From positions 186,001-250,000 of the forward strand of contig MEFP01000005.1 of assembly GCA_001725155.1 (NCBI GenBank): 64,000 nt of DNA, read 5' to 3'. The position numbers and the translations under genes were made by a program. The stretch comes from Lysobacteraceae bacterium SCN 69-320 (GTDB lineage: Bacteria; Pseudomonadota; Gammaproteobacteria; Xanthomonadales; Rhodanobacteraceae). Positions within the stretch are counted from its first letter, which is position 1; each line of letters begins with the position of its first letter. Below the pieces are notes generated by a model. That model was not told the origin of the DNA and made no database searches. It saw nothing but the letters and a program-made list of their open reading frames with translations. Below, in pieces: positions 1-64,000 of the stretch.

Positions 1-2
1 GG

Positions 3-134
3 CAGACGATCACGATCTGGCTCGACACCAGCAACGCACGGCTCATGACGATCGAGGAAAAGGCCGAGATCGATCGGCTCCTTGCGGAGCGAGGATGGCC
101 GCGCGAAGATTCTGTCACGTGGCGCACGCCGTAA
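3..134 (+). CDS. C-terminal fragment of an unidentified protein
   Basis: The window opens inside a rightward frame that stays open from base 3 to a TAA at 132-134 and gives 43 residues. The sequence is polar and charged (it contains TIEEKAEIDRLLAERGW) and ends in VTWRTP. I do not recognise a family. It lies beyond the end of the leftward tail operon, where lambdoid phages often carry accessory genes. The attL site is not visible, so it is probably still prophage, but it could be close to the junction. Confidence 0.4.
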   Translation, partial: QTITIWLDTSNARLMTIEEKAEIDRLLAERGWPREDSVTWRTP

Positions 135-448
135 CAGGCGGCTTCGGTCAGGGGTGAGAGTCGGCGATGCTGCCTAGCCGGCGATCACGTAACCCCCGAA
201 GGCGGCAGCGGCCACCGCAGCAAAGATCCCAGCCGCGCTGCAGTCGCGCCGGGCTTGGCTGGATCGGTCACGGGGCTTATTCGTCCCATCAGCGTTACGG
301 GCTTCCTGCCCGCCGCGGGCCCGCGGCCTCACCAGCGGGGACAGTTTCGCCGTCCGTGCGGCGCGGCGCATCCGGAATTCGCCGCGCCGGAGCCTCGGAG
401 TTTTCCGAGCGGATCACGCCGTGAGACGGCCGCGCGCATACTGCCGGC
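135..448. other. Intergenic stretch with no convincing gene
   Basis: This is about 310 bases between the partial rightward gene and the zinc-ribbon gene. A leftward frame at 174..371 ends in an Ala/Gly-rich hydrophobic segment (GIFAAVAAAAFGGYVIAG) that could be one membrane helix. Its first half is Arg-rich and lacks a plausible start, so I do not call it. I see no copy of the tRNA-Thr 3' end here, so attL is not in this interval. Confidence 0.4.
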
Positions 449-706
449 ATGCCTCGCTACGACAAGCTCCTCTTCGGCCCGGCCGGCGCGTGCGACGCGT
501 GCGGGCGCTTCTGCATGTCGTTGCATCAAGCGGGAGCGCCTGGCGTCGCCGGCATCGCCTGCTATCACTGCGGACGCGGGCGGTTCCGGCATCGTGCCGA
601 CTGGACGTTCGCGAACTGCCCGGCTTGCGGCGGCAGATGCTGCGGCGAATGCCACTACACCGGGGTCGTCGCGACGCCGCGGCCGGACGCGTTGCCTGCG
701 CCCTGA
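449..706 (+). CDS. Small zinc-ribbon protein, unknown role
   Basis: The product is 85 aa with nine Cys in its first 70 residues. They are arranged as CDAC-GRFC, then CYHC about 20 residues on, then CPAC-GGRCCGEC, which looks like two four-ligand zinc ribbons. There is no signal peptide or membrane segment. It is read against the direction of the tail operon and lies at its distal end, a usual place for an independently transcribed accessory (moron) gene. No clear Shine-Dalgarno precedes the ATG, which weakens the call. The Cys pattern is the main support. Confidence 0.5.
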   Translation: MPRYDKLLFGPAGACDACGRFCMSLHQAGAPGVAGIACYHCGRGRFRHRADWTFANCPACGGRCCGECHYTGVVATPRPDALPAP

Positions 707-709
707 CCG

Positions 710-889
710 CTACCGCTTCGCCACCCCAAGCACGCGCGATGCCACGGCGCGCACCTTGCTGCAGGTGCCGCAGCTGGTCGGCGTGCCGGCCCAGCTACGG
801 GCGCGCGCCAGTGCGCGCTGCATGCCGGCGCTGACGGCGCTGCCGTGGCGCGGCGCGGGCTTCGGTTTCGGCGGCCGCTGCATGATCAC
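710..889 (-). CDS. Small basic protein at the end of the tail operon
   Basis: This 59-aa frame starts at GTG (887-889), which overlaps the stop of the preceding gene as GTGA. An in-frame ATG at 881-883 would give 57 aa. The product is rich in Arg, Lys and Pro and has two Cys (TSCGTC). I recognise no family. The overlap spacing matches the rest of the tail operon and is the main reason to accept it. It is the last leftward gene that I can support. Confidence 0.4.
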   Translation of the reverse strand: MIMQRPPKPKPAPRHGSAVSAGMQRALARARSWAGTPTSCGTCSKVRAVASRVLGVAKR

Positions 890-1224
890 GTCAGCGCCCC
901 GTACTCGGCAGTCCCGATCACGTTGCCGTTCACCGCGGCCGTGACGGTGCCGCCGTCGCCGCCCTGGTAGACGACCAGCAGCGAATGCCGGTCGCGCACG
1001 TCGTCCGGCACGAAGTCGAACTCGCCGAGCACCGTTGTCCACTCGACGACGTCGCCGTCAGCGAGTCCGTACAAGCCGAACACCCAAGTCGTGCCGTCGC
1101 CCGTCGGGAATGGCCGCAGGACTTGAGTCGCATACGGCCCCGACAGGCCGGCCGGCGGCCCCGGGTTGCCGCTGCCGGGGTCGACTGTGCGGCGCAGGCG
1201 CGCCATGACGCGAATCTGTGGCAT
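886..1224 (-). CDS. Small tail-operon protein, probable virion component
   Basis: The product is 112 aa, Gly/Asp/Val-rich and beta-like, with no membrane segment. Its ATG overlaps the stop of the upstream tail protein as TGATG, so it is probably translationally coupled. It is the fourth gene after the tape measure, among tip or fibre genes, so a small tip or fibre accessory protein is likely by position. No specific family is recognised. Confidence 0.55.
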   Translation of the reverse strand: MPQIRVMARLRRTVDPGSGNPGPPAGLSGPYATQVLRPFPTGDGTTWVFGLYGLADGDVVEWTTVLGEFDFVPDDVRDRHSLLVVYQGGDGGTVTAAVNGNVIGTAEYGALT

Positions 1225-2504
1225 CAGGTCACCGTGAGGATGAGCGTCGCCGGGTCGCGGCCGGGGGCGACGGCGACGATCATGTGCTGCCCAGGCGTCG
1301 CGTAGCGGCTCGGGAATTCGACGCGGCCGGCGCTGTCAGCGCGGCGCGTGATCAGTCCGTCGAGCGTGCAGTCGGCGCCGGCGAGCGGCAGGCCCGTCTC
1401 GTCGTCAACGAGGGTGACGACGAATTCGGACGCGGCCGCGGAGGCACTGATCTCGAGCTGCGGCATCGCCTCGCTGGCATTCGTATTGCGCACGAGCTTG
1501 ATCGCCGGAACGGCGCCGGCCGGCGCGCGAAGGGTAATGCTCGTCCGCTCACCGGCGTCGCCGATCTCGTACTCGCGGGACTGGGCCATGTGCACACCGG
1601 TCACCGGCAGCAGCGGATGGGTGAGATCGACGGCGTCGCCGACTCGCAGATCGCCGCGGAAGCCGCGCACACTGACGACGTACTGCGGCCGCGCGCGCAA
1701 GCGCAGCAAGCGCGCGCAGACTTGCGACGCAACACGGCTCGAGCTCACCCATGGCGCGTCGACGACGGCGGGACGCGGCCCGGCGGCCGGCGCGCGCGCG
1801 ACGACGTACTGCACGGCGCCGCGCGGCGTGCCGGCTTGCCAGGCATAGCGCAGCGTCAGATCCGTGACGATGTCGTCGAGATCGGCTTGCGCCGAGACCT
1901 CGATGTCGCCCGGACCGATCGTCGTCACGGCCGGTCCGTCGAACTCCGGCCACAGCCGTGCAAAGCCGGTCATGTCCGGGGAGCAGATCGCTCCGATGCT
2001 CGAGCAAATCGAGCGCGCAATCTCGTAGCCGCGTGCCGGCTCTTCGAAACTGCCGCCGACCGGAAGGTCCACGGACTGCTGCCGGAATGCGGCAAGGCGC
2101 GCCGCCGGCAGCGGCAGCCCGGCGACGTTGGCGAGGATGTCCCAGATCACGTCTGCGGCATTTTCGATGAGCACGCCGCGGACTGGGTGTAGATAGCCGC
2201 GCCCGCGCGCGACCACGCCCTGCCCTTCCGGCACGGGCGTCGCGAACTCGATCATCGTTACCGGGCGACCGGTCGCGTCAGCGACGTTGCGCCAGGTCCA
2301 GTTGCTCGCGCGCTGCCCGCCGACGAAGACATCATCAACGGCCGCGCAGGGATGATCGGCCCACACCCAGCGCGTGCGCGTGTCGTCGTACTGCAGCGCC
2401 TCGCCGGCGCAGACGCCGTAGCGCCGCGGGATCCAGCGCGCCTCGCGGTAGCCGGGCCATGCCGTGGTGTCGCGCAGAGGCACTACCGACGCGATCGACT
2501 TCAT
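1224..2504 (-). CDS. Putative phage tail tip/hub protein
   Basis: The product is 426 aa. The start at 2504 overlaps the upstream stop as ATGA; a longer frame begins 13 codons earlier but is not needed. Residues about 1-330 are beta-rich and read like a siphophage tail-tip (baseplate hub) protein. They include segments about a defined coordinate or direction axis (GDAVDLTHPLLPVTG), common in hub domains. The last about 75 residues resemble an Ig-like or carboxypeptidase-regulatory-like fold, with an ETGLPLAGADCTLDG segment typical of that fold. The virion assignment rests on operon position and fold impression, not on a specific family. Confidence 0.55.
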   Translation of the reverse strand: MKSIASVVPLRDTTAWPGYREARWIPRRYGVCAGEALQYDDTRTRWVWADHPCAAVDDVFVGGQRASNWTWRNVADATGRPVTMIEFATPVPEGQGVVARGRGYLHPVRGVLIENAADVIWDILANVAGLPLPAARLAAFRQQSVDLPVGGSFEEPARGYEIARSICSSIGAICSPDMTGFARLWPEFDGPAVTTIGPGDIEVSAQADLDDIVTDLTLRYAWQAGTPRGAVQYVVARAPAAGPRPAVVDAPWVSSSRVASQVCARLLRLRARPQYVVSVRGFRGDLRVGDAVDLTHPLLPVTGVHMAQSREYEIGDAGERTSITLRAPAGAVPAIKLVRNTNASEAMPQLEISASAAASEFVVTLVDDETGLPLAGADCTLDGLITRRADSAGRVEFPSRYATPGQHMIVAVAPGRDPATLILTVT

Positions 2505-2827
2505 GCGGACACCTCGATCGCAGCTGCAGCCCCGCAGCTGCACGAAGTCACGACGCCCCAGAACAGCTCGGCGGTCGCGTCACCGCGGCGACCATAGAGC
2601 ACAGCCTCGGCGCCGAGCGGCGGTCGGCGCATGAGCGGCACGGCCTGGCCATCGGCGTTGCCCAGATCCAGGGTGACGCCGGGGATCTCGCCGTCGGCGC
2701 TGGCGCGCAGCGTGCCGACGGCGGCGAGGATCTCATGCGCCAGTTCGCCGGCTGGGAGATATGGCCGCGCGCGGGCATCGTGCACGTGCTGCGGCGGGTC
2801 GGTCAGGATGGTCAGCCAGCGGATCAT
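2501..2827 (-). CDS. Small tail-tip operon protein
   Basis: The product is 108 aa and begins MIRWLTILTDPPQHVHD. Both ends overlap neighbouring genes by ATGA (2824-2827 and 2501-2504), which fixes the start. It has a short SCSCG motif near the C-terminus and no membrane helix. Its place between the two largest tip proteins suggests a structural or assembly role in the tail tip. I recognise no family. Confidence 0.55.
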   Translation of the reverse strand: MIRWLTILTDPPQHVHDARARPYLPAGELAHEILAAVGTLRASADGEIPGVTLDLGNADGQAVPLMRRPPLGAEAVLYGRRGDATAELFWGVVTSCSCGAAAAIEVSA

Positions 2828-5800
2828 GCCGCCGGCTCCAGGTCGAGTTGCACGGTGAGCAGGCGGGCGGCCGGGCTCGTCGGCTGGTAGCTCAGCACGT
2901 CGGTGACCTTGACGCCCGCGTCGCTCAGCGCGACGAGGTGCACCTCGGGCTCTGCATCGTTCGGTACCGCGGCGAAGCGGCGTTGATCGTCCGCGCACGC
3001 CGCAGCGAGCCTCTCGCGCAGTCCATTCGCGCTGACCTTCGTGAGCGCGGAGTGCGTGACCTGGCCGCCGACGCCGCCCGCGCGCGCGGGGGTCGGCATG
3101 CGATACTCCGGCTCCCACAGGCCGACTTCCGGGATTCCTGTCGCGATCTGCGGCTGGTAAGGCGAGCCGAGGAACACCCAGAATGCAGCGCCGTCCATGT
3201 CGACGCTGAGGCGCCAGCGCGCGCCAGGGCCCGGGTCCACCACAGCGATGTGGATGTCGCCCGGCTGCCACGGGACGGACAGCGTGCCCGCAGTCGTAGC
3301 CCAATCGTCGAGGCTCCACCACAGCTCGATCGCCGCGCCCTCCGGGATCTCGTGGCCGGCGATGATGAGCCTCGTGACCGGCTTGTCGTCGGCAGGGTCG
3401 ATGCCGATCGTTGTCGACCCGAGCCAGCGTGCCGAGCGGCCCGTCGGCCGGCGCAGGTTGTCCACTCCGGCCGTAGCGACCGCGCGGTGCGTCCAGGCAT
3501 CACCAGTGCGCCAGCTCGGCGCCTCGCCGCCGACGAAGACGGCAGACAGTCCGTCGACGAGCGACACCGAAGTCGCGATCGCGGACGGAGACGACCACGC
3601 GCCGCCGTTGATGCGCCAGCGCGCATGTCCGCCCTCGAGCACGACAGCGAATTCATCGCCGAGCGCGAACGGGATGCCGCCCGGCGTAATCTGTGCCGAC
3701 AGCATCGTGTCCGGCCCGAGGCACGTCCACGTGATGCCGTCGGCCGTCACGCTGTCGCCAACGACCGTCGGCCAGGCCGGTTCAGCCACGCCGCTCTCGC
3801 CGTCGATGTCGCCACCGTAGCGCAAGCCGTTGGGTGTCGTCGGCCGCACGATCGCACCGGCGGCGTACGCCGTGCTCGGCGCCCATGCCGCGGCGCCGCC
3901 GTTGTACGGTGCCGGCGTTACGGTCGACAGCAGATAGTCTCGCAACCTGCCCGACTCCGTGCCCGACACGCTCCACACGAGCGTGTCGTCGCCGAACTGG
4001 CCGCCGCCGAGCGCGAGCGGTGACGCGTGCGTGATCTGCGCGCGCCAGCCATCGCCCTGCTGATACCCGCTCCCGCTGATCCCGTTGACGCCATCCACGA
4101 TGACCTTGATCTTGTCCCCCGACACGAGATTTTCCGGGCACGAGATGCGCGGCAGCACTGCCAGCTTCCGCGAGCTCGTAATCGTGCCGCCGGTCCCTTC
4201 CTGAGCGAGCACGTTCCAGTGATTCGGCCACCACGGCATGTAGCCGGGCTCATCCGATCCGCTGTAAAAAAAGGCGCTAGTCGCACCTTCGACTTCCTGC
4301 CAGCAACCATCCGTGTCGCTGGCGTCATCAAAATTTCCTTGAATCCCCGCAGCGGCAAGCACGTCGTTGACGATCGCGTTGTAGCGAGCCCAGAAAATCT
4401 CGGGAACGGGCGTCGTCAGGTTGCCATCAGCGCGACCGACAAGTTTCCAAGTCACCGAGCCGTCGACGAATGTGTCGTTGACATAGAGTCCAGCCACACT
4501 CGGCGGCGCGGCGGCAGTCGTGCCGCCGGTCAAGCAGAGCAGCGCGCCGTGGTACGCGCTGTAGACGACATCGTCGGCAGCGTACGCCTTCGAGTCTTCG
4601 CGCCCGCCGAAAAGCCCCGCATCGACGTACGTGAAGTCGCCGACAGTCACTGTGCTGCCGTCGGTCGTCCATGCGGGCTCTGTTGCGCCGTTGCTGCCAC
4701 CGGCGGCTCCGTCGACCCACGCGTAGTAGTGGCCGTTCGAGCTCGTCGGCAGCAGCGGCAATGCATGTGTCGTCGCAATTCCAGGCGTCCATACGACCGC
4801 ACCGGCGCCGGGCGTCGCGTGCGTCGCGTACAGATGCTTTGCGTCAAGCTGCAGCTGCCTGAAGCCATCGTCCCACATCGCAAGAGGCTTCTTGCCGATG
4901 CATTCGTAGACCACGCCGGCGCCGTCAGTTACGGTATCGCCGACAGTCGTCGGCAGCGTCGGCTGAGCCGTGTGCGAGGTGCCCGGCGTATTGATCGCGT
5001 ACCGGAACCCGTTGCGCGGCGACGGCTCGATTACCTCATCTTGCTTATACTCGTGGCTCGCCTGCCACACAGGATAGTCGAGCGTCCCGCCATCAAGGAC
5101 CTTAAGCCCCTTGAGCAGGATGTCTGCGCCGCGGCGCACGAGCGCGATGTCGTTTTCCCAGCCACCATACAGCGTGGTGTTGTTCTGCACGAATTCGCGC
5201 TGCCAGCTCGCTACCCGCTGCACACGTCGTGCGCGGGAGATCTGCTCCACAGTATCCTCCTCACTTTCGATGCCGAGACAACTGTCGTCCGGCGGGCTGT
5301 TGTCGACGGTAATGTCGTCGCATGGGCATGGAGACGGCGGCAGCGCCGCCCAGGTGAATTCGTAGACCGCGTTTTCGAGGTTGACCCCAGGCCTTACTTC
5401 GTAGCTGCACAGCGCGGGCACGGATCCGCCGTCCCGCGGCTGCAGTTCGAGGCGCACGATGATCCGCGCACCAGTTGCGGCCGGATCTGTGTTCGGCGCG
5501 GGAATCTGGAAGCGGTAGTTGTCGCTCTCGTAGAGCACGCCGGCTATAGCTTGGGTGAGCGCGCCGCTGACTTCGCCGCGCACATCGAACTTCGATCCGC
5601 CAAGCGAGATGATCGAGAGCGTTTCGGTCGGCGCATTCGGGCCGACGACGAGTCCGATCTCGGCGCGCTTCACGGCGTCAGATCCCTCGCCGACGATGCT
5701 CGCGCAGTAGCTCGACGTCATCACCGACAGATCGGTCGCTGCTTGGCCGCCGGGCTTGTAGTCCTCGACGATGGGCGTCGCGACTTCGAACGGACACGAC

Positions 5801-6588
5801 GAGTCAGAGCTAAACGCCTTGAGCACGTCATACAGGGTGATCCCGGTGTAGCTCTTCTCGAACGACGAGTCGGGGTCAGTGACGGTGACGGCGTAACTGC
5901 CCGTCACATAGCGCACCCGCGCACCGGCGGCGATCACGCGAGGCGGCCGCGGTGAGAAGCCGAAGACGTAGCGCTGTACGCCCGGCGTCGGGTCCCACTT
6001 GCTGATCAAGCGGAACACCTGCGGGTCCTGCCCAATGCGCGCACGGCGCGCTGTCGTCGGCACTTCGCCACCCGGAGTCAGTACGGAAGCGCCCCAGTTC
6101 CAGTGATCTCCTTGGAGCCACTCTGCGTCCTGGGCCAGCGCGTCGCGCAGCGCGAACTCGGTGTCCGTCAGCACGAGGTTCGACGTGACCGATATCGTGA
6201 TCTCCGACGGCCCGGCGACCTTGGCGCGCAACGTCGCCCCCTGGAACGGACACTCCGCGAACCGCGTCTGCGTGCCCAAGCTTTCGAGGCGGAACGTGTA
6301 CGTCTCGGCCTGCATCCCGGTGCCGGCCGACACATCGGTCATGACGCCATTGCCGACGCCAGCGAACTTCGGCGCGGACACCGCGGGCGCGCCGTCGATC
6401 TCCTCGTCGACGATTTCAACGTCGATCACACAGTCAGCCGCGCCCGTGTAGGGCCCGACAATGCGCACGTCACCGCCCCCAGCTTTCGGCGTCTCGTCCT
6501 CGCGCACGATCGCGGTAGACGGCACGACGTTCGTCATGCTCAGCGCGGCGGTCAGGACGACGTTGTCGGTGCTGGTGGCGTATTCCAT
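2824..6588 (-). CDS. Large tail tip/fibre virion protein with repeated modules
   Basis: The product is 1254 aa. The start at 6588 (MEYATSTDNVVLTAALS) lies just past two intercistronic hairpins; longer frames run into those hairpins. It is beta-rich and Gly/Thr/Asp-rich throughout. At least two, probably three, copies of a module of about 55 residues occur near the middle: an aromatic start, NGxxY, then a G-x-x-EPxWPT-like stretch ending in a DG-x-x-W/Y-x-C-x-G motif. Such modules are common in phage tail fibres and probably bind ligands or trimerise. It follows the tape measure gene with one gene between, where lambda carries its tip genes, but it does not resemble lambda J closely enough to name it so. 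A Cys-rich linker (PPSPCPCDD) is present. Confidence 0.65.
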   Translation of the reverse strand: MEYATSTDNVVLTAALSMTNVVPSTAIVREDETPKAGGGDVRIVGPYTGAADCVIDVEIVDEEIDGAPAVSAPKFAGVGNGVMTDVSAGTGMQAETYTFRLESLGTQTRFAECPFQGATLRAKVAGPSEITISVTSNLVLTDTEFALRDALAQDAEWLQGDHWNWGASVLTPGGEVPTTARRARIGQDPQVFRLISKWDPTPGVQRYVFGFSPRPPRVIAAGARVRYVTGSYAVTVTDPDSSFEKSYTGITLYDVLKAFSSDSSCPFEVATPIVEDYKPGGQAATDLSVMTSSYCASIVGEGSDAVKRAEIGLVVGPNAPTETLSIISLGGSKFDVRGEVSGALTQAIAGVLYESDNYRFQIPAPNTDPAATGARIIVRLELQPRDGGSVPALCSYEVRPGVNLENAVYEFTWAALPPSPCPCDDITVDNSPPDDSCLGIESEEDTVEQISRARRVQRVASWQREFVQNNTTLYGGWENDIALVRRGADILLKGLKVLDGGTLDYPVWQASHEYKQDEVIEPSPRNGFRYAINTPGTSHTAQPTLPTTVGDTVTDGAGVVYECIGKKPLAMWDDGFRQLQLDAKHLYATHATPGAGAVVWTPGIATTHALPLLPTSSNGHYYAWVDGAAGGSNGATEPAWTTDGSTVTVGDFTYVDAGLFGGREDSKAYAADDVVYSAYHGALLCLTGGTTAAAPPSVAGLYVNDTFVDGSVTWKLVGRADGNLTTPVPEIFWARYNAIVNDVLAAAGIQGNFDDASDTDGCWQEVEGATSAFFYSGSDEPGYMPWWPNHWNVLAQEGTGGTITSSRKLAVLPRISCPENLVSGDKIKVIVDGVNGISGSGYQQGDGWRAQITHASPLALGGGQFGDDTLVWSVSGTESGRLRDYLLSTVTPAPYNGGAAAWAPSTAYAAGAIVRPTTPNGLRYGGDIDGESGVAEPAWPTVVGDSVTADGITWTCLGPDTMLSAQITPGGIPFALGDEFAVVLEGGHARWRINGGAWSSPSAIATSVSLVDGLSAVFVGGEAPSWRTGDAWTHRAVATAGVDNLRRPTGRSARWLGSTTIGIDPADDKPVTRLIIAGHEIPEGAAIELWWSLDDWATTAGTLSVPWQPGDIHIAVVDPGPGARWRLSVDMDGAAFWVFLGSPYQPQIATGIPEVGLWEPEYRMPTPARAGGVGGQVTHSALTKVSANGLRERLAAACADDQRRFAAVPNDAEPEVHLVALSDAGVKVTDVLSYQPTSPAARLLTVQLDLEPAA

Positions 6589-6606
6589 TGCGGCTCCGAT
6601 AGTGAG

Positions 6607-6662
6607 AAAGCCCCGCACTTGGCGGGGCCCAGAAAGCAGAAGGCCCGCTCTAGGCGGGCCTT
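6607..6662 (-). terminator. Tandem intercistronic hairpins before the large tail gene
   Basis: There are two perfect stems. One has arms at 6610-6616 and 6622-6628 (GCCCCGC/GCGGGGC); the other has arms at 6640-6648 and 6654-6662 (AAGGCCCGC/GCGGGCCTT). The second begins four bases after the stop of the upstream gene in transcription order. They lie inside an operon, so partial termination or mRNA-end protection is more likely than a full stop. Confidence 0.6.
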
Positions 6663-6665
6663 CGA

Positions 6666-7019
6666 TCAGTCGCTGATGGCTGTCAGGATGCCATTTGTAA
6701 AGTAGAGGTAACGGCGCGAGCGCTCGCCATAGACCCACTGCTCATTGACCCCCGATGCTGTGGTGGTGCGATTCACGTCCTTTGGCTCACCCCAGGGGTG
6801 AGGAAGGGCCCTTGCCTGCTCAGCAGACATCCCAATCTCTGGGCGCTGAGGGCCAGTGATCAATGGCTGCTTCGTACGACTGTCGTACTCGGTCTGCACC
6901 TCTCCGGCCACGCATGGCTTTCCGTCCCAGCGCGTCTTATAGCCATCACTGACGCATTTGTAATAGTTTCCACTCGCGGCGTTTGCAACTAGCATGAGCA
7001 GCAAGAACGGATACCGCAT
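6666..7019 (-). CDS. Secreted protein with DUF4124-like and SmpA/OmlA-like segments (moron)
   Basis: The product is 117 aa starting MRYPFLLLMLVANAAS, a cleavable signal peptide. A YYKC-x-SDG segment ending in a second Cys resembles the DUF4124 core found in periplasmic proteins. The second half (GEPKDVNRT through EQWVYG to YLYFTNG) resembles short SmpA/OmlA-type domains. It should act in the periplasm or envelope, not the virion. It sits between the tape measure and tip genes, an odd place for an exported protein, and is followed at once by hairpins. Envelope-level superinfection exclusion is an inference only. Confidence 0.6.
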   Translation of the reverse strand: MRYPFLLLMLVANAASGNYYKCVSDGYKTRWDGKPCVAGEVQTEYDSRTKQPLITGPQRPEIGMSAEQARALPHPWGEPKDVNRTTTASGVNEQWVYGERSRRYLYFTNGILTAISD

Positions 7020-7072
7020 GGCGACATCCCCGACATGGTGATGACCAAACAATACCCCAGCGAGGACGGCAG

Positions 7073-10000
7073 TCAACCACCTCTTTCCCAAAACCGCCGT
7101 AGATCCTTGCTCAGCTGCCGGGTGTAGTCCTCATTCCCGATCACGTTACCCTGAATCGTCACATTGATGACTGGCTTGGTGGCTCCCCCGCCGCTGCTGT
7201 TGCTTGGCCGAGCCGGGGCTGGCGGCGCTGCCGGTGCGCTAGACCCGCCGCCACCGCCATTGTTCTTTGCCCTCTCAGCGTTCTCCTTCTGGATGTTGGC
7301 CATCCTCAGGGCATGGAGTTCGTTCTCGGCAGCCAAGGCATCCTGTGCCGCCTGCGAGCCCGTCTCGCCTGCCAATGCTGCTTCATCCTGGATCTCCTGC
7401 ATCCTGGCTTGGTGCCGACGATCCTCGATCGACGCCTCGTTTCCCCGCAGCCGGTCGATTTCGTCCTGGGTCGACTGAGCCATGTTGCGCAGCGACTCCG
7501 TCGCCTGTTTGGCCTGCTGCTGGAGAGCTGCTGTCTTGGCACGTGCAGCCTCGATCGCTGCTTGCAGCGGGCCAAGCTCCTGGCGCCCGAGCAAATCAAA
7601 CGATCCGGTTCCGGAATCAATCGCAATTTTGAGCGAGTCTAGGCCGGCGACCGAGAACTGCGCTTGGGCCGCAACCCCAGAAAATGCACTCTGACCTGTT
7701 TCCGCATACAGGTTCAGGCTCGCCGTCAATGATGCAAGCGCGTCGCGCTGTTTATCGACTGATGCCTGCACCTCGTCCTGGGCGGTCCGCAGCGCCGCGC
7801 GGATCGAGTCGAACCCTATTCCTGGGCCGATGCTCGTGAATGCACGCGATGCATTCGCGAACGCATCGTCGAAAGCCTTGGCCGCAGTTTCGCCCAGCGC
7901 GAGGAACTCGCTACGAACGCCCGCAATCTGGTTAGTGAGCGCAGCAAGCGCATCCCCGCCACGCTCTGCGAAGTCACTCGTCTTATTCCCGGATTCCTGC
8001 GATGCATCTCCGACCGACTTGACGTCGCTTGCAGTTTTCTGGGCTGCGGAGCCCATCTGCCGCAGCCCGTCCGTAGGCGGCTTGTAGAGGTTAGCCGAGG
8101 CGCCGGACTTCGCGAACGCAGCGTTGAGCTTATCCACGGCACCGATTTGCGCCGCAATAGCGCGCAACGTGCTCTCCGCCTTCGCGCGCGTTGCAGCATC
8201 CGCGGCTGCCACCGACTCGATGACTTTTTCCGCGTACGCGATGAAGGCGTTACGAGTGTCAGCAATTCCGGCTGCCGTCTTGCCTGAACTAGCTCGGATG
8301 GACTCGAAATTGAGACGGGCGCTTTCGGCAGCTTCTCTCAGCGCAGCTTGGCTTACGATGCCAAGATCGTGGAACGCCCCCTTGACGTCATCCGAACCTT
8401 GCTTTGCTTTTCCGGCTGATTCCTTGACCCTTTCAAGTTCGGCCCGCGCTTCGCGAACTGCCCGCTCTGCCTGCTGCAACGCATAGGGCGTCTTCTCCGT
8501 CGACCTGTTCAGCGCGCTCAGCGCGGCTTCCGCCTCACGCACCTTTTTCGTTGCATCGGCGACAGGACCACCGCCGAGCTTCTGAGTCGCATCACTGAAG
8601 CGCGTGATGTGCTGCGCGCCGAGCAGCGCGTCACGGCCAAAATCACGCACCGGCCCGCGGACCTGCTCAACCGCGTTCGCTGCAGGGCCTGTGTAGTTCG
8701 GTATCAGATTCAGCTTGTTTCCGAGTTCCTCAACTTTGGGAGCCGCATCACCTGCAGCCTCGCCGACCTTTGCTACTTTAGGGGCGTTCGTCTCTGCGGC
8801 GCTGCCAGCCTTGCCAAGGCCCTCACCGAATCGCTCTGCGGCCTCGCCGGTCTCTTTGAAATTCTTCCCCGCACGGCGGCCAAAGTCCTCCGTGACCGCA
8901 GTGAGCCCACCAACAACATCGGTGAGTTTCTCGACAACCCCCTTCATCGCCTCGCCGGCGCCAGGCACTTTCGACATCGCTTTCGCGAATAGCAGCGCTT
9001 GATGCGCTAGCGACGTCAGCGCTGCAGCAACAACAGTCGCCGCAGTAAGAACGACAGCCTGTAGCGAGTTCCAGACCGTTACGAACCCGTCAACTACTGC
9101 GGATACAACCGTCAACGCCTCGCCGGCGTTGTCCTTCAGCTCTTTGAAGAACTCCGTAGCGTCTTTAGAGAAGTTCTGAATTTGCGCAGCAAGAGCCGAA
9201 TAATCGACGCCCTTCCCAAGCTCGATCAGCGCATCCGTCGCCTGCAGGGCAAACGATTTGATAGCCGCGATGATCTTCTCGAAGTCTGCCGTCTCGGTGA
9301 ACGCCCGGACGCGCTTGGCAACGTCATCGAACTGCGCAGCAACAGGCTCGAGGATTGGCTCGACGAGATCGCGCCGGAGTTGATCGAATGCATTCGACAG
9401 GCGCTTGCTAGCGCCATCGAAGCTCTGGCCCATCTTCACAGCTTGGCGCTCGGCTTCGCCGCCGCTGTTCTTCAGCGCTGCGGCGAGAACGTCAAGGTTC
9501 TTTGCCCCACTATTGACCAGCGCTTGAATAGCGGGTCTCGCTTCCGCATCGAGCGCCAGCAGGGCGACTTTTCCACGATCGCCAGCCGCAACGATCTTCT
9601 TGATTACTTCGATGAAGTTTGTCGAGGTGATGCCAAGACCACGAAGTGCCTCGCTGAATTTGCTCGCCGGGTCTGAAAGCTGCGAGAACACGTTTCGCAG
9701 TGCGGTGCCGGCGCGTTCGCCCTTGAACGATTCTTTAGCAAGGGCGCCGATAATTGCGGTAGTGTCTTCAAGGCTCAGGCCAAGCTGCCGAGCCAGCGGC
9801 GCGACGTATGACATCGCGTTGCCTAGCTTGCTGACGCTGTCTTCAGTCGAGTTGGCTTCGGTAACGAAGAGGTCAGCAACACGCGCTGCGTCTGATGCAG
9901 CGAGGCCAAACTGAGTCAGCGTTGTCGTGAGAATCTGCGCAGATTCTGCGGTGTCAATACCGGCCGCTTGTGCGAGGTTCAGAGTCGGCGCGAGTTGCTC

Positions 10001-11530
10001 GGTAGCAGCCTTTGCATCACCGCTCGCCTTCGCAAGCTCGAGCAGCGCGTCCGCAGCTTCGGATGCCGAGAATGTGGTGACGCGCGTTGCCGCCTCAGCC
10101 GCCTTCTTGAACTGCGCCATCTCGGCTTTTGACGCGCCGGTCACCGCCGAGATAGCTGTCAACTTCTGCTCGAACTTCGTCGCCGACTCGATTGCTCCTG
10201 AGAAGAGCGCCCCGGCGCCGAGCCCGCTGAGCGCAGCTGAGATTGCAGCCGAGAGACCGGTAAGCTTTAGAGCAGCCGATGCCGTCGAGTTGATTCCGCC
10301 GCGCAACTTGTCGAATGCGCTTACGGAATCCTCTGTCTTCTTCTTCGCCTTGTCCGATCCCTGACCTGCGGCATTGAGCGCGGTGATGTACTCGCGCAGC
10401 GCCTGGGTCGTCTTTTGCGTCCTATCACCGAGCGCCTGCTCGGCCCTGCTCAGGTTATTGACGTCTAGGCCGTGCTTCTGGACGGTGCCAGATGCCTTCT
10501 TTACTTCTACCTCGAGCAACCGCTCTTCGCGAGCCAGATCGTCAACAACTTTCTGCGCCAGGCGATAGGCATCAGCGAACTCTTTGGTCGATCGCTCCGA
10601 CACAGAGAATTGCGTGTTGAGCTCGGCTAGCCCACGACGCGCCTGTGCCAATCGTTCGCCTGTTTCCTGAAGCCTGGCCTTCAGTTGCGCGAGACTGTTG
10701 ACGGCATTGCCGGCTTCGTTGAGTCGCCTGAATTCATCAACGAGTTCGCGTGCCTTTGGCTCGCCCTTCCCCGCTGCTTCTGCAACGGCCTCGATTCCTT
10801 TGGCGAGAGATGCAAGCCCATCCGCTTGACTCGCTGCTGCAAGCTCCCGCACTACCTTCGCGACTTCGCCTTCTTTTTGCGTGAGAGCCGCTGCGGCCGC
10901 CGCAGCTTGCTGCTGCCTCTCTCGATGTCCGCGCAACCCATCGGATGCGTAGGCAGCTGCAAGCTGCGTTGCAGCACTGACAGCATCACGTTGTCTGGCT
11001 GCCAGCGCTTCCGCGTCGGCCGCTGCTTGCCTAGTGCGTGTCGCTAGATCCCGCAGCCCATCGGCCGCAGCAAGCGACCGAGCGCCAAGCTCCTGGGCGC
11101 CGCGCGCCAAGTTCGCCGCGGAGATTCCGCCGGCCTGCAGTTCTGAGCGGAGCTCCCTGAGCGCTGACCGCTGTCGGTCTTGCGTGGTAGTTAGCCGATC
11201 GAGCTCTCGCTTTGCAGCGGCAAACGCTGCCTCTTGCTTTCGGGTTGGCTCTGCGGTGCTACTTATCTCTTTGCCGAGGACGCTGACCTGCGCCTTTGCA
11301 GTTCTGATCTTTCCCTCGTACTCAATGACTGATCGGCCCAGCGCGCGGAACTGGTCCGCGGCCGCCTGAAGCCGAGAAGCGCTCGCGAACTCCGCGAGGA
11401 ATGCATTGGCTTCCGATTCGGCCTGACCGGCGGCGTCGCCTACAGCCGCAATATCTTTCGCGAGGCCGAGCAAATCCTTGCCCTGCTCCGTCTGTACGAC
11501 GAAGCGCAGGATCTCGTCACGGTTTGCCAT
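7073..11530 (-). CDS. Tail tape measure protein
   Basis: This 1485-aa protein is long, Ala/Gln/Glu/Lys-rich and strongly coiled-coil in its N-terminal 400 residues. A TP901-type core follows at about residues 440-700 (FEQKLTAISAVTGASKAEM, later KESFKGERAGTALRNVF). A hydrophobic stretch around residues 820-860 suits membrane insertion at injection. It sets tail length and is among the longest genes of the phage. It follows the tail tube and gpZ-like genes, the expected order. About 1.5 kb of tape measure per 50 nm would imply a long tail, by analogy only. Confidence 0.92.
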   Translation of the reverse strand: MANRDEILRFVVQTEQGKDLLGLAKDIAAVGDAAGQAESEANAFLAEFASASRLQAAADQFRALGRSVIEYEGKIRTAKAQVSVLGKEISSTAEPTRKQEAAFAAAKRELDRLTTTQDRQRSALRELRSELQAGGISAANLARGAQELGARSLAAADGLRDLATRTRQAAADAEALAARQRDAVSAATQLAAAYASDGLRGHRERQQQAAAAAAALTQKEGEVAKVVRELAAASQADGLASLAKGIEAVAEAAGKGEPKARELVDEFRRLNEAGNAVNSLAQLKARLQETGERLAQARRGLAELNTQFSVSERSTKEFADAYRLAQKVVDDLAREERLLEVEVKKASGTVQKHGLDVNNLSRAEQALGDRTQKTTQALREYITALNAAGQGSDKAKKKTEDSVSAFDKLRGGINSTASAALKLTGLSAAISAALSGLGAGALFSGAIESATKFEQKLTAISAVTGASKAEMAQFKKAAEAATRVTTFSASEAADALLELAKASGDAKAATEQLAPTLNLAQAAGIDTAESAQILTTTLTQFGLAASDAARVADLFVTEANSTEDSVSKLGNAMSYVAPLARQLGLSLEDTTAIIGALAKESFKGERAGTALRNVFSQLSDPASKFSEALRGLGITSTNFIEVIKKIVAAGDRGKVALLALDAEARPAIQALVNSGAKNLDVLAAALKNSGGEAERQAVKMGQSFDGASKRLSNAFDQLRRDLVEPILEPVAAQFDDVAKRVRAFTETADFEKIIAAIKSFALQATDALIELGKGVDYSALAAQIQNFSKDATEFFKELKDNAGEALTVVSAVVDGFVTVWNSLQAVVLTAATVVAAALTSLAHQALLFAKAMSKVPGAGEAMKGVVEKLTDVVGGLTAVTEDFGRRAGKNFKETGEAAERFGEGLGKAGSAAETNAPKVAKVGEAAGDAAPKVEELGNKLNLIPNYTGPAANAVEQVRGPVRDFGRDALLGAQHITRFSDATQKLGGGPVADATKKVREAEAALSALNRSTEKTPYALQQAERAVREARAELERVKESAGKAKQGSDDVKGAFHDLGIVSQAALREAAESARLNFESIRASSGKTAAGIADTRNAFIAYAEKVIESVAAADAATRAKAESTLRAIAAQIGAVDKLNAAFAKSGASANLYKPPTDGLRQMGSAAQKTASDVKSVGDASQESGNKTSDFAERGGDALAALTNQIAGVRSEFLALGETAAKAFDDAFANASRAFTSIGPGIGFDSIRAALRTAQDEVQASVDKQRDALASLTASLNLYAETGQSAFSGVAAQAQFSVAGLDSLKIAIDSGTGSFDLLGRQELGPLQAAIEAARAKTAALQQQAKQATESLRNMAQSTQDEIDRLRGNEASIEDRRHQARMQEIQDEAALAGETGSQAAQDALAAENELHALRMANIQKENAERAKNNGGGGGSSAPAAPPAPARPSNSSGGGATKPVINVTIQGNVIGNEDYTRQLSKDLRRFWERGG

Positions 11531-11534
11531 GGGA

Positions 11535-12086
11535 TCAGAGCAGCTTCAGCTGGCGCTTGATTTCGGCCGAGAGAATCTTCTGGCCGAACTCGCGCATGTG
11601 GGCTCGCCGCGCATCCGTGCCGAGTGCGTCGGCAACGCTGGCGGAAAAGAGTCGATCAAGTGGGAATCGCGGAGCACCGCGGCCTGCGCGCTCGAACGCT
11701 TGCGCGCCCGTTCCTTGCCATCCGTTTGACGCGCGCGTTGGCGATGCAATGAATGCGTGGCGCAGCCGCTGCGGACCATCGGCGCGGCGCACCGTAAAGA
11801 CGACGCCTTGCTTCGTCTGCCGGCCCCTATATCCCTGGGCTATGCCGATCGGCGTCCTGTCGCCGACCAATTCAACTGCGTTCGCCGACACGCGAATGCT
11901 CAAGCGGTTGCGCACGAGCGGCGCATCCATCGCGTATTCCTGACGGATATCGCGTATCGCCTCAGGCTTCAGGCGCCGCGCGAGCGTCGCGAGCGTACGC
12001 TGCCGCACACGGTCGAATTGCTCGCTAGTTGCAGAGAGACGCCCCGCCGCGCTAATCACGGCGGTGACGTCGAAACGCGCGGGCAT
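11535..12086 (-). CDS. Minor tail protein, gpZ-like/HK97 gp10-like
   Basis: The product is 183 aa, basic, with a helical N-terminal half and a central strand-rich segment (RLSIRVSANAVELVGDRTP). The start overlaps the tail tube stop as TGATG. Length and position, between tube and tape measure, fit the lambda gpZ/HK97-gp10 group of tail completion proteins. I saw no second frame or slippery site for a tail-assembly chaperone pair here. Confidence 0.65.
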   Translation of the reverse strand: MPARFDVTAVISAAGRLSATSEQFDRVRQRTLATLARRLKPEAIRDIRQEYAMDAPLVRNRLSIRVSANAVELVGDRTPIGIAQGYRGRQTKQGVVFTVRRADGPQRLRHAFIASPTRASNGWQGTGAQAFERAGRGAPRFPLDRLFSASVADALGTDARRAHMREFGQKILSAEIKRQLKLL

Positions 12087-12877
12087 CAGGCGATATTCTG
12101 GCCGGCGATGTAGATCGCCGCGGTGCCGGCGTTCAGCAGGCTGGCGCCGATGTCGAACACCATCTGGCTGATCTCCTCCTCGGTGATGAAGGCCATGTCA
12201 CCGGAAGGCGCGATGTTCGCCAGCGGAATGCGCAAATCGCGGTTGTCGCCACCGCCGTTGTCGGCGACGAAGAAGATTTCCGCGTCGATCGAGCCAGAGT
12301 TGCCCGACGTGATCAGCTTGCGGTCGCCGGCGGCCGCCGTATAGTCGGCATGCACGGTCTGGCCGTTGGTGATGGCGCCGCCCGGAATCACGTAGAACAT
12401 GCCGCTGTCGGCGTCGAGCGAGTAGTCGGTGTTGAGGACGTACGTGGTCGTTCCCGCGACGTCGGTGATAGTGACCGATGAAACCTCACGCACGCCGACC
12501 TTGTTCGAGCCGACCAGGCCGAGCTGGTAGTGGAAGCCCTTGTTGACGACGATCGGCTCGTTCGTCACCGGGGTCGCCGACTGCGCCAGGTCGGACAGAG
12601 TGCCGCCGACGAACATCGCGACATTCTCGTTCTGGAAGTCATCGCACGTGATCTGCGCGTTGAAGTTGACGGAGATCGTTTTGGTGAAGTCCTTCGTGCG
12701 GATCGCCGACGTGCTGTTGAAGTGCTCGTATTTCTGCGACTCGACGGTCAGGGTGAAGCCGGGGCAGTTGCCGATGAAGCGACGCCCCTCGTAAACGCCG
12801 TTCGCGTACTTGTTCACGAACAGCTTGCCGCGGCCGAAAACGTACTGATTGGTGTGAGAGTTGAGCGGAAGCGCCAT
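12086..12877 (-). CDS. Major tail tube protein
   Basis: The product is 263 aa and beta-rich, with the QYVFGRGKLFVN N-terminus typical of siphophage tube proteins. It forms the hexameric tube through which DNA passes. Thr/Ser/Asn/Gly-rich surface loops lie in the second half. A strong ribosome-binding segment (TTTCTGGAG) sits just upstream of the ATG, after a terminator-like hairpin (12899..12924). That fits a high expression level. Confidence 0.88.
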   Translation of the reverse strand: MALPLNSHTNQYVFGRGKLFVNKYANGVYEGRRFIGNCPGFTLTVESQKYEHFNSTSAIRTKDFTKTISVNFNAQITCDDFQNENVAMFVGGTLSDLAQSATPVTNEPIVVNKGFHYQLGLVGSNKVGVREVSSVTITDVAGTTTYVLNTDYSLDADSGMFYVIPGGAITNGQTVHADYTAAAGDRKLITSGNSGSIDAEIFFVADNGGGDNRDLRIPLANIAPSGDMAFITEEEISQMVFDIGASLLNAGTAAIYIAGQNIA

Positions 12878-12898
12878 TTTTCGATCTCCAGAAATGCG

Positions 12899-12924
12899 AA
12901 AGGCCCGCTCGATGGCGGGCCTTT
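12899..12924 (-). terminator. Intercistronic hairpin before tail tube gene
   Basis: The arms AAAGGCCCGC (12899-12908) and GCGGGCCTTT (12915-12924) are perfectly complementary over 10 bp with a 6-base loop. On the minus strand it is followed by a T-rich run and then the tail tube's Shine-Dalgarno. It is part of the repeated hairpin/RBS module of this phage. Confidence 0.65.
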
Positions 12925-12943
12925 CTGGTGGGTTTTTGCTCGA

Positions 12944-13120
12944 CTACTTGCGCTTGAGTTCGCGTCGCTTCGGACGCTCGGGCTCGACAACGCTACCGGC
13001 ACCCAAGCGCGTGAGTTTCTCGGCTTCCGCCGCCGGCAGCTTTGCTACGTCGCCCGCCTCGTACCGGATGCACGCATGCACCCAGTCGCGGGCAAATTCA
13101 AATTCAGTGGTATGGGTCAC
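12944..13120 (-). CDS. Small protein between tail terminator and tube
   Basis: The GTG start (13118-13120) lies inside the 3' end of the tail terminator gene, overlapping by 17 bases in another frame. The 58-aa product ends in a Lys/Arg-rich tail (PERPKRRELKRK). It is soluble and charged, with one Cys. A longer upstream ATG frame exists but would overlap the neighbour far more. By position it could be a tail assembly or completion factor. No family is recognised. Confidence 0.5.
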   Translation of the reverse strand: MTHTTEFEFARDWVHACIRYEAGDVAKLPAAEAEKLTRLGAGSVVEPERPKRRELKRK

Positions 13121-13598
13121 CGAAGGTCTCCTTGTACGTGCAAACGAATCGCACGTTGATCGCAGCGGTATATGCACCCTTCGGCTGCGCGACGAGGTCG
13201 GAGCCTAGGTACGTGATCGGGCCGATCTGCCCGTCAGCGTCGCGCACTCCGCGCTTGCGATCGCCGGTCAGCCCGGCCGACCAACCAAGCAGGCAACGCT
13301 TGACGTCGGCGCGTGCTCGGCCAAGCCACGCAGGCGTATCTTCCGCGTCCGGCGCGCCGTGCAATTCGACAGCGAAGCCGAGCGCGATCGACATGCTCGC
13401 GCTGTTGTCGGTTGCGCTTCCTTGGTTCGGGAGTTCGGACGTCTCCGTCAGTACGAGCGCCGGTAGGCCGTCGAGTTCGGCACTTGGCATGAGGCGCTTG
13501 GCGTTGGCGCCGGCGTCTGTCTCGTAGCCGTTCGCGAGCGTGATCGTGCTCAACTGATCGAGCACGGCCGCCATGACGCGCTCACTGATCGGCATCAT
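13104..13598 (-). CDS. Tail terminator protein (gpU-like)
   Basis: The product is 164 aa. It caps the tail tube and sits between the head-tail connector gene and the tube gene, as gpU does in lambda. The sequence has the length and strand pattern of that family, with a central LALVLTETSELP-like strand segment. The start overlaps the upstream stop as ATGA (13595-13598). The fold assignment is by order and length more than by motif. Confidence 0.65.
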   Translation of the reverse strand: MMPISERVMAAVLDQLSTITLANGYETDAGANAKRLMPSAELDGLPALVLTETSELPNQGSATDNSASMSIALGFAVELHGAPDAEDTPAWLGRARADVKRCLLGWSAGLTGDRKRGVRDADGQIGPITYLGSDLVAQPKGAYTAAINVRFVCTYKETFGDPYH

Positions 13599-13930
13599 GG
13601 CTGCGGCCTCACGACGCAGACGTGGCGGCTCTCGTCGCTGTTGTCGGCGATCCCGACCACGACGAAGCGCTCGACGCCGATCTCGAACGACGCCTGATTG
13701 ACGACCGGGGCGCTGCCGATCTGATCGCGGAATGCCGTGATCGTGATGAGCGGATTCTTCACGGTCGCCGCGTCGCCGACGTCTTGCATGCCGCGATCGA
13801 CGAGGACGATGCAGTCCGGCACCGGCGTGGCCGACGGCGACGCGCGGTATTCGGCGCGGTCGGCCATGCCGGCGTCGGCGAACGCCTCACGAGCGAGCGC
13901 GTCGAACTCAGCGAGGAATGCATTGGTCAT
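13595..13930 (-). CDS. Head-tail connector/joining protein (gpFII-like)
   Basis: The product is 111 aa starting MTNAFLAEFDALAREAFADA. The N-terminal helix followed by a beta-rich body, and its place between the head and tail genes, fit the lambda gpFII/Gifsy-2 stopper group that joins filled heads to tails. ATGA overlaps mark both ends (13927-13930 and 13595-13598). A much longer frame that extends upstream through the neighbouring gene is an antiframe artefact of the GC-rich DNA. Confidence 0.65.
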   Translation of the reverse strand: MTNAFLAEFDALAREAFADAGMADRAEYRASPSATPVPDCIVLVDRGMQDVGDAATVKNPLITITAFRDQIGSAPVVNQASFEIGVERFVVVGIADNSDESRHVCVVRPQP

Positions 13931-15717
13931 GGCGCAGGCTCCAGCAGGCCAAGCCCTTCGAGCGCCGAACGCCACGCCTGGGCGTTGATCCAGCGCCCTT
14001 CGGAGCTCGTGTGCACGCCGTCGGCGTTGTAGTCGTAGATCGACGCCAGCCCGTCGGCGCCGTCGCTGAGCGCAGCGACGTGCGACGTGACGCGCGCGTC
14101 GACACCGGTGATCGGCGTCGCCCCGCCGCCGGCGATGGCCGTGTTCACGGCCTGCCACGCCGAATACGCGGCCGCCGCGTTCGTGGCCGTGTTGAGCCAT
14201 CCTTTGCAGGGCGTCATCTGCGCGAGCACGATCCGGCACGACGCCGGGACCGCGGCGCGCACGGTGTTGACCAACCCTTGCAGGTCGCTGATCACGGTCG
14301 CCGTTGTTGCCAGGTTTTCGCCGACGCGCCCCTTGACGTCGTTGAGGCCGATCTGGATCACGACCGCCTGCAGCGTGCTCTTGTCGTCCAACGCGTTGAA
14401 GAACGACAGCATGTCGGCGATGCGCCGGCCGCTCTCTGCCACGTCGTACCGACCGCACACGAGCCCGCCGCAGAAGCTGGCTACGCGCGGCGCGATCGGC
14501 GCCACGCCGGACAGGCCGGAGACCGTGCTGTCGCCCAGCACGCATGCATACGCGAATCCGCGCTTGACCCACGCGACGGCGTCGGCCGTCTCCTGCGCGT
14601 TCAGCAGGCGGTTGATGACGATCATGCGATTCACGGTGACGCGCGAGGACGCCACGCCGATCTCGACCGTGCTGCTGCTCGACCAGTTGCCGCCGCCGGC
14701 CGCCGCGCCGCTGGCGGTCCCGGTGCGCTTGATCCCGTTGCTGTAGACCGTGACCTCGTCGCTGAGCGCGGTCTGCGCGATGTCGAACTCGTACCGGTCG
14801 ACGAACGCCGCGCCGCCGGCGCCGGTGAGTCCGTCGACCGTGGCGAGCGTGATGCTGCCGCCAGCGCCGGTGTCGCCGCGGATGCGCCCGACCGGGGGCG
14901 GCGTGAACCCGCACCAGATCGTTCCGGCCGTGGTCGCCCAGTTCCCGATCGCGACGACCGTTCCGGACGCAGTCGCTGCGTCGTACAGGCACGAGTAGAT
15001 GACGGTCATCTTGTCGCTGTTCGAGAAGTTGATCGCCGCGCTCGCGATGCGCTGCGGCGACCCGAACATGTACGCGCCCATGCAGACGCGCGCTGTGACT
15101 TCCTTCAACGTCACCGACTTCACGCTGCCGGCGAAGGTCGCATCGGCGGCGAACTCGAACGTCGTATTGCCGGCTGCGGCCGCGAAGACCTCCGTGTAGG
15201 TGCCGCGCGCGGTGCGCGCGTTCGTGCTCACGGTGGTGCCACCGGTGAACCGCGGCGTCAGCGTGCCGGCCGTGCGCGTCATAGTGTAGCTGAGCTGATA
15301 GACCTTGCCGGCCGTCAGCGACACCGTCCACGACAGCGACGATGCCGTGCCAGCGGTCTTGACGACCGTTGCACCGGATCGCGCCCACCCGGTTCCGGGA
15401 GTGAACCCGGTGTCGTCGATGATGCGGCCGTTCGTGAGCAGCTCGCTGCCGAGCGTGCGCGCCGCGCCGCGCCACAGCGGCTTGTTCGCCGCCGTGGCCT
15501 GGGTCAGGTGCTTGGCATTCGGCGACAGGTCAGTGATGTAGCCGATCGGGTCGTTCGGCGCGGCGACGGCGCCCGTGCCGGTGTTGGACTGGAACAGCAG
15601 CGAGGCCGTCTGCGCGTCTATCGCAACGCCGCGGTCGCTTGCGCCGAACAGCGACGCAGGACTGAACGGCACGGATGACGCCAACTGCCGATGAGTGACG
15701 CCGATGAACCCGAGCAT
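13927..15717 (-). CDS. Virion protein with LamG-like N-terminal part and SGNH-hydrolase domain
   Basis: The product is 596 aa, starting MLGFIGVTHRQLASSV at 15717 with a TGATG overlap of the previous gene. The N-terminal half is Gly/Thr/Ser-rich and resembles phage carbohydrate-binding (LamG-like) domains, with a DPIGYITDLSPNAKHLTQAT stretch. From about residue 390 an SGNH (GDSL) hydrolase fold follows: GDSTVSG with Ser at about 397, a Gly in ESGRR near 430, IGLND with Asn near 459, and DGVH with Asp 566 and His 569. It would cleave esters, for example O-acyl groups on surface glycans. It sits inside the head module, not among the tail tip genes, which is unusual. It may be a head fibre or decoration enzyme. 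Confidence 0.75.
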   Translation of the reverse strand: MLGFIGVTHRQLASSVPFSPASLFGASDRGVAIDAQTASLLFQSNTGTGAVAAPNDPIGYITDLSPNAKHLTQATAANKPLWRGAARTLGSELLTNGRIIDDTGFTPGTGWARSGATVVKTAGTASSLSWTVSLTAGKVYQLSYTMTRTAGTLTPRFTGGTTVSTNARTARGTYTEVFAAAAGNTTFEFAADATFAGSVKSVTLKEVTARVCMGAYMFGSPQRIASAAINFSNSDKMTVIYSCLYDAATASGTVVAIGNWATTAGTIWCGFTPPPVGRIRGDTGAGGSITLATVDGLTGAGGAAFVDRYEFDIAQTALSDEVTVYSNGIKRTGTASGAAAGGGNWSSSSTVEIGVASSRVTVNRMIVINRLLNAQETADAVAWVKRGFAYACVLGDSTVSGLSGVAPIAPRVASFCGGLVCGRYDVAESGRRIADMLSFFNALDDKSTLQAVVIQIGLNDVKGRVGENLATTATVISDLQGLVNTVRAAVPASCRIVLAQMTPCKGWLNTATNAAAAYSAWQAVNTAIAGGGATPITGVDARVTSHVAALSDGADGLASIYDYNADGVHTSSEGRWINAQAWRSALEGLGLLEPAP

Positions 15718-16019
15718 CAGGCGCGCGAAATCACAGCAATCTTGTCGCCGGGCGCGGGCGAGAACCACGCCTCTTGGTCAGCGGCAAGAGGATAGTGGTT
15801 GGTTGCAGTCGCCGTCGGATTCGCGCCGTAGCTGAAGGTGCACTTCGCTTCCGCGTACACGCGCACCAGAGTCGTGCTGGCATTGACCGCAGACGACTGC
15901 GCAGACGCCCCACCAATGGCCACAGCTTGCGCTGCGACGATCGCTCCGGCCACCTGCATCGGCGCCCCGCCGCGATTGGTCACGATGCCGGCGAATTCGG
16001 TGATCTTCAGATCGGACAT
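15717..16019 (-). CDS. Small virion-associated protein after the capsid gene
   Basis: The product is 100 aa, strand-rich and Ala/Ser/Thr-rich with no charged clusters. It ends in AWFSPAPGDKIAVISRA, a pattern I associate with capsid-linked small phage proteins, though I cannot name a family. Its start has a strong upstream RBS (TTTCTGGAG) preceded by a 15-bp hairpin. That expression signal matches capsid-level genes, so a decoration or head-fibre adaptor for the downstream SGNH protein is plausible (inference). Confidence 0.55.
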   Translation of the reverse strand: MSDLKITEFAGIVTNRGGAPMQVAGAIVAAQAVAIGGASAQSSAVNASTTLVRVYAEAKCTFSYGANPTATATNHYPLAADQEAWFSPAPGDKIAVISRA

Positions 16020-16034
16020 TTACGGACTCCAGAA

Positions 16035-16068
16035 ACGACCAAGGCCCGCGAAAGCGGGCCTTGGTCGT
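16035..16068 (-). terminator. Strong hairpin after the major capsid gene
   Basis: A 15-bp perfect stem has arms at 16035-16049 and 16054-16068, closed by a GAAA tetraloop. It follows the capsid stop in transcription order and precedes the next gene's RBS. This is the longest member of the repeated intercistronic hairpin set. Confidence 0.7.
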
Positions 16069-16089
16069 GGCGTTGCTGGTGGTTTCCGA

Positions 16090-17124
16090 TTAGGTGCGCT
16101 TGCCCTTCAGCAGCACCTTCGGACGCGTGCAGTACGAGAGCGGATTCGACTGCGACTCCATCTCGATGCGCTTGCCGTTCGGCGACAGCCACTGCTTCGC
16201 GTACCGCGGGAGGCCGATGGTGTTGACCGTTTCCATGTAGTCCGCCGGCGCGTAGACCGTGCGGAACAGTCCGGGCGTACCCACCGGGAAGATGTGGCAC
16301 TTGTCCGTGTCCACCATCGCCGAGCTGCCGTTCTTGCCGCGGTAGTTCATCCAGAGGATGCCGCCGAACTCGAACATGCCAGCCATCTTGTTGCCGGTCG
16401 GGAGGATGTAGCCTTCGCGCAGCACGGACGCCATCGGCGTATTCTTGTAGGACTCGACGACTTCCTTGTGGGCGAGCAGGTCATCGAAGAACGCGTCGCC
16501 GCAGAACGAAGCCACGCCGGTGTACGAAACGCCGCCGAGATTGTCGGCGATCAGGCGCACGGCACTGGCGCACTTCTTCCGCAGGGCTCCGGACGCGGGG
16601 CTCGCGTTGTCGAGATCGAAGTCGATCTCGGATTCCTGGCTGACGCCGAACTCCGTGAACAGGTCATAGAGCGTCGAGCCGTCGGCGTTGAGGATGAGCC
16701 CCTTCACCGCGCCGAGCCGCTGGTACTCGAGCGTCGGATCGAGTACCAGGCTGACCGCGTCACTCAGCCGCGAGTTGACCATCGGCATCACCGACTGCAC
16801 GTCGGTTTCCGATCCGAAGGCGCGCACGCCCTGCACCTCATCGGCGTTGATGCCGTCGTCGTGCTGGTAGTGCGGAATCAGCAGCGAGCGGGCGCGGCGC
16901 TTGTCCTTCGCCTTCGTTTCGCCTGCTCCGCCGCGGGGCGTCGGGTTGAGGAGCTTCAGGACACCGTCCTGCTCCTCGATCATGATCGACGTCGTCGTGA
17001 CGCCGCGTTCGTTCCAGTCGATGACCTGGCCGGCGAGGCCCGGAACGAACGGCAGGTTGTTGATCGCGTCCGTGAGGCTGATGACGCCGAACGCGTCTTG
17101 GTTGAAAACGTCCAAACTCGGCAT
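16090..17124 (-). CDS. Major capsid protein, lambda gpE-type
   Basis: The product is 344 aa beginning MPSLDVFNQDAFGVISLTD, typical of the lambda gpE family (Phage_cap_E, HK97 fold). It forms the icosahedral head lattice. It follows the decoration gene in the order protease, gpD, gpE. It has a strong TTTCTGGAG RBS and hairpins on both sides, as expected for the most abundant virion protein. Length is about that of the family. Confidence 0.93.
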   Translation of the reverse strand: MPSLDVFNQDAFGVISLTDAINNLPFVPGLAGQVIDWNERGVTTTSIMIEEQDGVLKLLNPTPRGGAGETKAKDKRRARSLLIPHYQHDDGINADEVQGVRAFGSETDVQSVMPMVNSRLSDAVSLVLDPTLEYQRLGAVKGLILNADGSTLYDLFTEFGVSQESEIDFDLDNASPASGALRKKCASAVRLIADNLGGVSYTGVASFCGDAFFDDLLAHKEVVESYKNTPMASVLREGYILPTGNKMAGMFEFGGILWMNYRGKNGSSAMVDTDKCHIFPVGTPGLFRTVYAPADYMETVNTIGLPRYAKQWLSPNGKRIEMESQSNPLSYCTRPKVLLKGKRT

Positions 17125-17145
17125 ATCGTTTCTCCAGAAATGAAA

Positions 17146-17165
17146 AACCCCGCCGAGGCGGGGTT
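17146..17165 (-). terminator. Hairpin between decoration and capsid genes
   Basis: The arms AACCCCGC (17146-17153) and GCGGGGTT (17158-17165) form a perfect 8-bp stem with a CGAG loop. It is followed on the minus strand by a T-rich run and the capsid gene RBS. It is a member of the hairpin/RBS module. Confidence 0.65.
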
Positions 17166-17189
17166 CTTGGGGTGCGGATCTGGGCGCTG

Positions 17190-17816
17190 TTAGCGCAGAC
17201 GGATGCCGCGGTTGCTCAGCTGCTGGGTGGCGACCGCCTTCTGCGCGGCGGTGATGCCGCTCGGCCAGACGATCTCATTGCTGTTGCAGTCGGTGTCGCG
17301 CGCCGACACGACACACGCGCGATCTGCAGAACTCGCGTCCACCGCGGCATAGAGGATCCCGGCGGCCGTCTGCGTTCCGTCGGTCGCCGCGGGGTCGAGC
17401 TGCTCGTAGTCCCCGCCGGTGACGGTGACGTGGATGATGTCGCCGATGTCCCAGTCGTTGGCACCGTCGGCCACCGTGAGGTTGATGTGCGTGCTCGCGT
17501 AGGCCACGGCGACCGTGAGGTCCGGCAGCTGATCGCCGGACGGCGTCCGGACGCTGAACGTGCCCGCGTTGCCCGACTCGGTCTTGCCGGTCAGCACGTA
17601 GATGCCGACCTGCGCATCTGGGCCGAGCGTCACGGCGCCGATCGTGCCGTCGCCGGTGCCGCTGATCTTTGCGCCGGCCGCGGTCTTGAGTTGACCGAGA
17701 ACGGAGCCAGCGGCCAGGTCCTGGCCGGAGTTGAGCTTGCCGTTCTCGCGGGACATGCAGCCGTTGGCTTCGGACAGGATGTAGCCGCCGGCATGGGTCG
17801 TTTCGGTAAGAGCCAT
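17190..17816 (-). CDS. Head decoration protein, gpD family
   Basis: The product is 208 aa. The N-terminus (MALTETTHAGGYILSEANG) and the overall Gly/Thr/Ala-rich pattern match lambda gpD-type head-stabilising proteins. These trimerise on the capsid surface. Lambda gpD is about 110 aa, so this is a long form with an extra central Asp/Thr/Gly-rich domain at about residues 70-150. It lies directly before the capsid gene, as in lambda. Confidence 0.8.
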   Translation of the reverse strand: MALTETTHAGGYILSEANGCMSRENGKLNSGQDLAAGSVLGQLKTAAGAKISGTGDGTIGAVTLGPDAQVGIYVLTGKTESGNAGTFSVRTPSGDQLPDLTVAVAYASTHINLTVADGANDWDIGDIIHVTVTGGDYEQLDPAATDGTQTAAGILYAAVDASSADRACVVSARDTDCNSNEIVWPSGITAAQKAVATQQLSNRGIRLR

Positions 17817-17828
17817 GTTGTCCTCCAG

Positions 17829-19394
17829 TTACTGCCGCTGGTGATGACCAGACCCCGCGGCGGCAGCGCGGCGGCGGTTGTAGATGTCGGTCGCGCTTTC
17901 CACCTTCTGCGCCGTCGCGGCCTGCGGCGGCAGCGTGACGATCTCGACCTCGCCGGTGGCCTTGGCGTCGATGAGCTGCGCTCGTACCGCGGCGATGTCG
18001 GTGTTCGCCGCGACGTAGTCGGCGGCGAGCGATTCGACGCCGGCAGCAAAACACGCGTCGCGAACGGAGCTGGCGTATGCGATCGCGGTGTCCGCAGTTT
18101 GATTAGCGGGCCCGCGTTTGATCAGCGCGCGCGCGACGGCATCAGGCAGCGTCGAAATGCTGACGCGCGAAACAAACTCGGCTAGCGCGACCTCCGGCGA
18201 TGGTCCCGATGCCACGACAGGAAGCAGACCGGCGGACATCTTCATCGGCTTCTTCTTGCGCGCGCCAGCATTGGTGTCATCGTCATCGCTGGCGTTTTCT
18301 TCAACCGCGACAAGTTCCGAGTCGACGTACCATTTGTGCACGCCCATATCCTCCATGCCGTCCACAATCACGCCGTACGGTGTCTCGGTGCTGACGATTT
18401 CGATCGTCCCGAACTTGTGCGCGGGGTCGTGCGGTTCCTTGATCTCCACGCGGTCGCCTTTGACGAACTTCGTGGAGTCGCCTCCCGACGCCGGCTCCAC
18501 GCTGGTCTCGAGATGCTCCATCAACTCGTAGTAGGTGCCGATGCGATCGGCAAAGCCGATGCGCACGCAGTCCTCGCCCTGATAGACCTGCGCCTCGGTC
18601 GCGAGTACCGCGTCGACGTCCATGCCGCGGTAGCGCGCCACCGACGCCGCGAAGAGCGTGCGCATGCTGTCCATGCGCTCCTGCAGCCACGCGCGGGTCT
18701 TGTCGTCGAGCGGCGCGTGCGGGCTCATGTCGTTCTTGTGCGCGCCGGAATAGATCGCCGTGATGCGCACGCCGAGCTTCGCGTCGAACGCCGACTGGTC
18801 GATGTGATACGCAATCACGCCGACCGATCCACCTCCGCCGGTCCGCGTAATCCAGATCTCGCCGCACGACGCGGCAATCGCGTACGCCGCCGAGTAGGCG
18901 TAGTCGTCGATGACCGCTATGACGCGCTTCTCGCCGCGCGTCGCGTAGATGTGGTCGGTCAGATCGAACAGGGCCGCGCCCATTCCGCCAGGCGATTCGA
19001 TGCGCATGACGATGGTCTCGATCGTCGAGTCCGTCCGGGCACGATCGTAGCTGCTGCGCAGTTCCTGATAGCTGAGGGGACCGGGATCGCAGAGGTCGCC
19101 CTCGTAGCGATTGACGAGACCGCCGGACACGTTGATCACTGCGACGTTGCGTGCGGGCGTAACAACCTTGCCGAATTCGTCCTTCGTCGCCGGCGCGAGC
19201 TCGCCGATGACCAAGGTCGGAGGCCGCGCCTCGACCGCGCCGGAGAGATACGCGCCGACGACCTGCTCGCCCATTTGCGGATGTACGAGCAGCGGTTGCC
19301 CGAATGCCTGCGTGAAGATCTGCGAAACCAGCGGCGACTGGGACCTGCCCAGAAGTCGCGCCAACAGGTTCCATTTACTGGTCGGCTTGGTCAT
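17829..19394 (-). CDS. S49-type prohead protease with C-terminal scaffold-like region
   Basis: The product is 521 aa, start MTKPTSKWNLLARLLG, overlapping the portal gene by 20 bases. Residues about 60-290 form an S49/SppA-like protease as in lambda gpC: SPGG near the substrate site and an AYSAAYAIAASC segment carrying the likely catalytic Ser. An inserted segment of about 60 residues (KGDRVEIKEP onward) reads like a small SH3/KOW-type barrel. The last about 170 residues are Ala-rich and helical and may act as scaffold, as the nested Nu3 does in lambda. An in-frame Met pair (MKMSAGLL) could start such a nested product. Confidence 0.85.
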   Translation of the reverse strand: MTKPTSKWNLLARLLGRSQSPLVSQIFTQAFGQPLLVHPQMGEQVVGAYLSGAVEARPPTLVIGELAPATKDEFGKVVTPARNVAVINVSGGLVNRYEGDLCDPGPLSYQELRSSYDRARTDSTIETIVMRIESPGGMGAALFDLTDHIYATRGEKRVIAVIDDYAYSAAYAIAASCGEIWITRTGGGGSVGVIAYHIDQSAFDAKLGVRITAIYSGAHKNDMSPHAPLDDKTRAWLQERMDSMRTLFAASVARYRGMDVDAVLATEAQVYQGEDCVRIGFADRIGTYYELMEHLETSVEPASGGDSTKFVKGDRVEIKEPHDPAHKFGTIEIVSTETPYGVIVDGMEDMGVHKWYVDSELVAVEENASDDDDTNAGARKKKPMKMSAGLLPVVASGPSPEVALAEFVSRVSISTLPDAVARALIKRGPANQTADTAIAYASSVRDACFAAGVESLAADYVAANTDIAAVRAQLIDAKATGEVEIVTLPPQAATAQKVESATDIYNRRRAAAAGSGHHQRQ

Positions 19395-20823
19395 TGTTCC
19401 CTTCCTGCGGCGCACTCGCCTTCGATGGGGCCGACTTGCTCTGCCGGCCGTCGCTGTCATGCTGCAACCCGAGTTTGTCGGCGCGCTCGTTGTCGCGCTT
19501 CTGCTGCAGGTCGGTTTCTTCGGGGTCGTTACCCTGCCCCAGGATCACGTCGCTTCGGGGCTTGAATCCCGCGCGCACTGCCTTCGTCTCGGCATCCACG
19601 TCCTGCACCGGGTGGCTCCACGGCCAGCCCTGCGGGACCCACTGCGCCGCCGTGACCTCGTCGCGCAACTCGGCGTAGTTCGGAACAACGATCTTCCCGG
19701 CGAGCACGCCAGCGTCGAACCAGGCCTCGCGCACAAGCTGGCAGAACCGCGGGATCATGTAGAGCCACTGATCCATCTCGATCAACCGGCGGAATTCGTT
19801 GAGCACCAGCTTCAGCGCGCGATCGCTGATGTCCTTCAGGTCGCCGGTCAGCACCTCGAGCGGAATTCCTGCGCGGGCGCAGAACGCCATCAGCTCGGTG
19901 CGAACGAAGTCGGCGTAGTCGTTGCCGGCGCCGGGCGGCGACGAAAACTTGACGTCCCATCCTTCCGGCAGCTCCTGCATCGTTGCGGGCTCGAGGCCCG
20001 CGATCGGCGTGTCGTCTTCATCTACGCCGGCCTTTGACTCTTCCAAGATGCTGTCGTTGGCCGCGGCCGGCGGCCGCGTGTAGAAGCCAGCGAATAGGTT
20101 CTGGATCGCCTGGCGCTCCGCGACGTTGTCGCGCGTCGTCGCCAGCGTGTTGATCAGCACGAGCACCGCTTGACAGCGCGGAATGCCCCGAATCTGTCCA
20201 GCACGCAGCGGCCGATAGAGATGGATCACCTGCTCGGCCGGGACGCGCACGAGCTCGTTGCCGCGCGCGTCCATCCAGGTTACGTCGCCAGGGTGCGAGC
20301 GGTACATCCAGTAGGCGACCCGCTTCCCGATAGAGCTGAACTCGATCCCTTGTCGAATCGCGTTGCCGTTGCTCGCCGTGCCGTAGTAGTCGCGCGGGCA
20401 CTGCTCGGATTCGATGAGTTGGACCTGCATCGGCACCGGTAGCCCATCTGTCGGACGCCGGGCCCGGATACGTGCGAACACCTCGCCTGCCTCGTCCCAC
20501 TCCGTCCACGCAAGCTGCTGCTGACCGTAGAACGTCGAGACGCCGTCGGCGTCCATGTATTTGATCTGCGCGAGCCATAGCGCGTCGACGAGGGCACGGA
20601 ACTCCGGAGTGCCCCAAACCTGCTTAGCCTGGATGCCGACGCCGACGCCGTTCGCGGCGCGCTTCTCGATCGCTGCACCGACCCACGCGTTGTTGCGCAC
20701 GGCGTCGCGCATGCGCGCAAGAACCGTCCCCACGTTGCCGGCGGAGTTCGGCCCGGACATCGGCGGACGCCAATGCTTGAGGCGCCGGCCATGACCGCCT
20801 GCGCGCAGCTCTTCCTGGCTCAC
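19375..20823 (-). CDS. Portal protein, lambda gpB family
   Basis: The product is 482 aa. The GTG start (20821-20823) overlaps the gpW stop as GTGA, which is the best start; longer frames run through gpW. The sequence has the lambda portal hallmarks: an early RNNAWVGAAIEKRAANGVG segment and a central ESEQCPRDYYG region. It also has a polar C-terminal tail rich in Gln, Ser and Asp. It forms the dodecameric ring at the packaging vertex and is followed directly by the protease gene. Confidence 0.92.
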   Translation of the reverse strand: MSQEELRAGGHGRRLKHWRPPMSGPNSAGNVGTVLARMRDAVRNNAWVGAAIEKRAANGVGVGIQAKQVWGTPEFRALVDALWLAQIKYMDADGVSTFYGQQQLAWTEWDEAGEVFARIRARRPTDGLPVPMQVQLIESEQCPRDYYGTASNGNAIRQGIEFSSIGKRVAYWMYRSHPGDVTWMDARGNELVRVPAEQVIHLYRPLRAGQIRGIPRCQAVLVLINTLATTRDNVAERQAIQNLFAGFYTRPPAAANDSILEESKAGVDEDDTPIAGLEPATMQELPEGWDVKFSSPPGAGNDYADFVRTELMAFCARAGIPLEVLTGDLKDISDRALKLVLNEFRRLIEMDQWLYMIPRFCQLVREAWFDAGVLAGKIVVPNYAELRDEVTAAQWVPQGWPWSHPVQDVDAETKAVRAGFKPRSDVILGQGNDPEETDLQQKRDNERADKLGLQHDSDGRQSKSAPSKASAPQEGNNDQADQ

Positions 20824-21068
20824 GTGAGGCCATCTCCGGTTTGCACGACGCGGTAGGTTCGCCGGCGCTTCGCGCCGCCGTTCTTCTGCTGCGCGATCTC
20901 TTCGAGCAGCTGAGCGATGTACTTGTCCAGCGCCGCCATGTCGGCCGCGTTGTACGTGAGTCGGCGGTCGCCATGCTGAAAGCTGACCATGAGGACGCCG
21001 GTGCTCAGCTTGTGCCGCGCGACGTAGGCCTGTTCGAGCCAGGTCTGCAGTTGAGATTCGGTCGGCAT
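20820..21068 (-). CDS. Head-tail joining protein gpW
   Basis: The product is 82 aa, starting MPTESQLQTWLEQAYVARHK with LSTG and FQHGDRRLTYNAADMAAL. This is the signature of gpW, the small connector below the portal ring. Length is close to lambda gpW (68 aa) with a short basic extension. The TGATG overlap with the terminase gene is typical. Confidence 0.9.
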   Translation of the reverse strand: MPTESQLQTWLEQAYVARHKLSTGVLMVSFQHGDRRLTYNAADMAALDKYIAQLLEEIAQQKNGGAKRRRTYRVVQTGDGLT

Positions 21069-23170
21069 CAGCGCCCCAGGTATTTGCTTGCAGCGCGCCG
21101 AAGCTTCTTTTTCGGCACGACGCGAATCTCCGGCTCGACATCGGGCCGGCGTATTTCAGGGTTCGAATCCCAGGGCAACGCCCAAGCGGGCGGCCGCTCC
21201 CAGTTGATCTGTTCAGCCTTGAGCAGCAGGCAGTTGGCCGAGTTGTAAACCTCGAGGTCGAACGACTCGTTCGGCGCCGAGTTCGGGTTTTCCCAGCGCT
21301 TCGCGCCTCGGGACTCCGCGGTCAGCTCCTCGAAGAAGCTCCGCGGCAGCCACGTCGGGAAGTGGTAGTAGCCCGGCCCTGGCGTCTCTCGCTTCAGGTT
21401 TGCGCTGACCGCATCCTTCAGGATCGTGGTGTTGATGAAGATCACCGGCACATCACCGGACGCACTGGTCTTGCTGTCCTTGCGTCTGCGCGTGTCCGGG
21501 AAGCGCTCCTCGATGCGAGGGGCGTTGTCGGAACTCGCGCCGCGCACCAGTCGCACGTTGCGGTGCAGTTGCCTTACCTTCAGAGATCGCCAGAACTGAT
21601 AGCCGCGCTCGGTGACGCCATCCTCGCCGCCGCAGTCAATCGCGACGCGAAGGATCGGCATCGTCCGACCCGACCCGTCGGCAAGCGCGTACCGGCGCGT
21701 GATCACCTTGTCGATCAGACGATCCCAGTCTTCCGCGTAGGCCGCTGGGCTGATTCGAAGGAAGCCGCCTTTCCCGTCGTCGCGCCGCGATGATCGCAGC
21801 GTGTATCGATCGACGATCCAGCGCTCGTTGTTCGGACCGACGCCGGTCACCTGCACAACGAAACCGGCGCGCTTGCCGGCCTGCACGTCCACCGACGCGA
21901 CGAGGAAGCGGACGCCGTTCGGCACGAGGTCCGCCACCCATTCCGGGGCTATTTCCGCTTCGGCCTTGGTGCGCTCCTGCAGCGCGTGAGCATCGCGCTC
22001 TTCGCGCCCAGTCAGCGGCTTGAACGGCATCGCCTGGTCGACATTGCAGGTCGACTTGAGCGGCTTCTGCTCGCCGGTCTGCGCGTACTGCCGCACGGCC
22101 TGGAAGTAGCGCTCAACGAGCGACACCCAACTCTGGTAGCCAGCCGCCGCGCCGCCGAGCCAGAAGCTCGCGGTTCGCGATCGCAGCAGCTCGCCGGTCA
22201 CGGATCCGTCCGGCCACATCTTCTGGCCTTCACCGACCCAGCGCCCGCGCTGGTTCATGCCGTCCTTGTACTTGCCGTCGATGCCGACGCCGCAGTGCGG
22301 GCAATACGCGTACTGGAACCGCTCGGCCAGAACCAGCGGATCCTCGACGAGCACGCGCTCGATCAGTTCCTCGATCGGTGGCACCTTGAACAACGAGAGC
22401 CCAGGCGCGGCTTCGAACGGCTCCCGGCATTCCGGGCACGGCCAATGCCACCGGCGCCGATCGCCGCGGTTGTACAGACTCAGAATTCCGTCTACCGGCG
22501 GCGCCTCGTGCGGCGTCTTCGGCGACCAAGCCTTCACCCAGTCCTTCGCCGGGCTCGACTCCGCAATCGCGATTCCGCTAGAGCCGAACGTCTGGATACG
22601 CTTCAGCAGCAAGCCCCACAACTCGTCGATCGACAGATCGCCGGTCATGTTGTCGACGTCCGTCGCGATCGCGCGCTTGATGTCCTTGCCCGACACGATG
22701 CCCATGCTGGGCCAGCCGATGCGCAGGATCATCCCGCTGCGGAACATCTTGAACAGCACGTTGTTGTCGTGCGCGCGCGGACTCTGGCGCTTCGCGAGCT
22801 CCGGCGACGCCTCGATACCGCGCCGAATTCGGCGCTTCGCGTAGTCCTCCGCTTCGGCCTGATTCGTCTGCACGATCAGCATGTCGGCCGGGTCGTCGAC
22901 GATCGAGTAGGCGAGCACGCCGTCGACTAGCGCGATCGTCTTGCCCGATCGTGCCGGGCCGGCGAATACGACCGCCTCGTACAGCCGCGATCTCGCTAGG
23001 TTGACCGGCTCGACCATGTACGGCGCGTTGCGCGCGCTCCAGTTTCCCGGCGACCCGCTTGGGTTCACCACGCGCAGATTGTTCGCGATCGACTCGGCGA
23101 CCGTGACGCGCGCCGGCGGCTTCAGCATCTCGCAGACGTTGAGCCGGATCTCCTGCGCCGATGCGTACAT
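21068..23170 (-). CDS. Terminase large subunit, GpA type
   Basis: The product is 700 aa, the usual length for lambda gpA-type terminases. A Walker A motif GPARSGKT lies at residues 71-78. Two CxxC pairs occur in the middle (CPECREPF and CPHCGVG). The C-terminal half carries the nuclease part (ASVDVQAGKRAGF and later acidic segments). It pumps DNA into proheads with ATP and cuts at cos. It overlaps the small-subunit stop as TGATG. Confidence 0.95.
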   Translation of the reverse strand: MYASAQEIRLNVCEMLKPPARVTVAESIANNLRVVNPSGSPGNWSARNAPYMVEPVNLARSRLYEAVVFAGPARSGKTIALVDGVLAYSIVDDPADMLIVQTNQAEAEDYAKRRIRRGIEASPELAKRQSPRAHDNNVLFKMFRSGMILRIGWPSMGIVSGKDIKRAIATDVDNMTGDLSIDELWGLLLKRIQTFGSSGIAIAESSPAKDWVKAWSPKTPHEAPPVDGILSLYNRGDRRRWHWPCPECREPFEAAPGLSLFKVPPIEELIERVLVEDPLVLAERFQYAYCPHCGVGIDGKYKDGMNQRGRWVGEGQKMWPDGSVTGELLRSRTASFWLGGAAAGYQSWVSLVERYFQAVRQYAQTGEQKPLKSTCNVDQAMPFKPLTGREERDAHALQERTKAEAEIAPEWVADLVPNGVRFLVASVDVQAGKRAGFVVQVTGVGPNNERWIVDRYTLRSSRRDDGKGGFLRISPAAYAEDWDRLIDKVITRRYALADGSGRTMPILRVAIDCGGEDGVTERGYQFWRSLKVRQLHRNVRLVRGASSDNAPRIEERFPDTRRRKDSKTSASGDVPVIFINTTILKDAVSANLKRETPGPGYYHFPTWLPRSFFEELTAESRGAKRWENPNSAPNESFDLEVYNSANCLLLKAEQINWERPPAWALPWDSNPEIRRPDVEPEIRVVPKKKLRRAASKYLGR

Positions 23171-23679
23171 CAGTCTGACGCCTGCTCGGCGGGGGCGTCA
23201 CCAACCAGTCGGTCGTAGAGCGCTTGGCGCTGCTCGCCGATCACCTCGCCGATCGCCACAGCCTGCTCAGGCGACAGGTCGGCCCTTCGTTCGAGCACGT
23301 CGGGCAGCGTGTCCAGGAACTGCACCAGCCCCTTTACGAGCTCCGCGTATTCGACCTCGACCTCGGCCGCCGGGATGAGACGGCGCGCCTTCGCCTGGAC
23401 GGCGAGCCGGCTCTCCTCCGAGTTGAACCAGTCCTTGCGCTCCTTCGGCGGGAGGTCACAGGGATCGAAGTCCTCCCCGCCGCCAGCATGCCCCTTGTCG
23501 AGCAGCACCGGTGCGGCGTCCCGCAGCCGGTAGACCGGGTGTCCGGCGCGAACTTCGGCCGCCGGAACGTTCGCTGCGGCCAGCCGCTTCGCGACCGTGT
23601 CGCGCCCCATCCCGAACTCAGCCGCCAACCTAGCTATGGAAAACAGCAGGTTGCGCTCTATCCGTTCGACAGTCGCCAT
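23170..23679 (-). CDS. Terminase small subunit (DUF1441/Nu1-like)
   Basis: The product is 169 aa. The N-terminal part has a helix-turn-helix (LFSIARLAAEFGMGRDTVAKR) like the DUF1441 group and lambda Nu1, which bind cos. The C-terminal half is helical and acidic, suited to contact the large subunit. It is the first gene of the head module. A pattern of GCGCAAC/GTTGCGC repeats lies just upstream and in its first codons, which may be its binding region. Confidence 0.8.
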   Translation of the reverse strand: MATVERIERNLLFSIARLAAEFGMGRDTVAKRLAAANVPAAEVRAGHPVYRLRDAAPVLLDKGHAGGGEDFDPCDLPPKERKDWFNSEESRLAVQAKARRLIPAAEVEVEYAELVKGLVQFLDTLPDVLERRADLSPEQAVAIGEVIGEQRQALYDRLVGDAPAEQASD

Positions 23680-23868
23680 ACGGCAAGGGGCGCAACCCTC
23701 AAAGCCGCGCCAGTCCTAGAAAGTTAAGGGGTTGCTGTTGCGCCCATAGGGGGCCGAAAACTGCCGACCACCGCGAGTCTTCGTCCCCGCTGTGGCGCGC
23801 GGCTCCCAGAGGGACCCCGACATTGTATACATTGATGCATTGCAGCACGGTGTTGCATGAGCGCAACA
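23650..23868. promoter_or_regulatory. Candidate cos/terminase-binding region
   Basis: The heptamer GCGCAAC or its complement occurs at 23650-23656, 23690-23696, 23737-23743 and 23861-23867. The middle pair forms a perfect 9-bp inverted repeat (GGGCGCAAC at 23688-23696, GTTGCGCCC at 23737-23745). A second inverted pair is TGTTGC (23851-23856) and GCAACA (23863-23868). The interval 23680-23884 holds no gene and lies where lambda has cos, between lysis and terminase genes. An A/T-rich bend-like stretch is at 23822-23835. The exact nick site cannot be read from one sequence. Confidence 0.45.
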
Positions 23869-23884
23869 TGGAGCCGAGACCCGA

Positions 23885-24322
23885 TCACCCTACGGCCCCC
23901 ACGGTCTTGGGCTGACGCCAAGCGTTGTTTCCCGGCCACATGATCCACGGCGTGTCGGAGTGGTCGCTCAGGGGCTGGCCGAGCGTGGCAACAACTTGAT
24001 GAGCCCACGCTATGTCGATGCTCTCGGCCACACCCATGAGCCGCAAGGCGGTAGCCATACCGTTTACGTCGCCAACATAAACCGCATGACCACCCTCATG
24101 CCTCGACCGATACCATTCGCGCCAGATGACCGCCTGTGCGGTCAGACGCATCAGTTCGTCCCTGATGTACGGAAGCGGCATCACGCCATGCGCCGTGGGG
24201 TTGGCCCAGATCTCTGCCTCGGTAGGAACGGGGGACACTTCGCCCCGCGCATAGACGGCCTCGCCAGTGCAGCTGGCCAGCGTGAGCGCAGCGAGGTTGG
24301 TGATCGCGGTGCGGCGGTTCAT
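23885..24322 (-). CDS. Putative lipoprotein after Rz1
   Basis: The product is 145 aa, starting MNRRTAITNLAALTLASC: a short signal with lipobox L-A-S-C and Cys18 as the lipidation site. The ATG overlaps the Rz1 stop as ATGA. The mature part has a WREWYRSRHEGGH and a WAHQVVATLGQPLSD segment, with no family I recognise. It shares its frame with the i-spanin, with no stop between them, so it could also be made as that protein's C-terminal domain. It is the last gene before the cos region. Confidence 0.55.
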   Translation of the reverse strand: MNRRTAITNLAALTLASCTGEAVYARGEVSPVPTEAEIWANPTAHGVMPLPYIRDELMRLTAQAVIWREWYRSRHEGGHAVYVGDVNGMATALRLMGVAESIDIAWAHQVVATLGQPLSDHSDTPWIMWPGNNAWRQPKTVGAVG

Positions 24323-24991
24323 GACTTGACCTCGGCGTGTAGGTTGGAGATGGCAGCCTTGTCCGCGTTGCACTGCTGCAGGCTGGCAGCCCAGCTCACG
24401 ATCCAGTCCGTCATGGCCTGGTACGTCGCGCCAGGGCGTGGCGGCGCAGGCGTCGCGGCCGTCAGCTCGGCCGGCACCGGCACGAACTGCAGCACCGGCA
24501 CGCTGATCGTCCGCGTCCGCGTCGGGTCGGGACGCGCGAGCCGCTGCGTCGTCGAGCACGCCGAGCACAGAGCCAGGCACAGGCTGAGCAGCGCAGCTGT
24601 CAGCAGCGAGGGAATACGCATGGGATAGCTCCTGCCGGGTGGCGGCGAGATCGCGCTGGGCCTGAGCCTGGGACTTGGCCCGCTGGCTCAGCACTGCGCT
24701 GGTGATGGTGGCCATGTTGTTGCGCTCGCCGATGCACGCCTGCAGCCCTGCATCCAAGGCCAGCGCTCTGCCCTCGGCGTCCGCTGCCTGCTGCAAACGT
24801 ACGGCCGCATCGGCGTGCGCCTGCATGAGCATAGGCGCGAGCTCAGCACGGGCAGCACGGTCGCCGGCCCGCACGCCATGCGCGTGCAGCAGCCAGACAG
24901 TCAGCAGCACACCCAGAACGGCGTAGAGCTGCCACGGTAGCGAGCGCAGGAACGACCAGACGCCGCCGAGCAGCGCCTTTACGATGGTCAT
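23885..24991 (-). CDS. i-spanin (Rz-like) whose frame runs on into the next gene
   Basis: The frame starts at 24991 (ATGA overlap with the upstream stop) with MTIVKALLGGVWSFL. A membrane helix (YAVLGVLLTVWLLHAHGV) and a periplasmic coiled coil rich in Ala, Gln and Arg follow, as in Rz. No stop occurs before or after the embedded Rz1. The frame continues through the start of the lipoprotein gene to 23885, which would give 368 aa. After about residue 150 the sequence becomes the low-complexity shadow of Rz1. Either a true fusion or a lost stop (mutation or sequencing error) explains this. The i-spanin role itself is well supported. Confidence 0.7.
   Translation of the reverse strand: MTIVKALLGGVWSFLRSLPWQLYAVLGVLLTVWLLHAHGVRAGDRAARAELAPMLMQAHADAAVRLQQAADAEGRALALDAGLQACIGERNNMATITSAVLSQRAKSQAQAQRDLAATRQELSHAYSLAADSCAAQPVPGSVLGVLDDAAARASRPDADADDQRAGAAVRAGAGRADGRDACAATPWRDVPGHDGLDRELGCQPAAVQRGQGCHLQPTRRGQVMNRRTAITNLAALTLASCTGEAVYARGEVSPVPTEAEIWANPTAHGVMPLPYIRDELMRLTAQAVIWREWYRSRHEGGHAVYVGDVNGMATALRLMGVAESIDIAWAHQVVATLGQPLSDHSDTPWIMWPGNNAWRQPKTVGAVG
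24319..24621 (-). CDS. o-spanin (Rz1-like lipoprotein)
   Basis: The product is 100 aa, embedded in a different frame of the i-spanin gene, the classic Rz/Rz1 arrangement. It has a hydrophobic signal ending CSAC (Cys22 is the likely lipidation site) and then a Pro/Thr-rich stretch (VPVPAELTAATPAPPRPG). It should sit in the outer membrane and pair with the inner-membrane spanin to fuse membranes at the end of lysis. The -3 Cys of the lipobox is unusual. Confidence 0.8.
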   Translation of the reverse strand: MRIPSLLTAALLSLCLALCSACSTTQRLARPDPTRTRTISVPVLQFVPVPAELTAATPAPPRPGATYQAMTDWIVSWAASLQQCNADKAAISNLHAEVKS

Positions 24992-25521
24992 CTTGGGAAA
25001 TCCTCCGGGCGATTCGTTGCATCCGCCCGTGCGATCTTCTTGAGCGTGTAGCTGATGTTCCCGCCGCAGCGCGCGATAGCGGAGATCTCGACGAACTGAC
25101 GGGCCTGACATGCATTCATGTCGACGACGGGCCACCAGTGGGGGCGCGCCCCCTTGTCCAGCTCGAAGTTCTCTGCGGGAAATGTTGCAGTGATCGGATC
25201 CGCCAGTTCGCGCTGCAGCGTGCGGTACGGCCAACCTTGCACGCGCCACACTGGCAGTGGGTCACCGTCCGCCCGATAGATCGTGCAGTAGCGAACCCCG
25301 GGCGGACCTGGTATGCCGGCCGTTCCCGGCTGGCAGTAGCGCCCCTGCTGGATTGCCAGCGGGTGCTCGTCACGGTGACCTTCCTTGACGAAAAGGCGCT
25401 CGCCATGGACGCCGATGGCGCGTTTGGATTCGGGTCGCTGTATCTGGATCGAATCGCCGACCCATAGCGTTCTCGCTTCGTCATCGCTCAGGATGACGCC
25501 GCGCAGCTTCTGCTCGCGCAT
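24988..25521 (-). CDS. Unidentified protein with ASCH-like features in lysis cassette
   Basis: The product is 177 aa starting MREQKLRGVILSDDEARTLW. A GDSIQIQRP, RLFVKEGHR and VRYCTIYRADGD order recalls ASCH/PUA-like phage proteins, such as the one at 44259..44912. The match is weak. There is no membrane segment. It lies between holin and i-spanin, where lambdoid phages seldom carry a cytoplasmic protein. Three Cys fall in the middle. Confidence 0.45.
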   Translation of the reverse strand: MREQKLRGVILSDDEARTLWVGDSIQIQRPESKRAIGVHGERLFVKEGHRDEHPLAIQQGRYCQPGTAGIPGPPGVRYCTIYRADGDPLPVWRVQGWPYRTLQRELADPITATFPAENFELDKGARPHWWPVVDMNACQARQFVEISAIARCGGNISYTLKKIARADATNRPEDFPR

Positions 25522-25523
25522 GA

Positions 25524-25826
25524 TCAGCTCTCGCGTTTGCGGTTGAGGTAGTCGCCGGCGAACTTCATGAGCCCCTCGGCGCCGATATGCCCGGCCAGGC
25601 TGGCTAAGCCGTAAAGCGCCGGCGCGGGCAGATCCGGCCACAGCGCGAGCACGACAGCGGCGATCATCGCGGTCGTGCCACCGACGATCGCGCGACCGGC
25701 GAACACGCGCCAGGGCACGCTCTCGGCCGAGGCCATGGCCTTGCCGACAGCGACCAGCGCGCCGACGGCGAACAGCATCAGCAATCCGCGATCGTGCTGG
25801 TCCATACGATGAGCCCCATGTTTCAT
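25524..25826 (-). CDS. Holin
   Basis: The product is 100 aa with two or three membrane helices (GLLMLFAVGALVAVGKAMAS, IVGGTTAMIAAVVLALW and a weaker third) and a basic C-terminus (NRKRES). It directly follows the endolysin with an ATGA overlap (25823-25826). It should form the lysis-timing pore in the inner membrane. Family assignment among holin classes is not certain. Confidence 0.75.
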   Translation of the reverse strand: MKHGAHRMDQHDRGLLMLFAVGALVAVGKAMASAESVPWRVFAGRAIVGGTTAMIAAVVLALWPDLPAPALYGLASLAGHIGAEGLMKFAGDYLNRKRES

Positions 25827-26347
25827 GCCGCCGCCGCTCCCGACAGCTCGTTGTAGATGCGCTCGATGCGCTGTACATAGCCGCGCGTCTCGGCGGCGTT
25901 GGCGTCACCAGTGACGCGGTGCAGTTGCGCGATGATCGAGGCGTAGTCGGCAGCGCCGCCGGCGAGCTGCTGGGCCTTCATGATGTTGCCGAGGCCGGCG
26001 TTGTAGCTGGCCTGCGCGAGACGGCGGCGGTCGGCCTCGGTGCGCTCGACCTTGCCCCACGCGCGGCGCAGCTTGCCCAGGTAGTACGCGCCGGCGCGGA
26101 TCGCGTGCTCCGGCTGGAACGGCGTTGCGTCGGCCGGCAGATTGAGCTCGACCTTTACGTCGCGCCAGGTCGGCGCCATGAACTGAGCCAAGCCCATCGC
26201 GGCGGCCGGCGATTGCGCGGCCGGGTCGAGCGCGCTTTCCGCGATCAGCTCGGCCTTCCACCACAGCCACGCGTCGGCGCCCCACGCAGAGAGAAATGCG
26301 CCTGCCGACGCACGGATGTCGCGGTCGTAGCGGTCGGTCCACTTCAT
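25823..26347 (-). CDS. Endolysin, lytic transglycosylase (SLT-like)
   Basis: The product is 174 aa, a compact SLT/GEWL fold. The catalytic Glu is probably E37 in AESALDP, followed by the family motif MGLAQFMAPTW (about residues 51-61) and ASYNAGLGN downstream. There is no signal peptide, so it depends on the holin to reach the peptidoglycan. It is followed at once by the holin gene. Confidence 0.85.
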   Translation of the reverse strand: MKWTDRYDRDIRASAGAFLSAWGADAWLWWKAELIAESALDPAAQSPAAAMGLAQFMAPTWRDVKVELNLPADATPFQPEHAIRAGAYYLGKLRRAWGKVERTEADRRRLAQASYNAGLGNIMKAQQLAGGAADYASIIAQLHRVTGDANAAETRGYVQRIERIYNELSGAAAA

Positions 26348-26348
26348 C

Positions 26349-26450
26349 TCAGCAGCCCTTCCGGCCGTAGCGGATGTGCCAGACGACGAACAGCGCGGCA
26401 GCGGCGACGATCGGAAGCGTCGCCCACCACTGCCACGACTGCGCGGTCAT
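26349..26450 (-). CDS. Very small single-helix membrane protein
   Basis: The product is 33 aa: a Trp-rich start (MTAQSWQWWATLP), one hydrophobic helix (IVAAAALFVVWHI) and a basic end (RYGRKGC). Its ATG overlaps the upstream stop as ATGA (26447-26450) and it ends two bases before the endolysin start. The shape fits a lysis-cassette membrane peptide such as an antiholin or pinholin-like protein. The function is inferred. Confidence 0.55.
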   Translation of the reverse strand: MTAQSWQWWATLPIVAAAALFVVWHIRYGRKGC

Positions 26451-26575
26451 TTCACGAGCGCAAGCGCGCCGAGCACGAACGCGAAGACCAGCGCCGTGCC
26501 GGCCAGCACCGGCGAACCGGTGTAGGCCAGGCCGACGGCGCCGGCGACGAATGCGACGGAGACCAGGGCCTTCAC
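26447..26575 (-). CDS. Small two-helix membrane protein
   Basis: The product is 42 aa. The GTG start (26573-26575) overlaps the upstream stop as GTGA. It is almost wholly hydrophobic: ALVSVAFVAGAVGLAYTG then LAGTALVFAFVLGALAL, ending in Lys. Two short helices and a class-II holin-like shape make a second holin or antiholin possible. Position beside the endolysin supports a lysis role. Confidence 0.5.
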   Translation of the reverse strand: MKALVSVAFVAGAVGLAYTGSPVLAGTALVFAFVLGALALVK

Positions 26576-27207
26576 GGCTGCTGACCCTTCCAGCCGCCGG
26601 TGATGCTGGCGCGGTGAGCAGCCGTCAGGCGCACCCACTCGAGTTCTTCCTGCGGTGTCAGGCCGCGCACGGCGAAGTCGAGCGGGAAGCCGTCGGACGA
26701 TTCCCGGACCGTATGCGTGCGGTCCAGCACGAAGCCGAAGCCCAGTTGCTTGACCGGATGCACGGCAGGCGTGACGGCGCCCTGCAGCTTCGGCGTCAGA
26801 TTGCTGCCGGCCTGGGCGAAGAAGTCGCCGAACACGGAATGGCCGTCGAGGCTGCCGTCCGGGTTGATGGCGCAGTTCTGCAGCACGAGCTGGCGCTCTT
26901 CCTCGGACGTGCAGAACGGCAGCGAACGGACGCTGAGGAAGCGCCGGCCCGGCATCAGCTTCGCGCTGCCGCGGGTCCAGTAAAACGGTCCTTCGTGGCC
27001 GACGATCTCGTGGTCGATCTCCGGGATCACGCCCTCTGCGCGCAGCGCGGCGATCAGATCGCGAACGAGCTGGGCTCCGCCATCGGATTCCAGCACTTCG
27101 GTCGACAGGCTGGCTGCGATGGCGGCATCGTGCTCGCGCAGCGCTTCGGCAGCGCCGGCCTTCGCCTCGGCGCGAATCGCGGCGAGGTCTTCGTTCGTGA
27201 GTGCCAT
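26572..27207 (-). CDS. Hypothetical phage protein
   Basis: The product is 211 aa. The N-terminal part is helical and Ala/Glu-rich (EDLAAIRAEAKAGAAEALRE). The body is mixed, with a FLSVRSLPFCTSEEER segment. No membrane segment or family is recognised. It sits between the Gp49-like gene and the lysis genes and is read in the same late transcript. Confidence 0.6.
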   Translation of the reverse strand: MALTNEDLAAIRAEAKAGAAEALREHDAAIAASLSTEVLESDGGAQLVRDLIAALRAEGVIPEIDHEIVGHEGPFYWTRGSAKLMPGRRFLSVRSLPFCTSEEERQLVLQNCAINPDGSLDGHSVFGDFFAQAGSNLTPKLQGAVTPAVHPVKQLGFGFVLDRTHTVRESSDGFPLDFAVRGLTPQEELEWVRLTAAHRASITGGWKGQQP

Positions 27208-27223
27208 GAGGTGCTCCTTGTTG

Positions 27224-27583
27224 TCAGCCGGCGGCGAGCTTGTCGCGCAGGCGGAAGCCGAGCAGCGGCCAGATCTTCGCGACGGCGTTCTGTCGCGCGA
27301 TCTTCCGGCCGATCTCGGCGTCGAAGTTCTCCGGCGACGCGCAGGCGCTCTCGCCGGTAACGGTGAAGCCGTTGTCCAGCACCAGCACGCAGAACGTGAG
27401 CAGGTGCAGCGGCGAATCGTCGCCCGGACGGTCCTGATGGCCGGCGTAGTACGCCGACCGCGCGCCGTCGGCGGCAGTGAAATACCACTCGAGGCTGATG
27501 GCGGCTTCGATGTCGGCCGGCGTCACGCGCGGCGCATTGAGGCCTTTGGCCTGGATCTCGGCCTCGATATTCTTGTCGGGCAT
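27224..27583 (-). CDS. Gp49-family phage protein
   Basis: The product is 119 aa. Features of the Gp49/66 family are present: an N-terminal DIEAAI-SLEWYF segment and then TFCVLVLDNGFTVTGESACA, followed by FDAEIGRKIARQNAVAKIWPLLGF. The family is widespread in siphophages and its role is not known. Here it is the first late gene after the tRNAs. Confidence 0.75.
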   Translation of the reverse strand: MPDKNIEAEIQAKGLNAPRVTPADIEAAISLEWYFTAADGARSAYYAGHQDRPGDDSPLHLLTFCVLVLDNGFTVTGESACASPENFDAEIGRKIARQNAVAKIWPLLGFRLRDKLAAG

Positions 27584-27620
27584 GGTGTTGCTCCGGTTGC
27601 GCGCCGGGTGGCGCGGCGAT

Positions 27621-27695
27621 TGGTGAACCGTGCGGGTTTCGATCCCTCCTCAACAGGGTGAAGGCCTGTCCGCCACGCCAGCTGCGTCACGGTTC
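27621..27695 (-). tRNA. tRNA-Glu-like gene (anticodon TTC), divergent
   Basis: It has 75 nt including an encoded CCA. The acceptor arms GAACCGT and ACGGTTC pair perfectly, the anticodon stem ACAGG/CCTGT is intact, and the loop CCTTCAC gives anticodon TTC. Canonical bases are replaced at several near-universal sites: G instead of T8, C instead of T33, A instead of T54, and A50-G64 mismatched in the T stem. It may be a decaying or specialised phage tRNA. It lies three bases from the tRNA-Gly. Confidence 0.55.
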
Positions 27696-27698
27696 GAA

Positions 27699-27772
27699 TG
27701 GAGCGAGCTGCGGGAATCGAACCCGCATCGTCAGCTTGGAAGGCTGTCGTTCTGCCGTTGAACTACGCTCGC
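27699..27772 (-). tRNA. tRNA-Gly(TCC), phage-encoded
   Basis: It has 74 nt with encoded CCA and a T discriminator base. The anticodon loop CTTCCAA gives TCC, decoding GGA/GGG. The T stem GCGGG/CCCGC is perfect with the TTCGATT loop. Acceptor pairing is good apart from the last pair. It is likely functional. Small tRNA sets in phages usually supplement rare host codons; GGA should be rare in this high-GC host (inference). Confidence 0.85.
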
Positions 27773-27843
27773 GATGGGCGGCCGGCGCATCGGCTCAGGG
27801 GGTGTCCGGGCAGGACAGCCGACGGCCGGCCATGCAACTGCGC

Positions 27844-28029
27844 TCAGTGCATCGGCGGCTTGGGCTGACAGCCGTCGCAGTTCGCGGGGCAGTCGACACA
27901 GCCGGTCCAGGAGCCGTCCTCGGGCATCAGCGCGCGGACAGCGGGAACCGCAACATCGGCCGACGGCGCGGCCGACGCAGCGAACGCTGCGATGGCGAGT
28001 GCGATCGAGATGGTCAGATTGCGAAGCAT
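27844..28029 (-). CDS. Small secreted Cys-rich peptide (moron)
   Basis: The product is 61 aa with a strong RBS (GAGGAG) six to seven bases before the ATG. A signal peptide (MLRNLTISIALAIAAFAASA) is followed by a mature part of about 40 residues that ends in GCVDCPANCDGC. The four Cys are spaced CxxC-xxx-CxxC, suggesting two disulphides or a metal site. It lies right behind the hairpin downstream of the Q-like gene, so it would be the first late protein. I recognise no family. Confidence 0.65.
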   Translation of the reverse strand: MLRNLTISIALAIAAFAASAAPSADVAVPAVRALMPEDGSWTGCVDCPANCDGCQPKPPMH

Positions 28030-28065
28030 AGGTCTACTCCTCATGGTTGACGCCCAGAAACGACA

Positions 28066-28087
28066 AAGCCCGCTTGCGGGCGGGCTT
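28066..28087 (-). terminator. Terminator between Q-like gene and late genes
   Basis: The arms AAGCCCGC (28066-28073) and GCGGGCTT (28080-28087) give a perfect 8-bp stem. On the minus strand it is followed by TTGTCGTTTCTGG. It occupies the place where lambdoid phages have tR', the terminator that the Q protein must read through. Confidence 0.6.
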
Positions 28088-28144
28088 CTTCGACGATGGG
28101 GATTTTCGGGAGAATTTCCGCCGGTCACAACGGCGGAAATCGCC
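28088..28144 (-). promoter_or_regulatory. Candidate late promoter and inverted repeat
   Basis: A 9-bp perfect inverted repeat (ATTTCCGCC at 28114-28122, GGCGGAAAT at 28132-28140) sits four bases after the Q-like stop. On the minus strand a TTGTGA and GAAAAT pair, 17 bases apart, could be the -35/-10 of a late promoter overlapping that repeat. The -10 is weak, so this is tentative. Confidence 0.35.
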
Positions 28145-28840
28145 TCAAGCTGGAATCTCATCGGGCGCGAGGTGGGAATGGATGTCCCGGGCGGCGATAT
28201 AGACCAGCTCCTCGATCTTGGCGTACACCCACTGATAGATGGGCAGCCAAGTAGACCGGAAACGCGTCTCGCTGACGCCGAGCTGCACCGCGCGCCAAGC
28301 GTTGAACTCGCCGACATGACCAGTGCCGGCGCAGCGCAGGCAATCATGCTTGAGGAACCCGCGGTCGGCGGTGCCTCTGCCCTCGCAGTCAGGGCAGTGC
28401 CGCGGCTCCCGCATCTCGGTGATCACAGCGTCGATGATCGTCGGATAGCGCTCCATCTTCGAAGGCCACACCGTAGCGTGCAGCTGCCGCACAACGGCCT
28501 TCATACGATAGATGTTCCGCTGCAGGTCTTCCGGCACCCGGTTGCTCAGGGCTGCGAGCGCCTCGAGCGAATGCAGGCCGCGACGAGCCTCATCGACGGC
28601 GGCGTAGCGCTCGTTGAACTCGGTCAACACGACCCGCAGCAGCAGCTCGCGCGCCCGCGCAGTCGACGCCGGCGACTGCGGCCACCAGATCCAGCAGAAG
28701 GTCTCGCGGGCGAGCTCGTGCTGGCACATTCCGACCGCGGCGGCGATGTCCTGCGGCGTCACCTCCGGCATGCCGCCGCGCCCCGTGTCGTACCGCACCG
28801 TCTGCGCGTAGAGCCTGCCCATCATCTTGCGCACGTCCAT
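28145..28840 (-). CDS. Q-like late antiterminator candidate with zinc finger
   Basis: The product is 231 aa, helical and mostly soluble. A CPDCEGRGTAD...CLRCAGTGHV pair at about residues 148-177 is a DnaJ-type zinc module like that of phage 82/21-type Q proteins. A helical C-terminal part follows (YQWVYAKIEELVYIAARDI). It lies between replication and lysis genes and just upstream of a terminator, exactly where Q acts. It would let RNA polymerase pass that terminator to express late genes. Positional evidence is strong; the family match is moderate. Confidence 0.6.
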   Translation of the reverse strand: MDVRKMMGRLYAQTVRYDTGRGGMPEVTPQDIAAAVGMCQHELARETFCWIWWPQSPASTARARELLLRVVLTEFNERYAAVDEARRGLHSLEALAALSNRVPEDLQRNIYRMKAVVRQLHATVWPSKMERYPTIIDAVITEMREPRHCPDCEGRGTADRGFLKHDCLRCAGTGHVGEFNAWRAVQLGVSETRFRSTWLPIYQWVYAKIEELVYIAARDIHSHLAPDEIPA

Positions 28841-29064
28841 CAGATTCCCCTCTCGAATTCGGACTCGGCGGCTCGGACGTCATCCGTGAAGTCGGCCAAC
28901 AGCACGGCGCCCGTGTAGTTTCCGACGAGCCTTGCACCCTGCACCCAGGGCTCCACCTTCACGATCTTCAGCTCGACGCGGTCGCCGCGCGGACAGATCC
29001 AGACCTCGGCCGGCCGCGCCGCGAACCGCGACCAGATCTGCTTGATGACGTAGTCGCTGATCAT
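28840..29064 (-). CDS. Small hypothetical protein
   Basis: The product is 74 aa starting MISDYVIKQIWSRFAARPAE. It has no membrane segment, and a WICPRGDRVELKI strand pair in the middle. Its stop overlaps the Q-like start (TGATG), and its own start overlaps its upstream neighbour by ATGA. The tight coupling is the main evidence that it is a gene. It lies in the nin-like region. Confidence 0.5.
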   Translation of the reverse strand: MISDYVIKQIWSRFAARPAEVWICPRGDRVELKIVKVEPWVQGARLVGNYTGAVLLADFTDDVRAAESEFERGI

Positions 29065-29270
29065 CGGCACTGGCTCCGCCTCAACTGCGCCTGCAGCTCG
29101 TTGGAGTGCCGCACCCGGGCGTCGCGCTTCGCAGCAGCGGCGCGCACGGCTGCATGGTTCCGGATCGTCGGCGACATGCTGTAGCGCAGTTGGGCCTTGG
29201 CGTACGTGACCACGGCCCAGGCCGCAGCGAGCAGGGCGCGGGCGGCATCGGTGCGTGTCGGCGCGCTCAT
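29061..29270 (-). CDS. Small basic Ala-rich protein
   Basis: The product is 69 aa, Ala/Arg-rich, with a weak hydrophobic stretch (RALLAAAWAVVTYAKAQL). ATGA overlaps both ends (29061-29064 and 29267-29270). It is a nin-like region gene of unknown role. Confidence 0.45.
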   Translation of the reverse strand: MSAPTRTDAARALLAAAWAVVTYAKAQLRYSMSPTIRNHAAVRAAAAKRDARVRHSNELQAQLRRSQCR

Positions 29271-29494
29271 GACTTGCCCTGCCCGATGTAGAGCTTGCGT
29301 CCACCGATGATCCGACCGCGCTTCCCACCGGCACGCATCGCGGCGCGCGGATCGAACTGCAGCATCTGCTGCCGTGTCGTCCGGCCGGCTTTGATGTGCT
29401 GGACGACCGCACTGCGCGAGATCACCGGCACGATGGCCCGGATCTCCGCGACCGTCATGCGCTGGCCTTCAAATTCGTAGCGGCGCGCGGTCAT
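29267..29494 (-). CDS. Small DNA-binding-like protein
   Basis: The product is 75 aa. It carries a helix-turn-helix-like stretch (MTVAEIRAIVPVISRSAVVQHIKAG) and a very basic Gly/Arg-rich end (GGKRGRIIGGRKLYIGQGKS). It is overlapped by the Ref-like gene's stop. A DNA-binding role is likely, its target unknown. Confidence 0.5.
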   Translation of the reverse strand: MTARRYEFEGQRMTVAEIRAIVPVISRSAVVQHIKAGRTTRQQMLQFDPRAAMRAGGKRGRIIGGRKLYIGQGKS

Positions 29495-29973
29495 TGCCCA
29501 CCTCCGTTGATCAGCTCGTTCTGCTGCTGTAGCAGTTGGTCGTCGGTGCCGAACGTTCGGCGGAATTCCTTCGATGCCCGCGCGAGACTCGGACCATAGG
29601 ACCATTCCGCAAATCTGGCGCTCTCGCCCGCCGGCAGCACGCCGCGGTGATGCCAAGCGCAGAGGCAAACCGTCTCGTCATGCCCGCGGCGCTTCCGGCC
29701 GGCTTGGCCACCCTCGTTGAGGTGGTGGATCTCCGACTCGTTCGGCTGCGTCATCCGCACGGCGCGGCACGCGATGCAGCCCAGCGCCTTCATAGCTTCC
29801 CAGCGCGCCTTCTGCGCGGCGGTCGCTGGGGCTGGCTTCTTGCGATATGCCTTGAGCGTCGAGCGCTTCGGCTCGCGACCCTTGCGTACCGGATTCAGCG
29901 GCTTCCGGCGCTGCAGGGGCTTCGGCTGCTTCTTCGGGGTCTTGACCGGCTTCGGTATGGCGCGCAGACTCAT
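29491..29973 (-). CDS. Ref-like RecA-dependent nuclease
   Basis: The product is 160 aa. The start at 29973 makes an ATGA overlap with the upstream stop; a longer start at 29982 exists. The N-terminal third is Lys/Arg/Pro-rich (KPLQRRKPLNPVRKGREPKR). The C-terminal part matches the phage P1 Ref family: a CxxC, IHHLNEGGQ, HDETVCLCAWHHRG and GPSLARASKEFRRTFG. Ref is an HNH-type nuclease acting at RecA-bound joints. It probably supports phage recombination. Confidence 0.8.
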   Translation of the reverse strand: MSLRAIPKPVKTPKKQPKPLQRRKPLNPVRKGREPKRSTLKAYRKKPAPATAAQKARWEAMKALGCIACRAVRMTQPNESEIHHLNEGGQAGRKRRGHDETVCLCAWHHRGVLPAGESARFAEWSYGPSLARASKEFRRTFGTDDQLLQQQNELINGGGQ

Positions 29974-30125
29974 CCTGAGCACCTCGACCGCGCGGCGACG
30001 TACAACCGGCGCATGTCCTGCACGCCAGCATCCAGCAGCGCCGCCGCGGCGCCGACGGCCGCGCGCGCGGCGCAGTAGGCGGCGATGAACAGCTCTGCTA
30101 GCAATCTGATAGCAGCGTCTTTCAT
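29970..30125 (-). CDS. Tiny Ala-rich protein
   Basis: The product is 51 aa: MKDAAIRLLAELFIAAYCAARAAVG and a short basic tail. It is amphipathic and Ala-rich, perhaps one short membrane-associated helix. It overlaps its neighbours by ATGA at both ends (30122-30125, 29970-29973), which supports it as a gene. Its function is unknown. Confidence 0.45.
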   Translation of the reverse strand: MKDAAIRLLAELFIAAYCAARAAVGAAAALLDAGVQDMRRLYVAARSRCSG

Positions 30126-30457
30126 ACCTCGGTCACCTCCACGCCGTAGAGCGCCTTCACCTGCTTGACCTTGTTGATGTAGACCCGCGTCCGAGTGCCT
30201 CTCGACTTCACGTCCTCGACCCGCACGCCGCCGGCCGCGAGCACAACCAGGAAGTCGGCGCGGTAGCGGATGCCGCCGGGCAGATCGAACGTCGGCTGCC
30301 GGATGAACCACAGCACCTCGCCGGCCGCGCGCAGCCGCTTGAGCTCGACGTAGCGCGCCGCCTCCTTCTTCGAGTCGAACCGCAGCCCGTCGACTTCGGT
30401 GCGCACGTTCTTGAACTTCGGCGCGGGCGCGGATCGGAATCCGTATCGAGTTCGCAT
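30122..30457 (-). CDS. DUF1064 family protein (Holliday-junction-type nuclease fold)
   Basis: The product is 111 aa. The family signature is visible: KFKNVRTEVDGLRFDSKKEA, then FIRQPTFDLP and RYRADFLVV with VEDVKSRG. These residues form an Asp-Glu-x-Lys nuclease core like that of phage endonuclease-fold proteins. It lies next to DnaB in the nin-like region and probably processes branched DNA. Only the family role is inferred. Confidence 0.8.
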   Translation of the reverse strand: MRTRYGFRSAPAPKFKNVRTEVDGLRFDSKKEAARYVELKRLRAAGEVLWFIRQPTFDLPGGIRYRADFLVVLAAGGVRVEDVKSRGTRTRVYINKVKQVKALYGVEVTEV

Positions 30458-30458
30458 T

Positions 30459-31862
30459 TCAGTTATCCAGGAATGCCTGCCGCGACCGCCGCGGCGCGCG
30501 TTGCTTCGATTCCGCCGGCGGCGGCTGGGGATATGCGTCGTCCCAGTCTTCCAGGCGCATCTGGTCGAACCGGTTGCGCAGCAAGATCGTTTCGCCGAGT
30601 CGCAGGTTGCGGCCCTTCGCCGGGATCAGCTCGACCGTTCCGGCCATGTGGCTGTCGCGGTCGTAGTAGTCCTCGCGGTGCAGGAAGTAGATGGCGTCTG
30701 CCTTCTGCTCGATCTCGCCTGACTCGCGCAGATCGGTCAGCGTCGGGCGCTTGTCCTGGCGTCCGGCGACGTTCCGGTTGAGCTGGCCGAGCAGTACGAC
30801 GGGGCAGCGCAGCTCTTTCGCGAGCGTCTTGCAGCCCTGGACCACGTTGCCGAGCTCGTGCCGCAGTTCCTTCGTGCGGTCGACGCCCATGTCATGCAGG
30901 TGGTCGATCACGATCAACCGAATCGGCTCCCGCAGGTGCTCCCGCCGCGCACGGGCCATCAGCTGCTCGATCTTCAGGGCCGGCGTCTCGTCGATCAGCA
31001 GCGGCGCATTCGTGAGCTGGCCGGTCATGGCGTAGAGCCGCGACCAGTGCAGCTCGCTGTCGCCACCATCGACCGGGAAGTCGACCCAGCTGAATGGGAT
31101 TTCTCCGTGGCACGCCAGCATGCGGGCCATGCACTCGTCGCCGGTCATCTCGACTTCGAACACGGCGGCGCGGGCACCGCGCAGCGCCGTGAAACCGGCG
31201 AGCTGCAGGCCGAACGCGGTTTTCCCCATGCTTGGCCGCGCGGCCACGACGTAGACGCAACCATCGCGCAGCCCTTTCGTGTGCTCGTTCAGCGCACGCC
31301 ACGGCGTCGGCAGGCCGACGAGTCCGCCGCCCTGCTCGGCGTAGCGCCTCGTCATCTCGGCGACAAGGCGCTTGATCAGCGGCTTGGTCGGCTGCAGTCC
31401 GGTGCGCGCGTTGCTCGACTGCAGCAGGCTCAGCTCTTGCGACGCGACCGCCATGACCGCCTCGGACCCGGCGCCGCGGGCGAACGCCGCGGTCGCCAGA
31501 CTCGTCCCGACGTCGATTGCCCGGCGCAGCTGCGCCTTCTCGCGCACGATCTCCGCGTACGCGACGATGTTCGCTGCGCTTGGCGTCGTGTTGGCGAGCT
31601 CCAGGATGTACTTCACCCCGCCGACCAGATCGGCGATGCCCTGCGCGTCGAACCATTCGCCGAGCGTGACCGCATCGACCTCGTCGCCGCGCTGCGACTG
31701 CTCGCAGATCCCGCGGTAGATGACGCGATGGTCCTTGCGGTAGAAGTCGTCCTCGCGCAGCCAGTCGGCGATCAGCGCCAGCCGGTCCGGCGCGATCATC
31801 AGTGCGCCGAGCACGGCCTGCTCGGCCGGGACGTCATGCGGCGGCACCAGCGGCGCGCTCAT
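30459..31862 (-). CDS. dnaB: Replicative DNA helicase DnaB-like
   Basis: The product is 467 aa. The DnaB N-terminal domain is at residues 10-110 (AEQAVLGALM and DFYRKDHRVIYRGI). The RecA-like ATPase has Walker A AARPSMGKTAFG at 208-218 and a Walker B/sensor segment further on (IRLIVIDHLHDM). It should be loaded at the origin by the initiator encoded just upstream, whose stop it overlaps (ATGA). A host DnaB is certainly elsewhere, so this is the phage copy. Confidence 0.92.
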   Translation of the reverse strand: MSAPLVPPHDVPAEQAVLGALMIAPDRLALIADWLREDDFYRKDHRVIYRGICEQSQRGDEVDAVTLGEWFDAQGIADLVGGVKYILELANTTPSAANIVAYAEIVREKAQLRRAIDVGTSLATAAFARGAGSEAVMAVASQELSLLQSSNARTGLQPTKPLIKRLVAEMTRRYAEQGGGLVGLPTPWRALNEHTKGLRDGCVYVVAARPSMGKTAFGLQLAGFTALRGARAAVFEVEMTGDECMARMLACHGEIPFSWVDFPVDGGDSELHWSRLYAMTGQLTNAPLLIDETPALKIEQLMARARREHLREPIRLIVIDHLHDMGVDRTKELRHELGNVVQGCKTLAKELRCPVVLLGQLNRNVAGRQDKRPTLTDLRESGEIEQKADAIYFLHREDYYDRDSHMAGTVELIPAKGRNLRLGETILLRNRFDQMRLEDWDDAYPQPPPAESKQRAPRRSRQAFLDN

Positions 31863-32830
31863 GCCTCACCACCTTCCGGAGCGTGGTACTTGCCCTCGAT
31901 GACCTTCGCGAAGTTCGTCGGCCGGACCAGCCACTCGAGGTCTCCCTCGAACGGGCGGCGATGTTCGTCGTGCTCCTGGCCCATCAGGAACGGGCTCTTG
32001 CGGACGTACCCGAAGAATCGGCGCCACCAGCCCAGGTCCTGCCGCGCGGGCTTGCTGCGCCAACGAGCGCGCAGCAGCGATTTCCGCGTCTCGTTCAGCT
32101 CGACAATGCGGCGCCATTCCGGGAGAACTTCGTGGTAGACCGCCACGATTTCGGTATGCGGACACGGCGGCACGCCGACAGGCGTGTCCACCTCACCGTC
32201 AGGTGAGGAAGATTCTTCCCCTGTCTCCTGTCCCTCTCCACTGTCCCCTATCCCCTGTCCCTTTAGGGGCAGGGACTCCCCTGGGACGTCCCTGAGTTGT
32301 CCCTGCTCTTGTCCCTTGGATGTCCCTGGGGACGCACCTTGGGACACTGCGGGGACGTCCCAGCGATCGCTTCCGGTGCGCTCCATGTGTGCGCGCCAGT
32401 CATCGAACGTCGGATAGACGGGCGTCGCCCCGGCGCGCTGCGCGGCTTTCTTGATGCGCTCGCACTCGCGGCGATGCCTCAGCCGAAGCTTGCCGTCCCA
32501 GGCCTCGATGGCCTTCTCGGCGATCGTCGGGTGGTAAAGGCGCCCGTCACTGCACCGCACGAACCCGCGCAGTGCGCCGGTCCGCACGCGCATCCAGGAC
32601 TTCACGTCGCCGCGCCCGTAGCCCGCATAGCTCGCAAGCGCCGTGTCGTTGTCGGGCAGGCTGCCGGCCGGGACCTGGTGCCACGCGGTGCACCACAGCA
32701 GCACTGCGGCGCGGAACTCGTCGCCGGTGGCCTCGATCGCGAGATCGCTGTCCCGCAGCCGTGCGACCTGCAGCGGCATGAACTCGAAATCTCGCAGATC
32801 GATTTCGGCGGGGACCAAAGGCTCGGTCAT
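31859..32830 (-). CDS. Replication initiator-like protein, DUF1376
   Basis: The product is 323 aa. Residues 1-120 show the DUF1376 pattern (winged-helix-like, FEFMPLQVARLRD, LLWCTAWHQVPAGSLPDND). A low-complexity linker rich in Gly, Gln, Glu and Ser (about residues 165-215) is coded by the iteron cluster at 32229..32361. The C-terminal part has a WWRRFFGYVRKSPFLMG segment. It lies directly before DnaB, like O before P in lambda. It probably binds the origin inside its own gene and recruits DnaB. Confidence 0.75.
   Translation of the reverse strand: MTEPLVPAEIDLRDFEFMPLQVARLRDSDLAIEATGDEFRAAVLLWCTAWHQVPAGSLPDNDTALASYAGYGRGDVKSWMRVRTGALRGFVRCSDGRLYHPTIAEKAIEAWDGKLRLRHRRECERIKKAAQRAGATPVYPTFDDWRAHMERTGSDRWDVPAVSQGASPGTSKGQEQGQLRDVPGESLPLKGQGIGDSGEGQETGEESSSPDGEVDTPVGVPPCPHTEIVAVYHEVLPEWRRIVELNETRKSLLRARWRSKPARQDLGWWRRFFGYVRKSPFLMGQEHDEHRRPFEGDLEWLVRPTNFAKVIEGKYHAPEGGEA
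32229..32361. other. Iteron cluster, probable phage replication origin
   Basis: TGTCCC occurs as a direct repeat at 32229, 32242, 32256, 32298, 32310 and 32321, with spacings of 11 to 14 bases apart from one gap. A perfect 10-bp palindrome GGGACGTCCC occurs twice (32283-32292, 32352-32361) and one inverted copy GGGACA lies at 32341. The cluster is inside the initiator gene, as the lambda origin is inside O. An AT-richer patch lies to the left (32214-32228, ATTCTTCCCCTGTCT). Confidence 0.65.
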
Positions 32831-32833
32831 AGC

Positions 32834-33679
32834 CTACGCCCGCTTCACGATTTCGGCGATGGCGTGCATCACCGGCTTGCAGTGCTTGAACTGCGCAGCA
32901 AGCTGTTCGCTATTCGGATCGAACTCGCGCAGGAACTTATCCCGGATCTCCTCCGCGCCTTTCAGCCCTTCTCGGCTGGCGATGTCATTGAGAAGGTGCT
33001 CGAGGCGCCCGAGGAACAACCGAACGAACTGCGATCCAGCCTGCGATTGCGCTGGCTGCGACGGCGCCGTGTGACGCTGCTTCGCTGCAGCCGACAGCGT
33101 AATCGCCTTTTCCGTCATGGCTTGCCTGGCCTGCTTGCTCTCTGCGGCCACGATGCGGCGCTGCGCGTCGGGGTTCAGATGTGCAATGCGCTCTGCCTCA
33201 TTGACAGACATCTCCCCGGACTCAACCTTCGCAACCAGCTCCGGCGTTCCGTGGCTCTTGACGACGTTCGCGCGCTGAACTACTCGGCGGGACACGTTTA
33301 GCATCTCGGCCGCCAGCGGTTGAGGCACAGAAGGTGCGCCGATTGGCGCACCTTTTGAGTTCGCCTTTACGCCATCGGCGAGGTTGCTCAGCTTCGCTGC
33401 GATCATGGCGCGTTGAGATTCGCTGATATGCCGGCGACTCAGGTTCTCGCTGATGACGAAAGCAAGCGCGTCCTTTCCGACGAACTGCGTGAAGCGCGGC
33501 GCGACGCCGCACTCCAGGCACGCGCGGTAGCGATGTCGGCCGTCGAGGATCTTGCCCTCGTGCAGCACGATGTCGTGATGAAGGCCGTTGGCCTTTATGT
33601 CCGCGACGATGCCGCGGAATTGGTCCGCGGACATGTCGGGCAGGATCCTGCAGAGCTCGTGGAATTCGTACTGCATCAC
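32834..33679 (-). CDS. ParB-like protein (phage)
   Basis: The product is 281 aa. The ParB N-terminal box is clear: GIVADIKANGLHHDIVLHEGKILDGRHRYRAC (residues 23-53), and SENLSRRHISESQRAMIAAKL follows with a helix-turn-helix (LNVSRRVVQRANVV). The C-terminal part is long and helical. Phage ParB-like proteins may bind or regulate DNA, or act as CTPases. It is followed by the initiator gene and preceded, with an ATGA overlap, by a second DGQHR-type protein. Confidence 0.75.
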   Translation of the reverse strand: MMQYEFHELCRILPDMSADQFRGIVADIKANGLHHDIVLHEGKILDGRHRYRACLECGVAPRFTQFVGKDALAFVISENLSRRHISESQRAMIAAKLSNLADGVKANSKGAPIGAPSVPQPLAAEMLNVSRRVVQRANVVKSHGTPELVAKVESGEMSVNEAERIAHLNPDAQRRIVAAESKQARQAMTEKAITLSAAAKQRHTAPSQPAQSQAGSQFVRLFLGRLEHLLNDIASREGLKGAEEIRDKFLREFDPNSEQLAAQFKHCKPVMHAIAEIVKRA

Positions 33680-34539
33680 AGCACCGTCGGGAATTCATCG
33701 CCGGTGCGCGGGAAGATCGACCGCGCCGAAGTGACGCGCCGCCCCTTGCGACGCAAGTTCCACGCCTTGATAACCGCGTGCCACAGCGCGTGCGGCTTCA
33801 GGCTTTCGCCGGCATTTCGAGCAGCAATCAGCCGCTCACGGAGCTGGTACACGGGGTCACTGCTGGCAAGGCTCGCGCCGGTGAACAGGTCGTCCATGAA
33901 CTGATCGGCAGCCGCGGGGTCGCGCATAGCAAAGAAGTAGTGCAGCGCGATGGCCTTGCTGTGGTGCAGTGGCGGGTAATGGCGCGGCAGTCCGCGGATA
34001 TGCTCAAGGCTCTGCGTGATCTTCGGATGCTCCAGCCAGAAGTCGCGGATCTCATGATTCGTCCGGCGCACCGTCGAGTGCCACTGAAGGCCGGCGTGGA
34101 CGTTGATGATGACGTGCATGGCGGTCGCCAGCTGCAGCGCGTCCCAGTATCCGACGCCTTCGATATTCAACACGTCCGAAGGCGCGCGCTTCTTGCCGGT
34201 GTCGACCGTAACCTGGGTCTCGTCGTCGAGGCCTACCACGATGATGCAGCGCTGCGCTTTGCCGGAACGTATGATTGCGTTGAGGCGATGCTGTCCGTCG
34301 AGCAGCTTCTGCGACTTCGAGAACCGGATCGAATCCCCATTCGCCTTCCAGGCGCCGGCCAACATCTCCTCGGCGTACTGCTCGACGCGCTTGTCGTTGA
34401 GGTTGCGGTTGTTGCGGTTGTACCCGAGCCACACCTGCGCGATCTCCGGCGTCACGAGCACATCGTGGATACCGTATTGGTCGCACTTGGGAAGTTCGGC
34501 CGGGTTGATGTTGCCGCTGCGGTTGCCTACACTAGCCAT
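33676..34539 (-). CDS. Second ParB-like (DGQHR-type) protein
   Basis: The product is 287 aa starting MASVGNRSGNINPAELP. It has a KLLDGQHRLNAI motif (ParB-like box II) near residue 85 and a VGLDDETQVTVDTGKKR segment. The remainder is helical. It differs from its neighbour and is not a simple duplicate. DGQHR-type proteins are common in phages and mobile elements; their role is not settled. It starts after a hairpin region, so it may begin a sub-operon. Confidence 0.7.
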   Translation of the reverse strand: MASVGNRSGNINPAELPKCDQYGIHDVLVTPEIAQVWLGYNRNNRNLNDKRVEQYAEEMLAGAWKANGDSIRFSKSQKLLDGQHRLNAIIRSGKAQRCIIVVGLDDETQVTVDTGKKRAPSDVLNIEGVGYWDALQLATAMHVIINVHAGLQWHSTVRRTNHEIRDFWLEHPKITQSLEHIRGLPRHYPPLHHSKAIALHYFFAMRDPAAADQFMDDLFTGASLASSDPVYQLRERLIAARNAGESLKPHALWHAVIKAWNLRRKGRRVTSARSIFPRTGDEFPTVL

Positions 34540-34552
34540 GTCGATACTCCTG

Positions 34553-34592
34553 CCCTTTTGGGCCTTGATTGCCCCGCGCTCACAACGCGGGG
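34553..34592. terminator. Hairpins upstream of the ParB-like gene
   Basis: A stem CCCCGCG (34572-34578)/CGCGGGG (34586-34592) is followed on the plus strand by TTTTCTTT. A small GCCC-TTTT-GGGC hairpin at 34552-34563 lies beside it. As the genes here are leftward, the T-tract side is the opposite strand, so bidirectional or attenuating action is possible. Confidence 0.45.
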
Positions 34593-34613
34593 TTTTCTTT
34601 CTGCGGGTGCGAC

Positions 34614-34874
34614 TCATCCGCGCCCCGCATGCAGATGGATCTCTGCGCCGTCGGCAGCGAAGTGCAGCAGACCGGCGTCGGCCAGCTGGTGCAGTCGTTG
34701 TGTGACGCCCGCGCGGCGGATCGACGCTGTCCGAGCTATCTCGGTATAGAGCTCGCGGGAGGCTCGTAGCGGGACGCCATGCTCGTAGCGGGACGCCAGA
34801 GCCACGAGCATCAGCTTCGTCGGCGCGCACCGCACGTCTTGGCGCAGCGCCCATTTCATTGCGGTGGCGCTCAT
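34614..34874 (-). CDS. Winged helix-turn-helix protein
   Basis: The product is 86 aa. It has a winged-helix pattern (TKLMLVALASRYEHGVPL, RELYTEIARTASIRRAGVTQRL, ADAGLLHF) common in replication-associated or transcriptional phage proteins. ATGA overlaps the methyltransferase stop (34871-34874). It probably acts on phage DNA; the target is unknown. Confidence 0.7.
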   Translation of the reverse strand: MSATAMKWALRQDVRCAPTKLMLVALASRYEHGVPLRASRELYTEIARTASIRRAGVTQRLHQLADAGLLHFAADGAEIHLHAGRG

Positions 34875-35944
34875 GCGGACACCTGCTGACGGAACAGCGC
34901 TGGCCCGGATTGCGTTTCGAGGTACGCCGCTACGAACTCCGCCGCGACCTGCGGGACGATGGCATTGCCGTAACCGCGCAGTCGTCCCACTCGGGCGGGT
35001 AGCCCATGAGCCAGCGGGAATGTGCCGGGTTCAACTGGCCGCCACTTTCCATCGCGGCATCCGAGCCAGTCAGCAGTTCGCCAGAAGCCGTGAGTCGGCA
35101 GGGCGTCACTAACTTGCAGCACGCCCCGAAGTCCGTCACCGCGCCGCCCGGCGTCCTGCCCTTCCTTGTGAGAAAGCTCTCGGGCGACCCGTTCGATGGC
35201 GCTGCCGTCGGCGTCGGCCAGCCCGTCAACAGCGCGACCGTCCTGCGGCTGCTGTCGTTGTTCCCAGCCGCGTTGTTGCCGTTCTGCGCCGGTGTACCCG
35301 CCATCGGCGTTGGCCAGCCGGCCAGCATTGCGAACGCTGTTTCGCTCAGCGGCTTGCCGCGCGTTTGCGCCAGTCGTTCCGCCAGTCGTTCCGCCAGGAA
35401 TTCCGCCGATCCGCCCGCGCTGTGCCAGTCCCTCGCGACCGGAGTCGGCCACCCAGCACAGCCGCTGTCGGATGTGCGGTGCGCCGATGCCCGCAGCGCA
35501 AAGATCTGCTGCTGCGCAGGCGTAGCCCTGACCTTCAAGGTCAACTGATACAAGATCCCACCACTGCAGGGCAGCCGCTGACGCAAACTGTTCGCCAACG
35601 ATGACTGCAGGCTGGCACTGCGCGATGAGGTGCAGCCACGCAGGCCAAAGATGCCGCTTATCTGCAAACCCCTGGCCCGGACCTGCATCGCTGAAAGGCT
35701 GGCAAGGGCAGCTGCCAGTCCAGACGCTGCGATCATCAGGCCAGCCGGCGAGACGAAGCGCTCGGCTCCATCCGCCGATGCCGGCGAAGAAATGGCACTG
35801 CACGAATCCGCGCAGATCGATCGGTCGGACATCCTCAATGCTCCTCGTGTCGACCTCGCCGTCGGCGATCAGTCCGCGGCGGATCAGCTCGCGCAGCCAT
35901 GCCGCGGCGGCTGGGTCGTTCTCGTTGTAGTAGGCGCCGCTCAC
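34871..35944 (-). CDS. C5-cytosine DNA methyltransferase
   Basis: The product is 357 aa. The GTG start (35942-35944) overlaps the upstream stop as GTGA, and a longer frame is not needed. Motifs are in order: FFAGIGGWS (I, residues 52-60), PCQPFS with catalytic C81 (IV), GEQF with Glu 118 in the ENV position (VI), IRQRLCWVA (VIII) and [14 protein letters not shown] (X). A Gly/Arg/Asp-rich target-recognition region lies at about 170-320. It modifies cytosines in phage or host DNA. No nuclease partner is next to it, so self-protection is likelier than a restriction system. Confidence 0.88.
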
Positions 35945-36429
35945 TGGTCGCAGCCCCGGCCGACTTCGCGGCCGCTCGCGGACGTGAACTTGCGCCACGG
36001 CACCCAGCCGGCCGGGCAGTGAAAGCCCCACTCGCGGAGGCGCGGGCCGGTGATGAACAGGGTCGTGCAGATCCCGGCGTGCAGCTCGATGCGGTGAGCG
36101 TGCTTCGCGGTGCGAACGATGACGTCACCGGCGCGGCGCACGACTCGCTCATGGATGCCGCTGGCGGCGATCGTGTGCTCCGTGTATTCGCCGTCGAGCA
36201 GCAGCGAGCAGTTGATCCACGGGTGATCGTGCAGCGCCCGGTCATCGTCGCTGCGATGAAATTCGTGCAGATAGACGTTGAGGCAGCGGTTGCGCGGGAT
36301 CACGAACCAGCGGAGCAGGTACGGCGAATCTTCGCCGCCGATGATCACGTCTGGATCGCGGCGCAACGCAACGCGTTCCCGGAGTTTCCGTGCCAGCCAC
36401 CCCACAAGCTTCGCGCGGATTCGCGCCAT
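35941..36429 (-). CDS. Phage cupin-like protein
   Basis: The product is 162 aa. A cupin-type pattern is visible: YLHEFHRSDDDRALHDHPW with two His, then LLLDGEYTEH, a GDVIVRTAKHAHRIEL box and FITGPRLREWGFHCP. Metal-binding cupins of this type are common in phages; the substrate is not known. It lies upstream of, and overlaps, the methyltransferase gene. Confidence 0.65.
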   Translation of the reverse strand: MARIRAKLVGWLARKLRERVALRRDPDVIIGGEDSPYLLRWFVIPRNRCLNVYLHEFHRSDDDRALHDHPWINCSLLLDGEYTEHTIAASGIHERVVRRAGDVIVRTAKHAHRIELHAGICTTLFITGPRLREWGFHCPAGWVPWRKFTSASGREVGRGCDQ

Positions 36430-36543
36430 GTTGCCCTTCCCTCGCGCCCCTAGCGCGTCAATCTACGGGTTGATCCTGTTGCCGCGGTCGCCTTGCACCG
36501 CCACGGCTCGGCTCTTGCTGCCGGCTTTCACCGGCCCACGGTG

Positions 36544-36708
36544 CTATCCGAAGAAACCGCCGAACCAGAGCAGCAGCGCGACGAAGACAGTGCTCAGCAC
36601 CGTCCCGCCGAAGCGCACCGTCGTCGTCTGCCCGTTGCGCGCGTACGCGATCAGCAGGCCCCAGAACGCGAGCAGGAACCAAACGACCTGCGGCCAGTTC
36701 ACGCGCAT
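36544..36708 (-). CDS. Small two-helix membrane protein
   Basis: The product is 54 aa with two membrane helices (VVWFLLAFWGLLIAYA and VLSTVFVALLLWFGGFFG). It overlaps the 3' end of the cII-position gene by ten bases. It may alter the host membrane or exclude other phages; this is inferred from shape only. Confidence 0.55.
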   Translation of the reverse strand: MRVNWPQVVWFLLAFWGLLIAYARNGQTTTVRFGGTVLSTVFVALLLWFGGFFG

Positions 36709-37088
36709 GAGGTTTGCTCCAGCTGCGCAAGCTGCTGCAGCAACGCGGCGCGCTTGCGGTCGGTGTCGGTGATCGGGACGAGCCGGAAGCCGAGGCGCGC
36801 GGCGAGCCACTGCAGCACTGCGGCGTTGCCCAGCGCTTTGCACAGATCCGGCAGCTTGTCCTCGGGCATGTACGCCGGCGAGTTCACGGGCTTGCGCTGG
36901 ATGCGCGACCAGACCGAGGCCTGCATGCCCAGCGTGTCGGCCAGATCACCGTCGCTGATCGACTTGCGGCTCAGTGCGCGCGCAACGCCCAGCGCCTGGA
37001 CGAACGTCGGGCAGTGCTGGATCAGCTCGTCGGCGACGAGATCGATGCCGGGCACCGCAGACAGCGAGGAAAACAGATTGGGATTCAT
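36699..37088 (-). CDS. Helix-turn-helix protein in the cII position
   Basis: The product is 129 aa. A SISDGDLADTLGMQASVWSRI helix-turn-helix lies at about residues 42-63. It follows a strong terminator that itself follows cro, as cII follows tR1 in lambda. It may activate lysogenic promoters. The sequence itself is not clearly CII. Confidence 0.55.
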   Translation of the reverse strand: MNPNLFSSLSAVPGIDLVADELIQHCPTFVQALGVARALSRKSISDGDLADTLGMQASVWSRIQRKPVNSPAYMPEDKLPDLCKALGNAAVLQWLAARLGFRLVPITDTDRKRAALLQQLAQLEQTSCA

Positions 37089-37129
37089 CGTGACGACTCG
37101 TCGTGACTCGCGTTGAGGGATGAAAAAGA

Positions 37130-37160
37130 CCGAAAAAGAAGGGGCGCACTCCGGCGCCCC
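37130..37160 (-). terminator. Rho-independent terminator (tR1-like)
   Basis: The arms GGGGCGC (37141-37147) and GCGCCCC (37154-37160) form a perfect stem, followed on the minus strand by TTCTTTTTCG. It separates the cro-proximal genes from the cII-position gene. An antitermination factor would have to act here for the long leftward transcript to continue. Confidence 0.75.
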
Positions 37161-37170
37161 AGTCCTGAAT

Positions 37171-37518
37171 TCACATGCTCAAGAGAACGCCCAGGCCCAG
37201 ACCGAGCAGGAACGTCACAGCAGCGGCGATGTACTCGTTCGCGCTGAGCTGCGAGATCGACATCGCGCCTGTGTGGCGCCGCGACGGCTCGGACGCAGGG
37301 ATGAACGGCGGCGGCAGCAGGTTGCGCGTCATCCCGGTGCGGCTCGGGCCCAGCAGCGGCTCCAGATGCGGAGCCAGCTTGTGCGCGAGTTCGGCCATCT
37401 CATCGGCCTTGGTGCGTGGCGGCGGAATCGCCGCACGGAGCGCGTCCACGAATCGCCTATCGGCGGCCAGGTCACGCACCGGGGGCATGCGAATATCGAT
37501 TCGTGGAGTGTCGGCCAT
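37171..37518 (-). CDS. Early protein with C-terminal membrane anchor
   Basis: The product is 115 aa. The N-terminal part is polar ([22 protein letters not shown]), and one helix near the C-terminus (EYIAAAVTFLLGLGLGVLL) anchors it. It lies between cro and the terminator, so it is made right after induction. No family is recognised. Confidence 0.5.
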   Translation of the reverse strand: MADTPRIDIRMPPVRDLAADRRFVDALRAAIPPPRTKADEMAELAHKLAPHLEPLLGPSRTGMTRNLLPPPFIPASEPSRRHTGAMSISQLSANEYIAAAVTFLLGLGLGVLLSM

Positions 37519-37519
37519 A

Positions 37520-37747
37520 TCAGGCAGCCTCCCCTTCGCGGGCGGCGGTCGGCGACTGCTGGCCGTAGAGCACCTGCAACACATCCATGCCCAGCGCAGC
37601 AGCGATGAGCGGAGCTGCGACGACGTCGATCGTCTGCTTGCCACTCTCGATCCGAGAGACGGTGCCTTGATCCTTGCGAATCAGGCGGGCGAATTCGACC
37701 TGCGTCAGGCCGGCAGCTATACGGGCTTTTCGAAGATCATTGCGCAT
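37520..37747 (-). CDS. Cro-like repressor (XRE helix-turn-helix)
   Basis: The product is 75 aa. The XRE fold is clear: LRKARIAAGLTQVEFARLIRKDQGTVSRIESGKQ (split here as residues 5-38) with a C-terminal helical part. It is divergent from the cI-like gene across a 92-bp operator region. No Shine-Dalgarno precedes the ATG, and the predicted promoter start falls at or next to it, so the mRNA may be leaderless. It should bind the ATGCAY operators and turn off lysogenic transcription. Confidence 0.8.
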   Translation of the reverse strand: MRNDLRKARIAAGLTQVEFARLIRKDQGTVSRIESGKQTIDVVAAPLIAAALGMDVLQVLYGQQSPTAAREGEAA

Positions 37748-37839
37748 GTAGCCGAATATGCATGCCGTGCATCATGCATGTCAAGCATATGCACCGCGAG
37801 GCATGGGCGCCGTGCATATTTGCGGCGAGAATCACGAAT
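37748..37839. promoter_or_regulatory. Right operator/promoter region between cro and cI
   Basis: ATGCAT/GTGCAT/ATGCAC-type hexamers are at 37758, 37767, 37774, 37789 (GCATATGCAC, 37785-37794) and 37812. A minus-strand -35 TTGACA (37779-37784) and a -10 CATATT or GCATAT (37755-37761) give spacers of 17-18 bases. This is a typical OR arrangement for a bidirectional switch. The rightward promoter for cI is not clear. Confidence 0.65.
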
Positions 37840-38325
37840 ATGAACGACGCTCATGCCGCATTGGCGCTCGCGATTCGCGAAGCCATCGAGAGTTCGCCGC
37901 TGACCCAGGAAAAGATCTCTGAGCAGTCAGGCATCTCGCAAAGCATGCTGTCCAGGATTCAGAACGCCCAAACCAGCGTCACGACCGAGCGGCTCGCACT
38001 GCTTGCTGCGACGATTGGGACCACGCCAAGTGCGCTCTGGAAGCGGGCGGAAATTATTGACGAGCAAGGGATCGCGCCGGCACCGCCGGCGCGAAAGAGC
38101 GCTCCAACAAAGAGTCAGAAACAGATCGAGGTAATCGAGGGCGTGATGTATGCGATCGTCGCAGGAGTCAGCGAGCCCGAATCAACTGAAGCCGAGGCGA
38201 TCCTTCGCAGCCTGAAGCAGTACCAGTCTCGACTGCCGGCGCCAGACCCCCTTGTGTCTGGACTAATTTCAGCGATGGAGTCCGGACTGAAGAAACGACG
38301 CGGTCGGCGGAAACCGCGCGACTAG
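37840..38325 (+). CDS. CI-like repressor (XRE)
   Basis: The product is 161 aa. The start is MNDAHAALALAIREA at 37840, 26 codons into a longer frame that lies in the operator region. The N-terminal half is an XRE domain (ISEQSGISQSMLSRIQN). The C-terminal half lacks a visible LexA-like Ala-Gly site and catalytic Ser-Lys pair, so induction may not follow RecA-stimulated self-cleavage. It represses cro and the other early promoter. Confidence 0.75.
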   Translation: MNDAHAALALAIREAIESSPLTQEKISEQSGISQSMLSRIQNAQTSVTTERLALLAATIGTTPSALWKRAEIIDEQGIAPAPPARKSAPTKSQKQIEVIEGVMYAIVAGVSEPESTEAEAILRSLKQYQSRLPAPDPLVSGLISAMESGLKKRRGRRKPRD

Positions 38326-38514
38326 GCGAATCAAACCGCTTCAGAAATTCGCCCATTATGTGATCCGACACTTCGAACATATGCCCCCCTTAGGCCTAAG
38401 TTCACCGCAGTAGATCGGCGCCCCGTCTCATCGGCTGCGAGACGGACGGCCACGGCAAGTGGACACAATTGCCCGCCGGAATTTGCTAGTACCGCGTTAA
38501 GCTCGCGGCGGGTA
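38326..38514. other. Convergent intergenic region with hairpin
   Basis: This region lies between the converging repressor and zinc-ribbon genes. A perfect stem CCGTCTC/GAGACGG (about 38423-38452) without a long T tract may end both transcripts. I see no gene. Confidence 0.35.
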
Positions 38515-39036
38515 TTACCCCCTATTCAGGGGTTGCGCTCCATGAAATTCAGCATAGAGCCTCCTCCCGGCTGGCGTTCCGACCGGCACCAATTGCTCAC
38601 TTCCGCAACGTCGGCACTTCTTGTGCCGCGAACCCATGCGCCAGACCGAATAAATGATCGCAACCGGGAACATGATGACTGTCAGCGACAGCATCCAGAG
38701 CAATAGCTCCATGCCGGTGGACCCACGAACAGCACTCTTCGCTGCCCCGATAGAGCCGCAAGTCGTGCAGATCAGGGACGACTCCAGCCGCCGCTGAGTT
38801 GCGGCGCGCTTCGCCGCCGCGGCGCGCTCTTCGCGCACGGCCGCCGCTGCAAGTTCCGCGGACCTCTTTGCCGCAGCTGCTGCGCGCGACTCGGCATCAA
38901 CCCTGGACCTCTGCGCGGTTATCGCAATGTGCTGATCGACTTTTGCGTAGATCGCCCCGCAGAACGGGCAGCTTTCAAGGGCGTCCCAGGTCGCGGCCTC
39001 GTTATTTTTCGAGCACTTACCGCAGATTCGATCCAT
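38515..39036 (-). CDS. Membrane protein with zinc ribbons beside the repressor
   Basis: The product is 173 aa, start MDRICGKCSKNNEAATWDAL (an alternative ATG lies 17 codons upstream). A first zinc ribbon (CGKC...CPFC) precedes an Ala/Arg/Glu coiled coil. A second CTTCGS segment and a membrane helix (LLLWMLSLTVIMFPVAIIYSVW) follow, then CRRCGS near the end. It is read towards the repressor. Its own promoter would lie in the 39037-39113 region, so it may be expressed in the lysogen. Superinfection exclusion is an inference. Confidence 0.6.
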   Translation of the reverse strand: MDRICGKCSKNNEAATWDALESCPFCGAIYAKVDQHIAITAQRSRVDAESRAAAAAKRSAELAAAAVREERAAAAKRAATQRRLESSLICTTCGSIGAAKSAVRGSTGMELLLWMLSLTVIMFPVAIIYSVWRMGSRHKKCRRCGSEQLVPVGTPAGRRLYAEFHGAQPLNRG

Positions 39037-39112
39037 TGCATCACCCAGGCTGCGAGGTACTGCAAGCAATCCTGACGCGAGTTGCATGGTCCTCTCAACG
39101 GCGCGTGCGATT

Positions 39113-39158
39113 ATTTGTCCACGATGCACTTGACGCATATGCATCTCGTGCATAGTAT
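39113..39158 (+). promoter_or_regulatory. Left early promoter with operators (PL/OL-like)
   Basis: It has -35 TTGACG (39130-39135), a 17-base spacer and -10 TAGTAT (39153-39158). Operator hexamers overlap it: ATGCAC at 39124, GCATATGC at 39135 and GTGCAT at 39148. The same sequence words occur at the cro/cI operator, so one repressor should control both. It drives the rightward early operon. Confidence 0.75.
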
Positions 39159-39200
39159 CGATCCCACGCCCCGCCACCCGGCGGGCCGAAGGGGCAGAAC

Positions 39201-39446
39201 ATGCGAGAGCAGCAGATCAAGCGCGCAACCGAACTCGGCGCGCAGGCTTTCCGGAGCGGGCTGAAGGCGGCGCCCGCGCTGTGCGTCGAATTCATGAAGA
39301 TGATCGACGGCCGCGCGGTCGGCGCCTCGCCGGCCGGAGAGGCGAGCAACATCGAACTCCTCAAGTCGTGGATCGCCGGCTGGCACTCGACGGCCGCCGA
39401 TGCCTTCGCCGCCGACCTGGCGCAGTTGATGGCGGTGCGCTCATGA
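39201..39446 (+). CDS. First gene of the rightward early operon
   Basis: The product is 81 aa. A good Shine-Dalgarno (AAGGGG) is six bases before the ATG. It is helical and Ala-rich (RATELGAQAFRSGLKAAPALC, SIWIAG-type end). It does not look like an N-type antiterminator. It overlaps the next gene by ATGA (39443-39446). Its function is unknown. Confidence 0.6.
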   Translation: MREQQIKRATELGAQAFRSGLKAAPALCVEFMKMIDGRAVGASPAGEASNIELLKSWIAGWHSTAADAFAADLAQLMAVRS

Positions 39447-39778
39447 GCGCCGGGACTGGCAAGACGTTCTCGCTGGTCACCGTCCTCGAAGTCGCATCGG
39501 GCCGCAAGCTGAACAACGATCGCCTCGACGGCGTTGTCGAGCTGATGAGCCACATCGTCGGGCGCCCGCTCATGACGCATGTCCTGCCGCGCTACCAGGC
39601 CGGCTGCGCTGCATGGCTCCTGGCTACTTATCCGCAACTTGGCGCTGCTGCCGAGCTGGCCCGCGACATTCGCGCCGAGGATATGTCTGCCTGGCTTGCG
39701 CGGCAGCGCGAGAAGTACGGCGACGCGTTCCAGATCAGCCCGGTTCCAGCCGCCGAGCGCGCGATCCTCGGGGGCTGA
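39443..39778 (+). CDS. DUF7736-like early protein
   Basis: The product is 111 aa starting MSAGTGKTFSLVTVLEVASG. The pattern TFSLVTVLEVASGRKL, a central ELMSHIVGRPLMTHVLPRYQ and a helical end resemble small phage proteins of the DUF7736 type. It is the second gene in the operon. Confidence 0.6.
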   Translation: MSAGTGKTFSLVTVLEVASGRKLNNDRLDGVVELMSHIVGRPLMTHVLPRYQAGCAAWLLATYPQLGAAAELARDIRAEDMSAWLARQREKYGDAFQISPVPAAERAILGG

Positions 39779-39781
39779 GCC

Positions 39782-40120
39782 ATGGACAACCTCACTCCCA
39801 ACCATGCGCGCGAGGCCGGTGCGCGCTGCGGCGTCATCGAATTGCTCGGCGGTCCGCGCAACATCTATCTGTCGGCGGATGACCGCACGTCGATGGACGT
39901 CGCCCTCGCCATGGGCAACGAAAGCCAGCGCCGGCCGCTGATCCAGTGCGAAGCAATTGTCTGCGTGACGATTCGAGCGTTCGAGCGTCCGACGATCTCG
40001 CGCAATAGCGACAACGGCCGCCGCGGGCTGAGCTGGGCAAGCGGCTACATTTCGCTGTACGACAGCGAAGTCGACCTCGTGGCTGCCTGGCTTGATGGCT
40101 GGGCGGGGGGCGGCGCATGA
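39782..40120 (+). CDS. Hypothetical early protein
   Basis: The product is 112 aa. It is mixed alpha/beta with no membrane segment: GGPRNIYLSADDRTSMDVALAM at the front and YISLYDSEVDLVAAWLDGW at the end. It starts three bases after the upstream stop and overlaps the next gene by ATGA. No family is recognised. Confidence 0.55.
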   Translation: MDNLTPNHAREAGARCGVIELLGGPRNIYLSADDRTSMDVALAMGNESQRRPLIQCEAIVCVTIRAFERPTISRNSDNGRRGLSWASGYISLYDSEVDLVAAWLDGWAGGGA

Positions 40121-40344
40121 CCACCATCGTCTTCTGGATCTGCGTCGCGGTCAGCGTGCTGCCGTTCGCGGCCGCCGGCTACAACGCTCTCACTCGCAAG
40201 CGCCGGCACGACGCCGAGCAGCGCGCGCTGGCCGCCTCGGTCGCGCTCCAGCGCCGACTCGATGCACGCATCGCTGCCGAGCGCAGCCTGCCGAAGAGCC
40301 TCGCAGCTCTGTCGGCGGGGGCAGGAGCGCGCCGCCATGGCTGA
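40117..40344 (+). CDS. Small membrane-anchored protein
   Basis: The product is 75 aa: one N-terminal membrane helix (TIVFWICVAVSVLPFAAAGY) and a basic Ala/Arg-rich tail. It is an early operon gene overlapping its neighbours by a few bases. Its function is unknown. Confidence 0.5.
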   Translation: MTTIVFWICVAVSVLPFAAAGYNALTRKRRHDAEQRALAASVALQRRLDARIAAERSLPKSLAALSAGAGARRHG

Positions 40345-40534
40345 GCGCTACATCTCCGAGCTCACGCTGCGCAATGGCGGACGGCTTGCAGTTGCAGGTG
40401 GCGATGACACGGGCGGAGCCACGCGCATTGTGATCGGCAGCGGGCCCTGGGCGCTCGTCCTCGATCCTCAAGACGCGCTTGCACTCTCCGTGCTCATCGA
40501 CCGCGCCTACCGCGCAATGCAGGTGCCGCGGTGA
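40337..40534 (+). CDS. Small hypothetical early protein
   Basis: The product is 65 aa starting MAERYISELTLRNGGRLAVA, beta-rich at the front. An 8-base overlap with the upstream gene and a GTGA-type overlap downstream support it. No family is recognised. Confidence 0.5.
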   Translation: MAERYISELTLRNGGRLAVAGGDDTGGATRIVIGSGPWALVLDPQDALALSVLIDRAYRAMQVPR

Positions 40535-40818
40535 TCTCTCGCTATCGCGAGCCGGACATCAGGCCGGTCGCAATGCCGCACAAGCAGGTCCAGATCGGGT
40601 CACAGGTTCGGTTGAATGCCGGCTCGCACATCGGCGCTCTCGGTGTCGTGCTCGCAGTCCGCAGAGACGGCACGCGCGCACTGATCGAGTACGTCGGCGA
40701 TGCGGCCGAGAAGGTGCAGTTTTGGGCGCCGACTAGCGATTGCGAGGTCGTCGTCTACGAAGACATGAGTTTCCGCCGCAAGCGCATCCCGCGCTCGGCT
40801 CCCGCCAATCGGAGGTAA
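40531..40818 (+). CDS. Small hypothetical early protein
   Basis: The product is 95 aa from a GTG start overlapping the upstream stop. A strand-rich central part (QIGSQVRLNAGSHIGALGVV) resembles a small barrel, and the tail is basic. It could bind nucleic acid. Its function is unknown. Confidence 0.5.
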   Translation: MISRYREPDIRPVAMPHKQVQIGSQVRLNAGSHIGALGVVLAVRRDGTRALIEYVGDAAEKVQFWAPTSDCEVVVYEDMSFRRKRIPRSAPANRR

Positions 40819-40821
40819 GCC

Positions 40822-41088
40822 ATGCGTTTCCTCGCAACGTTCATCCTGCGCGCTCTGTCGCGCCCGTCGACGCCGGCCGAGCAGATCGACGCTCGTGCCG
40901 CCGCCGCTCGCAACCGCGTTCTGCGCGCGTGCCGCGGACGCTACACCGGCATGCGCCTTGCCGAGGCCCAGGCGCGCGCCGAGGCGTGGGTGCGGCGCGG
41001 TATCAGCGTCGACGACGCTGTCTATCGCGCCAACGCTTGGGCGCGCGATGCGATGCCTGCGCGCCGCTCGCCGGAGGTCGCCGCCTGA
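40822..41088 (+). CDS. Small basic Ala-rich early protein
   Basis: The product is 88 aa, very rich in Ala and Arg, helical (AEQIDARAAAARNRVLRAC). It may bind DNA or RNA non-specifically. A TGATG overlap joins it to the next gene. Its function is unknown. Confidence 0.5.
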   Translation: MRFLATFILRALSRPSTPAEQIDARAAAARNRVLRACRGRYTGMRLAEAQARAEAWVRRGISVDDAVYRANAWARDAMPARRSPEVAA

Positions 41089-41894
41089 TGGCCCCGAAGC
41101 GCAAACCCAAGTCCGCGGCGGCCGCGGTTGTTGTCGCACCGGAGATGCCGGCAACCTCCCTCGTGCTGCGCTGCAGCCGTGCCGACGGCTCGTCGAAAAA
41201 CGGATTCGTCTGGCCGACCGTGGCCGGCGCCGAGGTCGTTGCCCCCGACTGGCTCGCGAACAACGAATGCGGGCACGGGCTGCATGGCTGGCTGTTCGGG
41301 GCCGGAGACCACACCTCTTCGAGCTACGCCGAGGATCCGAACGCGTTGTGGTACGTCCTCGAGGTCGTAACCACCGACATCGTCATGCTCGGCGGCAAGT
41401 GCAAGTTCCCGCGGTGCATGATCCGCTTCGTCGGCCCCCGCGGTGATGCGGCTGCCTACATGCTCGCGCACGAGCCGCGGTCGCGCGACGTCGCGGTCAT
41501 CGGCGCATGCCGCCAGGTTGGTGACACCCAGTCGGTGATCGTCGGCTACGGCGGCACGGCCACGGCCGGCGACGGCGGCACGGCCACGGCCGGCGACGGC
41601 GGCACGGCCACGGCCGGCTACGGCGGCACGGCCACGGCCGGCGACGGCGGCACGGCCACGGCCGGCGACGGCGGCACGGCCACGGCCGGCACCCGCGGCA
41701 CGGCCACGGCCGGCACCCGCGGCACGGCCACGGCCGGCGACGGCGGCGAGCTGCGGATCCAGTGGTGGGACGCGAAGGCTTCCCGCTACCGCACGGCGAC
41801 CGCATACGTCGGCGAGGACGGCATCAAGCCGAACACGCCGTACCGGCTCGACGCCAATCACAAGTTCGTCGAAGCGCCGAAGGGAGAATGCTGA
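41088..41894 (+). CDS. DUF7666-like protein with octapeptide repeats
   Basis: The product is 268 aa. Residues about 20-150 show a DUF7666-like core (VLRCSRADGSSKNGFVWPT, NNECGHGLHGWLF, CKFPRCMIRF). Then eight octapeptides G-x-x-GTATA follow, where the two variable positions are YG, DG or TR (residues 153-216), coded by 24-bp tandem repeats. The end is mixed alpha/beta. The regular TxT spacing could form a small beta-solenoid. It overlaps rdgC by TGATG. Confidence 0.7.
   Translation: MAPKRKPKSAAAAVVVAPEMPATSLVLRCSRADGSSKNGFVWPTVAGAEVVAPDWLANNECGHGLHGWLFGAGDHTSSSYAEDPNALWYVLEVVTTDIVMLGGKCKFPRCMIRFVGPRGDAAAYMLAHEPRSRDVAVIGACRQVGDTQSVIVGYGGTATAGDGGTATAGDGGTATAGYGGTATAGDGGTATAGDGGTATAGTRGTATAGTRGTATAGDGGELRIQWWDAKASRYRTATAYVGEDGIKPNTPYRLDANHKFVEAPKGEC
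41544..41735 (+). repeat. Eight 24-bp tandem repeats
   Basis: Eight in-frame units of 24 bp each contain ACGGCCACGGCCGGC. Codons 2 and 3 vary between TAC/GAC-GGC and ACC-CGC. A partial ninth unit follows. Nearly identical units suggest recent expansion by slippage or unequal crossing over. Confidence 0.9.
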
Positions 41895-42811
41895 TGTTCT
41901 TCCGCAACCTGACCCTGTTCCGCTTCTCGGAAGCGGTCGCAGACGACGCGGCCGTCGATCTCGACAACAGCCTCGACGCCAAGCGCCTGCGCCCGTGCGG
42001 TCCGCTGGAGCAGTCCACGCGCGGCTTCGTCTCGCCGCACGGCCGAGGACATGACGCGCTGACGCACTCGGTCGGCCCGTACACACTGATCGCGCTCGGC
42101 GGCGAAGACAAGCAGCTGCCCGCGAGCGTCGTCAACGAGGAGCTCTCGAAGCGCCTCCAGACGATCGCCGAGCAGCAGGGCCGCCGCGTCGGCGCGAAGG
42201 AGCGGAAGCGGATGAAGGACGAAATCCTGACCGACTTCCTGCCGCGCGCATTCACCGTGCAGACCCGCACCCTCGCCTATCTCGATCTCAAGAGCGGCTG
42301 GCTCGTCGTCGACACCGCGTCGCGCAAGGTCGCCGAGGAAGTGCTGTCCGAGCTGCGCGAGGCAACCGGCACCTTCCCAGCGACGCCGATGGCGCCCGAG
42401 GAATCGCCCCGCGTCCTGATGACCGACTGGGTCGTCAGCGGGAAGCTGCCGGCCGGCATCGCTCTCGGCTACGACTGCGAGCTGCGTGACTACGCCAAAG
42501 CGGGCGCGATCGTGCGCTGCCGCCGGCAGGACCTCGAAACCGACGAGGTGCGCGAGCACCTCAAGACCGGCAAGCAGGTGTATCAGCTCGGCCTGACCTT
42601 CGATGACCGCATCAGCTTCGTGCTCGGCGAGGACCTTGTCGTTCGCAAGCTCCGGTTCCTCGACCAGGTGATCGACGAGCTCAAGGAAACCGACGTCGAT
42701 TCGGCCGCCGCCGAGCTCGACTCGCGCTTCGCGCTGATGTCGCACGAGCTCGCCCGCCTGCTCGCCAAGCTCGACGAGCTGTTCGGCCTGCCGCGTCCGA
42801 CGGACCGCTGA
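41894..42811 (+). CDS. rdgC: Recombination-associated protein RdgC
   Basis: The product is 305 aa, the family length. It starts MFFRNLTLFRFSEA and contains RPCGPLEQSTRGFVSPHGRG, typical RdgC. RdgC is a ring-shaped DNA-binding protein that restrains RecA. A phage copy may limit the host SOS response or favour phage recombination. The start overlaps the previous stop as TGATG. Confidence 0.92.
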   Translation: MFFRNLTLFRFSEAVADDAAVDLDNSLDAKRLRPCGPLEQSTRGFVSPHGRGHDALTHSVGPYTLIALGGEDKQLPASVVNEELSKRLQTIAEQQGRRVGAKERKRMKDEILTDFLPRAFTVQTRTLAYLDLKSGWLVVDTASRKVAEEVLSELREATGTFPATPMAPEESPRVLMTDWVVSGKLPAGIALGYDCELRDYAKAGAIVRCRRQDLETDEVREHLKTGKQVYQLGLTFDDRISFVLGEDLVVRKLRFLDQVIDELKETDVDSAAAELDSRFALMSHELARLLAKLDELFGLPRPTDR

Positions 42812-42812
42812 T

Positions 42813-43007
42813 ATGCACACGCGCTTGCCGTTCCTCGCCGCCGCCCTGCTGCTACTCGCGCCTGCCGCCTACGCCGGCGCGATCCGCCTCATCGAGCGCA
42901 ACGGCGATCAGCTGACGGCCCGCGATGTCGTCGAGCTGCGCATCCCGCGCGACGGGGTCGTCGTGTACGTGTCCGACAGCATCTTCGCGGCGAGGTTCGA
43001 ACCGTGA
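42813..43007 (+). CDS. Small secreted protein
   Basis: The product is 64 aa with a signal peptide (PFLAAALLLLAPAAYAG) and a short mature part (IRLIERNGDQLTARDVVEL). It starts just after rdgC and overlaps the next gene by GTGA. It would be exported to the periplasm. Its role is unknown. Confidence 0.55.
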   Translation: MHTRLPFLAAALLLLAPAAYAGAIRLIERNGDQLTARDVVELRIPRDGVVVYVSDSIFAARFEP

Positions 43008-43348
43008 GGGCCTGGGCGCAGATCAAGATTCGCGTGCCGGTCGAGCTGCATGCCGAGCTCAAGGTCGCTGCACGCGCCGAGGGCCGGAGCGTCAACGCAG
43101 AGATCGTGCGCCGCGTGCAAGCGAAGCCGCAGCCACAGCTGCCCGCGACACCAGCGCCGGTACCACTGCAGCCGGTTCTGCTGCAGCCCGGCCAGCGCGT
43201 CGCGCTTCAGGTCGACGGTCACGGCGTGCTCGCCGCGACTGTGCTTGGCCAAACACCGGCGGACCTTCGTGGTCCGCCCCGCCGCGAGACCGACGAGCCG
43301 CGCGCCAAATTCTGCGAACCCGAATCTCAGGAGAACTGGGCAGGATGA
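43004..43348 (+). CDS. Arc-type ribbon-helix-helix DNA-binding protein
   Basis: The product is 114 aa from a GTG start. The N-terminal 45 residues are an Arc/MetJ ribbon-helix-helix (IKIRVPVELHAELKVAARAEG, SVNAEIVRRVQ). A Pro/Gln-rich linker follows and a short C-terminal barrel-like part. It is probably a repressor of an early promoter. Confidence 0.75.
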   Translation: MRAWAQIKIRVPVELHAELKVAARAEGRSVNAEIVRRVQAKPQPQLPATPAPVPLQPVLLQPGQRVALQVDGHGVLAATVLGQTPADLRGPPRRETDEPRAKFCEPESQENWAG

Positions 43349-44262
43349 GCGACAACACCAAAATCGAATGGTGCGACGCCACGTTCAATCCGTGGATGGG
43401 CTGCACAAAGATTTCGCCCGGCTGCGACAACTGCTACGCCGCAGTGCTCGGTCGCCGCTTCGGCGTGAAGTGGGGAGCCGGCGCACCGCGCTTCGAATTC
43501 GACGACAAGCACTGGGACTTGCCGCGGGCATGGAACCGGCGCGCTGAGCGCAAGGGCCGCACGATGCGCGTTTTCTGCGCGAGCATGGCGGACGTTTTCG
43601 ACGCCGACGTGCCGCAGGCGTGGCGCGATCGCCTCTTCGCGCTGATACGCGAAACGCCGCACCTGACCTGGCTGCTCCTTACGAAGCGCATCGGCAACGT
43701 CGAGCGCATGCTCCCTGCCGACTGGGGCGACGGCTACGCGAACGTCCAGCTCGGCGCGACCATCGTTAACCAGGCCGAAGCGGACCGCGACGTGATCAAA
43801 CTCCTGCGGACGCGCGCTCGCGTGCGGTTCGTGAGCATAGAGCCGATGCTCGGCCCGGTCCGGCTGTGGCTGCTCGGCGCATATGACTATGCCGAACACA
43901 GCATTGGCGCCGAGGTCTATGCACTGAGCGGGCTGCGGGCGATCCCCGATTGCGACTGGAAGAGCACGAAGCTCGACTGGGTGATATGTGGCGGCGAGAG
44001 CGGACATGGCGCGCGGCCGATGCATCCCGATTGGGTGCGATCGCTGCGCGACCAATGCGCGCACGAAGGCACGCCGTTCCTATTCAAGCAGTGGGGCGAA
44101 TGGCTGCCTGGCAAGAGCATCGTCTCGCACATCCCTGTCCATGCGTCGACCGTCGTGCATGACGGCGCGCGTGGCTATGCGACCTGCTGGAAGGTCGGAA
44201 AGCACGCCGCCGGCAGACTGCTCGACGGCGTCGAGCACAACGCATATCCGGTGACGCCATGA
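43345..44262 (+). CDS. DUF5131 (phage Gp37/Gp68) family protein
   Basis: The product is 305 aa. The Cys motif CTKISPGCDNCYAA near residue 20-33 and TFNPWMGC are family hallmarks. LTKRIGNVERML and VICGGESGHGARPMHPDW follow. The family resembles radical-SAM-like or metal-dependent enzymes, but its reaction is not known. The ATGA overlap fixes the start. Confidence 0.85.
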   Translation: MSDNTKIEWCDATFNPWMGCTKISPGCDNCYAAVLGRRFGVKWGAGAPRFEFDDKHWDLPRAWNRRAERKGRTMRVFCASMADVFDADVPQAWRDRLFALIRETPHLTWLLLTKRIGNVERMLPADWGDGYANVQLGATIVNQAEADRDVIKLLRTRARVRFVSIEPMLGPVRLWLLGAYDYAEHSIGAEVYALSGLRAIPDCDWKSTKLDWVICGGESGHGARPMHPDWVRSLRDQCAHEGTPFLFKQWGEWLPGKSIVSHIPVHASTVVHDGARGYATCWKVGKHAAGRLLDGVEHNAYPVTP

Positions 44263-44912
44263 AAGAGCGCCCGATCCTTTTCAGCGGCGCCATGGTGCGA
44301 GCGCTGCTCGCCGGCACGAAGACGCAGACACGGCGCATTGCCAAGCTCAACGATGCGGGACGTCTGCAGCTGACGTGTCGACAGTGGCACCCGAATGATA
44401 GGGCCGCCATCCTTGCCTGCCCATTCGGCCTCGCCGGCGATCGCCTCTGGGTGCGCGAGACGTTCAAGCCGATCGCGAGCGGCCAGGTCAAGGGCGGCTA
44501 CGGCAAGGTGCGGTACGGCTTCGCATACCAAGCCGACGGCGCGACGAAATGGGCGAGGCACGAAACCGAGATCGTCGACCTTACCGGTAAACCGCCTACC
44601 GGCCCGATGCAGTTTCAGGATCGGCCTTGGAAGCCGTCGATCCACATGCCGAAGCGGGCATCGCGCATCACGCTCGAGATCACCGACGTGCACGTGCAGC
44701 GGCTGCAGGACATCAGCGAGGCGGACGCGCGCGCCGAGGGCGTCATGTCGGTGCAATCGACAGAACCGGGGCTTGAGTCCTCGCCCTACTACCGGAGCCT
44801 CATGGGGCCGGCTGAGCTGTTCCGGATGCTCTGGGAATCCATCAACGGCGCCGGCAGCTGGGACGCCAATCCCTGGGTGTGGGCGCTGACGTTCAAGAGG
44901 GTCACGCCATGA
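44259..44912 (+). CDS. ASCH-domain phage protein
   Basis: The product is 217 aa. The ASCH pattern is visible: ERPILFSGAMVRALLAGTKTQTRR, GDRLWVRETF and ASRITLEITDVHVQRLQDI. ASCH/PUA-like folds bind RNA. Phage copies are common and of unknown role. It overlaps both neighbours by ATGA. Confidence 0.85.
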   Translation: MKERPILFSGAMVRALLAGTKTQTRRIAKLNDAGRLQLTCRQWHPNDRAAILACPFGLAGDRLWVRETFKPIASGQVKGGYGKVRYGFAYQADGATKWARHETEIVDLTGKPPTGPMQFQDRPWKPSIHMPKRASRITLEITDVHVQRLQDISEADARAEGVMSVQSTEPGLESSPYYRSLMGPAELFRMLWESINGAGSWDANPWVWALTFKRVTP

Positions 44913-45226
44913 GACGGCGCTGCTACTTCATGTGCCTCAACATCGAAGGCTTCCTGCGCAACAGCAAATTCCCGCGCGACTTCCGCGGCATGTTCCGCGA
45001 CGACTCCGGCCGCCAGTTCACGCCCGACGAAGCTCGTGACCACCTCTGGAGCGAGGTGCACGCCGGTCACAAGGTCATCCCGTGCAGCAGCGAATGCGCG
45101 AATCCCTGCAAGCACGCCGACCGCGGTTGCGCAGGTTTCGACTACGCCGGCGGCGGATGCCCCGGCTATTCCATCGACAACGAGGCGCGCGACGAATCCG
45201 CGATCCTGGAGCACTCCAATGCCTGA
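44909..45226 (+). CDS. Cys-rich hypothetical protein
   Basis: The product is 105 aa starting MRRRCYFMCLNIEGFLRNSK. A CSSECANPCKHADRGCAGFD segment (residues 63 on) and a second CPGY give seven Cys in the second half, zinc-ribbon-like. No family is recognised. Confidence 0.55.
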   Translation: MRRRCYFMCLNIEGFLRNSKFPRDFRGMFRDDSGRQFTPDEARDHLWSEVHAGHKVIPCSSECANPCKHADRGCAGFDYAGGGCPGYSIDNEARDESAILEHSNA

Positions 45227-46547
45227 CACCCCGAACACCGAATACGCGCTGCAGGTCCAGGCCCTGCGCGATCTCCTCGATGATGCCCAGCACTGGGCAC
45301 TCGCTTCGCACGATATCGGCGACAGCGTCACGGCGAAACTCCCGCTGCTCCGCGCCCTGCTCGAAACCATCAACGCCGCCCCGGTAGTTGCCGCGCCCGC
45401 TGCGCAGGGTGAGGCGGTCTATCTCAATCTGCCGGAGTTCGTGCGCACCGGCGGATTCCAGGGCGACAACACGAAGCTGTGCAGCAGCATCGATGCGCTG
45501 CTCGAACTCGACGCCCGCAATGCGCTGGTGCCGCACGGCATTGGCGGCCACGCTCGCACGCTGCTCGAAGCCGCGGCGAACCGCATTCGCCATGCCCCGC
45601 AGCCGTCTGCGCCCGCTCGCAATCCGCACAAGGAACTGCTGCGCCAAGCGCTCGCAGCGATGACCGCGCTGCATTCCAGCATGCAACCGACAGAGACGCA
45701 CGACGGCGGCATCGCTCCGGCTGCTGCAGTGCGCGCATTCGTCAACGAGCACGCGCGGCTTCTGGCTGCGGAAAACCTTTTCGCCGCTGCCGCATCCCAG
45801 CCCTCTGCGGACGATGCGCCGCTGCCTTCCCGAAATTCCGAGTTCGGCCGGTTCTACGCGCAGCTCCGCGAGGTGTTCGCGCGTCGCTTTCCAAAGTGCC
45901 GCGATTGCGCCGACGACGGCCCGATCTGTCCTGGCACTGGCCTGCCGTGCGAATGGCCGAAGCTTCCGGATGACCCTCCCGCCGATGCGCGGGAGGGCGA
46001 GATAGCTGCAGCGCACGCGTTGCTGAGCACGCGCGGCGTGCAGACCGACAACCATGACACCGAAGCCGACCTTACCCTTCCGGAGCGGATTGAGTGCCTG
46101 ATCTCGGCGCACGACGAGGCAATGGCCGACTTGCAGTCTGACTACGATGCTGAGACAGGCGATGCGCGGGATGCCGTTGCGGAAACGCGCACTACGATCT
46201 GCGGACAGTGCAGCGAAACAGTGCCGCTGCCGGCCGAGCCGCACCACTACTGCGCCGCGTGCTGCCGCGCCGACTCCGAACGCCTGGACTACGTGGCCAG
46301 CGAGTATCTGACGCTGCGGCCGATAAAAGCGGGAATGGCCATTGGCTGGCAGCTGCTGAACCACGACGCGTCCGCCATCGTTGCCGAGGTGCACATAGAC
46401 GACCCTCGGTCCTGCATCGACGAGGTCGCCCGTCCTCAGTCTGCATGGCCCGAGTGCAGCGGCGATCCCGCCTGCTGCCCCGAGAACGAGGGCTACGGCT
46501 GCTGCAAGCCGAATCCGGCCGACCGCGCCATGGGAGGTGAGTCGTGA
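45219..46547 (+). CDS. Large mosaic early protein with several Cys clusters
   Basis: The product is 442 aa starting MPDTPNTEYALQVQALRDLL. It is helical and Ala-rich for about 180 residues, then has Cys clusters (CRDCADDGPICPGTGLPCEW, CGQCSETVPLPAEPHHYCAACC, CSGDPACCPE). Such mosaics of zinc segments occur in phage accessory genes. The function is unknown. Confidence 0.5.
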   Translation: MPDTPNTEYALQVQALRDLLDDAQHWALASHDIGDSVTAKLPLLRALLETINAAPVVAAPAAQGEAVYLNLPEFVRTGGFQGDNTKLCSSIDALLELDARNALVPHGIGGHARTLLEAAANRIRHAPQPSAPARNPHKELLRQALAAMTALHSSMQPTETHDGGIAPAAAVRAFVNEHARLLAAENLFAAAASQPSADDAPLPSRNSEFGRFYAQLREVFARRFPKCRDCADDGPICPGTGLPCEWPKLPDDPPADAREGEIAAAHALLSTRGVQTDNHDTEADLTLPERIECLISAHDEAMADLQSDYDAETGDARDAVAETRTTICGQCSETVPLPAEPHHYCAACCRADSERLDYVASEYLTLRPIKAGMAIGWQLLNHDASAIVAEVHIDDPRSCIDEVARPQSAWPECSGDPACCPENEGYGCCKPNPADRAMGGES

Positions 46548-47203
46548 GGCTTCCGGATTTCATCACATTCACCGGCGCTGACGATCGCACATGCGTCAAC
46601 TGGATGCGGAACATCGCCACGAAGTATCCCGTCGAGTGGGGCGTTTTGTTCTCACCATCGCGCCAGGGCGTTGACCAGCGCTACCCGGGCGGCGACAAGC
46701 AATCGGAATTGGCGTGGAGTGGCCTGCGCCTCGCCGCACATCTCTGCGGCGGCCACGCGCGTTACGTCATGGGCGAAGGCGAGAAGACGCGCATTCCGGT
46801 TGACCTCGGCTACTGGCAGCGAGTGCAGGTGAACCACGTCGCCCCTGACGGCCGGTGCATTGCACGCTTCTGCCATTCGTGGGGTACCAAGGGCATCGCG
46901 CAAGCGCGCGGCGACACGTTCCCTGCCGACGCCAGTGTGGAATGGTTATACGACCGCTCAGGCGGCAATGGCGTGGCGCCGAAGACGTGGCCGAAACATC
47001 CGGGGCGCGGGCGCGTTGGATACGCGGGCGGCATCAATCCCGACAACGTGCTCGACGTACTCCGCGCGATCAATTGCGACGGCCCTTACTGGATCGACAT
47101 GGAAACCGGCGTGCGCGACGCAGCCGACTGGTTCGATCTCGACAAGGTGCAGCGCGTCTGCGAGCTCGTCTACGGCGCAGCCACGGGAGATAGCAATGAC
47201 TGA
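46544..47203 (+). CDS. TrpF-like TIM-barrel phage protein
   Basis: The product is 219 aa from a GTG start overlapping the upstream stop. The C-terminal part (GYAGGINPDNVLDVLRAI, YWIDMETGVRD, VQRVCELVYG) recalls phosphoribosylanthranilate isomerase and related barrels; the front (DFITFTGADDRTCV) supports a first strand. A lone TrpF is unlikely in a phage, so a related but different activity is probable. Confidence 0.55.
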   Translation: MRLPDFITFTGADDRTCVNWMRNIATKYPVEWGVLFSPSRQGVDQRYPGGDKQSELAWSGLRLAAHLCGGHARYVMGEGEKTRIPVDLGYWQRVQVNHVAPDGRCIARFCHSWGTKGIAQARGDTFPADASVEWLYDRSGGNGVAPKTWPKHPGRGRVGYAGGINPDNVLDVLRAINCDGPYWIDMETGVRDAADWFDLDKVQRVCELVYGAATGDSND

Positions 47204-47387
47204 CCCCACCACGAAACGCCGCTACATCGAAATCTCCGGCGGCGGGCTCGCATCGCTGACCTGTTTGCCGGAGGAAGTCGAGCGCTACATTTTCGACTTC
47301 GTTGCAGAACCGGACGAGCCAGTCACGCTCCGGTCGATCTACCTCACCGACGCAGAACGCGCTGCGTTGCCGGACTGGGAGGGCTGA
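47196..47387 (+). CDS. Small acidic hypothetical protein
   Basis: The product is 63 aa (RRYIEISGGGLASLTCLPEE, VTLRSIYLTDAERAALPD). It overlaps the TIM-barrel gene by 8 bases. No family is recognised. Confidence 0.5.
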   Translation: MTDPTTKRRYIEISGGGLASLTCLPEEVERYIFDFVAEPDEPVTLRSIYLTDAERAALPDWEG

Positions 47388-47389
47388 CC

Positions 47390-47764
47390 ATGGCTGACCA
47401 CATGACCGCAGAGCAGTTGCGCAAGCAGCTCGTCGAAATCGAGATGTATGCGCGCACGCGGTGCCTCGCCGACGATGCCGGGAACAAGCCCGATCCGAAT
47501 TCTGCTCTTGTCCACATCGCGAACACGCTCAGTCAGCTCGCCGCCCGCCTCTCCGGCATGGCGGCTGTGCCGACGTGGCAGCCGATCGGGACGGCGCCGA
47601 AGGACGATCAGTGGATTCTGGGGTGGCGAGCGCATGACGTGAAGCCGCTAATAGTTAGATTCGATCCGCTTTTCGACGAATTCGAGGATGAATCCGGAAC
47701 GCATATTTACCATTTAACGTACTGGCACTCTCTTCCCGCAGCCCCGGAGCCTCCCCATGTCTGA
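47390..47764 (+). CDS. DUF551-like protein
   Basis: The product is 124 aa. The C-terminal half shows the DUF551 pattern: W-x-x-I-GTAPKDDQWILGW and YHLTYWHSLP. This family is common in phages and of unknown role. The N-terminal half is helical. Confidence 0.65.
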   Translation: MADHMTAEQLRKQLVEIEMYARTRCLADDAGNKPDPNSALVHIANTLSQLAARLSGMAAVPTWQPIGTAPKDDQWILGWRAHDVKPLIVRFDPLFDEFEDESGTHIYHLTYWHSLPAAPEPPHV

Positions 47765-48053
47765 GCATCTACACATCATGCAGCACGCAATGGGCATGGA
47801 CGAGTACGGACGGTTCATCCGCGGCGACTACCGCAATCACTACGTGATCGGCGCTGGTGCGCCCGCGCACGACGAGTGCATGGCGCTCGTCGCCGAAGGG
47901 CTCATGGCGCTACACGCTGCAACCGAGCTGACCGGCGGCATGGACTGTTTTGTCGTCACCGACGCCGGCCGTCGCTGGGTGCAGAACAACAGTCCTGCGC
48001 CGCCGAAGGTGTCGCGCAGCCATCGCCGCCACGCCGGAGCACTTGCGGGGTGA
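47757..48053 (+). CDS. Hypothetical protein
   Basis: The product is 98 aa, starting MSEHLHIMQHAMGMDEYGRF. It has His-rich ends and no membrane segment. It overlaps the previous gene by 8 bases. No family is recognised. Confidence 0.5.
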   Translation: MSEHLHIMQHAMGMDEYGRFIRGDYRNHYVIGAGAPAHDECMALVAEGLMALHAATELTGGMDCFVVTDAGRRWVQNNSPAPPKVSRSHRRHAGALAG

Positions 48054-48058
48054 TATCA

Positions 48059-48505
48059 ATGCCTGAAAAGACCGACGAACTGTTGCCGTGCCCGTTCTGC
48101 GGCGGCAATGCACGGATTGCGTGGGGATGTTTCGCTCGCGTCGCGTCCGCCGATTGCATGCGGTGCGGCGCGACAGGACCCGAAGTCGCTGCTCCGAAGG
48201 GCGAGAGATCTCAATCCGAGACCATCAGGCTCGCTGCCGAAAGTTGGAATCGACGAGCAGCCGAGGCGCAGCTCCGTCAAGACCTCGCCGACGTGGACGC
48301 GGCCGCATACCAAATGCAGATTGCCATCGCGTGCTACCTGCACGTGCAAGTTGCGCGCGGCGGCGTTGGCCGCATCAGTGTTAGCAAACACGACTTAATC
48401 GATTGGCCCGACGTGCTGAAGGGTGAACTCGAAACCTGGTCCGACCACGACGAGATCGTGCTGCGACTGAAGCCGGCCGATGCCTGCAAGGCGGTGAAGC
48501 CGTGA
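48059..48505 (+). CDS. Lar-like restriction alleviation protein
   Basis: The product is 148 aa. The N-terminal 70 residues match the Lar family: ELLPCPFCGGNA, ADCMRCGATGPEV and AAESWNRRA, a zinc ribbon. Lar relieves type I restriction in Rac-type phages. The C-terminal half is an added helical/beta part. It would protect phage DNA early after entry. Confidence 0.8.
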   Translation: MPEKTDELLPCPFCGGNARIAWGCFARVASADCMRCGATGPEVAAPKGERSQSETIRLAAESWNRRAAEAQLRQDLADVDAAAYQMQIAIACYLHVQVARGGVGRISVSKHDLIDWPDVLKGELETWSDHDEIVLRLKPADACKAVKP

Positions 48506-48696
48506 GCACTCGCGACGACGCATACGAGCGCCTGCTCGCCGAGTGGGCGCTCGGCGACTACGACAACGGCGAGAATGGCTGCCCGAACTGTGGGCGCTGC
48601 CGCCTCTGCAAGTGCGACAACGGAATGCACCGTTGCGAGAAGTGCAACTGGGTGCCGGAACTCAACGACTACGCGCCGGTGGGACTCGATGACTAG
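48502..48696 (+). CDS. Small zinc-binding protein
   Basis: The product is 64 aa from a GTG start overlapping the Lar-like stop. CPNCGRCRLCKCDNGMHRCEKC gives seven Cys in 22 residues, a tight zinc ribbon. The role is unknown. Confidence 0.6.
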   Translation: MSTRDDAYERLLAEWALGDYDNGENGCPNCGRCRLCKCDNGMHRCEKCNWVPELNDYAPVGLDD

Positions 48697-48973
48697 CGAC
48701 GGACCGTGGACCGAGCCGCAGCGCCGCGTCCGCATGTACTTCCGCCACGCCGATACCGGCGAAGTCATCGAGCTTCAGGGTCCGGTGAACCTCGAGATCA
48801 GCTACCCGCCCGGCGGCTACCTCGATGACATCGAGTTCCGCATTTCCCAGCCGGACGGCGTGACCATCCCCTGCAAGCTGATGGCTTCGCACCGCACGCT
48901 CCGGATTATGGGGATGATTCCGCCGTGGCGTCTCAAGCGCGCGTGCCGGCGGCAGACTTGGAGGCATTCGTGA
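48689..48973 (+). CDS. Small hypothetical protein
   Basis: The product is 94 aa, mixed, with VRMYFRHADTGEVIEL strand pairs and a basic end (WRLKRACRRQTWRHS). It overlaps its neighbours by 8 and 1 bases. No family is recognised. Confidence 0.45.
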   Translation: MTSDGPWTEPQRRVRMYFRHADTGEVIELQGPVNLEISYPPGGYLDDIEFRISQPDGVTIPCKLMASHRTLRIMGMIPPWRLKRACRRQTWRHS

Positions 48974-49185
48974 TGCGCCCCGCAGCGAGGTCGTGGCACG
49001 ACGTGCCCGTGCGCAACCCGGTCTATCTCGTCGGCACCTGCGTTCAGTTCGGCGCGCCACCTGAGGCCGACGACCCGATACTCATCGGTTGGTCCGGCGC
49101 GTTTCGGGTCACGGCTGACGACGGTCGCGAGTTTACGTTCGGCCGCGACACGCGCCGGCGCTGGCGCAAGCGCGCGAGGAGATAG
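48973..49185 (+). CDS. Small hypothetical protein
   Basis: The product is 70 aa with TGATG start overlap. A small strand-rich body (NPVYLVGTCVQFG, ILIGWSGAFRV) ends in an Arg-rich tail. A longer upstream start is possible but overlaps more. The function is unknown. Confidence 0.45.
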   Translation: MRPAARSWHDVPVRNPVYLVGTCVQFGAPPEADDPILIGWSGAFRVTADDGREFTFGRDTRRRWRKRARR

Positions 49186-49187
49186 CC

Positions 49188-49406
49188 GTGTCCGCGCTGC
49201 TCACCCCGGACGACCTGCAGGCGCTGACGCACAAGCGCCAGCCAGCCGCGCAGATCCGCGAGTTGCGGCGCATGGGGCTGCAGCCGATCGTGCGTGCCGA
49301 CGGCACGCCGGCGATCACCTGGGACGCGGTCAATGCCCGTATGCAGGGCCAGGCGGCCAAGCCGCGGCCGCAGCTCAATTTGCGGGCCTTCCAGAAAGCG
49401 GGGTAG
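49188..49406 (+). CDS. DUF4224 protein in the excisionase position
   Basis: The product is 72 aa, start GTG at 49188. The DUF4224 pattern is clear: LLTPDDLQALTHKRQPAAQI then RELRRMGLQPIVRADGTPAITW. The domain is short and DNA-binding-like and is commonly found just upstream of tyrosine integrases. It is a good candidate for the directionality factor. Confidence 0.7.
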   Translation: MSALLTPDDLQALTHKRQPAAQIRELRRMGLQPIVRADGTPAITWDAVNARMQGQAAKPRPQLNLRAFQKAG

Positions 49407-49409
49407 CGT

Positions 49410-50354
49410 ATGGGCATGGGGCGCCGCCGCAAGCACGACAAGGGACTGCCGAGCCGGGTCTACCTGCGGCGCGGCGCCTACTACTACGTCCGGCCCAGCG
49501 ACCAGAAGTGGCTGCCGCTCGGCAAGACAGAGCCAGAGATGCTGCGCGCGCTCGCGGCTGTGAAGGATGTCGGCGCGAACGCCCTGGCCGATCTCTTTGA
49601 CCGGTACGAACTCGAGATCCTGCCGACCAAGGCGCCGAAAACACGCAAGGATCAAACGCATCAGCTCAAGCGCTTGCGCCTCGCGTTCGCTGACTTCGCG
49701 ACGCCCGATGCGATCGAGCCGCGCGACATTGCCGCGTACCTCGATGCGAGCCCGAAGGCGGTCATGGCGAACCGGGAAATTGCCCTGCTCTCGCACGTGT
49801 TCAAGAAGGCAATCCGGTGGGGGCTGGCGAGCGTCAATCCGTGCACCGGCGTCGAGCGCAACAAAGAGCAGGTGCGGCGGTACTACGTCGAAGATTGGGA
49901 CTTCTGGCTTGCCTGGGTCTACGCGCCGGCGCACCTGCGAGCGCTGATGGAGCTCGCGTATCTGACCGGCCAGCGGCAGGAAGACGTGATGTCGATTCGG
50001 CTGGCGGATCTGCGCCAGGACGGGATCTACGTCAAGCAGCGCAAGACCGGTAACGAGATCATCGTGGGATGGACGCCGCGGCTGACAGCGCTGGTGGCGG
50101 CGCTGCGCGAGCGGCCGGTGGCGAGCGTGTGGCTCGTCGCCGACGGCCGCGGCCAGCGCTACACGCTCGCCGCGGTGCGCACGGCATGGACGCGGCTCAT
50201 GGAGCGCTGCCCGTGCAAGCGCTTCCAGTTCCGCGACATCCGGAAAAAGAGCGCGAACGACCACGAGACCGGCAGGCATCTCGGACACCGCGAGAAGGGC
50301 ACGCTGGCCCAGGTGTACCGCATCAAGCCGGCCGTCGTGCCTGGCATCGGCTGA
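49410..50354 (+). CDS. int: Tyrosine integrase
   Basis: The product is 314 aa. The catalytic set of tyrosine recombinases can be traced: R189 (TGQRQED), K212, R278 in RDIRKK, H293 (LGHRE) and Y303. In box II the usual HxxR reads RDIR, so the first His is Arg (R275). The enzyme should integrate at the 3' end of tRNA-Thr, 72 bases downstream. It is the last gene of the early operon. The start is just after the DUF4224 stop. Confidence 0.9.
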   Translation: MGMGRRRKHDKGLPSRVYLRRGAYYYVRPSDQKWLPLGKTEPEMLRALAAVKDVGANALADLFDRYELEILPTKAPKTRKDQTHQLKRLRLAFADFATPDAIEPRDIAAYLDASPKAVMANREIALLSHVFKKAIRWGLASVNPCTGVERNKEQVRRYYVEDWDFWLAWVYAPAHLRALMELAYLTGQRQEDVMSIRLADLRQDGIYVKQRKTGNEIIVGWTPRLTALVAALRERPVASVWLVADGRGQRYTLAAVRTAWTRLMERCPCKRFQFRDIRKKSANDHETGRHLGHREKGTLAQVYRIKPAVVPGIG

Positions 50355-50362
50355 GCAGAATA

Positions 50363-50389
50363 TTGGACGCGTCCAAAATGGTTTTGGAC
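50363..50389. promoter_or_regulatory. Inverted repeats beside attR
   Basis: A 14-bp perfect palindrome TTGGACGCGTCCAA (50363-50376) overlaps a second inverted pair, GTCCAAAA (50371-50378) and TTTTGGAC (50382-50389) with a 3-base loop. So TTGGAC/GTCCAA occurs three times in 27 bp. With no T tract it is unlikely to be a terminator; arm-type integrase sites are a better guess. Confidence 0.5.
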
Positions 50390-50425
50390 AGCGACCGAAA
50401 GCAGCGACCTAAGTGATTGATTTTA

Positions 50426-50501
50426 TGGTGCCGGTTGCAGGAATCGAACCCGCGACCTACTGATTACAAATCAGTTGCTCTACCGACTGAGCTAAACCGG
50501 C
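50426..50501 (-). tRNA. tRNA-Thr(TGT), integration target
   Basis: It has 76 nt including CCA. Acceptor arms GCCGGTT/AACCGGC pair perfectly, the anticodon loop TTTGTAA gives TGT, and the T arm is standard. Its 3' end faces the integrase, the usual geometry for a tRNA attachment site; the phage must restore the 3' end, so attR core lies here. The gene looks intact. Confidence 0.95.
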
Positions 50502-50675
50502 GCCGCGCGGATTGTAGGCGCGGCCGCGGCGGTGGGGCAACGCGAACGGCGGTCGGGCGGACTCCGACGGGGCTGGGCGGATGCCGGTCCGGGCCGCGTC
50601 GATCCCGGCCGGGTATCGGCCCGGCCGCCGCCCGTCTCACTGCACGCCGAAGCAGCCATGCAGCGACCTGCCGCC

Positions 50676-51599
50676 TCAGCCGCGCGGATGATGCTGCGCA
50701 TGCAGCCGCTTGAGGCCTTCGCGGGCGACGTAGGTGTAGATCTGCGTCGTCGACAGGGAGCTGTGGCCGAGCAGCAGCTGCAGCGCACGCAGGTCGGCGC
50801 CGTGGTTGAGCAGGTGGGTGGCGAAGGAATGACGCAGCACGTGCGGCGAGATGCGCTGGCTGGCGATGCCGGCGACCTGGCCGTGTTTCTTGACCATGGT
50901 CCAGAACATCTGCCGCGTCATGCCGGCGGCGCGGGCGGTCACGAAGACGGCTTCGGCGATGCGGCCGCGCAGCAGCACGGGGCGCGACTGCTGCACGTAC
51001 TGCTCGAGCCAGTGCTGGGCTTCTTCGCCGAGCGGCACGAGGCGGTCCTTGCCGCCCTTGCCGGTCACGCGCAGCACGCCCTGGCGCAGGTTGATCTGGT
51101 CGGCGCGCAGGCCGACGAGTTCGCTGACGCGCAGGCCGGTCGCATACAGCAGTTCGAGCATCGCGCGGTCGCGCAGGCCCAACGGCGTGGCGATGTCGGG
51201 CGCGCGGATCAGCGCTTCGACTTCGCCTTCGCTGAGCGCTTTCGGCAAGGCACGCGGGAGTTTCGGCGCATCCAGCAGCAGGGTCGGGTCCTGCTCGACC
51301 AGGCCGAGGCGGCGCATGAGCCTGTAGTAGCGCCGCAAGGTGGACAGCAGCCGCGCGTTGGAACGCGCCGTGTATTTCGCCGCGGCGCGCGCGGCCAGAT
51401 AGCGATACAGCAGTTCGCGCGAGGCCGTCGCGAGGCCGGCGTCCTGCCCGGCCAGCCAGCGCGCGAAGCCGACCAGATCGCTGCGATAGCTGGCCAGCGT
51501 GTTCTCAGCCAGGCCGAATTCGGACCAGGCCCGTTCGACGAACTGCTCGATCGCGGCACGATCATGTTCGGGCAATGGCGGGGATTCGATCTCGGTCAT
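50676..51599 (-). CDS. xerD: Site-specific recombinase XerD
   Basis: The product is 307 aa, about family length. The core-binding domain is at the front (WLAGQDAGLATASRELLYRY). The catalytic Arg is in GLRVSELVGLR, the Lys in GKGGKDRLVP, HVLRHSFATHLL gives HxxR, and LGHSSLSTTQIYTYV gives His and Tyr. With XerC it resolves chromosome dimers at dif. It is a host gene, not part of the prophage, despite being near the integrase. Confidence 0.93.
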   Translation of the reverse strand: MTEIESPPLPEHDRAAIEQFVERAWSEFGLAENTLASYRSDLVGFARWLAGQDAGLATASRELLYRYLAARAAAKYTARSNARLLSTLRRYYRLMRRLGLVEQDPTLLLDAPKLPRALPKALSEGEVEALIRAPDIATPLGLRDRAMLELLYATGLRVSELVGLRADQINLRQGVLRVTGKGGKDRLVPLGEEAQHWLEQYVQQSRPVLLRGRIAEAVFVTARAAGMTRQMFWTMVKKHGQVAGIASQRISPHVLRHSFATHLLNHGADLRALQLLLGHSSLSTTQIYTYVAREGLKRLHAQHHPRG

Positions 51600-51700
51600 G
51601 CGCGGAACCGGCGGAAAGGCGCGCAGCGTAGCGCAAAGCCCGTGCAGCGGATGACAGTGCGCACGAATGGCTGCATGCTTGCGCGGTTTCTCCTGCCGAA

Positions 51701-52135
51701 ATGCCGCGCATGACCGACGCCACGCCCCGGCCGGCCCATCTGGGCTGGCGCCTCGCCGCCGCGATCTACGATCTGTTTCCGCTGATCGCCATCTGGATGG
51801 TGACCGGCACCGTGGCGATGATCGCGACGCGCGGGACGCTGGACTACCACGCGCTCTGGTATCGCCTGCTGCTACTCGGCGTCACGGCGGCCTACTACGT
51901 GCCGTCCTGGCACTACGGCGGCCAGACCATCGGCATGCGCGCCTGGCGTCTGCGCCTCGCCGACGGCAGCGGACGTCCGCCGGGCTGGGGCGCGGCGCTG
52001 CTGCGCTTCGTCGTCGCGCCGTTGTCGCTGGCCGCCGGCGCGCTGGGCTTTCTCTGGTGCCTGTTCGAGCGCGAGCGGCGCGGCTGGCACGATCTGGCCG
52101 CCGGCACGCGCCTGCTGCGGCTGCCGAAATCCTGA
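51701..52135 (+). CDS. RDD family membrane protein
   Basis: The product is 144 aa (or 141 from a second ATG at 51710). The RDD pattern is present: GWRLAAAIYDLFPLIAIWMV, then YYVPSWHYGGQTIGMRAWRLRL. Three membrane helices are visible. RDD proteins have uncertain function; some act in ion homeostasis. It is divergent from xerD. Confidence 0.8.
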   Translation: MPRMTDATPRPAHLGWRLAAAIYDLFPLIAIWMVTGTVAMIATRGTLDYHALWYRLLLLGVTAAYYVPSWHYGGQTIGMRAWRLRLADGSGRPPGWGAALLRFVVAPLSLAAGALGFLWCLFERERRGWHDLAAGTRLLRLPKS

Positions 52136-52147
52136 CGCGGCCACGTC

Positions 52148-52561
52148 ATGCCCGAACAGATCCTGCTCGTCGCCGGCGCGCTGATCTTCGGCACGCTCGG
52201 CCTGATCCATCTGATCTGCACTTTCGCCGGCGGCGCGTTCGCGCCGCGCGATGCGGCGACGCGCACGGCGATGGAATCGACCTCGCCGCAGCTGACGCGC
52301 GAGACCACGATGTGGCGCGCCTGGATCGGCTTCAACGCGAGCCACAGCCTCGGTGCGATCGTGTTCGCCGTGTTCGTGCTGCTGCTCGCGCTGGGGCACA
52401 TGCCGCTGCTGCGCGCAGCACCCGTATTCGCCTGGGTCGCCGCGCTCAACGCAGTGGCCTGGCTGTGGCTGGCCCGGCGCTACTGGTTCCGCGTGCCGTT
52501 CGTCGGGCTGCTGCTGGCGAGCCTGTGTTTCGCGATCGCGGCGCTGCGCCTGAGCTTCTGA
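52148..52561 (+). CDS. Conserved small membrane protein
   Basis: The product is 137 aa with four hydrophobic helices (QILLVAGALIFGTLGLIHLI first). It contains TTMWRAWIGFNASHSLG, a pattern I have seen in small uncharacterised membrane proteins. It starts 13 bases after the RDD gene, so the two may be co-transcribed. The function is unknown. Confidence 0.7.
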   Translation: MPEQILLVAGALIFGTLGLIHLICTFAGGAFAPRDAATRTAMESTSPQLTRETTMWRAWIGFNASHSLGAIVFAVFVLLLALGHMPLLRAAPVFAWVAALNAVAWLWLARRYWFRVPFVGLLLASLCFAIAALRLSF

Positions 52562-52571
52562 ACGCCGCGCG

Positions 52572-53672
52572 TCAGCCCGCCCTGCGGAAGTACCAGACCG
52601 CCAGCGCGATCAGCAGCAGCGCGGGCAATGCCGTCGCAAACGCGAGGTTCACGCCGTAGACGGCGCCGACGTTGGACAGCGAGCGCTGCAGGAAGCCCCA
52701 GGCAATCGCCAGCACCATGCCGATGAAAATGCGTTTGCCCATGCCGCCGCTGCGCAGGGTGCCGAACGCCGACGGCAGCGCGCAGAACACGAGCACGAGT
52801 ACGTTGAGCGGCCAGAACAGGCGGGTCCAGAACGCCTTCTCGAACTCCTGCGCGTCCTGGCCGTTGCGCTTGAGGTAACGGATGTTGCGGCGCAGGTCGC
52901 TGACCGACAGATAGTCGGGCTGGACGATGGACAGCGCGAGCATGCGCGGGTCCAGGCCCGACTTCCAATGCGTGGTTGCCTCGGTCGTGCTGGTCGCGTC
53001 GGCTTCGCCGAAGCGCGTGCGGCGCACGTTCTGCATGGTCCATTCGCCGACGCGGTGCAGCGCAGTCTCGGCGATCGCGATCGACAGCAGCTGGCCCTTG
53101 GGCGTGAACTCGAACACGCGCACGTCGGCCAGGCTCACTTCGCGCACGCCGTCGACCTGGCGCGTCGTGCCTTGCTTGGCATTGATGAACGTGTCCCCGT
53201 CGCGCGCCCAGATGCCGCCGCCGCGCTGGCCGATCGCGACGGTGTCGGACTTGGCGCGCAGCGCCAGCGCCTGGGCCTGCTGTTCGGCAGCCGGCGCGAC
53301 GGTCTCGCCGACGGCCGCGACGAGCAGGGTCGCCACGGCCAGCGAGAACGCCGCCGACAGGCAGATGCGCATCTTCGACAGGCCCGCGGCACGCAGTGCG
53401 GTGAGCTCGCCGGTGCCGGCCAGTGCGCCCATGCCGAGCAGCGAGCCGATCAGCGCGGCATTGCCGAACCATTCGTAGCTGCGCCGCGGCACGGTCAGCA
53501 GGATCTGCAGCGCGACCGTGCCGACGCCGTAGTTGCCCTTGCCGGCATCGGAGGCTTCGCGCACGAACGCCTGCGCGGCGTCCAGACCGACCAGCAGCAG
53601 CCAGGTCACGAGCACGGCCGAGAACGTGCTGTAGGCGACGAGCCGGTCGACCCGCTTGATGCGCCAGATCAT
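52572..53672 (-). CDS. lptG: LPS export permease LptG
   Basis: The product is 366 aa, with six membrane helices and a periplasmic beta-jellyroll part (about residues 100-270) typical of the LptF/G family. MIWRIKRVDRLVAYSTFSAV is the usual LptG start. LptG and LptF form the LptB2FG transporter that moves lipopolysaccharide from the inner membrane to the Lpt bridge. Its start overlaps the lptF stop (ATGA). Confidence 0.92.
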   Translation of the reverse strand: MIWRIKRVDRLVAYSTFSAVLVTWLLLVGLDAAQAFVREASDAGKGNYGVGTVALQILLTVPRRSYEWFGNAALIGSLLGMGALAGTGELTALRAAGLSKMRICLSAAFSLAVATLLVAAVGETVAPAAEQQAQALALRAKSDTVAIGQRGGGIWARDGDTFINAKQGTTRQVDGVREVSLADVRVFEFTPKGQLLSIAIAETALHRVGEWTMQNVRRTRFGEADATSTTEATTHWKSGLDPRMLALSIVQPDYLSVSDLRRNIRYLKRNGQDAQEFEKAFWTRLFWPLNVLVLVFCALPSAFGTLRSGGMGKRIFIGMVLAIAWGFLQRSLSNVGAVYGVNLAFATALPALLLIALAVWYFRRAG

Positions 53673-54805
53673 GCGCGCTCTCCGCGCGCCGCGGATTTGC
53701 GCCGTTCGCCTTTCGGCGCCGGCGCAGCAATGCGGTCGCTGCGCCAGAGCAGCCACAGCGCCAGCGCCGCGGCCGGCAGATGCACCCACCACAGGCCGAC
53801 GAACGACGGTGCGCGGCCCTGTTCGATCAGCGCGCGGCCGAAGCCGAGCCAGCCCAGGTAGATCAGATAGCAGAGCAAGGCCACGAGCACGCTGGCATAG
53901 CGCGCCTCGCGCGGCCGCGTGCGCGACAGCGGCACGGCGAGCAGGGCGAGGATGGCCGCCGACAGCGGCGCGGCCAGGCGCCAGTGCAGCTCGGCGCGCT
54001 GCAGCGGTTCGTTGCTGGCCAGCAGCTCGCCAGTCGGCACGGCGCGCTTGAGCGCCTCGGGCGTGTCGTCGGATTCGTTGTCGGCCAGGGCGATGTCGTT
54101 GCCCTTGAAACGCAGCAGGCGGAAATCGTCGTGACCGATGCGGCCTTCGACGCGGAAGCCGTCCTGCAGTGCCAGGAAGCGGCCCTCGCCGTCGCTTTCG
54201 CGGCGCAATTCACCGCGTTCGGCGGTGATCACGTCGATGCGCGTGTCTTCGCCGTCGGCGCGCTCGGTCTCGACGAACATGCGCTCGAAGCGCGAACCGC
54301 GATCGTTCATGCCGCCGACGTAGATCACGCCGCCGCGCCCCGGCAGCTGCACGAAACGGCCGGCTTCCAGGCCGGCCACGACCAGCGAGCGGTTCGCTTC
54401 CTCGACCAGGCTGTGGGACAGCCGCTGCGCCGCCGGCGCCAGCCAGAACGAGATCAGGCCGATGCCGACGATGACTGGCGCGGCCAGCCAGGTCAGCGGA
54501 CGCAACAGACCGGTCAGCGGCATGCCTACGCCCTGCAGCACGGCCATCTCGCTGTCGCGCCAGAGCCGGCCGTAGGCCAGCAGCACACCGATGAACAGGG
54601 CCAGCGGCAGCAGGATGCTCAGCGCATCCAAGGTACGCAAGCCCAGGATTTCAAACACCAGATTGCCCGGCAGCCGGCCGCGCGCGACCTTGGTCAGGAC
54701 ATCGGTGATGGTGCCGCCCAGAGTCACGACCAGCAGGACGACGGCGCTGGCGAAGCCGCCGAAAGCCAGTTCGCGCAAGAGATAGCGATCAATGATTCTG
54801 AGCAT
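53669..54805 (-). CDS. lptF: LPS export permease LptF
   Basis: The product is 378 aa starting MLRIIDRYLLRELAFGGFAS, the family N-terminus. A GTITDVLTKVARGRLPGNLVF loop and six helices are visible. It works with LptG and LptB in LPS export. It is divergent from pepA, a pairing common in gammaproteobacteria. Confidence 0.93.
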   Translation of the reverse strand: MLRIIDRYLLRELAFGGFASAVVLLVVTLGGTITDVLTKVARGRLPGNLVFEILGLRTLDALSILLPLALFIGVLLAYGRLWRDSEMAVLQGVGMPLTGLLRPLTWLAAPVIVGIGLISFWLAPAAQRLSHSLVEEANRSLVVAGLEAGRFVQLPGRGGVIYVGGMNDRGSRFERMFVETERADGEDTRIDVITAERGELRRESDGEGRFLALQDGFRVEGRIGHDDFRLLRFKGNDIALADNESDDTPEALKRAVPTGELLASNEPLQRAELHWRLAAPLSAAILALLAVPLSRTRPREARYASVLVALLCYLIYLGWLGFGRALIEQGRAPSFVGLWWVHLPAAALALWLLWRSDRIAAPAPKGERRKSAARGERA

Positions 54806-54939
54806 TGTGAAGGGCTTGTGCGATAATCCGGGCGCTTGTGCCGGTCGCGCACAAGAACATTCCCCCAAAGTTTAACCGGCCAGGCCCCGCGGCGCGGCAT
54901 GCGTAGCGGGTCCGGGCCACTTTCGTCCGGTGCCCGTTC
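54806..54939. promoter_or_regulatory. Divergent lptF/pepA intergenic region
   Basis: These 134 bp separate the divergent genes. A GATAAT word (about 54823) is a possible -10 for one direction but I cannot pair it with a good -35. Both promoters must lie here because no other space exists. Confidence 0.4.
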
Positions 54940-56418
54940 ATGACGATCCAGTTCTCTCTTGCCAGCGCCACTCCCGAAACCGAAGCGACGCCCTGCGTCG
55001 TCGTCGGTGTCTATGAAGACAAGATGCTGACCAGCGCCGCCGCGCGGGTCGACGAAGCCTCGGGCGGCACGATCAAGCGCCTGATTGATTCCGGCGACGT
55101 CAGCGGCAAGCTGGGCAGCAACCATGTGCTGTTCGGCCTGTCCGGCATCAACGCCGCGCGCGTACTGGTGGTCGGCCTCGGCGAGCAGAAGAAGCTCGAC
55201 AGCGCGCGCTTCCAGCGCGCCTCCAGCGAAGCCGCACGGGTGCTCAAGGGTCTGCCGATCGCCGGTGCGACCTCGTTCCTGACCGAAATCGACGTGCCGG
55301 GCCGCGACCTGCACTGGAAGCTGCGCACGGCAGCGCTGGCGACCGACCATGCCGCGTACAAGTACACGGCCACGTTCAAGCCCAAGGACAAGCCGCGCGG
55401 CGACAGCTTCGGCGCGATCGCCTTCGCCGCCGACGCGTCGGCCCGGTCTGCGCTGGACCAGGCAGCGGCCATCGCCGCCGGCGTGCGCCAGGCACGCGAG
55501 CTCGGCAACCTGCCGCCGAACGTCTGCAACCCGGCCTATATCGCGGCGCAGGCGCAGAAGTACGCCGAGGCCACCGACGGCGTCAGCTGCGAAGTGCTCG
55601 AACGCGAGCAGATGCAGGAACTCGGCATGGGCTCGCTGCTCGGCGTCGCACAGGGCTCGGCCAATCCGCCCAAGCTCGTGGTGCTGCGCTGGAACGGCGG
55701 CGGCAACGCGCGGCCGTATGCGCTGGTCGGCAAGGGCATCACGTTCGACACGGGCGGCATCTCGCTGAAGCCCGGCCCGGGCATGGAAGAAATGAAGTTC
55801 GACATGTGCGGCGCGGCCGGCATGTTCGGAGCGTTCGTCGCGGCCACGACCCTGAAGCTGCCGCTGAATCTGGTCTGCGTGCTGGCTGCGGTCGAGAACA
55901 TGCCCGACGGCAGCTCCTACCGCCCGAGCGACGTGCTGACCAGCATGTCGGGCCTGACCATCGAAGTGCTCAATACCGACGCCGAAGGCCGCCTGATCCT
56001 CTGCGACGCGCTGACCTACGTGCAGAAGTACAACCCGCAGGTCATCATCGACGCGGCCACCCTGACCGGCGCCTGCGTGATCGCGCTGGGCAAGCACGCC
56101 TCGGGCCTCATGAGCAAGGACGACGAGCTGGCCGATCAGCTGCTCGCCGCCGGCAATGCCAGCCTCGACCGCGCCTGGCGCCTGCCGCTCTGGGACGACT
56201 ACCAGAGCCAGCTCGATTCGGGCTTCGCCGACGTGGCCAACATCGGCGGCAAGAACGCCGGCGCGATCACCGCAGGCTGCTTCCTCGCGCGCTTCACCGA
56301 AGGCCAGCGCTGGGCCCACCTGGACGTGGCCGGCACGGCCTGGGACGAAGGCCGCAAGGGCCTCGCCACCGGTCGCCCGGTGCCGCTGCTGGTGCAGTAC
56401 CTGATCGACCGCTGCTGA
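54940..56418 (+). CDS. pepA: Leucyl aminopeptidase PepA (M17)
   Basis: The product is 492 aa. The M17 signature NTDAEGRLILCDAL is present, and the metal ligands lie in VGKGITFDTGGISLKPG and MKFDMCGAAG. It is a hexameric dizinc enzyme that releases N-terminal residues; in some bacteria it also binds DNA and acts in Xer recombination. The N-terminal domain is of normal length. Confidence 0.96.
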   Translation: MTIQFSLASATPETEATPCVVVGVYEDKMLTSAAARVDEASGGTIKRLIDSGDVSGKLGSNHVLFGLSGINAARVLVVGLGEQKKLDSARFQRASSEAARVLKGLPIAGATSFLTEIDVPGRDLHWKLRTAALATDHAAYKYTATFKPKDKPRGDSFGAIAFAADASARSALDQAAAIAAGVRQARELGNLPPNVCNPAYIAAQAQKYAEATDGVSCEVLEREQMQELGMGSLLGVAQGSANPPKLVVLRWNGGGNARPYALVGKGITFDTGGISLKPGPGMEEMKFDMCGAAGMFGAFVAATTLKLPLNLVCVLAAVENMPDGSSYRPSDVLTSMSGLTIEVLNTDAEGRLILCDALTYVQKYNPQVIIDAATLTGACVIALGKHASGLMSKDDELADQLLAAGNASLDRAWRLPLWDDYQSQLDSGFADVANIGGKNAGAITAGCFLARFTEGQRWAHLDVAGTAWDEGRKGLATGRPVPLLVQYLIDRC

Positions 56419-56429
56419 CGCACGCCCGT

Positions 56430-56461
56430 CGGCGCCGCAGGCCTGCAGGCTTGCGGCGCCG
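56430..56461. terminator. Hairpin between pepA and holC
   Basis: A perfect 10-bp stem CGGCGCCGCA (56430-56439)/TGCGGCGCCG (56452-56461) encloses a palindromic GCCTGCAGGC. There is no strong T tract; it may attenuate transcription into holC. Confidence 0.45.
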
Positions 56462-56509
56462 ATACCGTCCGCCACATCGTTGCGTCCACTCCTACCGGCT
56501 ACGCGATCC

Positions 56510-56932
56510 ATGCCCCGCGCCGACTTCTACCTGATCGACAAGCCGCGTTTCCGCGCCGACCCGCTGCTGCTGGTCTGCGAACTCGCGCGGCGCGCGTATG
56601 CGAGCGGGCAGCCGACCCTGATCCTCGCGCGCTCTTTGGAACAGGCCGAGGAAATCGACGGCAAGCTCTGGGAGTTCGACGAGGACGCGTTCATACCGCA
56701 CCAGATCGCCGGCGACGAGGACGACGAAGTCACGCCGGTACTCGTCGTCGCCCCCGGCACCACGACGCCCGACCGGCCTTTGGTCATCAACCTGCGCGAC
56801 GACTGCGCACCGGGCCTGTTCGAGCGCGTGCTCGAAGTCGTGCCGGCCGAGGAATCGCAGCGGCTGGGTTCGCGCGAGCGCTGGAAGACCTACAAGCACG
56901 CGGGATTCGAGCTCAAGAAGTTCGACATGTGA
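56510..56932 (+). CDS. holC: DNA polymerase III chi subunit
   Basis: The product is 140 aa starting MPRADFYLIDKPRFRADPLL. The HolC pattern is clear: LVCELARRAYASGQPTLILA, LWEFDEDAFIPHQ and a C-terminal WKTYKHAGFELKKF. Chi links the clamp loader to SSB at the replication fork. It follows pepA as in many proteobacteria. Confidence 0.92.
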   Translation: MPRADFYLIDKPRFRADPLLLVCELARRAYASGQPTLILARSLEQAEEIDGKLWEFDEDAFIPHQIAGDEDDEVTPVLVVAPGTTTPDRPLVINLRDDCAPGLFERVLEVVPAEESQRLGSRERWKTYKHAGFELKKFDM

Positions 56933-57262
56933 GGCTGCTCGCGGCGCGCGGGAGTTGTCGACTGCGCCCGGGAGGCTGGCGGCTGTACGCGGAAGCGCGG
57001 ACCTGGGCGCTTCGCCGGCTGGTGGCGAATGTGCGCCAGCGAAGGAATGCATGCGCGCCGGCGAACGGTCGCGGGTGCGCCTCGTCGAACGGTGCAGCGA
57101 ATGGGATGGAGCCTCGTTCGGCGTTCGCGGCGCGGGAAGACCTCGACGTTGCGCATTGCCGCGTCCTCGGCAACCCGGCCGTCAATGTGGACCTGTATCG
57201 CCCTGATTCGGCCCCAGGCTTGCTCCGTCGCATTTCGCCGACGCACGCCAAGGAACCGCGCC
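56933..57262. other. Intergenic region after holC
   Basis: I see no gene in these 330 bp. In many related genomes valS follows holC; here it does not. Several short frames are antiframe artefacts. No clear promoter or strong hairpin stands out. Confidence 0.35.
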
Positions 57263-58198
57263 ATGACGCTCGATACCGCCTGCGGCACACCGCATGGAGC
57301 CCCCGTCGACTACAACTGGACGCGCCTGCTGCGCCGCGACGAGACGCCACACGCGCGCCTGCGCCTGCGCCCGGGCACCGCGCGTCTGCTGCGCGCGTTC
57401 GGCGTGCTCGCCGCCGCGCCGGCCGCCGGTCCTGCGGCAACGGCCATCGTCGACGGCGCCCCGGTCGGTGATGCCGCCACGACAGCCGGCATCGATGCGC
57501 AGGCCATCATCGAACTGCGCCAATACACCCTGCATCCGGGACAACGCGACAGCTTGATCGCATTGTTCGAGCGCCAGTTCGTCGAATCCCAGGAAGCCGA
57601 AGGCATGCGCCTGCTCGGCCAGTTCCGCGATCTCGACGATCCGGATCGCTTCGTCTGGCTGCGCAGTTTCTCCGACATGCCGGCGCGCCGCGCCGCACTG
57701 CAAGCCTTTTACGGCGGACCGGTCTGGAAGGCACATCGCGAAGCCGCGAATGCGACGATGATGGATTCGGACGACGTGCTGTTGCTGCGGCCAGCCGATA
57801 CGACTGCCGGGTTCGCGCTCGCCGGACGCCCGCGCCCGGCACCCGATGCGCAGGACAGCACAGCCGCTCTCGTCGTCGCCCATGTCCACTATCTGCGGCG
57901 CCCCGCGTCGCCGGCCGAATTCGATCTGATCCGCACGCGCGGCGAGGCAGGCTGGCGTGCGCAGGGCGCGCGTCCGCTGGCGCGGCTGGTCAGCGAATAC
58001 GCCGAAAACACATTCCCGGCCCTGCCCGTACGCCGCGGCGAGCACGTGCTCGTCACATTCACGGCTTTCGACGACGCGGCACATCACGAGCGGGCAATGG
58101 CCGTCGCGCAGGAACTCGAAAGCGCGCTGCAACCGTATCGGTCGCGCGCAAGCGAAACCCTGCGCCTGCAGCCGACGCGACGCTCGCTGCTGCGCTGA
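57263..58198 (+). CDS. NIPSNAP-like protein
   Basis: The product is 311 aa, start MTLDTACGTPHGAPVDYNW. A central NIPSNAP-type segment is clear (IIELRQYTLHPGQRDSLIALFERQFV, GQFRDLDDPDRFVWLRSF, AALQAFYGGPVWK). This ferredoxin-like dimeric alpha/beta-barrel fold recurs in its second half. The function of bacterial members is not established. The start is the best ATG for an unambiguous N-terminus. Confidence 0.7.
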   Translation: MTLDTACGTPHGAPVDYNWTRLLRRDETPHARLRLRPGTARLLRAFGVLAAAPAAGPAATAIVDGAPVGDAATTAGIDAQAIIELRQYTLHPGQRDSLIALFERQFVESQEAEGMRLLGQFRDLDDPDRFVWLRSFSDMPARRAALQAFYGGPVWKAHREAANATMMDSDDVLLLRPADTTAGFALAGRPRPAPDAQDSTAALVVAHVHYLRRPASPAEFDLIRTRGEAGWRAQGARPLARLVSEYAENTFPALPVRRGEHVLVTFTAFDDAAHHERAMAVAQELESALQPYRSRASETLRLQPTRRSLLR

Positions 58199-58600
58199 GC
58201 GCCGCGCGCGATGGTTGCGACGATCCGGCATCGGGCCGGAGGGCATGGGGGGGGATGCGTTGCCGCGCAGACACGCCCGTATCGTCGAGATCTTATGGAG
58301 TGTGTCGATCCGAAACGACGACAGCGCTTTCGCGACCGAAACGCAACGTCGCCAGACGAGGTCATGCCGGCCGCTCTCCGGCGGCTCGCAGGATCGACGG
58401 TCGAGAAAAATAGCAAAGGAGATTTTTTAAAAATCCGCAAGAAGAATGCCGGAAGGCACTGCGGACAGGGGGACCGGGACGGCATTTCGGACACAACCCC
58501 AACGGGGATCATTTTATCGAGTCCGGGCCACGTTTTGCAGTCCTGACAAGCGCCCGGCCGCGCGCTACCTTGCGCCGCCCGCTCTCCCCCGGACCCCGCC
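58199..58600. other. Intergenic region with an AT-rich patch
   Basis: No convincing gene lies here. An AT-rich stretch at about 58405-58440 (ATAGCAAAGGAGATTTTTTA) is unlike the surrounding GC-rich DNA and could be a remnant of mobile DNA or a promoter region. A CCCC-GGGG hairpin followed by ATTTT lies near 58495-58515, a possible weak terminator. A 111-aa frame at 58211..58546 has no domain features. Confidence 0.35.
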
Positions 58601-59977
58601 ATGAAAGACCTGACCCAAGGCTCGATTCCCGGCCATTTGCTGCGCATGGCGGTGCCGATCGCGATCGGCATGCTGTTCCAGATGTTGTACGTGCTGATCG
58701 ACCTGTACTTCGTGGCTCAGCTCGGCGACGCGGCGATCGCCGGCGTCGGCACGGCCGGCAACGTGCAGTTCATCATCATGGCCGTCACCCAGGTGCTCGG
58801 CGTCGGCACCATGGCGCTGATCGCCCGCGCAGCCGGGCGCAAGGACGAGGCCGACGCCAACCTCGTGTTCAACCAGAGCCTGCTGCTGGGTCTGCTTTGC
58901 GCGGGCCTGACCCTGCTCGGCGGCTACAGCGTCGCCGGCGGCTACATCCGCACGCTGGCCGCCGATCCGGCGACCGTGCAGGCCGGCCTCGACTATCTGC
59001 ACTGGTTCCTGCCGGGCATGGCGCTGCAGTTCGCGCTGGTCGGCATGGGTTCGGCCCTGCGCGGCACCGGCATCGCGAAACCGACCATGGTCGTGCAGGT
59101 GCTGACCGTGATCATCAACGCGCTGCTCGCGCCGGTGCTGATCGCCGGCTGGGGCACGGGCAAGCCGCTCGGCGTGGCCGGCGCTGCGCTCGCCAGCACG
59201 CTCGCGATCGTCGCCGGCGTGGTCATGATGGTCGTCTACTTCGTACGCCTCGAACACTACGTGTACTTCGACCGCAAGCTGCTCGCGCCGCAGCCGGCGG
59301 TCTGGAAACGCATACTCGCGATCGGCCTGCCGCCCGGCGGCGAGTTCGCACTGATGTTCGTCTACATGGGCGTGATGTACTGGCTGATCCGCCATTTCGG
59401 CGCCGCGGCCCAGGCCGGCTTCGGCATAGGCTCGCGCGTGATGCAGGCGATCTTCCTGCCGGCGATGGCGATCGCGTTCGCGACCGCACCGGTGGCCGGG
59501 CAGAACGCCGGTGCCGGCTACGGCGACCGCGTGCGGGAGACCTTCCGCTCGGCCGCCGTCATGGGCGCGGTCATCATGTTCGCGCTCACCTTGATCTGTC
59601 AGTGGCGTCCGCAGGTCTTCGTCGCGCCGTTCACGAACGAGACCGACGTCGTCGCCGTCGCCGCGGAATTCCTCGGTATCGCGTCGTGGAATTTCGTCGC
59701 GTCCGGGCTGATCTTCAGTGCCTCGGGCATGTTCCAGGCGCTCGGCAATACCGTGCCGGCCCTGCTCAGCAGCGCAGGCCGTCTCGTGACCTTCGTGATT
59801 CCGGCGATCTGGCTGTCGAGCCGGCCGGGCTTCCAGTTGCATCACCTGTGGTGGCTGTCGGTCACCACATTGGCGCTGCAGGCCGTCATGAGCTGGCTGC
59901 TGCTGCAGCGCGAGTTCCGCCGGCGTCTGCCGCAATTGCAGCCGCGCGCCGCAGCACCGGCGGCGCCGGCCGAATGA
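58601..59977 (+). CDS. MATE-family multidrug exporter
   Basis: The product is 458 aa with twelve hydrophobic helices, family length. It starts MKDLTQGSIPGHLLRMAVPI with GMLFQMLYVLIDLYFVAQLG, the MATE first-helix motif. It exports cationic compounds using Na+ or H+ gradients. The preceding patch could hold its promoter. Confidence 0.85.
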   Translation: MKDLTQGSIPGHLLRMAVPIAIGMLFQMLYVLIDLYFVAQLGDAAIAGVGTAGNVQFIIMAVTQVLGVGTMALIARAAGRKDEADANLVFNQSLLLGLLCAGLTLLGGYSVAGGYIRTLAADPATVQAGLDYLHWFLPGMALQFALVGMGSALRGTGIAKPTMVVQVLTVIINALLAPVLIAGWGTGKPLGVAGAALASTLAIVAGVVMMVVYFVRLEHYVYFDRKLLAPQPAVWKRILAIGLPPGGEFALMFVYMGVMYWLIRHFGAAAQAGFGIGSRVMQAIFLPAMAIAFATAPVAGQNAGAGYGDRVRETFRSAAVMGAVIMFALTLICQWRPQVFVAPFTNETDVVAVAAEFLGIASWNFVASGLIFSASGMFQALGNTVPALLSSAGRLVTFVIPAIWLSSRPGFQLHHLWWLSVTTLALQAVMSWLLLQREFRRRLPQLQPRAAAPAAPAE

Positions 59978-60098
59978 GTCGGTGCGCAACGCGGCCGGGC
60001 GACGGCCGAGTTGCGCACCTTGCGCGTTGCATCCGCCGGCCGCGGCGATGCGCGGCCGCGCGCGTATCGTGCGCGCACTCCCATGCCGGATTCATGTC

Positions 60099-60587
60099 AT
60101 GTCGCCGCCTCTCGCATTGCGTCCGCATCGCCTGTTACTCGCCTGCGTACTGGCCGGCCTCGCCGCCGGCAGCCTCGATCTTCTTTACGTGTTCGTGTTC
60201 CACGGCCTGCGCGGCGTCAGCCCCTTGCGCATCCTGCAGTACATCGCGAGCGGCCTGCAGGGCTCCGCCGCGTTCGAGGGCGGCGCGGCCAGCGCGGCGC
60301 TCGGTGCGGCGGCGCATTACTTCATCCTGGTCGTCGCGGCCGGCCTGTATCTGGCCGCGAGCCGGCGCCTGCCCTGGCTCGTGCGCAGCGCCGCAATGGC
60401 CGGCGTCGCCTATGGCCTGGCGATCCATCTGGTCATGAATTACGTCGTCGTGCCGCTGTCGGCCGTGAAGGTCGGCAACCCGGCCCTGCTGTCCCAGATC
60501 ACCAATCTGCTGATGCATCTGTTCGTGATCGGCCCGACGCTCACGCTCGTGCTGCGCCGCGTGGCCTGGCGCTCGCCGCCGGGCTGA
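60099..60587 (+). CDS. Conserved membrane protein
   Basis: The product is 162 aa with four helices (LLLACVLAGLAAGSLDLLYVFVF, GAAAHYFILVVAAGLYLAA, AGVAYGLAIHLVMNYVVV and a last one). The pattern is that of small uncharacterised inner-membrane proteins. It may follow the MATE gene in one transcript. The function is unknown. Confidence 0.65.
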   Translation: MSPPLALRPHRLLLACVLAGLAAGSLDLLYVFVFHGLRGVSPLRILQYIASGLQGSAAFEGGAASAALGAAAHYFILVVAAGLYLAASRRLPWLVRSAAMAGVAYGLAIHLVMNYVVVPLSAVKVGNPALLSQITNLLMHLFVIGPTLTLVLRRVAWRSPPG

Positions 60588-60708
60588 AATGCCGGGGCGC
60601 AGCGCCGCCGGTGTTGTGCATCGCAACAAGGAAAACCCTGTACTTTGGTACAGATTCACCGGCGCCGGACTGGGTCTACGCTGCGCGGCAACCTTGGGAG
60701 GGTTCGCC

Positions 60709-61407
60709 ATGCATACCGTCGCTCGCTTCGCGTTGGCCGTCGTTTCGTGCCTGGGTCTCGCCGCTGCCGCCGACGAGGCCTGCATCGACAACGTCGTGCT
60801 GGTCCACGGCAACAGCGGTTCGCCACCGGATTTCGACAATACCTACGTGGAACTGCGCGCACGCGGCTACACCGACGCGCAGATCCTGCTGCCGGACTGG
60901 GGCAGCAAGACCTGCCCGGCCTGCAACGACCACAGCGGCAGCGAGGAACCGCCGGTCGCCAACGCGCTGACGGCAGCCATCGCCTCGTCGTGCACCGGCA
61001 AGATCGACGTGATCGGCCACTCGATGGGCGTGACCCTGGCCGCGCGCGAGATCCTCAAGCTCGGCCTCGCCGCCAAGGTCGACGCGTTCGTCGGCATCGC
61101 CGGCGGCTATCGCGGCCTGTACAGCTGCGGCATCTATCCGTACAACGTGCCGACTTCGACCTGCGGCAGCAACGGCCTGTCGATCGGCAGCCCGCTGCTC
61201 AACGGCATCTATGCGAAGAAGCTCGCCGCGCGCGAGTTCTCGATCAAGTCCTACGTCGATGAAATCGTCTGCTCCACCGGCACCTGCCTGGTGTACGGCG
61301 TGCATTCCTCGTCGATCGCCGGCGAGAACGCCAGCTACACCTATCCCTACTACCACTACCAGCTGCTCTGGTTCACCTCGGTACTGCAGGCCAACCTGAT
61401 CAACTGA
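60709..61407 (+). CDS. Secreted lipase-like alpha/beta hydrolase
   Basis: The product is 232 aa. A signal peptide (MHTVARFALAVVSCLGLAAA) precedes a small lipase-class-2 fold: LVHGNSGSP oxyanion loop, GHSMG with Ser105, and a Cys-rich surface that suggests disulphides. Such enzymes cleave short lipids or esters outside the cell. The catalytic Asp and His are not certain from the sequence alone. Confidence 0.75.
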   Translation: MHTVARFALAVVSCLGLAAAADEACIDNVVLVHGNSGSPPDFDNTYVELRARGYTDAQILLPDWGSKTCPACNDHSGSEEPPVANALTAAIASSCTGKIDVIGHSMGVTLAAREILKLGLAAKVDAFVGIAGGYRGLYSCGIYPYNVPTSTCGSNGLSIGSPLLNGIYAKKLAAREFSIKSYVDEIVCSTGTCLVYGVHSSSIAGENASYTYPYYHYQLLWFTSVLQANLIN

Positions 61408-61535
61408 GGCAGACCGCGGCTCCACGGCGCGCCGCCGCCGGCGCAGCAGGCGCCGGCCACGACGGCCGGCGCACGATTCCGGAGAGGTCTGTCGATCCGG
61501 CACCTTCCGGTTCGACGTCTGGATACCGCAGGGTC

Positions 61536-61559
61536 GGGAGCGCCGGGAACGGCGCTCCC
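61536..61559. terminator. Hairpin between lipase and VOC genes
   Basis: A 9-bp stem GGGAGCGCC (61536-61544)/GGCGCTCCC (61551-61559) lies 42 bases before the VOC start. It may end the lipase transcript. Confidence 0.4.
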
Positions 61560-61600
61560 GGCCGCGGCCATTCCCACGCCGCAACCGTCCGGAGCACCGC

Positions 61601-62005
61601 ATGAGCACGCAGATCTTCGTCAATACCTCCGTCAGGGACCTGAAGCAGTCGATCGCCTTCTTCGCCGCCCTCGGCTACCCGCACAACCCGACCTATACCA
61701 ACGACGACGCGGCCTGCATCGTCATCAGCGAGCACATCTACGTGATGCTGCTGAGCGAGCCGTTCTTCCGCACCTTCACGAGCAAGGCCGTCTGCGACAC
61801 GCGTACGCACGTGGAGAGCTGGAACGTGCTGTCGATGGACAGTCGTGCCCGGGTCGACGAACTGGCGGCCAAGGCCGTCACCGCGGGCGGCCGCGAACCG
61901 CGCCCCGCGGCCGACTACGGCTTCATGTACAGCCGCGCGGTCGAGGACCTCGACGGCCATACCTGGGTGCTCATGCACATGAGCGACGAGCCGCCGGCAG
62001 CCTGA
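61601..62005 (+). CDS. VOC (glyoxalase-like) protein
   Basis: The product is 134 aa. The VOC fold pattern is present: TSVRDLKQSIAFFAALGY, CIVISEHIYVMLL and YSRAVEDLDGHTWVLMHM. Many are metal-dependent lyases or dioxygenases; the substrate is unknown. It ends at a bidirectional terminator. Confidence 0.75.
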   Translation: MSTQIFVNTSVRDLKQSIAFFAALGYPHNPTYTNDDAACIVISEHIYVMLLSEPFFRTFTSKAVCDTRTHVESWNVLSMDSRARVDELAAKAVTAGGREPRPAADYGFMYSRAVEDLDGHTWVLMHMSDEPPAA

Positions 62006-62017
62006 TCGGCGACGGTC

Positions 62018-62048
62018 TGCGGCGGCACGCGACGAGCGTGCCGCCGCA
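62018..62048. terminator. Bidirectional terminator
   Basis: A 12-bp perfect stem TGCGGCGGCACG (62018-62029)/CGTGCCGCCGCA (62037-62048) lies between the convergent VOC and TMEM175-like genes. A CCTTT tail follows on the plus strand. Confidence 0.65.
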
Positions 62049-62068
62049 CCTTTCACGAAGAGCGCCGC

Positions 62069-62809
62069 TCAGGATTGACGCGGCGCCGCTTCGGCCAGCC
62101 TGTCGCGCGCGGAAACGTGCTGCAGCCAACGCGTGCAGCCGTGCAGCGCGAAATAGACCAGGCCCGGCAGGCCGGCCTGCCAGCCGTTCGGACTTTCCGG
62201 CATGGTCCAGGCCAGCAGCAGCGACAGGCCGGAAAATGCCGGCAGCAGCGACCAGCGCAGGATCTCGCGCCGTGTCGCGCGCTGCTCGAACGCCGACAGC
62301 GCGAGTCGCTCGCGCTGTTCCCAGGCATTCCGGTACAGCAGCGCCATGACGCCGCCGAGCGTGCCGAACGCCAGCGCATAGGCGTAGTAGACCGCTCGCA
62401 GCTGACCGACACTCTCGATGACGAAACGCGCCGGCAGGAAACCGTTGCTGAGCCAGGCAAACAAGGCGCCGAACAGCATCTTCAGCGGATAGACGTAGAC
62501 CAGCACGAGAAAAATCAGCAGCAGGCCGAGCTGGCGCGAGCGGCGATCGTCGAGGCCGTAACGCCGCGTCCAGATCTCGTGGCCGGACCAGAACACGATG
62601 ACCATCAGGAAGCTCGCCGCGAACGTCGGCACCGACTTCAGCGCGAACTCCAGCTTGGGAATGCTGTCCGGCACCTCGGCGCCGGCGATCACGAGCACGG
62701 TCAGGGTGAAGGCGAACGAGGCATCGAGAAACGACTGGTGCCGCGTGACCTCGCGGCCGCGGTCGGCGAAACCGTCCTCGCGCACTGCCGGATCCTGCTG
62801 CGACGCCAT
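62069..62809 (-). CDS. TMEM175-like channel/DUF1211 membrane protein
   Basis: The product is 246 aa. The family signature is HQSFLDASFAFTLTVLVI in helix 1, as in bacterial TMEM175 potassium channels, and six hydrophobic helices follow. The second-repeat signature is not clear. It is convergent with the VOC gene. Confidence 0.65.
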   Translation of the reverse strand: MASQQDPAVREDGFADRGREVTRHQSFLDASFAFTLTVLVIAGAEVPDSIPKLEFALKSVPTFAASFLMVIVFWSGHEIWTRRYGLDDRRSRQLGLLLIFLVLVYVYPLKMLFGALFAWLSNGFLPARFVIESVGQLRAVYYAYALAFGTLGGVMALLYRNAWEQRERLALSAFEQRATRREILRWSLLPAFSGLSLLLAWTMPESPNGWQAGLPGLVYFALHGCTRWLQHVSARDRLAEAAPRQS

Positions 62810-62950
62810 GCCGGTCGTTCCGTTTCACGGGAAGGCCAAGGCTAGCACGCGCTGCCGCGACGACGCGGCCCGTTCGGCGCCGGCCGCTTCGACAGTGTGT
62901 GCCGATACCCGGCAGCGCCGGCCGCGATCACGCGACCGGCGCGGCGGCGA

Positions 62951-63994
62951 TCAGCCCAGGGTCGCCATGTCGATGACGAAGCGGTAGCGCACGTCGCTCG
63001 CGGCGATGCGCTGATAAGCCTCGTTGACGTCGGCCATGGCGATCGTCTCGATGTCGGCGACGATGTTGTTCCTGCCGCAGAAATCGAGCATCTCCTGCGT
63101 CTCCTTGATCGAGCCGATCATGGAGCCGGCCAGGGTGCGCCGGTGCGGGATCAGCGCGAACGCATGCACCGGCACCGGCTGCTCGGGCGCGCCGACGACG
63201 ACGAACGTGCCGTCGACCTTGAGCAGGCCCAGGTACGCATTCCAGTCGATCGGCGAGGACACCGTGCAGACGATCAGGTCGAACTGGCCGGCCAGGGTCG
63301 TGAACGTGGCCGCGTCGCTGGTCGCGTAGTAGTGCGATGCGCCCAGGCGCAGACCGTCCTCGCGCTTGGCCAGCGACTGGCTCAGCACCGTGACTTCGGC
63401 ACCCATGGCATGGGCGAGCTTGACGCCCATGTGGCCCAGCCCGCCCATGCCGACGATGGCGACCTTCTTGCCCGGACCCGCCTGCCAGTGCCGCAGCGGC
63501 GAGTACAGGGTGATGCCGGCGCAGAGCAGCGGCGCGGCGGCGTCCAGCGGCAGGTTGTCCGGAATCGACAGCACGTAGCCCTCCTTGACCACGATCGAAT
63601 CCGAATAGCCGCCGTAGGTCGGCGTCGTGCTGCCGGGTTCGAAGCCGCTGTAGGTCAGCACGAGGCCGGGCAGGTACTGCTCGTGATCGACGTCGCGCTG
63701 CGCGCAGGTCGTGCAGGAATCGACGAAGCAGCCGACGCCGACGTGGTCGCCCGGCCTGAACTTCGTGACCTTGCTGCCGACCGCCGTGACGACGCCGGCT
63801 ATCTCGTGGCCCGGCACCAGCGGAAACACGCTGTTGCCCCAGCCGTTGTCGACCATGTGGATGTCGGAATGACAGATGCCGCAATAGCGGATCGCGATGA
63901 CGACATCGTCGTCATTCGGTTCGCGGCGCTGGAACGTGAACGGCGCCAGCGGCGCTTTCGCGGCAGCGGCCGCATAACCTTTGGCAACAGGCAT
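62951..63994 (-). CDS. Zinc-type alcohol dehydrogenase, YahK/CAD-like
   Basis: The product is 347 aa, start ATG at 63994 (a TTG two codons earlier is less likely). The catalytic zinc set has C38 (CGICHSD), H63 and E64 (GHE). The Rossmann motif is [10 protein letters not shown]. The structural-zinc loop keeps only two of the four usual Cys (C94 and C97, with R100 and L108 in the other places). It reduces aldehydes with NAD(P)H. It lies at the end of the window. Confidence 0.88.
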
Positions 63995-64000
63995 GGACAA

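What the first reader, a model, noticed from the sequence alone, without database searches (positions are those of the whole stretch)
32229..32361. Iteron cluster inside the initiator gene
TGTCCC recurs six times directly and GGGACGTCCC twice as a perfect palindrome, with mostly 11-14-base spacing. This codes the low-complexity linker of a DUF1376 protein directly upstream of dnaB. Lambda keeps its origin inside gene O in the same manner. The palindromes flank the second set of direct repeats, which is unusual and may mark two binding modes. That the cluster is the origin is inferred.
Basis: partly seen in the sequence, partly recalled or inferred. Interest (0 to 1): 0.7.

Follow-up and report, generated by a model that had tools for sequence, protein, structure and literature searches.

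The report
Phage replication origin inside initiator gene
A prophage gene for an uncharacterised replication protein also carries, in the stretch that codes for its flexible middle, repeated DNA signals that are probably where the phage starts copying its genome; related prophages in many bacteria keep the same arrangement.

Summary
The repeats are real and clustered: 7 exact TGTCCC/GGGACA in 134 bp (at most 3 in 300 shuffles; 0 of 5,000 synonymous recodings reach 7). They lie in the linker of a DUF1376 protein (31859-32830, minus) whose stop overlaps the start of dnaB. Among 130 non-redundant relatives (the closest ones, not a random sample), GGGACA is the commonest repeated hexamer: 3 or more copies in 80 linkers, in 0 N-terminal and 0 C-terminal segments. 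It is a DNA signal: TGTCCC-N1/2-GGGACA dyads occur in all three reading frames, mostly 22-23 or 33-35 bp apart (helical turns), seldom a multiple of three. Searching viral contigs for the DNA pattern alone led back to such genes in 98 of 120 loci. Repeat type follows the winged-helix N-domain tree. The window's array has two modules: phased half-sites (32272-32361) and a coding-strand purine tract (32213-32264). Best reading: a phage origin inside its initiator gene, bound by the DUF1376 domain, as in lambda O and plasmid RepA_N. New: a likely role for a domain of unknown function, the dyad, its phasing, and the purine tract.

The parts
31859..32830 (-). initiator gene, 323 aa: DUF1376-type N-domain, linker, C-terminal domain
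   Evidence: ORF; PF07120 31.1 bits, cut-off 30.1; phrog_22470 'replication protein' 3.4e-89
32426..32830 (-). N-terminal domain (aa 1-135), predicted winged helix, proposed DNA-binding domain
   Evidence: AlphaFold2 mean pLDDT 93.7, helix-strand-helix-helix-strand-strand then a long helix; best PDB matches include staphylococcal RepA_N initiators but are weak
32272..32361 (.). module 1: half-sites GGGAC(A/G) / (T/C/A)GTCCC, mostly 11-12 bp apart, around a central dyad
   Evidence: map of ten half-sites at gene nt 470, 474, 485, 497, 505, 516, 528, 539, 543, 554
32321..32334 (.). central dyad TGTCCC-TG-GGGACG (one mismatch to TGTCCC-NN-GGGACA)
   Evidence: genome search with up to 1 mismatch (G000:C5:218321-218334)
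32283..32292 (.). palindrome GGGACGTCCC (two half-sites back to back)
32352..32361 (.). palindrome GGGACGTCCC (two half-sites back to back)
32213..32264 (-). module 2: purine tract on the coding strand with GGGACA at 13-14 bp spacing; proposed unwinding or entry site
   Evidence: highest-scoring purine segment of the gene; Tandem Repeats Finder period 7 at 32217-32261
31880..32176 (-). C-terminal domain (aa 219-317), shared with other phage initiators that have different N-domains; proposed helicase or loader contact
   Evidence: tblastn to aa 219-317 only in lambdoid phages; 44 non-redundant relatives with other N-domains; AlphaFold2 pLDDT 85.7, no PDB match
30459..31862 (-). DnaB-type replicative helicase gene, overlapping the initiator stop by 4 nt
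   Evidence: PF03796 1.1e-63, PF00772 9.8e-31

Best explanation
The cluster is the phage's replication origin, written inside the gene of its own initiator. The N-terminal DUF1376 winged-helix domain binds half-sites GGGACA/TGTCCC that are phased with the DNA helix (about one per 11 bp; in most relatives as face-to-face dyads every 22-23 bp), so several copies assemble on one face of the DNA. The assembly stresses the neighbouring purine tract, which opens, and the C-terminal domain hands over the DnaB helicase encoded next door. Shown here: the array, its family-wide conservation, frame-independence, helical phasing and linkage to the N-domain type. Inferred: binding by the DUF1376 domain, opening at the tract, helicase hand-over.
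For: Clustering beyond chance and beyond the protein sequence. De novo top hexamer in 130 relatives: 3 or more copies in 80/130 linkers, 0/130 N-terminal, 0/130 C-terminal segments; totals 599, 19, 15. Dyads with up to 2 mismatches: 214 in linkers, 0 in N-terminal and 0 in C-terminal parts; frames 100/63/51; exact dyads 67 in 46 genes, frames 23/23/21. Dyad spacing: 94 of 138 are 22-23 bp, 22 are 33-35 bp, 19 of 138 are multiples of three. Reverse search: 98 of 120 loci holding the DNA pattern have it inside an ORF with this domain, 73 of them non-redundant, 49 of these not among the 130. Repeat class follows the N-domain tree (28 changes, 59.2 in shuffles, 0 of 200 as low). The same C-terminal domain on other N-domains goes with other repeats: 0 of 44 such genes have more than one GGGACA/TGTCCC before it; 2 of the 44 carry the lambda-O domain PF04492. 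Natural swap: phi297 and vB_PaeS-D14H share the last ~413 nt of the gene at about 97% and differ upstream, the junction falling just after the array. ParB-like neighbour gene found beside 0 of 79 other array carriers. Precedents: lambda O (PMC7466680, passages) and pSK41 Rep (PMC5703833, passages).
Against: No binding, footprint, copy-number or replication-mapping data. 50 of 130 relatives lack 3 exact copies; many of these have other repeats, 25 of 130 fell in none of my five classes. 22 of 120 reverse-search loci are not in such an ORF. The one further window-type gene met in a class-wide sample (L395) has no GGGACA. The classes were named after seeing the data. C-terminal clusters are also somewhat clustered on the N-domain tree (40 changes, 52.5 in shuffles), so linkage to the N-domain is not exclusive. 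The structural match to initiators is weak (Foldseek E 0.15 at best, Z under 5). The window's array is an atypical member (direct half-sites at 11-12 bp rather than 22-23-bp dyads). No AT-rich stretch like lambda's: AT rises only to about 0.52 at the tract end.
Confidence: 0.83

Rival explanations
1. A low-complexity, flexible protein linker: selection or replication slippage for Gly/Gln/Glu-rich repeats makes the DNA look repetitive; no DNA-level function.
For: The tandem 6-bp part (GGGACA repeated without spacer) could arise by slippage, and GGGACA reads as hydrophilic residues in all three frames (GQ, GT, DR).
Against: 0 of 5,000 synonymous recodings keep 7 copies; dyads in three frames, inverted, with unlike spacers, at 22-23 bp and seldom a multiple of three; half-sites more alike than the DNA between them in 431 of 452 non-independent pairs, 81% against 57% identity (sites were chosen in one member, which favours them).
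Confidence: 0.06
2. An operator or other regulatory binding site inside the gene (autoregulation by this protein or a phage repressor) rather than the origin.
For: Winged-helix proteins are often regulators, and binding by the initiator could also repress; nothing here separates binding for replication from binding for regulation.
Against: Many phased sites next to a directional purine tract, always in the initiator's own linker, is the origin plan of lambda and pSK41; the site lies far downstream of the start codon.
Confidence: 0.07
3. A site for the ParB-like protein encoded just upstream (32834-33679): a centromere rather than an origin.
For: Gene 32834-33679 matches ParB-like phrogs.
Against: A relative of that protein was found beside 0 of 79 other array carriers (flanks of about 2.5 kb, phmmer E up to 1e-5).
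Confidence: 0.02

Closest known systems
Bacteriophage lambda gene O and ori-lambda (and Stx phages)
   Same: Origin in the middle of the initiator gene; iterons that are imperfect inverted repeats bound by the N-terminal part; a special tract beside them (PMC7466680, passages). Two genes with the window's C-terminal domain carry the lambda-O domain PF04492.
   Different: N-domain is DUF1376, not Phage_rep_O; 14-bp dyad or single half-sites instead of a 19-bp iteron; purine/G-rich tract instead of an AT-rich one; loader P is replaced by a DnaB gene directly downstream.
Staphylococcal RepA_N plasmid initiator (pSK41 Rep) and its origin
   Same: Winged-helix N-domain, linker encoded by the origin itself with Rep boxes centrally in rep, separate C-terminal domain; natural swap of N-domain plus origin in pPR9 (PMC5703833, passages). 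RepA_N N-domains are among the best fold matches (ranks 1, 2, 5, 8, 9; Z 4.0-4.6).
   Different: No sequence relation found; fold match weak; phage rather than plasmid; GC-rich sites; no match of the C-domain to any solved structure.
Canonical Pfam DUF1376 phage proteins (YdaU-type)
   Same: Same Pfam family (117 of 119 relatives); also have repeats in the linker, of other sequence.
   Different: Sister group by domain sequence; GGGACA at most 1-2 copies.

Membership tests
Pfam DUF1376 (PF07120) | profile score over the gathering cut-off | tested here: met
   31.1 bits, cut-off 30.1; 117 of 119 relatives match at E up to 1e-3
In-gene iteron origin (lambda-O plan) | repeated, specific DNA sites inside the initiator's coding sequence, kept as DNA | tested here: met
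In-gene iteron origin (lambda-O plan) | the encoded protein binds the sites through its N-domain | not testable with these tools
   only indirect: repeat class follows the N-domain tree
In-gene iteron origin (lambda-O plan) | replication starts there | not testable with these tools
   no replication data
In-gene iteron origin (lambda-O plan) | adjacent easily melted AT-rich region | tested here: not met
   a purine tract instead; mean AT reaches only about 0.52 at its end in 80 array carriers
Lambda O protein (PF04492 Phage_rep_O) | Phage_rep_O domain | tested here: not met
   only PF07120 found in the window protein
RepA_N plasmid initiators | fold similarity of the N-domain | tested here: inconclusive
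   among the best matches but E 0.15 or worse and Z 4.0-4.6, level with unrelated winged helices
RepA_N plasmid initiators | RepA_N Pfam domain (PF06970) | tested here: not met
   not among Pfam matches of the window protein

The most novel reading that the evidence does not exclude
In these GC-rich phages the origin opens not at an AT-rich tract but at a G-rich purine tract of fixed polarity on the non-template strand, which would favour an R-loop or G-quadruplex when the initiator gene itself is transcribed; the phased DUF1376 array then loads the helicase there. One stretch of DNA would so carry a protein linker, a helically phased binding array and a structure-forming opening site, and DUF1376 would be a broad family of origin-binding domains that swaps its recognition sequence by clade.
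Probability: 0.2. Interest if true: 0.78.

Novelty: new variant of a known kind. Interest (0 to 1): 0.58.

Why it matters
It gives a testable role to a Pfam domain 'of unknown function' (in the held library, 5 papers name DUF1376, each in one place), predicts the DNA it binds down to the base pair, and marks the likely origin in prophages of alpha-, beta- and gammaproteobacteria from sequence alone. It is also a clean case of DNA-level selection overriding the reading frame inside a coding sequence: helical phase is kept where codon phase is not.

Tried and rejected
Led nowhere: a viral-contig scan with the single window protein found no relative; PDB sequence searches gave nothing of use; the C-domain model had no fold match; paper searches for in-gene iterons in such phages found lambda/Stx and RepA_N work but nothing on DUF1376 origins (listings except the passages named). 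That is absence in these searches of one held library only.

Rejected: chance; protein-only linker; ParB centromere. First idea corrected: I took every GGGACA as an initiator site, but genes of other repeat classes keep GGGACA/GGGAGA runs in their purine tract (14 of 15 in the GTGAC class, 7 of 14 in CGGAAA, 0 of 7 in CGTTAC), so only TGTCCC and dyads mark module 1 (two or more TGTCCC in 48 of 66 GGGACA-class linkers, 0 of 64 others). Second correction: I first called the 44 C-terminal relatives 'without DUF1376'; that was by my own HMM of the window type. By Pfam 24 of 44 carry canonical DUF1376. Third: one search counted 80 of the 120 reverse-search loci; the full count is.

The two scrambled controls nearest in sequence to the dyad (TCTCCC/GGGAGA 93, TGACCC/GGGTCA 67 against 219) overlap it by mismatch; the distant ones gave 15, 22 and 5. 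In one search the script picked a wrong ORF for L398, so 8 of 9 genes are usable there. Pairs are not independent.

Full report
OBSERVATION. Over the whole window TGTCCC is as frequent as chance (20 against 22.8), but 7 lie in 134 bp, where 300 dinucleotide shuffles never gave more than 3; and 0 of 5,000 shuffles of synonymous codons, which leave the protein unchanged, keep 7 in the linker (mean 1.28). So neither base composition nor the protein sequence explains it.

SETTING. The gene (31859-32830, minus) has three parts: a DUF1376-type N-domain (31.1 bits, cut-off 30.1; phrog_22470 'replication protein' 3.4e-89), a linker, and a C-terminal domain shared with O-like initiators. dnaB overlaps its stop by 4 nt. 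Terminase, portal, head protease and tape-measure genes at 7-23 kb and CII-, Q- and repressor-like genes nearby make this a tailed prophage.

RELATIVES. They are therefore close relatives by choice. Of those in named records the classes are Alphaproteobacteria 31, Betaproteobacteria 25 and Gammaproteobacteria 9.

THE SIGNAL. Counting all hexamers without a preset motif, GGGACA/TGTCCC comes first: 3 or more copies in 80 of 130 linker segments (nt 361-720), in 0 of 130 N-terminal and 0 of 130 C-terminal segments; 599, 19 and 15 copies in all. The unit in most relatives is a dyad TGTCCC-N1 or N2-GGGACA: with up to two mismatches 214 in linkers, none in the N- or C-terminal parts. Face-to-face half-sites (up to one mismatch) peak at gap 2 (121) and gap 1 (25), with 0 to 5 at each other gap from 0 to 12.

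WHY DNA AND NOT PROTEIN. The dyads occur in all three frames (exact dyads 23/23/21; relaxed 100/63/51), so the same DNA is read as CPxGQ, VPxD or MSxG(T/Q), and the tandem part as GQGQ, GTGT or RDRD. Successive dyads are 22-23 bp apart in 94 of 138 cases, 33-35 bp in 22, 45-46 bp in 6; only 19 of 138 spacings are multiples of three, and 21 and 24 bp together occur 3 times. Helical phase is kept, codon phase is not. The DNA between dyads is diverse; half-sites are 81% and intervening DNA 57% identical in 452 non-independent pairs.

THE WINDOW'S OWN ARRAY. Ten half-sites lie at gene nt 470-559 (32272-32361), mostly 11-12 bp apart in one orientation, meeting in a central dyad at 32321-32334; both palindromes are back-to-back half-sites. 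The four nearest relatives (L042, L005, L026, L106) have the same kind of map.

THE PURINE TRACT. In 125 of 130 genes the best purine segment of the whole gene lies in the linker (77 of 80 array carriers, 48 of 50 others); it scores 20 or more in 99 of 130 genes against 7.1% of codon-order shuffles. It begins after the last TGTCCC in 54 of 59 genes. Seventy of 130 genes have a canonical G-quadruplex motif on the coding strand (5.1 expected from codon shuffles; template strand 6), all in the linker. The window itself does not match that motif; it does so only with loops up to 12 nt.

WHO BINDS IT. Repeat class follows the N-domain tree: 28 changes for six classes against 59.2 in shuffles, 0 of 200 as low. 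Other clades keep the layout with other half-sites, such as CGGAAA, GTGAC or CGTTAC. C-terminal domains fall into 19 clusters among the 80 carriers and change 40 times on that tree, though less than in shuffles (52.5), so there is some co-inheritance. Conversely, 44 non-redundant genes with the window's C-terminal domain but another N-domain (0 of 44 match my window-type HMM) have at most one GGGACA/TGTCCC before it; by Pfam 24 carry canonical DUF1376, 2 the lambda-O domain, 1 HTH_36. Phages phi297 and vB_PaeS-D14H show a natural swap: about 413 nt at the 3' end nearly identical, upstream unrelated, junction just after the array; phi297's module 1 is of the GTGAC class, only its tract has GGGACA.

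REVERSE TEST. In 98 of 120 the motif lies inside an ORF with the window-type domain; 73 of these are non-redundant and 49 of the 73 are not among the 130. Of the 22 others, 4 sit within 130 nt of the end of the stored stretch (L335, L338, L339, L343) and have linkers of this style. I scanned 6 of the remaining 18 with PHROGs: 4 are other replication initiators (L270, L283, L297, L317), 2 have no family (L318, L334); 12 were not examined further.

AGAINST. A sample of 274 genomes of the class has PF07120 in 8, this genome included, and 0 of 14 control genomes. Of 8 usable genes from it none has a GGGACA cluster (0 to 2 copies); most are canonical YdaU-type, one (L395) is window-type and lacks the motif. 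So GGGACA belongs to one part of the family. Fold matches are weak: RepA_N initiator N-domains head the list at E 0.15 and Z 4.0-4.6, level with other winged helices. No binding or replication was measured.

CONCLUSION. The likeliest reading is an origin inside the initiator gene, on the plan of lambda O (iterons in the middle of O, each an imperfect inverted repeat; PMC7466680, passages) and pSK41 Rep (Rep boxes centrally in rep, linker encoded by the origin, N-domain swap in pPR9; PMC5703833, passages). The plan is known; the initiator domain, its sites, their helical phasing across frames and the purine tract are, as far as the eight searches of one library show, not described. In a Pseudomonas phage paper repeats inside an O-like gene are mentioned in passing (PMC8508860, passages).

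Noticed in passing
window 41548-41700: A denser hexamer cluster than the reported one (CACGGC/ACGGCC, 12 copies within 134 bp); unrelated short tandem repeat.
   Followed up: no
window 33330-33357: GGTGCGCC-GATT-GGCGCACC followed by TTTT inside the ParB-like gene: looks like a hairpin with a T-run, terminator-like (seen in the sequence).
   Followed up: no
L186, L187, L188, L192, L195, L196 (linkers before the C-terminal domain): Initiators with the same C-terminal domain but other N-domains have their own repetitive linkers (EQEQEQ, DKDKDK, PSPSPS, ETETET, PTPTPT) with repeats of other sequence: the in-linker array may be a general habit of phage initiators.
   Followed up: partly
L270, L283, L297, L317: Other phage initiators, not of the window-type domain, carry the same TGTCCC dyads: distant kinship or convergence on one site.
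   Followed up: partly
G000:C15:43583-43592 (L003): The only other GGGACGTCCC in this genome.
   Followed up: no
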